18,444 nt of DNA from Bacteroidota bacterium (GTDB lineage: Bacteria; Bacteroidota; Bacteroidia; Chitinophagales; Chitinophagaceae), in assembly GCA_029778965.1 (NCBI GenBank), contig JAKPBL010000242.1:1-18444 (forward strand), given 5' to 3'. The translations under genes were made by a program, and so were the position numbers. Numbering within the stretch: the stretch's first letter is position 1; the number at the start of each line of letters is the position of its first letter. Shown in pieces: positions 1-18,444 of this stretch. The notes beneath the pieces are model-generated. The model saw only the letters and a program-made list of their open reading frames with translations. It had not been told where the DNA came from and did not search any database.

Positions 1-1
1 T

Positions 2-697
2 ACCGGCATTGCAGCCGTCGCCATCTATTTCTTACGACGACAGATCAAACGGCACAAGCAGGTGCTCTTTGTGGTGGTCGGCATCTGGGCCGTTTGCGTG
101 GGCATACAGCGCTTCGCGGTGCCTTATGCGTTCGACCATATCCTGCAACCGTACCAGGTGAAGCGCATCTACGATACCATTGGTAAAGATTATATTCCCA
201 AAGACGCGGTGGCGGCGGAAGAGATAGCGAAGAAATCGGCGGGCAAGAAAAAAGACGACGGCGATTACAACGTGAAGCAGAGCAAGATCGCCATTGGCAG
301 CGGCGGGTTATCAGGTAAAGGACTGCTGAAAGGCACCCAAACCCGGTATGAATTTGTACCCGAACAGCGAACGGATTTTATCTTCTGTACCATCGGGGAA
401 GGCTTTGGCTTTGCGGGCAGCTTCACCCTGCTCGCCATTTATTTCCTGCTGCTGATGCGCATTATCAGCATTGCCGAGAGGCAGCGAAGCGTATTCAGCC
501 GCTGTTACGCCTATGGCGTGGCATCGGTCATTTTTTTCCATATCACTATCAATATCTGTATGACCATCGGCCTGGCCCCGGTGATCGGTATTCCGCTGCC
601 ATTCATCAGCTATGGAGGAACGGCGTTGCTCACGTTTACGGTAATGCTGTTCATCCTGATACGCCTGGATGCCGACCGGCAAATGGTTCTTCGTTAA
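2..697 (+). CDS. rodA: Rod-shape-determining protein RodA (SEDS glycosyltransferase), C-terminal part
   Basis: The open frame runs in from the left edge (codons begin at base 2) and ends at TAA 695-697, so this is the C-terminal part of the gene. RodA is a SEDS-family inner-membrane peptidoglycan glycosyltransferase that polymerises lipid II during lateral wall growth, together with a class B PBP. The visible part shows a large, lysine-rich extracytoplasmic segment, then the family signatures FVPEQRTDFIF and GLAPVIGIPLPFISYGGT, and a final membrane helix. The PEQRTDF/PFISYGGT combination fits RodA better than FtsW, although the two are homologous. The stop codon overlaps the ATG of the next gene by one base (TAATG), suggesting translational coupling. 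The N-terminal helices lie outside the window. Confidence 0.9.
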   Translation, partial: TGIAAVAIYFLRRQIKRHKQVLFVVVGIWAVCVGIQRFAVPYAFDHILQPYQVKRIYDTIGKDYIPKDAVAAEEIAKKSAGKKKDDGDYNVKQSKIAIGSGGLSGKGLLKGTQTRYEFVPEQRTDFIFCTIGEGFGFAGSFTLLAIYFLLLMRIISIAERQRSVFSRCYAYGVASVIFFHITINICMTIGLAPVIGIPLPFISYGGTALLTFTVMLFILIRLDADRQMVLR

Positions 698-1449
698 TGA
701 AAATTGAATGCATGCAGATCATCCCGCTTTCAGAAGGCGCTTTTTCGATAGACAGCTCCAAGCAGTTTGTTCCGTTCGATAAAAATACCGACGACATCCA
801 GTCGCGCCCGGTGGGCAGTTTGCTGGTTGAAGTGCAACCTTTTGTGGTGGTTACCAGTGAAGATGTTCTGCTGGTGGACACGGGCCTGGGCTTTATGAAA
901 GATGGTGCATTGCAGCTATACCAGAACCTGCGCGCGGCGGGTATAGCACCTGAAAAGATCACCAAAGTGCTGATGAGCCACCTGCACAAAGACCACGCTG
1001 GCGGGGTGAGCCATATCGATCCCGCCACCGGCGTGCGCGTGCTCAGCTTTCCGCAGGCTATCTATTATATTCAACAGGCTGAGTTTGCCTTTGCGCGGGA
1101 GAAAGGTTTTCCGTCTTATATCATGGAAGAACTGGAATGCCTGGCAACGGCGCCAAATGTGCAGTGGCTGAACGGCGATGGTGTAATAGACGGTTATATC
1201 AGGTATCGTGTTGATGGCGGGCATTGCCCCTGGCACCAGTCGTTCACCATCGTTGATGGGGGTGAAACCGTTTTCTTCGGCGGAGACAACGCGCCGCAAC
1301 TGCAGCAGATGAAGAGTAAATTCGTGGCGAAGTACGATTACGACGGCAAGAAAGCGATGGAACTGCGGCAGCAATGGTGGGCGGAAGGGCAGGCGGCGGG
1401 ATGGAAATTTTTATTCTACCACGATATCAAAACCCCGGTATTCGGTTGA
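697..1449 (+). CDS. Metallo-beta-lactamase fold hydrolase
   Basis: This is a 250-residue protein with the complete metal-binding set of the metallo-beta-lactamase superfamily: VDTG at residues 60-63, HLHKDH at 95-100 (H95, H97, D99, H100), H176 in GGHCPWH, D197 in GGDNAP, and H242 near the C-terminus. Such proteins bind two metal ions (usually zinc) and hydrolyse esters, thioesters, lactones or phosphodiesters. The substrate cannot be read from the sequence. There is no signal peptide, so it is probably cytoplasmic. The ATG overlaps the rodA stop by one base, so the two genes are probably co-transcribed, although a functional tie to cell-wall synthesis is not implied. The gene converges on the Spy-like gene with only 24 nt between the stop codons. 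Confidence 0.85.
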   Translation: MKIECMQIIPLSEGAFSIDSSKQFVPFDKNTDDIQSRPVGSLLVEVQPFVVVTSEDVLLVDTGLGFMKDGALQLYQNLRAAGIAPEKITKVLMSHLHKDHAGGVSHIDPATGVRVLSFPQAIYYIQQAEFAFAREKGFPSYIMEELECLATAPNVQWLNGDGVIDGYIRYRVDGGHCPWHQSFTIVDGGETVFFGGDNAPQLQQMKSKFVAKYDYDGKKAMELRQQWWAEGQAAGWKFLFYHDIKTPVFG

Positions 1450-1473
1450 CCGGCGCCGTTAGCCTTGCGTGCT

Positions 1474-1881
1474 TTACCTGTTTTGTCGTTGACGGGGACC
1501 GTTCTGGCGTCTTTCCTGCAACTCTTTGGCGACAAAGGCGTAAAACTCTTTTTCGTATTTATAGAATTCGTTGGCCCTGGCGGGGGAAAGGGCTTTGCTG
1601 AAATCGCCCAGGTATTTTTTTCTGACCGCCAGCACTTTTTCATCTTTTTCCAGCTCGTCGAAATTCTCCCGCGTTTCCTGCCGTGTCTTTTTCAGGTCGG
1701 CCATGTATTGGTTGTACACCGGCCAGAATTTCTGCGCCTCGTCGGTTGTCAGGTTCAGCTTTTTCGTGATATAAGCGATTTTAAGCGCTTCCACGCGTTC
1801 TCCTCCCCGTTGCTGGCCTTGCGAAAAGGCCATGGTACAACCCAATAGCATTACCCATAAAATTGTACAAATCCTTTTCAT
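1474..1881 (-). CDS. Small secreted Spy/CpxP-like protein of an ECF sigma operon
   Basis: This is a 135-residue protein. Residues 1-20 form a typical signal peptide ending at AFSQ, so it is exported to the periplasm. The mature part is highly charged and predicted helical. It carries the motif LTTDEAQKFWPVYNQY (residues 44-59), which recurs in small Bacteroidota proteins encoded beside ECF sigma factors and resembles the helical repeats of Spy/CpxP-type periplasmic chaperones or sensors. The C-terminus is rich in Arg, Gln and Asn. It is the last gene of the sigma factor/anti-sigma set, 9 nt after the preceding gene. A role in envelope-stress sensing or as a chaperone is an inference from context. 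The exact family assignment is moderate. Confidence 0.7.
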   Translation of the reverse strand: MKRICTILWVMLLGCTMAFSQGQQRGGERVEALKIAYITKKLNLTTDEAQKFWPVYNQYMADLKKTRQETRENFDELEKDEKVLAVRKKYLGDFSKALSPARANEFYKYEKEFYAFVAKELQERRQNGPRQRQNR

Positions 1882-1890
1882 ATCACCGTG

Positions 1891-2676
1891 TTAATTGTAT
1901 AACAAATTGCCTTTGCCGGTTTGTTCCAGGTTCAGAAAATCCTGCAAAGCACTGTCACTTATGTCTTCCAGCAAAAGATGAATATCTGCCGCGCTCAGGT
2001 TATCGTCGTTAACAGCCAGGGCATTGGCGGGCATATCACCGGCCGCCGGTAGCTGGTTGTATTCGAGAATGGCCTCATCGCTTAGCTGGTTGAGTTCCTG
2101 CTGCAAACGGGCGACGGCTTCCTGGTTGTCAATGGTAAAGCCACCGGTTGTATTTTGTTTGTGCACGAACAGCCAGCCGCCGGTGGCAATGGCTGCCATC
2201 AGCACGGCCGCAGCGGCGTACCGCATCCAGTTGCGACGGAAGGAAACGATGCGGGCGCCTCCCTGGTTGCCGGAACCGGCAGGGGCGGGAACAGTCACCG
2301 GCCTGCCGGTAACCATCGCCAGCAGGCGCCCGGGCAGGGCGTCGAAGTAACCGGCGGGTACCTGGTAGGGTAGGATTTTCTCCAGTCCATCGGGCAGAAC
2401 CGGAACCCGGCTAACAGGCTGCTCAAAATAGCCCGCGGGCACCGAAAAAGGCATTTTCCTGCCAATGCCGGCCAGCAGCGGTGAAACAACATCTGTATCG
2501 TCAGCCGGCGCGTGTACGGTATCGGCTGCCGTGCCTGTGATGCGTTGCAGCAAGCGGGCGGGGAACTGTTCAAAATAACCTTCGGGAACGGCATAGGGGC
2601 GGCCTTTGCTGTCGGCAGCAGCCAGCAGTCCGCTCAGGGCGGCCAGCTCATTCCTCGTATGTTCCGTTGGGTTCAT
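1891..2676 (-). CDS. Single-pass membrane protein, putative anti-sigma factor, with three VPxGYF repeats
   Basis: This is a 261-residue protein with no signal peptide and one membrane helix at about residues 152-171 (preceded by RRNWMR), giving a probable cytoplasmic N-terminus and periplasmic C-terminus. The N-terminal half holds three copies of a short motif: PYAVPEGYFEQFPARLL (residues 28-44), PFSVPAGYFEQPVSRV (76-91) and PYQVPAGYFDALPGRLL (103-119). The periplasmic part is acidic and ends in predicted helices. Its position 33 nt after an ECF sigma gene and before a Spy-like gene, and this topology, suggest an anti-sigma or sigma-associated sensor. It does not show a recognisable zinc-binding anti-sigma motif (HxxxCxxC). 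Membrane topology is well supported, the anti-sigma role less so. Confidence 0.65.
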   Translation of the reverse strand: MNPTEHTRNELAALSGLLAAADSKGRPYAVPEGYFEQFPARLLQRITGTAADTVHAPADDTDVVSPLLAGIGRKMPFSVPAGYFEQPVSRVPVLPDGLEKILPYQVPAGYFDALPGRLLAMVTGRPVTVPAPAGSGNQGGARIVSFRRNWMRYAAAAVLMAAIATGGWLFVHKQNTTGGFTIDNQEAVARLQQELNQLSDEAILEYNQLPAAGDMPANALAVNDDNLSAADIHLLLEDISDSALQDFLNLEQTGKGNLLYN

Positions 2677-2709
2677 ATATGCTGTTAGACAGGTTTTCTC
2701 CCCCGGCGT

Positions 2710-3249
2710 TTAATGGTTCAGTATAAAGTCCTCTATTTTTTTTACGGCATGGTGATAAGAGGCTTTCAACGCGCCTTCGGAGGTGTCGAGCACCTGGCTC
2801 ATTTCTTCATAGGGCATTTCGTCGTAATACCGCAACGTAAATACAATGCGTTGTTTTTCAGGCAATTGCTGAATGGCTAGTTGCAATTTCCACTCTAATT
2901 TATTGGCATCGAAGTCCTTATCGGCCCGTACCTGGTTGGCAAGCCCTTCCTCCACATCGCTCAGCGATACCGACGATTTCCTTTTCTTCTGCTCCAGGAA
3001 GCTGAGGCATTCATTGGTAGCGATGCGGTAGAGCCAGGTATATAATTTGGCGTCGGCCCTGAAATTATCGAGGCCGTTCCATACCCGGATGAACACGTTC
3101 TGAAGAACATCGTTGGTGTCGTCGTGGTCCACCAGCATCCGGCGGATATGCCAGTACAGACGCTCCTGGTATTTGCGAACCAGGGCGGTATATGCTTTTT
3201 CGCGGGTAGCCGGTTCCCTGAACTGTAAAAGGAGTTCCGCGTCGTCCAT
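2710..3249 (-). CDS. ECF-type RNA polymerase sigma factor (sigma-70 family)
   Basis: This is a 179-residue two-domain sigma factor of the usual ECF length. Region 2 spans about residues 22-90, with the core-binding part HDDTNDVLQNVFIRVW (42-57) and the -10-recognising part around LYTWLYRIATNECLSFLEQKKR. Region 4 spans about 121-173 (QLPEKQRIVFTLRYYDEMPYEEMSQ and the helix-turn-helix LDTSEGALKASYHHAVKKI). It would direct RNA polymerase to a small regulon, most likely envelope-related given the membrane and secreted proteins encoded downstream. It starts only 11 nt after the transketolase-subunit stop, so it is probably transcribed from upstream. I see no TAnnTTTG promoter in the gap. Confidence 0.93.
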   Translation of the reverse strand: MDDAELLLQFREPATREKAYTALVRKYQERLYWHIRRMLVDHDDTNDVLQNVFIRVWNGLDNFRADAKLYTWLYRIATNECLSFLEQKKRKSSVSLSDVEEGLANQVRADKDFDANKLEWKLQLAIQQLPEKQRIVFTLRYYDEMPYEEMSQVLDTSEGALKASYHHAVKKIEDFILNH

Positions 3250-3260
3250 GGAGCGCGATG

Positions 3261-4214
3261 TTATTTGCGTTTTACCACTTTTTCGGCGGCGCGGATAATA
3301 TGGTCTGTATTCAGGCCGTATTTCTCCAGCAGTTGCATGGGTGTGCCGCTTTCGCCGAAGGTATCGTTGGTGCCGACGTATTCGATGGGAACGGGGAAAT
3401 GCCGGGCCGCTACCTGCGCAACGCTGTCGCCCATACCACCCAGCACATTGTGCTCTTCGACGGTTACCGCGCAGCGTGTTTTCTTGAGCGACCGCAGAAT
3501 GGCTTCTTCGTCGAGCGGCTTGATGGTGTGGATGTTGATCAGCTCAACGCTGAGCCCGTTGGCTTCGAGCGAGCGGGCGGCTTCCACGGCGTTCCAGACC
3601 ATGTGGCCGCAAGCAAAAATGGTTAGGTCGGTGCCTTCGTTCAAGACCTGGGCCTTGCCGATTTCGAAAGGCAGGCCTTCGGTGAAGATCGGCCATACCG
3701 GGCGGCCGAAACGGAGGTAAACGGGACCTTCATAATCGGCTATGGCAAGCGTGGCGGCCTTGGTTTGCGCATAATCGCAGGGAACGATCACCGTCATACC
3801 CGGCAGCATTTTCATCATGCCGATGTCTTCGAGTATCTGGTGGGTAGCACCGTCTTCGCCGAGGGTAAGCCCGGCGTGCGACGCGCATATCTTAACATTT
3901 TTGCCGCTATAAGCCACCGACTGCCTGATCTGGTCATAGACCCGGCCGGTAGAGAAGTTGGCGAAAGTGGTGGTGAAAGGAATCTTCCCGCCGATGGTAA
4001 GCCCGGCGGCGATGCCGATCATATTGGCTTCGGCGATACCGCATTGTACAAAACGATCCGGGTTTTCTTTGATGAACTGGTTCAGTTTCAAAGAGCCGGC
4101 CAGGTCGGCGGTAAGCGCCACGACATTTTTGTTCGATCGTCCCAATTCTGTCATTCCGTCGCCGAACCCGCTGCGTGTGTCTTTCTTACCTGAAACCACT
4201 AAATCGTTGAGCAT
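3261..4214 (-). CDS. Transketolase, C-terminal subunit (split transketolase)
   Basis: This 317-residue protein corresponds to the C-terminal half of transketolase: the pyrimidine-binding domain (about residues 10-175) with GIAEANMIG (59-67; the Glu matches the one that activates thiamine diphosphate) and DGATHQ (121-126), followed by the transketolase C domain (about 190-310). The thiamine diphosphate-binding N-terminal half (GDGxxxxG...N) is absent, so activity should need a separate N-terminal subunit. In many bacteria with split transketolase the two halves are adjacent, but here the upstream gene is galE, and no N-half gene is present in the window. The reaction would be two-carbon ketol transfer in the non-oxidative pentose phosphate pathway. 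Some paralogues of this split type act on other sugars. Confidence 0.88.
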   Translation of the reverse strand: MLNDLVVSGKKDTRSGFGDGMTELGRSNKNVVALTADLAGSLKLNQFIKENPDRFVQCGIAEANMIGIAAGLTIGGKIPFTTTFANFSTGRVYDQIRQSVAYSGKNVKICASHAGLTLGEDGATHQILEDIGMMKMLPGMTVIVPCDYAQTKAATLAIADYEGPVYLRFGRPVWPIFTEGLPFEIGKAQVLNEGTDLTIFACGHMVWNAVEAARSLEANGLSVELINIHTIKPLDEEAILRSLKKTRCAVTVEEHNVLGGMGDSVAQVAARHFPVPIEYVGTNDTFGESGTPMQLLEKYGLNTDHIIRAAEKVVKRK

Positions 4215-4254
4215 GATGTAGGATTGTTGAGGGGTAAAAGTAATGAAAATCGCC

Positions 4255-5310
4255 TCAATTCAGCTTCGCATTCTGGTCGTAGAAAAAGCTTTCATCCTGT
4301 CTCACGCGCTGCTCCCATTTCCAGGCCGTGCTCATCATATCGTCGAGGTTGTACCTGATCTTCCAGCCCAGCTCGTTCACGGCATGCTCATTATTGGCGT
4401 AGATGGCTATCACATCGCCGGGCCGGCGGGGGCCGATGACATAATTTAGTTTTTGCCCGCTTACTTTTTCAAAGGCCCTGATGGCTTCCAGCACGGTAAC
4501 GCCGTTGCCGGTACCCAGGTTAAATACCTCGCAGGGTTGCATAGTGCGGCCGTCGATCAGGTATTGCAGGGACAGCGTATGTGCATGTGCGATATCCGAT
4601 ACATGGATATAATCGCGCAGGCAACTGCCATCGCGGGTATCATAGTCGGCGCCCCATACCTGCATCTGCGGCAGCTTGCCGATAGCAGTTTGGGTGATGG
4701 CAGGCACCAGGTTGGCCGGCTTGCCGATCGGCAGCTCGCCGATCTCGATGCTGGGGTGGGCGCCTACCGGGTTGAAATAGCGCAGCAGGATGCATTGCGT
4801 AGGGTTCACCTTCGAGAATTCGCTGATGATCTGCTCGCCCATCTGTTTGGTATAACCGTAGGGTGATTCTGCCGGCTTGGGCGGGGTATTTTCGGTTACC
4901 GGTATAACATCGGGGTTGCCATACACCGTGCAGGAAGAGGAGAATACGAAATAAGGCACTTTGAATTCCTGCACGCATTTCAGCAGGTTGAGCAGGCTGT
5001 TCAGGTTGTTTTCAAAGTACATGATGGGATGTGCCACCGATTCACCTACCGATTTATAGGCGGCAAAATGGATAATGCCGGTGATGTCTTCGTTTTCCTG
5101 GAAAATGGCATAGGTATCGTCGAAATTACAAAGGTCGACTTTGTAGTTTTTGATCTTCCGGCCTGTAATCCGCTCTACCCCATCGAGAATATGCGGGTTG
5201 GAACGGGAGTTGTTGTCGACTGAAATGACCTCGAAGCCATTTTCCACCAAATCAACCAGGGTATGCGATCCTATGTAGCCGCATCCGCCGGTTACCAGTA
5301 TTTTGCTCAT
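4255..5310 (-). CDS. galE: UDP-glucose 4-epimerase
   Basis: This is a 351-residue short-chain dehydrogenase/reductase family NAD-dependent epimerase interconverting UDP-glucose and UDP-galactose. The Rossmann glycine motif is GGCGYIGSH (residues 8-16). The SSSCTVYG motif is at 124-131 and the catalytic YxxxK is Y151-K155 in SPYGYTKQ. Other GalE hallmarks are HFAAYKSVGESV (81-92) and LRYFNPVGAHPS. Length is close to the bacterial family norm (about 340). It lies 22 nt downstream of rfbA and 40 nt upstream of the transketolase subunit, on the same strand. The pairing with rfbA points to nucleotide-sugar supply for surface polysaccharide. An unusual 13-base A run precedes the start codon. Substrate specificity for the N-acetylated sugars cannot be excluded from sequence alone. 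Confidence 0.93.
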   Translation of the reverse strand: MSKILVTGGCGYIGSHTLVDLVENGFEVISVDNNSRSNPHILDGVERITGRKIKNYKVDLCNFDDTYAIFQENEDITGIIHFAAYKSVGESVAHPIMYFENNLNSLLNLLKCVQEFKVPYFVFSSSCTVYGNPDVIPVTENTPPKPAESPYGYTKQMGEQIISEFSKVNPTQCILLRYFNPVGAHPSIEIGELPIGKPANLVPAITQTAIGKLPQMQVWGADYDTRDGSCLRDYIHVSDIAHAHTLSLQYLIDGRTMQPCEVFNLGTGNGVTVLEAIRAFEKVSGQKLNYVIGPRRPGDVIAIYANNEHAVNELGWKIRYNLDDMMSTAWKWEQRVRQDESFFYDQNAKLN

Positions 5311-5316
5311 CGTTTC

Positions 5317-5329
5317 TTTTTTTTTTTTT
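5317..5329 (-). repeat. 13-base homopolymer (A run in the sense strand) in the rfbA-galE gap
   Basis: Thirteen consecutive T on the plus strand, read as A in the transcript, fill most of the 22-nt gap between rfbA and galE, ending 6 nt before the galE ATG. A-rich leaders are known to favour translation initiation in Bacteroidota, which rarely use strong Shine-Dalgarno sequences. A run of this length is also prone to replication or transcription slippage, which would change leader spacing but not reading frame. Confidence 0.9.
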
Positions 5330-5332
5330 CGG

Positions 5333-6208
5333 TTAATGCTGTTTTTTCTCGGCTAAAAGTCCTGTAAGATACTGCCCATAGCCGCTTTTCATCAGGGGTT
5401 GCGCAATCGTTTCCAGTTGCTCGTCGGTGATGAATCCCTTCCGCCAGGCGATTTCTTCGATACAGGCGATTTTGATGCCCTGGCGCTGTTCGATGGTTTG
5501 GACGAACTGCGAGGCCTGCATCAGCGAGTCGAATGTACCGGTATCGAGCCAGGCGGTGCCCCGGTCCATGATCGACACTTTCAACTTGCCGCGGCGCAGG
5601 TATTCTTTGTTCACATCGGTGATCTCATATTCTCCCCGGGCGCTGGGTTGCAGGTCGCGGGCAATAGCTTTCACCTCGTTGTCGTAGAAATAGAGGCCGG
5701 GCACTGCATAGTTGCTCTTTGGCCGGGCGGGTTTTTCTTCAATCGACAACGCATTGTTGTGCTGGTCGAACTCAACCACCCCGTATCGTTCAGGATCGCT
5801 TACCCGGTAGGCATACACGATGCCGCCGTCGGGATGGGTATTGTGGGCCAACTGTTTACCAAGCCCCATGCCATAGAAGATATTATCGCCCAATACCAGT
5901 GCCACGCTGTCTTTTCCGATAAAATCGGCGCCGATCACGAATGCCTGGGCCAGTCCGTTCGGCACTGCCTGTTCGGCATAGGAAATAGCAAGCCCCAGTT
6001 GTGTGCCGTCTCCCAGCAGCTTCCGGAAGAGCGGCAGGTCGTGCGGCGTGGAGATGATCAGTACCTCCCGAATGCCGGCGAGCAGCAGGGTAGAGAGCGG
6101 ATAATAAATCATCGGCTTGTCGTACACCGGCATGATCTGTTTGCTGATCGCAAAAGTAATGGGGTGCAACCTGGTTCCCGAGCCTCCGGCTAATACTATT
6201 CCCTTCAT
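5333..6208 (-). CDS. rfbA: Glucose-1-phosphate thymidylyltransferase
   Basis: This 291-residue nucleotidyltransferase joins dTTP and glucose-1-phosphate to give dTDP-glucose, the first step towards dTDP-L-rhamnose and other dTDP sugars. The nucleotide-binding signature [11 protein letters not shown] is at residues 8-18, the metal-binding Asp is D108 in LGDNIFYG, the EEKP motif is at 157-160, and WLDTGT at 220-225 holds the second acidic site. The length matches the RfbA/RmlA family (about 285-300), which differs from UDP-glucose pyrophosphorylases in these motifs. The rest of the rml pathway (rfbB, C, D) is not in the window. It heads the minus-strand run rfbA-galE-transketolase-sigma. The start is the ATG at 6208. 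Confidence 0.95.
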
Positions 6209-6227
6209 ATATTATACAATAAGGGCG

Positions 6228-6257
6228 CAATATATAAAAGGTTTGCGGTAGGTGCAA
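6228..6257 (-). promoter_or_regulatory. Weak candidate promoter of rfbA
   Basis: On the minus strand a TTG (6257-6255) is followed after 20 nt by TATATTGC (6234-6227), an imperfect match to the Bacteroidota -7 box TAnnTTTG. It ends about 19 nt before the rfbA ATG. The match is partial and the region is AT-rich, so this is tentative. Confidence 0.3.
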
Positions 6258-6293
6258 TGGGGCGGGGGAGCCGGGGTTGGTTTGAGGCCGCGT

Positions 6294-7331
6294 TTACAGA
6301 AACGCTTTCATAATATAATAAATCGCGGCGGCAAACAGCGCGCTTACGGGAATCGTAAGTATCCAGGCCCAGAGCAGGTTGATCGTTACTCCCCAACGAA
6401 CGGCCGACAAGCGTTTGGTGGCGCCCACACCGATAATGGCGCCGGTGATGGTATGCGTGGTGCTGACGGGAATGGCGAGGTGTTCGGTAAGATACAAGGT
6501 AGCGGCGCCGGCGGTTTCGGCAGCCACCCCTTCGAGGGGCGTTACCTTGGTGATGCGTGTGCCCATGGTTCTAACGATCTTCCAGCCCCCGCTCAATGTA
6601 CCGAGACCGATGGCCGTAAAACTGGCCAGCGGCACCCACCAGTATATGTTCACGAACGTATTGAAGTCCATGGTTACGCCCAGTGTCTTTTCGTGGAAGA
6701 TGATGGCGGCGCCGATAATACCCATCACCTTTTGCGCATCGTTTCCGCCATGACCGAGGCTGAACAGGGCCGACGACACCAGTTGCAGGCGACGAAACCA
6801 CTTGTCGGCCTTGTGCGGGATGGCTCGTTTGCAAATATGCAGGATGAGCACCGTAATGATATAAGCGATGATCATACCGATCAGCGGCGCCAGGAAAATA
6901 AACAGGAAGGTGGGGATCACTTTGCCGTAGTTGATGACATCGTGCCCGTTCTTCGACAGCCCGCCGGCATGGGCCAGCGCAGCACCGAGAAAGCCTCCCA
7001 TCAGGGTATGCGACGAGCTCGACGGAATCCCGAACCACCAGGTGATCAGGTTCCATACAATGGCGGCCACCAGCCCCGCAAACACCACCTGCATATTAAT
7101 GAAATCTTCGTTCACCCACTTGGCTACCGTGTTGCCGATCTTGAATTCGCCGATCCAGTATTTGGATATAAAAAAAGCGGCAAAGTTGAAAAATGCCGCC
7201 CATAGTACCGCCTGGAAGGGAGTAAGCACCTTGGTGGAAACAATGGTGGCGATGGAATTGGCAGCGTCGTGAAAACCATTGATATAATCGAATACCAGGG
7301 CCAGTATAATAATGATAACGAGAAATGTCAT
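6294..7331 (-). CDS. pit: PiT-family inorganic phosphate transporter
   Basis: This is a 345-residue polytopic inner-membrane protein with the duplicated PiT signature: DYINGFHDAANSIATIVS (residues 15-32) and SLGHGGNDAQKVMGII (191-206). The additional repeats GIPSSSSHTLMGG (101-113) and IPVSTTHTITGAIIG (287-301) are also typical. PiT proteins import phosphate (often as a metal-phosphate complex) with protons or sodium. The gene follows a DUF47 gene with a 27-nt gap, the widespread DUF47-PiT pair in which the PhoU-like partner controls or assists the transporter. It probably shares the DUF47 promoter. It is the low-affinity-type phosphate importer of the cluster. No Pst ABC system is present in this window. 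Confidence 0.93.
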   Translation of the reverse strand: MTFLVIIIILALVFDYINGFHDAANSIATIVSTKVLTPFQAVLWAAFFNFAAFFISKYWIGEFKIGNTVAKWVNEDFINMQVVFAGLVAAIVWNLITWWFGIPSSSSHTLMGGFLGAALAHAGGLSKNGHDVINYGKVIPTFLFIFLAPLIGMIIAYIITVLILHICKRAIPHKADKWFRRLQLVSSALFSLGHGGNDAQKVMGIIGAAIIFHEKTLGVTMDFNTFVNIYWWVPLASFTAIGLGTLSGGWKIVRTMGTRITKVTPLEGVAAETAGAATLYLTEHLAIPVSTTHTITGAIIGVGATKRLSAVRWGVTINLLWAWILTIPVSALFAAAIYYIMKAFL

Positions 7332-7358
7332 GTGAAGAGGTTGTAGGGAACTTGAATC

Positions 7359-8006
7359 TTACGCATATTTGATGATAATGCTTTCGATCACATTGGCCGC
7401 ATCTTCGCATTTGTCGGTAACGATCTCCATCACCTGGTAGATCTCTCTCTTTTTGATCACTTCTTTCGCGTCGGGTTCGGTTTCAAAAAGCCGGTCGATG
7501 CTCAGGTCGAAAATATCGTCGGCCTGGTTCTCGATGCTGTTTACTTTCACCAGGGCATCGGTCATTTGCCGCATATTCTTCATGTTGCGCAATTCCAGTA
7601 CGGCGTTTTTGATCTGCTCGGAGCCCTGGTCGATCAGGTCGGCCATTTTCTGAATGCCGGGATCGTTGGGATTTACCTTGTAAAAGTTGATCTTTTTGGC
7701 GGCAGCGAAAATGTAATCGCAGATGTCATCGAGCGCGCTGGCCAGGTAATGGATGTCTTCCCGATCGAACGGGGTGATGAAGTTGCGGCCCAGCTCGGTA
7801 AAGATCTTGTGTGTCAGGTCGTCGTTCACATGCTCCAGGTCTTCCATCCGGGCGATGAGGGCGGCCCTTTTGTCATAATCCGTTTCACTTACCACATCTT
7901 TCATCAGCCGGCCCATTTTGGCCACCGTATTGGCTACTTCTTCAAAAAGGGAATAGAAAACCTTGTCCTTGGGTGTAAAGAGTTTCAGGATCGACGAGAG
8001 CGACAT
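7359..8006 (-). CDS. DUF47-family PhoU-like protein (PiT accessory protein)
   Basis: Taking the ATG at 8006 gives 215 residues, the normal DUF47 length, beginning MSLSSILKLFTPKD. An in-frame ATG further upstream (8084) would add 26 residues that read through the likely promoter, so I reject it. The protein is all-helical with PhoU-like features: repeated acidic segments (DLEHVNDDLTHKIF, ENQADDIFDLSIDRLFE, DKCEDAANVIESI) that in PhoU relatives bind metal clusters. DUF47 proteins are encoded with PiT transporters and are thought to regulate them. Here the pair is co-oriented with a 27-nt gap. The protein is predicted to be cytoplasmic and membrane-associated. Whether it also signals to the PhoR-like kinase in this window is unknown. 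Confidence 0.88.
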   Translation of the reverse strand: MSLSSILKLFTPKDKVFYSLFEEVANTVAKMGRLMKDVVSETDYDKRAALIARMEDLEHVNDDLTHKIFTELGRNFITPFDREDIHYLASALDDICDYIFAAAKKINFYKVNPNDPGIQKMADLIDQGSEQIKNAVLELRNMKNMRQMTDALVKVNSIENQADDIFDLSIDRLFETEPDAKEVIKKREIYQVMEIVTDKCEDAANVIESIIIKYA

Positions 8007-8020
8007 ATACCAATTTTGCG

Positions 8021-8028
8021 CAAAAATA
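8021..8028 (-). promoter_or_regulatory. -7 promoter element of the DUF47-PiT operon
   Basis: On the minus strand TATTTTTG matches the Bacteroidota -7 consensus TAnnTTTG and ends 14 nt before the ATG at 8006. No TTG is found at the usual 19-21 nt upstream, so transcription may rely on an activator bound further upstream. The element supports 8006 as the start codon. Confidence 0.5.
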
Positions 8029-8066
8029 GCCGCCTTTCCCGGCACCGGCCGCCTTTTCGGAAGTTG

Positions 8067-8083
8067 GTAATAATTCCTTAACA
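8067..8083 (+). promoter_or_regulatory. Putative Pho box A (11-bp-period direct repeat) upstream of the porin gene
   Basis: GTAATA-ATTCC-TTAACA is two TTAACA-like hexamers spaced 11 bp apart. It lies between the two divergent -7 boxes and ends 32 nt before the porin -7 box. The same pattern recurs at 9485-9501 and 12930-12914 at almost the same distance from a -7 box. The 11-bp period matches DNA recognition by PhoB/PhoP-type (OmpR-family) regulators. Binding is inferred, not shown. Confidence 0.55.
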
Positions 8084-8115
8084 TTGAGAATCGCCACCCG
8101 CATGACCGGGGAGTT

Positions 8116-8123
8116 TACCTTTG
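8116..8123 (+). promoter_or_regulatory. -7 promoter element of the porin gene
   Basis: TACCTTTG matches TAnnTTTG exactly and lies 21 nt before the porin ATG. The position 19 nt upstream carries CCA rather than TTG, so there is no -33 box, consistent with activator-dependent transcription from box A. Confidence 0.55.
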
Positions 8124-8128
8124 CCCGC

Positions 8129-8145
8129 TTCATAATTCCTTAATA
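8129..8145 (+). promoter_or_regulatory. Putative Pho box B overlapping the porin start codon
   Basis: TTCATA-ATTCC-TTAATA repeats the box A pattern. An exact 12-bp match (ATAATTCCTTAA) is shared between 8070-8081 and 8132-8143. This copy covers the expected transcription start and the first base of the ATG, a position more suited to repression or to stacking of regulator dimers than to activation. Confidence 0.4.
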
Positions 8146-9452
8146 TGCGGTTTCAGCAGGTTATGCGGTTTTTTTGTAAGGGGGCAGTGGTTGTGGCATG
8201 CCTGTTCGCAAGTCTTCCGGCCCGCTCCCAGTTCCTGATGGACATGCTTGATACCAGCAAAATGAACGGTAAAAACCTGCTGGGCATTTACGAAAAGTTC
8301 AATTATCTCACCATTATCGGTTATATGCAGCCCCAGTTCCAGGTGGCTTCCGAAAAAGGCGCCCGCACCTTTGCGGGACCTGATTTCGCCCCGGCGGTGA
8401 ACAACCGGTTTATGCTGCGCCGCGGCCGGATCCGGTTCGACTATACCCGTTTCAATAAAGACGAGAAAGCCAGCGTGCAGTTCGCTTTCCAGTTCGACGG
8501 AACGGAACGGGGCGTGAACATCCGCGATTTCTGGGGACGGGTTTTTGAAAACCGCTGGGAAGTGTTCACGCTGGCGACAGGTATGTTTGCCCGCCCTTTC
8601 GGCTACGAGGTAAATTACTCGTCGATCGACCGGGAATCGCCCGAACGCGGCCGCATGTCGCAGACACTGATGAAAACGGAACGCGACCTGGGCGCCATGG
8701 TCAGCTTTGAACCCCGGCGTAAAGGCCACCGGTTTGCCTGGCTGAAGGCCGATTTCGGGGTGTTCAACGGGCAGGGACTCACCGGCCCGGGGGAATACGA
8801 CTCTTATAAGGATTTTATCGGCCGGGTAGCGATAAAGCCGCAGCAGTTGATGCCCGCCGTTAAGTTTTCGGCCGGAGTATCGCTGCTGACGGGAGGCTTT
8901 ATGCAGGGCAGCAGGTATATCTACCAAATCCATAAAGGAGATGCAGGCTACCGCGTCGATTCGAGCGAATGGAACATCGGTAATAAAGCGCCACGCCGGT
9001 ATGCGGGTGCCGATATGCAATGGGAGTTCACGCATCCGCGCAGCAAAACGGTATTCAGGGCCGAGTACTGGGCGGGAAAGCAGACAGCCACTGCCAATAC
9101 CAGTGAAACGCCCGGCGGATTACCAACCGATCCCTTATATACCCGTCCCTTCAACGGCGCTTTCTTTTACCTGCTGCATACCATCGGCAAAAACCAGTTT
9201 GCGTTGAAATACGATTGGTACGATCCCAATACCGCGGTAGCGGGCGCCGGCATTAAAGCCGGGACCGGTCATTTCGGCGCCGCCGATATCAAATACAAAA
9301 CGCTGGGTATCGGCTACCTCAATTACATCAATAACCACCTGAAGCTGGTATTATGGTACGACCTGGTAAAAAACGAATCGACGGCCCTGGCAGGATATGA
9401 GGCCGACCTGCGCGACAATGTGTTCACCTGCCGCCTGCAGTTCCGTTTTTAA
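8145..9452 (+). CDS. Porin P/O-family outer-membrane porin (phosphate-selective type)
   Basis: This is a 435-residue protein with an N-terminal signal peptide (about residues 1-28, ending PARSQ) and a beta-barrel pattern of alternating polar and hydrophobic strands. It closes with the outer-membrane-style C-terminus FTCRLQFRF. The middle part has the OprO/OprP-like features RRGRIRFDYTRFNKDEKASVQFAFQFDG and a strongly basic complement of Arg and Lys, as expected for an anion-selective channel. Family members in Pseudomonas (OprP, OprO) take up phosphate and polyphosphate and are induced by phosphate starvation. Selectivity here is inferred from family and from the adjacent phosphate transporter. 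A second in-frame ATG at 8163 would give a shorter signal peptide and cannot be excluded. Confidence 0.85.
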   Translation: MRFQQVMRFFCKGAVVVACLFASLPARSQFLMDMLDTSKMNGKNLLGIYEKFNYLTIIGYMQPQFQVASEKGARTFAGPDFAPAVNNRFMLRRGRIRFDYTRFNKDEKASVQFAFQFDGTERGVNIRDFWGRVFENRWEVFTLATGMFARPFGYEVNYSSIDRESPERGRMSQTLMKTERDLGAMVSFEPRRKGHRFAWLKADFGVFNGQGLTGPGEYDSYKDFIGRVAIKPQQLMPAVKFSAGVSLLTGGFMQGSRYIYQIHKGDAGYRVDSSEWNIGNKAPRRYAGADMQWEFTHPRSKTVFRAEYWAGKQTATANTSETPGGLPTDPLYTRPFNGAFFYLLHTIGKNQFALKYDWYDPNTAVAGAGIKAGTGHFGAADIKYKTLGIGYLNYINNHLKLVLWYDLVKNESTALAGYEADLRDNVFTCRLQFRF

Positions 9453-9484
9453 CCACTTTCGTTTTTAAGGGCGCCCGCCGTCGC

Positions 9485-9501
9485 TTCATCATTTCTTAAC
9501 C
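9485..9501 (+). promoter_or_regulatory. Putative Pho box C upstream of the DUF5690 gene
   Basis: TTCATC-ATTTC-TTAACC has the same two-hexamer, 11-bp-period structure as boxes A and B. It ends 31 nt before a TAnnTTTG box. Orientation relative to the gene is the same as for box A. Confidence 0.55.
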
Positions 9502-9532
9502 TACTGTTCAAATACCCGTAATAACCGGGCGT

Positions 9533-9540
9533 TACATTTG
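9533..9540 (+). promoter_or_regulatory. -7 promoter element of the DUF5690 gene
   Basis: TACATTTG matches TAnnTTTG. The place where a -33 TTG would sit (9511-9513) reads AAT, so activation from box C is plausible. The predicted transcript start is near 9547. Confidence 0.55.
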
Positions 9541-9546
9541 CAGCGG

Positions 9547-9568
9547 CTGGTTGGGCAGTGACAACCAG
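9547..9568 (+). other. Leader hairpin 1 of the DUF5690 transcript
   Basis: CTGGTTG (9547-9553) pairs perfectly with CAACCAG (9562-9568) across an 8-nt loop, placing a stem at the predicted 5' end of the mRNA. It could protect the 5' end or act with the terminator-like stem downstream. Confidence 0.5.
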
Positions 9569-9584
9569 TTTTCTCCTGCAGTGT

Positions 9585-9616
9585 AAGCCAAAGTATGTCT
9601 ATACGTTGGCTTTTTT
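9585..9616 (+). terminator. Terminator-like hairpin with T-tract in the DUF5690 leader (possible attenuator)
   Basis: AAGCCAA (9585-9591) pairs with TTGGCTT (9606-9612). Inside it GTAT (9593-9596) pairs with ATAC (9601-9604) around a GTCT loop, with one A-G mismatch between the stems. The stem runs into TTTTTT, and after one C five more T follow. This is the form of an intrinsic terminator. It sits between the predicted transcript start and the preferred start codon at 9634, and it covers the alternative ATG at 9595. It could end transcription early unless refolded or bypassed. Confidence 0.5.
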
Positions 9617-9633
9617 CTTTTTATCTTGACGCA

Positions 9634-10878
9634 ATGGTTTCCGGCAAACAATGGCTTCAGGCCATCTACATGGCAGGAGTGGTATTCTGCCTTTATTCCT
9701 CTCTCTTCTGTTTCAGGAAGGCCTTCAATGTGGCGGCTTTCGACGGGTACGTGCTGTTTGGCATTTCTTATAAAGTAGTGCTGGTAATTACCCAGGTGAT
9801 GGGATATATGGCCAGTAAATTCTATGGTATCGGCTTTATCGCTTCACTGAAGCGGTACGGTCGCGGGCAAACGATTTTATTGCTGGCGGGTGTGGCCCTG
9901 GCTTCCTGGCTGCTGTTTGCGCTGCTGCCCGCACCCTGGGGTTTCTGGTGCCTGTTGTTCAGCGGGTTTCCCCTGGGCATGCTATGGGGCATCGTTTTCT
10001 CTTATGTGGAAGGCCGCCGTATGACCGATTTGATCAGCGCCGCGCTGGCGGTGAGCTTTATATTCGGCGCGGGACTGGCAAAATCGGTAGGCACCTGGGT
10101 GATGAATGCCGGAGTTACCGACCAATGGATGCCTTTTGCCACCGCCGCCCTATTCGTGGCGCCCGTTTTTCTATTCACCCGGCTGGCTGATCGCTTTCCC
10201 GCGCCCGATGCGGCTGATATCGCCCATCGTACCGAAAGAAAACCCATGAGCCGCGACGATCGCCGCCGTCTTCTCCGGCAATATGGCACCGGCCTCTTTT
10301 TGCTGATCGTGGTGTATGCGCTGGTGACGATTTTAAGAGAGCTGCGCGACAGCTTCATGGCCGATATGTGGCGCGAATCGGGCGAAGTGTTTTCTGCTTC
10401 CGTTTTTGCGCAAACCGAAACGATCATCACGCTGGTGCTGCTGGTAATTATTGCCGGCATGGTGCTGGTGAACGATAACTGGAAAGCGTTTTCTTATACA
10501 CACCTGCTGCTGGTAGCCGGCTTTGGCGCCTGCCTGGCGGCCACCCTTCTCTACCGGCAACACAGCATCGATACCTGGTGGTGGATGCTGCTGGTGGGAC
10601 TGGGCCTTTACCTGGTGTATATTCCTTTCAACAGCATTCTGTTCGACCGTTTTATTGCCAGCTTTGCCATTGCGGGCAATGTGGGTTTTCTGATTTACCT
10701 GGCCGATTCATTCGGTTACCTGGGCAGCGTGGCGGTGATGATGATCCGTAATTTTTTTGCCGGGCAGGTGCAATGGCTGGCGTTTTTCCGGACCCTGGTG
10801 CTGGTTACAGGGGCAGCAGGCGTGTTGTGCAGCATTGGGTCGTGGCTGTACTTTTTCAAACTCAACAGTCGAAAATGA
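9634..10878 (+). CDS. DUF5690-type multi-pass membrane protein, MFS-like putative transporter
   Basis: From ATG 9634 the protein has 414 residues and about 12 hydrophobic helices in two halves joined by a basic, polar loop (PDAADIAHRTERKPMSRDDRRR), a major-facilitator-like layout. Near the N-terminus CFRKAFNVAAFDGYVLFGISYKV and QVMGYMASKFYGIGF resemble what I recall of the Bacteroidota DUF5690 family, whose substrate is not known to me. An in-frame ATG at 9595 would add 13 residues (containing WLFSFYLD) that are encoded by a terminator-like stem and T-tract. I therefore prefer 9634, which places the first helix seven residues from the start. The putative Pho box upstream and the phosphate genes next to it suggest transport of phosphate or an organophosphate, but this is inference. 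Confidence 0.7.
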   Translation: MVSGKQWLQAIYMAGVVFCLYSSLFCFRKAFNVAAFDGYVLFGISYKVVLVITQVMGYMASKFYGIGFIASLKRYGRGQTILLLAGVALASWLLFALLPAPWGFWCLLFSGFPLGMLWGIVFSYVEGRRMTDLISAALAVSFIFGAGLAKSVGTWVMNAGVTDQWMPFATAALFVAPVFLFTRLADRFPAPDAADIAHRTERKPMSRDDRRRLLRQYGTGLFLLIVVYALVTILRELRDSFMADMWRESGEVFSASVFAQTETIITLVLLVIIAGMVLVNDNWKAFSYTHLLLVAGFGACLAATLLYRQHSIDTWWWMLLVGLGLYLVYIPFNSILFDRFIASFAIAGNVGFLIYLADSFGYLGSVAVMMIRNFFAGQVQWLAFFRTLVLVTGAAGVLCSIGSWLYFFKLNSRK

Positions 10879-10891
10879 GCCGTTGGGAATA

Positions 10892-11026
10892 CAACCAGTT
10901 TCACGCAAAGACCGCAAAGGAGCAAAGAGTGGGGATTGAATTGGTGCGGAAACACTCGTCGGGTAGGTATCTCCATAAAAATTCGCTTTGCGTTGCTCCT
11001 TTGCGGTCTTTGCGTGAAACTGGTTG
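10892..11026. repeat. 135-bp palindromic element: 34-bp inverted repeats with GCAAAG units
   Basis: The arms 10892-10925 and 10993-11026 are exact reverse complements over 34 bp, and the match extends outward 5 more bases with one mismatch. The loop is 67 nt. The left arm contains three GCAAAG units (10905, 10914 and 10922). Similar GCAAAG-rich intergenic repeats are, to my knowledge, dispersed in Bacteroidota genomes. It lies between the convergent ends of the DUF5690 gene and the histidine kinase gene, so it may also end transcription from both sides. No transposase or target-site duplication is evident. Confidence 0.85.
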
Positions 11027-11107
11027 CATTCGCCCAAAAGCCAAAATACATTCCTTCCTGAGCGCTTTGTGAGAAAAATGGCACTCGAGAGCGTGCCTTT
11101 CGGGCTT

Positions 11108-12160
11108 CTATTCTTTGCTGGCTGGCAGCGTAAAGCCGATCGTAGTACCCACATCGGTCTTGCTGCGCACGTGCATTGATTCACCATGGGCTTCGATGAT
11201 GTGCTTGCAGATGGCGAGGCCGAGGCCGGTGCCGCCCTTATCGCGGCTGCGGGCTTTATCGGTGCGGTAAAAACGTTCGAAGATGCGCGGCAGGTGCTCT
11301 TCCTCAATGCCGATGCCGTCGTCGCTGATCTCAACCAGCACCTTGAATTCATCCGTATTGTACACGCTTGCCACAATGTTGCCGCCGGGTTTTCCGTATT
11401 TGGCGCTGTTGGCAACCAGGTTGATCAGCACCTGGCGGATCTTTTCTTTATCGGCAAACACATATACCGGCGATTCGCAGCCTTTTTTGATGCTGGCATG
11501 GATCTCTTTCTGGTTCAGCTTGAGTGACAACGACTCGAGCACCTCCCGTATGAGGTCTTGCATAATGAAGTATTGCTTGTACAACACCTGCTCGCCGGTT
11601 TCGAGGCGCGATATCTCATCCAGGTCGTTCATCAGGGTAACGAGACGATCCACGTTGCGGCCGGCGTTCTCCAGGAACTTCTTGCTGATCGCGGGGTTTT
11701 CCATGGCGCCGCTCAGCAAAGTATCCACGTATCCCTGGATGGCGAATATCGGCGTCTTGAACTCATGCGCCAGGTTCTGCAGAAACTCTTTCCGGAAAGC
11801 CTCGTTGCGTTTCAGCACCTGGATCTCTCCTTCGCGCTGCGCCGCCCATTTCTCCACGTCTTCCTTTACCTCGTCGATGCTTTTTTGCGGAATAATATGC
11901 TTGTTATAGAACTCTTCCCGCTTGCTGGCCTTGGTCTGGTAAATGAATTTGTAGATCAGCTTGATGCGCCGGTAGATGAATTTCTGCAGGAAGTAAAATA
12001 TCAGCGCGTATGAAACAAGGAACAATAGTGAGAAATAGGCCAGGGCGATCTTCCAGTTACCGTCCACCAATATATTGGCCAATCCCACCAGCGTGGCGAT
12101 CGACAGGGCCAGTACGGCGGCTACCTGGCTGGGAGACAGATGTTTGAAATCTAACCGCAA
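11108..12160 (-). CDS. PhoR-like sensor histidine kinase without a periplasmic sensor domain
   Basis: This is a 350-residue kinase. Two membrane helices (about 13-32 and 37-58) are separated by only a few residues, so there is no periplasmic domain, and no PAS domain is evident. Residues 85-120 form a linker. The HisKA domain carries the phosphorylated H132 in LAHEFKTPIF. The ATP-binding domain has the N box (NLVANSAKY, 247-255), G1 DDGIGI (280-285) and G2 GGTGLGLAI (309-317). It lies 11 nt downstream of the PhoB-like regulator gene, so the two form a two-component system. The start is a TTG at 12160, since no in-frame ATG lies between the preceding stop and the first helix. The lack of a sensor domain fits PhoR-type kinases that receive signals from transporter and PhoU-like partners. 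Confidence 0.88.
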   Translation of the reverse strand: MRLDFKHLSPSQVAAVLALSIATLVGLANILVDGNWKIALAYFSLLFLVSYALIFYFLQKFIYRRIKLIYKFIYQTKASKREEFYNKHIIPQKSIDEVKEDVEKWAAQREGEIQVLKRNEAFRKEFLQNLAHEFKTPIFAIQGYVDTLLSGAMENPAISKKFLENAGRNVDRLVTLMNDLDEISRLETGEQVLYKQYFIMQDLIREVLESLSLKLNQKEIHASIKKGCESPVYVFADKEKIRQVLINLVANSAKYGKPGGNIVASVYNTDEFKVLVEISDDGIGIEEEHLPRIFERFYRTDKARSRDKGGTGLGLAICKHIIEAHGESMHVRSKTDVGTTIGFTLPASKE

Positions 12161-12171
12161 TCTGTTTCGTT

Positions 12172-12858
12172 TTATACATCAAATTTATACCCTACGCCCT
12201 TTACCGTGGTAATGCAGTCCAGTCCCAGCTTTTGCCTGATCTTACGGATATGCACGTCGATGGTGCGGTCGCCCACGATCACCTCGTTTCCCCAAACCTG
12301 GTTCAATATTTCGTTGCGAAGAAAAACCCTTCCAGGGCGGGAGGCCAGGAGGTACAGCAACTCGAATTCTTTCTTGGCCAGCACCTTTTCTTCGCCGGCA
12401 ACGGTCACGTTGAATTTTTGCGGATCGATCACCAGTTGATCGATGGCCAGTACCCCGGTGGCGGCATCGTCTTTTTTCGATACCCGGCGGAACAGGGCGT
12501 TGACGCGGCTGAGCAGCAGTTTCGGGCTGATCGGCTTGTTCACGTAGTCGTCGGCCCCGGTGTCCAGTCCCTTCATCTGGCTCTTTTCGTCGTTCAGGGC
12601 TGTCAGGAAAATGATCAGGGTGTCTTTGAAAGCCGGCTGGGTTCTCAATATCTCGCACACTTCCACCCCCGATTTTTTCGGCATCATGATATCCAGGATG
12701 ATAAGGTCGGGTTTTGCCTGCCGGGCCCTGGCCAGGGCCTCGTCGCCGTCTTTGGCGGTGATCACCTCATAGCCTTCGGTAGCCAGGTTATATTCAATAA
12801 TCTCCAGGATATCAGGTTCGTCGTCGGCGATCAGGATCTTTTTGCCCTTTGCGTCCAT
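12172..12858 (-). CDS. PhoB-like response regulator (OmpR family)
   Basis: Starting at ATG 12858, the protein has 228 residues, the usual length. The receiver domain (about 5-122) has the acidic pair D12-D13, the phosphorylated D56 in LIILDIMMP, T87 and K108. The winged-helix DNA-binding domain (about 132-227) ends in the typical RTIDVHIRKIRQKLG...GVGYKF sequence. A TTG two codons upstream is in frame but less likely as the start. Together with the kinase gene it forms a two-component system of the PhoB/PhoR type. The identification as the phosphate regulator is an inference, supported by the repeated 11-bp-period boxes at this gene's own promoter and at the phosphate-associated genes nearby. 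Confidence 0.88.
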   Translation of the reverse strand: MDAKGKKILIADDEPDILEIIEYNLATEGYEVITAKDGDEALARARQAKPDLIILDIMMPKKSGVEVCEILRTQPAFKDTLIIFLTALNDEKSQMKGLDTGADDYVNKPISPKLLLSRVNALFRRVSKKDDAATGVLAIDQLVIDPQKFNVTVAGEEKVLAKKEFELLYLLASRPGRVFLRNEILNQVWGNEVIVGDRTIDVHIRKIRQKLGLDCITTVKGVGYKFDV

Positions 12859-12885
12859 TAACAATTTCTTTACGCAAAGTTAATC
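12858..12885 (+). promoter_or_regulatory. Putative Pho box D overlapping the response-regulator promoter
   Basis: On the plus strand three TTAACA-like hexamers start at 12858 (TTAACA), 12869 (TTTACG) and 12880 (TTAATC), each 11 bp apart, with ATTTC and GCAAAG-type spacers. The site covers the -7 box, the expected transcript start and the start codon of the regulator gene, so binding here would be expected to repress it. Confidence 0.45.
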
Positions 12886-12904
12886 ACCAGCGCTAAGCGG
12901 CCAA
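12875..12904 (-). promoter_or_regulatory. Promoter of the response regulator-kinase operon
   Basis: On the minus strand TTG (12904-12902) is followed after exactly 19 nt by TAACTTTG (12882-12875), a full Bacteroidota-type promoter. The predicted leader is only about 10 nt, ending at the ATG at 12858, which supports that start. Confidence 0.65.
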
Positions 12905-12913
12905 TTTTCAGGT

Positions 12914-12930
12914 GATTATGAAATTGTTAA
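12914..12930 (-). promoter_or_regulatory. Putative Pho box D' upstream of the response-regulator promoter
   Basis: On the minus strand it reads TTAACA-ATTTC-ATAATC, and it ends 31 nt before the -7 box, the same spacing as boxes A and C. Its first 11 bases are an exact inverted copy of bases 12858-12868 of box D. Confidence 0.5.
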
Positions 12931-12957
12931 GCGGTTTGCATACGCTGACGGCCAAAA

Positions 12958-12987
12958 TTGCGTTATACGGGTTGCATTGTATCTTTG
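12958..12987 (+). promoter_or_regulatory. Promoter of the clan CD-like protein gene
   Basis: TTG (12958-12960) and TATCTTTG (12980-12987) are separated by exactly 19 nt, a full match to the Bacteroidota promoter. It ends 18 nt before the ATG at 13006. It diverges from the regulator promoter, and no Pho-like box lies at the usual distance. Confidence 0.7.
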
Positions 12988-13005
12988 ATCCAGTACCCGC
13001 TATCT

Positions 13006-15204
13006 ATGAACAAACTGTTATCGATCCTTTTTTGCCTGCTTTTCGGCCTTTCTGCCGGTGCTCAGAATGCCGCGCCCCGCTATTCGATCGATCGGGGTCG
13101 GGTGATCTTCCATGAAAATATCGACAAGGAACAAAAAAAGCTGTACCAGCAGCCGGGCTCTTTCATCAAGGGATATATCCCCCTGTCGAAAGACGAGGCG
13201 TTCAACAGCCAGGTGCACTATGCCGTGATAGACCAGGTGGACGAGATGCAGATGGAGATCGAACTTGATACCCTGCTGAAAGACAATGAGAAAAAGAAAT
13301 ACCTGAAAGGGCTGGAAATACTGGTAAAACAGATCGGAACGAGTACCCGCAGCCGTACCTATTCTGCCTCTCTCGCGCCTGTAATGGTACGGAGTTTCGC
13401 TGCAGCCATGGCCCTCGACCGCCAGAATAAAGGCATCGACCCGATCGTGGCGGGGCAGTCGTACTGGGTGGGTAAGAACCTGGTAGATTGCTTTTCCTAT
13501 CCCGAGAACCGGGGTGTGCCGGCCAGCAAGCAGCTCCTTTCGCTCAAATACCTCGAGTTGTATCCCGAAAAGACCATGGTTTTTTTACGGTCGAACAGCT
13601 CCTATCCCAAACGCGACAGCCTGATCGCGGCCGAGGCACGGCGCGACCCGCGGAAAGTATATGATTTCGCCCAGGGCAACGATGCCATGGCGCGGTATAT
13701 CCGCATCCATCCCGACCCGGTGGTGAAAGTGATTGCGGAAATGGCCACCAGCCGCAGCGGCCAGTTGTATTTCCCGTTTATCGACGAGATCTACCGCGGC
13801 AGGATCAGCTTCGACGACATTGATAAGGTCAAAGACAACGACCTCGAATATTATCGCCTGATGGTGAAAGTGCGCATGCAGCATACCGCCCGCATGATCC
13901 AGAAAGACACGCCGATGGAACGCAAGGCGCTGGTGGAGCGGATGGAGAACAAAGCAAGACAGTTTTACATCAGCCAGATCAACGGCCTGCACAACTCGCC
14001 CGACCCGGTGCGTTTCAAAGTGCTGGAGCCCCTGCAGCCCCAGGAGCTGTATTATCTCTGCGTACTGGGCGAGGATGAGATATACACCTCGAGTTACCGC
14101 GGTGTTTTCAAACGCATCATTCAAAAGCTGAAAGGAACACCCACCGACAGCCTGTTCATGACCATGAACTTCGATTATTTCAGGAAGTTCATCAAAATGG
14201 CGGCTGCTTACAACGAGCTCGACACCCTGCTGAAACTGATGCCCGACAGCAATGCGACTGTGCTGATGAAATCGTTCATGTTCGGGCTGGAAAGAACTAC
14301 CACCCTGAAGAATGTAGAAGACGCGGTCGACGTGGCCGACGCTTACAGCAGCATTTTTGAGAAGAACAAGGCGCTGGCGGCCAATATGCTGGAAGAAGCC
14401 CGGCAGAACTATAACCGCTGCCAGCAGAACGGCGACGCCAACGGCCAGAAGGTTTATTTTATAGAGAAGTCCCTTTTTGAATCGGCCGACTCTACCAATA
14501 AAATGGATGTATCGAAAGTGTTGGGCATACCGCCCGTATTTGATGTGCCGTTCGACCGGCTGGTCGACACCGCCGGGCGCGTGGTGCAGCAGGTATTCTT
14601 TTATGGTGATGAAGACAAAGACGGGCAGGCCTCCTATGCCAACTTTATGACCCTGTTCCGCAATAAGGCCGACTGGACCATCACGGAAAATCCCGATTAC
14701 GTTACCATCAAAAGTAAGCAGGGTAAGCCTGTATGGATCTTCGCCAACAAACCGTTGTATGGCGAAAACGATCCCGATGCGAAGGCGCAGCAAAAACTGC
14801 GGGCCTACCTCGATGAGAAGGGCCTGGAGCCAACCATCTTTATCCACCGCGGGCACAGCTATCATGTGAAATCATCGCTGGAGCAGATCACTCCCTCGGC
14901 CAGGATCGTCATACTCGGCAGTTGCGGCGGTTATAATAACCTGAATGAAGTGTTGTCGATCAGTCCCGATGCGCACATCATTTCGTCGAAGCAGATCGGA
15001 ACGCGCACCGTGAACGAACCCATTCTCAATGCCATCAATACCGACCTGCGCAATGGCCGGCCGGTGGAATGGATACCGATATGGACCGAGCTCGGCAAGC
15101 AGTTCACCGGTGAAGCCAAAGAACGGTTTGACGACTATATTCCGCCGTACAAAAACCTCGGTGCGATCTTCATTAAAGCCTATCGCGGGGTCGACGAGCA
15201 GTGA
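13006..15204 (+). CDS. Large secreted protein with a C-terminal caspase/CHAT-like (clan CD) signature
   Basis: From ATG 13006 this is a 732-residue protein with a signal peptide (MNKLLSILFCLLFGLSAGAQ). An earlier in-frame ATG (12958) lies inside the promoter and is rejected. I do not recognise the bulk, which is mostly helical with charged segments. Near the C-terminus a hydrophobic strand ends in HRGHSYH (H614, H617, H620), and the next predicted strand runs into ILGSCGGY (C640). After that comes AHIISSKQIGTRTVNEP. A strand ending in His-Gly and the following strand ending in a Cys is the arrangement of clan CD cysteine peptidases and CHAT domains. The His-to-Cys distance (23-26 residues) is shorter than in most of them. 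Activity as a protease is therefore a hypothesis. An ABC exporter gene follows after 30 nt. Confidence 0.6.
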   Translation: MNKLLSILFCLLFGLSAGAQNAAPRYSIDRGRVIFHENIDKEQKKLYQQPGSFIKGYIPLSKDEAFNSQVHYAVIDQVDEMQMEIELDTLLKDNEKKKYLKGLEILVKQIGTSTRSRTYSASLAPVMVRSFAAAMALDRQNKGIDPIVAGQSYWVGKNLVDCFSYPENRGVPASKQLLSLKYLELYPEKTMVFLRSNSSYPKRDSLIAAEARRDPRKVYDFAQGNDAMARYIRIHPDPVVKVIAEMATSRSGQLYFPFIDEIYRGRISFDDIDKVKDNDLEYYRLMVKVRMQHTARMIQKDTPMERKALVERMENKARQFYISQINGLHNSPDPVRFKVLEPLQPQELYYLCVLGEDEIYTSSYRGVFKRIIQKLKGTPTDSLFMTMNFDYFRKFIKMAAAYNELDTLLKLMPDSNATVLMKSFMFGLERTTTLKNVEDAVDVADAYSSIFEKNKALAANMLEEARQNYNRCQQNGDANGQKVYFIEKSLFESADSTNKMDVSKVLGIPPVFDVPFDRLVDTAGRVVQQVFFYGDEDKDGQASYANFMTLFRNKADWTITENPDYVTIKSKQGKPVWIFANKPLYGENDPDAKAQQKLRAYLDEKGLEPTIFIHRGHSYHVKSSLEQITPSARIVILGSCGGYNNLNEVLSISPDAHIISSKQIGTRTVNEPILNAINTDLRNGRPVEWIPIWTELGKQFTGEAKERFDDYIPPYKNLGAIFIKAYRGVDEQ

Positions 15205-15220
15205 TAGCTTCTTTCCTGCT

Positions 15221-15228
15221 TATATTTG
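15221..15228 (+). promoter_or_regulatory. Candidate -7 element before the ABC transporter gene
   Basis: TATATTTG matches TAnnTTTG but ends only 6 nt before the ATG at 15235, and no TTG is found 19 nt upstream. If used, the transcript would be nearly leaderless. Read-through from the preceding gene is an alternative. Confidence 0.35.
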
Positions 15229-15234
15229 CCGTTT

Positions 15235-17013
15235 ATGAGCGGCGAAAAGAAGAAGATTTTTGATACGGCCCTGTTGCGGCGGGTATTTGCGCTGGCAAGG
15301 CCTTACCGGAAAAGGGTTTTCCTGTCGCTCGGCCTTGCCATTGCACTGGCCCTGCTAACGCCCCTGCGGCCCTGGCTGATCCAGATAACGGTTAACCGGT
15401 ATATAAAAAACGGGCTGATCGACTGGGTATGGCGCATCACCCTGATCCAGTTGGGGATACTGCTGGTCGAAACGGCTTGTCGTTTTTTGTTCTCGTTCAT
15501 TACCGCCTGGCTGGGACAAACCGTGGTGAAAGACCTGCGGGTAACGGTATTCAACCGCGTGTTGCGGCTAAATCTTTCGCAGTTCGATAAAACTCCCATT
15601 GGCACACTGACCACCCGCACCATCAATGACATCGAATCGATCAATGAGATCTTTTCCGACGGATTGATCCCTATCATAGCCGACCTGCTTTCGATCATTT
15701 CCATTTTGGTGGTGATGTTCGTGACCGACTGGAAACTGTCATTGATTTGCCTGGCGCCTTTCCCGATACTGATCGTTGCCACCTATGTATTCAAAGAATC
15801 GGTGAACAAGTCGTTCATCAAGGTGCGGAACGCGGTGGCCGCCCTGAATGCCTTTGTGCAGGAGCACCTGACTGGCATCCAGGTAGTGCAGGCCTTTGCC
15901 GCCGAAGGGCGGGAGTATGCGAAGTTCCGGGCCATCAACAGAGAGCACCGCAATGCGAATATCCGGGCCATTTTTGCCTATTCGGTATTTTTTCCCGTGG
16001 TGGAAATTGTGCTGGCGGTGGCGTCTGCCATACTGGTATGGTGGGGGGCTACCGTGGCGATGCAGTTGCCAGCCGACGAGGCAAGCGCCATGACCGGTAA
16101 GATGATCGCCTTTATTCTTTACCTGAACCTGCTGTTCAGGCCGCTGCGCGTGATCGCCGATAAGTTTAATATTCTGCAGATGGGCATGGTGGCCAGCGAG
16201 CGTGTATTCAAAGTGGTGGACAACGACGACTTCATCAAAAATGAAGGTAGTTTTGCCCCCGAAAAAGTGCAGGGAAAGATAGCATTCGACCATGTGTTCT
16301 TTGCGTATGCAGATGATCGTTATGTGCTGCGCGATATCGATTTCACGGTGGAACCGGGTGAGACCGTGGCCCTGGTAGGGCATACCGGCAGCGGTAAAAC
16401 CTCCATCATCAGCCTGCTCAACAGGCTGTACCACATTCAAAAAGGAGAGATCAGGATCGACGGAGTGAGTATCGACGACTATACGCTGGCGGCCCTGCGA
16501 AGGCAAACCGGCGTAGTGCTGCAGGATGTATTTCTTTTTTCCGGCTCCATACTCGACAATATTACCCTGCGCAACCCGTCTATCGGCCGGCAGCAGGTGG
16601 AAGCTGCCGCCCGGCTGATAGGCATGCACGATTTTATTATGCAGTTGCCGGGAGGCTATGATTATAAGGTCATGGAGCGGGGCGCCACTTTGTCGCTCGG
16701 ACAGCGGCAGTTGCTGTCGTTCATCCGCGCGTTGTTGTATGATCCTTCGATCCTGATTCTCGACGAGGCAACATCCAGCGTAGATACCGAAAGCGAGAAG
16801 CTGATCCAGCATGCGATCGACACCCTGATCGCCGGCCGTACCGCCATTGTCATTGCCCACCGGCTGAGCACCATCCGCAAAGCCGATAAGATCATTGTGC
16901 TTGAAAAAGGCCTGATCCGGGAAATGGGAACCCATGAGGAACTGCTGGCGCGAAGGGGGTACTATTATGAGCTGGTGGAAAGCCAGTTTCAAAGCGCGGA
17001 AGCGCGGGCCTGA
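15235..17013 (+). CDS. ABC exporter, fused permease and ATPase (MsbA/lipid or drug exporter type)
   Basis: From ATG 15235 this is a 592-residue half-transporter of normal length. A TTG at 15226 is in frame but lies inside a candidate -7 box. Six membrane helices (about residues 28-310) form the type IV exporter permease. The ATPase domain (about 345-590) has Walker A GHTGSGKT (382-389), the Q-loop at Q430, the signature LSLGQ (486-490), Walker B ILILDE (506-511) and the H-loop H542 in AHRLST. All catalytic residues are present. It should work as a homodimer in the inner membrane, exporting lipids, drugs or peptides. The substrate is unknown. It follows the clan CD-like gene by 30 nt. Confidence 0.93.
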   Translation: MSGEKKKIFDTALLRRVFALARPYRKRVFLSLGLAIALALLTPLRPWLIQITVNRYIKNGLIDWVWRITLIQLGILLVETACRFLFSFITAWLGQTVVKDLRVTVFNRVLRLNLSQFDKTPIGTLTTRTINDIESINEIFSDGLIPIIADLLSIISILVVMFVTDWKLSLICLAPFPILIVATYVFKESVNKSFIKVRNAVAALNAFVQEHLTGIQVVQAFAAEGREYAKFRAINREHRNANIRAIFAYSVFFPVVEIVLAVASAILVWWGATVAMQLPADEASAMTGKMIAFILYLNLLFRPLRVIADKFNILQMGMVASERVFKVVDNDDFIKNEGSFAPEKVQGKIAFDHVFFAYADDRYVLRDIDFTVEPGETVALVGHTGSGKTSIISLLNRLYHIQKGEIRIDGVSIDDYTLAALRRQTGVVLQDVFLFSGSILDNITLRNPSIGRQQVEAAARLIGMHDFIMQLPGGYDYKVMERGATLSLGQRQLLSFIRALLYDPSILILDEATSSVDTESEKLIQHAIDTLIAGRTAIVIAHRLSTIRKADKIIVLEKGLIREMGTHEELLARRGYYYELVESQFQSAEARA

Positions 17014-17130
17014 CGCCATCGAATTATGAATATATTTAATGTATTGCACGGCCTGTCTTTTTCCTGTATTTTTTCGGTAAAACAGGGGTCAACAATTCGG
17101 TAATCGGCGGTGCAATTAGTTGCTTTCACC

Positions 17131-17138
17131 TATCTTTG
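17131..17138 (+). promoter_or_regulatory. -7 promoter element of the atp genes
   Basis: TATCTTTG matches TAnnTTTG and ends 19 nt before the preferred atpB ATG at 17158. No TTG is seen at the usual -33 distance. The position argues against the in-frame GTG at 17110, which would lie upstream of the transcript start. Confidence 0.5.
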
Positions 17139-17157
17139 CGCAAAATTTACAACCTGC

Positions 17158-18267
17158 ATGGCGGCAAAAAGCTTGAAATCTTTACTGGTAGCGGTTTTCA
17201 GCCTTGTTTTACTGGGTTTTGGCGGTTCGGTGAAAGCCCAGGAAGGGCATAAGGCCGGGCATGAGAGCGAGGCCGAGGCCGAATTCGATGCCGGCCAGGC
17301 TATTTTGCACCATATTGCCGATTCGCACGAGTGGCATTTTTTCAGCCACGGCGACAATCATTTTACCCTGCCCCTGCCGGTGATTTTGTATTCTCCCCAG
17401 CGCGGATTGAGCGTTTTTTCTTCTTCCCGTTTCCACCATGGCGAGGAAGTGTATAACGGGTATAAGAACGAGCACGATCATATTGTAGCGGTGAATGAGG
17501 CCGGCCAGGAAGACCCTGCCGTGAAGGTGTACGACCTGTCGATCACCAAGAATGTGGCCCAGATGCTGCTCGGCGGCCTGTTGCTGATCATAATCATGAA
17601 CAGCGTGGCCGGTAAATACAAGCAGCACGGCGCAGGCAAGGCACCCAGCGGGCTGCAGAACGCCATCGAGCCGGTGATCACTTTTATACGCGACGATGTG
17701 GCCCGGCCCAACCTGGGGCATAAATACCAGAAATACCTCCCTTACCTGTTGACGGTATTCTTCTTCATTCTTATCAATAGCATGATCGGCCTGTTTCCGG
17801 GGTCTGCCAACGTAACCGGCAATATTGCCTTTACGGCGTTATTGGCGCTGGTTTCTTTTGTGGTGATCCTGTTCAGCACGAACGGGCATTTCTGGGGGCA
17901 TATATTCTGGCCTCCGGGTGTGCCCCTGCTGGTGAAGCTGATCCTGATCCCCGTGGAGCTGCTGAGTATTTTCATTAAGCCCGCCGCCCTGATGATCCGT
18001 TTGTTCGCGAACATGACGGCCGGTCACATTGTGATCCTGAGCTTTGTGTCGCTGATCTTTATCTTCGGTAATATGAGTACCGCGGCCGGCTGGGGTTTCT
18101 CGCCCGTGTCGATGGCCTTCGCGGTGTTTATTTATGTGATCGAAATACTGGTGGCATTCATCCAGGCCTTTATCTTCACCAACCTGACGGCGGTATTCAT
18201 CGGCCAGGCTTTCGAAGGAGAGCATGCGCACGAGGAGGCCCACGGTCATACAGCCCAAGCACATTAA
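17158..18267 (+). CDS. atpB: ATP synthase F0 subunit a
   Basis: This is a 369-residue subunit a of F-type ATP synthase, the membrane stator that provides the proton half-channels next to the c-ring. The essential Arg is R281 in LMIRLFANMTAGH, within the conserved helix after PVELLSIFIKPA. Unlike the ~270-residue enterobacterial form, it has an N-terminal signal peptide (ending GSVKAQ) and a long His- and Glu-rich extracytoplasmic extension before the first helix, a layout I know from Bacteroidota. The C-terminus is also His-rich (EHAHEEAHGHTAQAH). The c-subunit gene follows after 30 nt, so this begins the F0 part of an atp operon. Confidence 0.95.
   Translation: MAAKSLKSLLVAVFSLVLLGFGGSVKAQEGHKAGHESEAEAEFDAGQAILHHIADSHEWHFFSHGDNHFTLPLPVILYSPQRGLSVFSSSRFHHGEEVYNGYKNEHDHIVAVNEAGQEDPAVKVYDLSITKNVAQMLLGGLLLIIIMNSVAGKYKQHGAGKAPSGLQNAIEPVITFIRDDVARPNLGHKYQKYLPYLLTVFFFILINSMIGLFPGSANVTGNIAFTALLALVSFVVILFSTNGHFWGHIFWPPGVPLLVKLILIPVELLSIFIKPAALMIRLFANMTAGHIVILSFVSLIFIFGNMSTAAGWGFSPVSMAFAVFIYVIEILVAFIQAFIFTNLTAVFIGQAFEGEHAHEEAHGHTAQAH

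Positions 18268-18444
<177 letters not shown>

Follow-up and report, generated by a model that had tools for sequence, protein, structure and literature searches.

An 18,444-nucleotide stretch of a Chitinophagaceae contig (hereafter the window) carries a short direct repeat upstream of several of its genes, which raises the question of whether this repeat is an operator for phosphate genes and, if so, which protein would bind it and which promoters it would serve. The initial annotation proposed a candidate Pho box based on five sites fitting TTMAYM-ATTYC-TTAAYM. All five lie at the coordinates given for them, but only the sites at 8129 and 9485 fit this consensus exactly; those at 8067 and 12914 (minus strand) have one mismatch and the site at 12858 has two. 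Following sequence comparison of the response regulator (RR) and DUF47 promoters, the box can be written as TTAAY-N6-TTAAY, a direct repeat with an 11-bp period, in which both half-sites read TTAAC/T at both groups of promoters, with none of the CTGTCAT type. Counts made with the original consensus are partly circular because it was derived from the same sites: the window contains seven matches with up to three mismatches (shuffle mean 1.04, with none of 200 shuffles reaching seven), and of the five genome-wide matches with up to one mismatch (3.2 Mb of sequence at 76% completeness), four fall inside this 18-kb window, with 18 genome matches at two mismatches compared to 11 for the backward control. 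Conservation in relatives is strong for 8067-8083 (box 1) and 12930-12914 on the minus strand (box 2), both with unconserved flanks, partial for 8129 and 12858, and weak for 9485.

Box 2 lies upstream of a two-component gene pair:

12914-12930, minus strand: box 2, TTAACAATTTCATAATC, candidate autoregulatory operator of the RR gene, conserved at RR promoters
12875-12882, minus strand: -7 element of the RR promoter, TAACTTTG, 31 nt from box 2
12172-12858, minus strand: PhoB-like RR gene (Response_reg and Trans_reg_C), the presumed source of the box-binding protein
11108-12160, minus strand: PhoR/PnpS-like sensor histidine kinase gene (HisKA and HATPase_c)

The RR is labelled only as PhoB-like because it falls below the cut-offs of both PhoB models (TIGR02154, 229.8 bits versus 296.2; NF053854, 222.1 versus 270). 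The best NCBIfam models for the kinase are PnpS, WalK and PhoR, each below its cut-off, and a homologous kinase gene follows the RR gene in 78 of 80 named loci, which are not fully independent because they may overlap our G-numbered genomes. RR promoters were scored with a matrix trained on 22 DUF47 and 16 RR sites, outside of which remained seven reversed RR promoters and two DUF47 loci (G014 and the second copy of G017) whose upstream regions have no canonical box. At least 15 bits are reached by 66 of the 80 named RR promoters, compared to 0.19% of shuffles; the shuffles used for RR, DUF47 and secondary-site scores preserve base composition only. Six of the seven held-out RR promoters also score at least 15 bits and the seventh scores 10.7. 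Rows for the information figures needed TAA in each half-site plus a TAnnTTTG element, and the box columns used for this choice were excluded from the figures; at RR promoters the remaining box columns have 1.57 bits, compared to 0.28-0.30 for the flanks. As expected for activator-dependent promoters, a -33 TTG is not conserved: a TTG is found 18-22 nt before the -7 element in only 7 of 75 RR promoters, in agreement with the earlier description.

It is very improbable that the box belongs to another OmpR-family regulator that also controls the RR gene. Further response regulators do occur in these genomes (up to 126 scored candidates per genome), but the most constant copy of the box sits at the RR's own promoter, in 22 of 23 genomes nothing but the RR matches at an E-value of 1e-40 or better, and the RR gene frequently has DUF47-PiT in its neighbourhood. 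At most 30 kb separates the RR and DUF47 genes in 13 of 29 genomes; 11 of the 80 named loci have RR, kinase and DUF47 genes co-directional within 8 kb.

Box 1 lies between two divergent transcription units:

6294-7331, minus strand: PiT-type phosphate transporter gene (PF01384, E-value: 1.2e-86)
7359-8006, minus strand: DUF47/PhoU_div (PitR-type) gene (PF01865, E-value: 2.6e-21), with its start placed by us at the ATG of MSLSSILK
8021-8028, minus strand: -7 element of the DUF47-PiT promoter, TATTTTTG, 38 nt from box 1 in the reverse direction
8067-8083, plus strand: box 1, GTAATAATTCCTTAACA, candidate operator common to the divergent DUF47-PiT and porin promoters, with position and orientation conserved upstream of DUF47 across the family
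8116-8123, plus strand: -7 element of the porin promoter, TACCTTTG, 32 nt after box 1
8145-9452, plus strand: Porin O/P-like outer-membrane gene

The porin assignment follows from weak similarity (E-value: 5e-6) to a protein of G008 with a PF07396 (Porin_O_P) match; the window protein itself has no Pfam match at 1e-3. The initial annotation assigned box 1 to the porin and overlooked the second TAnnTTTG at 8028-8021, which faces DUF47-PiT. Upstream regions of DUF47-PiT score at least 15 bits in 27 of 31 loci (0.16% of shuffles), 22 of which had supplied training sites, and six of seven family DUF47 promoters outside the training set do so as well. The boxes at these 31 loci nearly all point away from DUF47, and in 18 promoters the TAnnTTTG of DUF47's own promoter is 36-38 nt from the box. 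Similarly, all eight measurable DUF47 promoters of the named set have a gap of 36-37 nt, the same reversed gap as at RR promoters. Because the box is so often present upstream of DUF47, mostly reversed and at this distance, box 1 most likely has two clients: DUF47-PiT, for which it acts in reverse, and the divergent porin. The exact 16-mer has 14 matches in 23 genomes (a set that includes G049, which is not part of the 29-genome searches), nine of them upstream of DUF47 and one upstream of a porin. Outside the family, none of 14 exact matches is at DUF47, although a DUF47 match exists in only two of the 10 genomes concerned; there, 6 of 13 DUF47 promoters score at least 12 bits, with mixed placement.

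These promoters reveal a rule of orientation and spacing, for which the counts cover only promoters with a literal TAnnTTTG. The distances of 32, 31 and 31 nt from the sites at 8067, 9485 and 12930 (minus strand) to this element were re-measured and are as originally claimed. In the named set (boxes of at least 12 bits), the gap is 30-33 nt at 49 of 49 forward RR boxes, and 37-38 or 48-49 nt at 17 of 17 reversed ones. In the proposed rule, forward gaps are 30-33 nt and also 20, 41-42, 51-53 and 64 nt; reversed gaps are 36-38 or 48-49 nt. Judged by these spacings, the box is used both forward and reversed, with a separate set of -7 distances for each orientation and steps of about one helical turn. 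A need for the sense orientation, which the initial annotation noted for three sites, is not supported: the DUF47-PiT box is reversed and has a spacing of its own. What appeared to be a separate class of RR promoter in seven genomes (TTAAST-N5-TTAAGT) proved to be the same box reversed, its gap resembling the 48-49 nt seen among named loci. At seven other promoters the forward gaps are helically phased (p 0.001, period 10.8, uncorrected for the choice of period). Reversed gaps at other sites (7, 12, 15, 26 and 37 nt) fit the rule only in part, and most other sites examined have no literal TAnnTTTG nearby.

Taken as direct repeats with an 11-bp period and a fixed -7 distance, conserved at phosphate transport genes and at the gene for a PhoB-like regulator, the proposed operator is borne out. 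The exact pattern occurs 27 times in 139 genomes of the order, compared to eight times for the backward pattern. That the matches are chance similarity in AT-rich promoter DNA draws on the 16-mer with one mismatch, which barely exceeds its control in 23 genomes (101 versus 83), and on the weakly supported sites at 9485 and 8129. Conserved boxes amid unconserved flanks, fixed spacing, an orientation particular to each gene and recovery in held-out promoters argue against chance; we therefore regard this explanation as refuted for boxes 1 and 2 and assign it a negligible probability. A broad regulon counted by loose patterns was dropped, as the one-mismatch signal sinks into the background.

The remaining sites of the window are of lesser standing:

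8129-8145, plus strand: possible second box over the porin start codon, an exact match to the original consensus (15.0 bits)
9485-9501, plus strand: weak box upstream of DUF5690 (7.6 bits), 31 nt from TACATTTG, probably no firm member of the set
9595-10878, plus strand: DUF5690 gene (PF18943, E-value: 2.4e-143)
12858-12874, plus strand: secondary box in reversed orientation, located after the RR -7 element and before the start codon, partly conserved

Among the 31 DUF47 loci, a counterpart of 8129 in the same orientation and at the same 62-bp distance was found only in G008, the one further genome from this genus; second boxes at eight other loci are reversed or lie at different distances. The DUF5690 site had been counted as a member of the set. 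Its low score and the 14 other DUF5690 loci, of which only one has a site of at least 12 bits, led us to reject it as a conserved operator of this gene. Sites corresponding to 12858 (best site of at least 8 bits) occur in 14 of 48 forward-type RR promoters; neither the 17 reverse-type promoters nor the shuffled tails gave any.

Away from DUF47, RR and porin genes there were 87 pattern matches, of which 42, nearly all top-scoring, were examined; 20 proteins near boxes were scanned with Pfam and the remaining genes were judged by eye. Of the 61 control matches, 30 were fetched and at least three overlap real boxes (G002:C39, G036:C1, G036:C30); a site was considered to be inside a gene based on an ORF of 100 aa for controls and 70 aa for real sites. 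As individual cases rather than as an enrichment, boxes precede genes for a Na/Pi cotransporter and Porin_O_P (G104), phytase, and PF13620/OMP_b-brl_4 outer-membrane receptors. According to the available text on F. johnsoniae, phytase and a pf13620 receptor are strongly induced by low phosphate (PMC8115612). Other boxes precede FecR, sigma factor and further genes, as well as genes read by eye with no evident phosphate link (DnaB, ribonucleotide reductase). The expectation that boxes mark phosphate-acquisition genes thus holds for DUF47-PiT, the Na/Pi cotransporter, phytase and Porin_O_P but finds little support at pst. PstB is above cut-off in 3 of 23 genomes, and at seven PstB-model loci (three over cut-off) the box is mostly absent: one operon start has a box of 13.0 bits, read by eye, and one start is at a contig end. 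The pst operons were accordingly rejected as main targets.

Based on these results, we consider it likely that the box is the operator of the PhoB-like RR (12172-12858) and that the RR activates its own gene, DUF47-PiT and the porin. Conservation, both spacing rules and the neighbouring genes are aspects that the sequence itself supports, and a box at the promoters of a phosphate importer and a neighbouring regulator is probably this lineage's switch for phosphate uptake. We infer the binding protein, the polarity of activation, the low-phosphate signal and the reporting of phosphate to the kinase by PitR-PiT. The phosphorylated RR would bind as a head-to-tail dimer to both TTAAY half-sites, which are spaced 11 bp apart, adjoining activator-dependent Bacteroidetes promoters (TAnnTTTG, no -33 TTG). 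From box 2 it would turn on its own gene in positive autoregulation, and from the single box 1 it would turn on both the PitR(DUF47)-PiT importer operon and, in the opposite direction, the outer-membrane porin. PitR-PiT would inform the kinase of phosphate in a mostly Pst-less lineage. More tentatively, and with doubt prevailing, this may be a large, mostly Pst-less branch of Bacteroidetes in which the circuit is closed on PitR-PiT: the importer and DUF47 would be under, and often near, the PhoBR-like pair and act as its phosphate sensor. A single two-way operator would obey helical phasing, at 20+11n nt from the -7 element when forward and about 37+11n nt when reversed, and a second, downstream copy would be a brake on the regulator gene.

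The polarity and breadth of this control could be otherwise. An RR that binds the box might be a broad regulator (of envelope, stress or growth) or a repressor of PiT, with phosphate genes as only some of its targets; we judge this unlikely. It is suggested by the boxes before FecR, sigma factor and other genes, and by an RR that is near-universal in the order (124 of 139 genomes have a relative at an E-value of 1e-50 or better), including genomes that gave no DUF47 match (69 of 139 gave one). Furthermore, the available accounts describe R. anatipestifer PhoPR as acting globally: 764 genes have DAP-seq peaks upstream of them (PMC9603813), and deletion of PhoPR raised pstS 8-fold (PMC5399024), the opposite of what a simple activator would do. 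Polarity at DUF47-PiT could also be negative, since an S. meliloti operon with a Pho box, orfA-pit, is reported to be repressed on phosphate starvation (PMC3131613). Against this, the most constant targets besides the RR itself are phosphate importer genes, and S. aureus is reported to have a phosphate two-component system under the control of PitR (PMC13170248).

Bacteroidetes are large contributors to organic phosphorus mobilisation, and in the open-licence PMC literature, as far as its text was available, no phosphate operator was found described for this phylum. The matrix and spacing rule make the regulon predictable across many genomes and readily testable, and low-phosphate expression data are reported to exist for F. 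johnsoniae (PMC8115612). The two-orientation rule also offers a clear example for studying possible contacts between OmpR-family activators and the unusual Bacteroidetes promoter.

Novelty is lowered by the R. anatipestifer PhoP motif, which by analogy is probably the same kind of operator. As reported in the available text, its DAP-seq core is TTTAACA, called ArcA-like and reported in connection with virulence, with a DAP-seq peak and gel shift at the phoP promoter itself (PMC9603813). An own-promoter site and the TTAACA half-site are likewise present here; the preceding T is not conserved, and that text describes no phosphate-gene geometry. The S. aureus accessory regulator PitR, which we read as a DUF47 protein, co-occurs with the PitA importer and modulates PhoPR, a PhoB/PhoP-type system; that system differs in keeping Pst, and the text available describes no operator (PMC13170248).

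The known systems also include boxes in Proteobacteria. We take S. meliloti OrfA to be a DUF47-type protein. The orfA-pit operon resembles DUF47-PiT in having a Pho box at a pit operon and differs in being starvation-repressed, with the box just before the translation start, according to the text available (PMC3131613). In the same source, the proteobacterial PhoB Pho box is described as two CTGTCAT repeats with a 4-nt spacer. The box described here differs in its TTAAY half-site, its TAnnTTTG promoters, its use in both orientations and its absence from most of the pst loci seen, and it shares with the proteobacterial Pho box the 11-bp-period direct repeats at phosphate genes and an OmpR/PhoB-type regulator.

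The 11-bp direct repeat TTAAY-N6-TTAAY (the box) is a real and conserved operator, and from sequence comparison it most likely belongs to a PhoB-like system tied to phosphate import. The key to this finding is a pair of genes absent from the initial annotation, a PitR-type DUF47 gene and a PiT phosphate transporter gene. The window belongs to a draft genome of 3.2 Mb (completeness 76%). By response regulator (RR) protein, its closest named relatives are Flavihumibacter records (84% identity), and many of the named relatives in the same list are Chitinophagaceae or Chitinophagales. The genes concerned are:

6294-7331, minus strand: PiT transporter
7359-8006, minus strand: DUF47/PhoU_div, adjoining PiT
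8145-9452, plus strand: Porin O/P-like gene, divergent from DUF47
9595-10878, plus strand: DUF5690
11108-12160, minus strand: histidine kinase
12172-12858, minus strand: PhoB-like RR

Between the DUF5690 and kinase genes, a near-perfect long inverted repeat (ACCAGTTTCACGCAAAGACCGCAAAGGAGCAAAG and its complement), found by eye at 10893-11035, is perhaps a mobile repeat or a terminator.

Five sites had been proposed as a candidate Pho box (8067, 8129, 9485 and 12858 on the plus strand, 12930 on the minus strand). All five are present, only two fit the proposed consensus exactly, and the distances given for three of them to the -7 element TAnnTTTG (32, 31 and 31 nt) are correct. Consensus matches in the window outnumbered those in any of 200 shuffles, a comparison that is partly circular; conservation, not the match count within the window, is the real test of these sites. 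The sole other match with at most one mismatch in the window's genome (contig C443, L186 4640-4656) is flanked by a gene that by eye is UvrD-like and by a gene divergent from it; the nearest 90 nt contain no TAnnTTTG.

An RR ortholog was found in 23/23 family genomes, and in 14 of these a forward box of the form TTAACAATNNNNTAATN lies upstream of it; the distance to TAnnTTTG is 31 nt for the window and near relatives. What appeared to be another motif at RR in seven family genomes was the same box, reversed. Among 80 named RR loci, 66 promoters scored at least 15 bits on the box matrix and 71 at least 12 bits (shuffles: 0.19% and 0.75%). For boxes of at least 12 bits with a literal -7 element, the gap between box and element was 30-33 nt in 49/49 forward cases and 37-38 or 48-49 nt in 17/17 reversed cases. 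Using only box columns that played no part in row choice, the box carried 1.57 bits of information at a 31-nt gap (13 distinct sequences; 0.28 upstream, 0.30 in the spacer) and 1.51 bits at a 33-nt gap (21 sequences; 0.31 and 0.51). Beyond the family, a score of at least 12 bits was reached by 9/14 readable RR promoters, five of them as TTAACCTTTACTTAACA or a one-base variant. The lack of a -33 TTG at the porin and DUF5690 promoters had been read as expected where an activator acts; RR promoters also have no conserved -33 TTG (gaps of 18-22 in 7/75; commonest gap 14, in 13/75), which suits an activator.

In the interval from the RR -7 element to the start codon, the best site reached at least 8 bits in 14/48 forward-type promoters, in 0/17 reverse-type promoters and in none of the shuffles. 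The window's copy, 12858-12874, overlaps the likely transcription start and therefore may limit RR autoactivation. On its other side, the RR box (12914-12930, minus strand) lies 49 nt, in reversed sense, from TATCTTTG (12980-12987), which faces a gene starting near 13005; because 49 nt is a permitted reversed gap, this gene may share the operator.

DUF47 has as strong a claim to the box at 8067 as the porin has. Among 31 family DUF47 loci, 22 of which had supplied matrix training sites, 27 scored at least 15 bits and 29 at least 10 bits, compared with 0.16% and 2.6% of 620 shuffles; 6/7 held-out promoters scored 15.2-22.2. Of the 29 boxes of at least 10 bits, 28 are oriented away from DUF47, and for 18 the distance to a TAnnTTTG directed towards DUF47 is 36-38 nt. 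Within the named loci, the best box at DUF47 was reversed and of at least 14 bits in 11/11 cases, with a gap of 36-37 nt in all 8 measurable ones. The shorter of the two reversed gaps at RR promoters is the same, an agreement that would not easily arise by chance. At porin loci the best box reached at least 15 bits in 14/19, several of these being the DUF47 box itself; among forward boxes the gap was 20 at three loci, with 31 and 32 also seen, and a single reversed box lay at 37. The porin site at 8129 recurs in a second genome of the genus, 62 bp past the first box and in the same orientation; second boxes at eight other DUF47 loci are at other distances or reversed.

Seven forward sites outside DUF47 and RR with a literal -7 element have gaps of 31, 32, 41, 42, 51, 53 and 64 nt, stepping by the helical turn (p 0.001 against uniform gaps, period 10.8, uncorrected for choice of period). 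Among reversed gaps at such sites, 15, 26 and 37 fit 37 less a whole number of turns, and 7 and 12 do not. Most examined sites outside DUF47 and RR had no literal TAnnTTTG nearby. In the window, TCAACAATTCGGTAATC at 17089-17105 (12.9 bits), near the ATP synthase subunit a gene, lies 25 nt before TATCTTTG, out of phase with the spacing rule.

In 23 genomes there are 14 exact matches to the 16-mer TAAYAATTYCTTAAYA: nine upstream of DUF47, one at a porin alone and four elsewhere. Across the order (139 genomes) the number is 27, against 8 for the backward pattern; the five at DUF47 are all within the family. Outside it, 0/14 matches are at DUF47, and only 2/10 genomes with a match have a DUF47 match. 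The wider pattern KTAAYAATTNNWTAAYV gave 119 matches in 29 genomes (61 backward), 32 of them at one of three genes: DUF47 (17, all reversed), RR (13, all forward) and porin alone (2). Forty-two of the other 87 and four sites in genomes G104 and G001 were examined; 41 of these 46 were intergenic, compared with 18/30 control sites. In G104, which is of another family and not among the genomes with a DUF47 match, boxes lie at a Na/Pi cotransporter gene with PhoU domains and at a Porin_O_P gene. Other neighbours identified by Pfam are a phytase, PF13620/OMP_b-brl_4 receptors (two genomes), FecR proteins, a MauG-like protein, PlsY, a PLD-type protein, an ECF-type sigma factor and a PF01663 phosphatase (186 bp off, opposite strand). 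In a study of F. johnsoniae, the genes induced by low phosphate include those for a phytase, a MauG-like protein, a pf13620 receptor and a FecR-like regulator, and PafA transcription is unchanged (PMC8115612). Boxes also lie at genes with no evident phosphate link (by eye: DnaB, ribonucleotide reductase, acyl-CoA synthetase). Reversed boxes upstream of plsY-like glycerol-3-phosphate acyltransferase genes in two genomes (L249 2094, assigned by Pfam; L251 2090) raise a possible link of phospholipid synthesis to the regulator.

The RR is PhoB-like, yet falls under both PhoB model cut-offs; a relative (E 1e-50 or better) occurs in 124/139 genomes of the order. In 13/29 genomes RR and DUF47 are no more than 30 kb apart (separate contigs scored as not). 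RR, kinase and DUF47 are co-directional within an 8-kb flank in 11 of the 80 named loci, many of which end at contig ends, and PiT is present in 10 of the 11. PstB exceeded its cut-off in 3/23 genomes. In S. aureus, PitR is described as the accessory regulator that dominates control of PhoPR in standard conditions (PMC13170248). The kinase HisKA domain begins at residue 123 of 350, leaving a short part ahead of it; phosphate sensing through PitR-PiT is therefore plausible.

Several results speak against this reading. In the pst operons looked at, the box was mostly absent. At the visible 5' end of the pst operon of genome G020, near a contig end, is a 98-aa ORF (L182 9907-10203), winged-helix-like by eye. 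Deletion of R. anatipestifer PhoPR is reported to raise pstS (PMC5399024), and phosphate starvation to repress S. meliloti orfA-pit (PMC3131613); polarity at DUF47-PiT could thus be either. The R. anatipestifer authors read PhoPR as a global regulator (PMC9603813, PMC5399024). The DAP-seq core TTTAACA and own-promoter site given there (PMC9603813) agree with the present box, so this operator type is probably already known in R. anatipestifer under another reading. The operator is a variant of the Pho box, distinguished by its half-site and by a spacing rule that covers both orientations.
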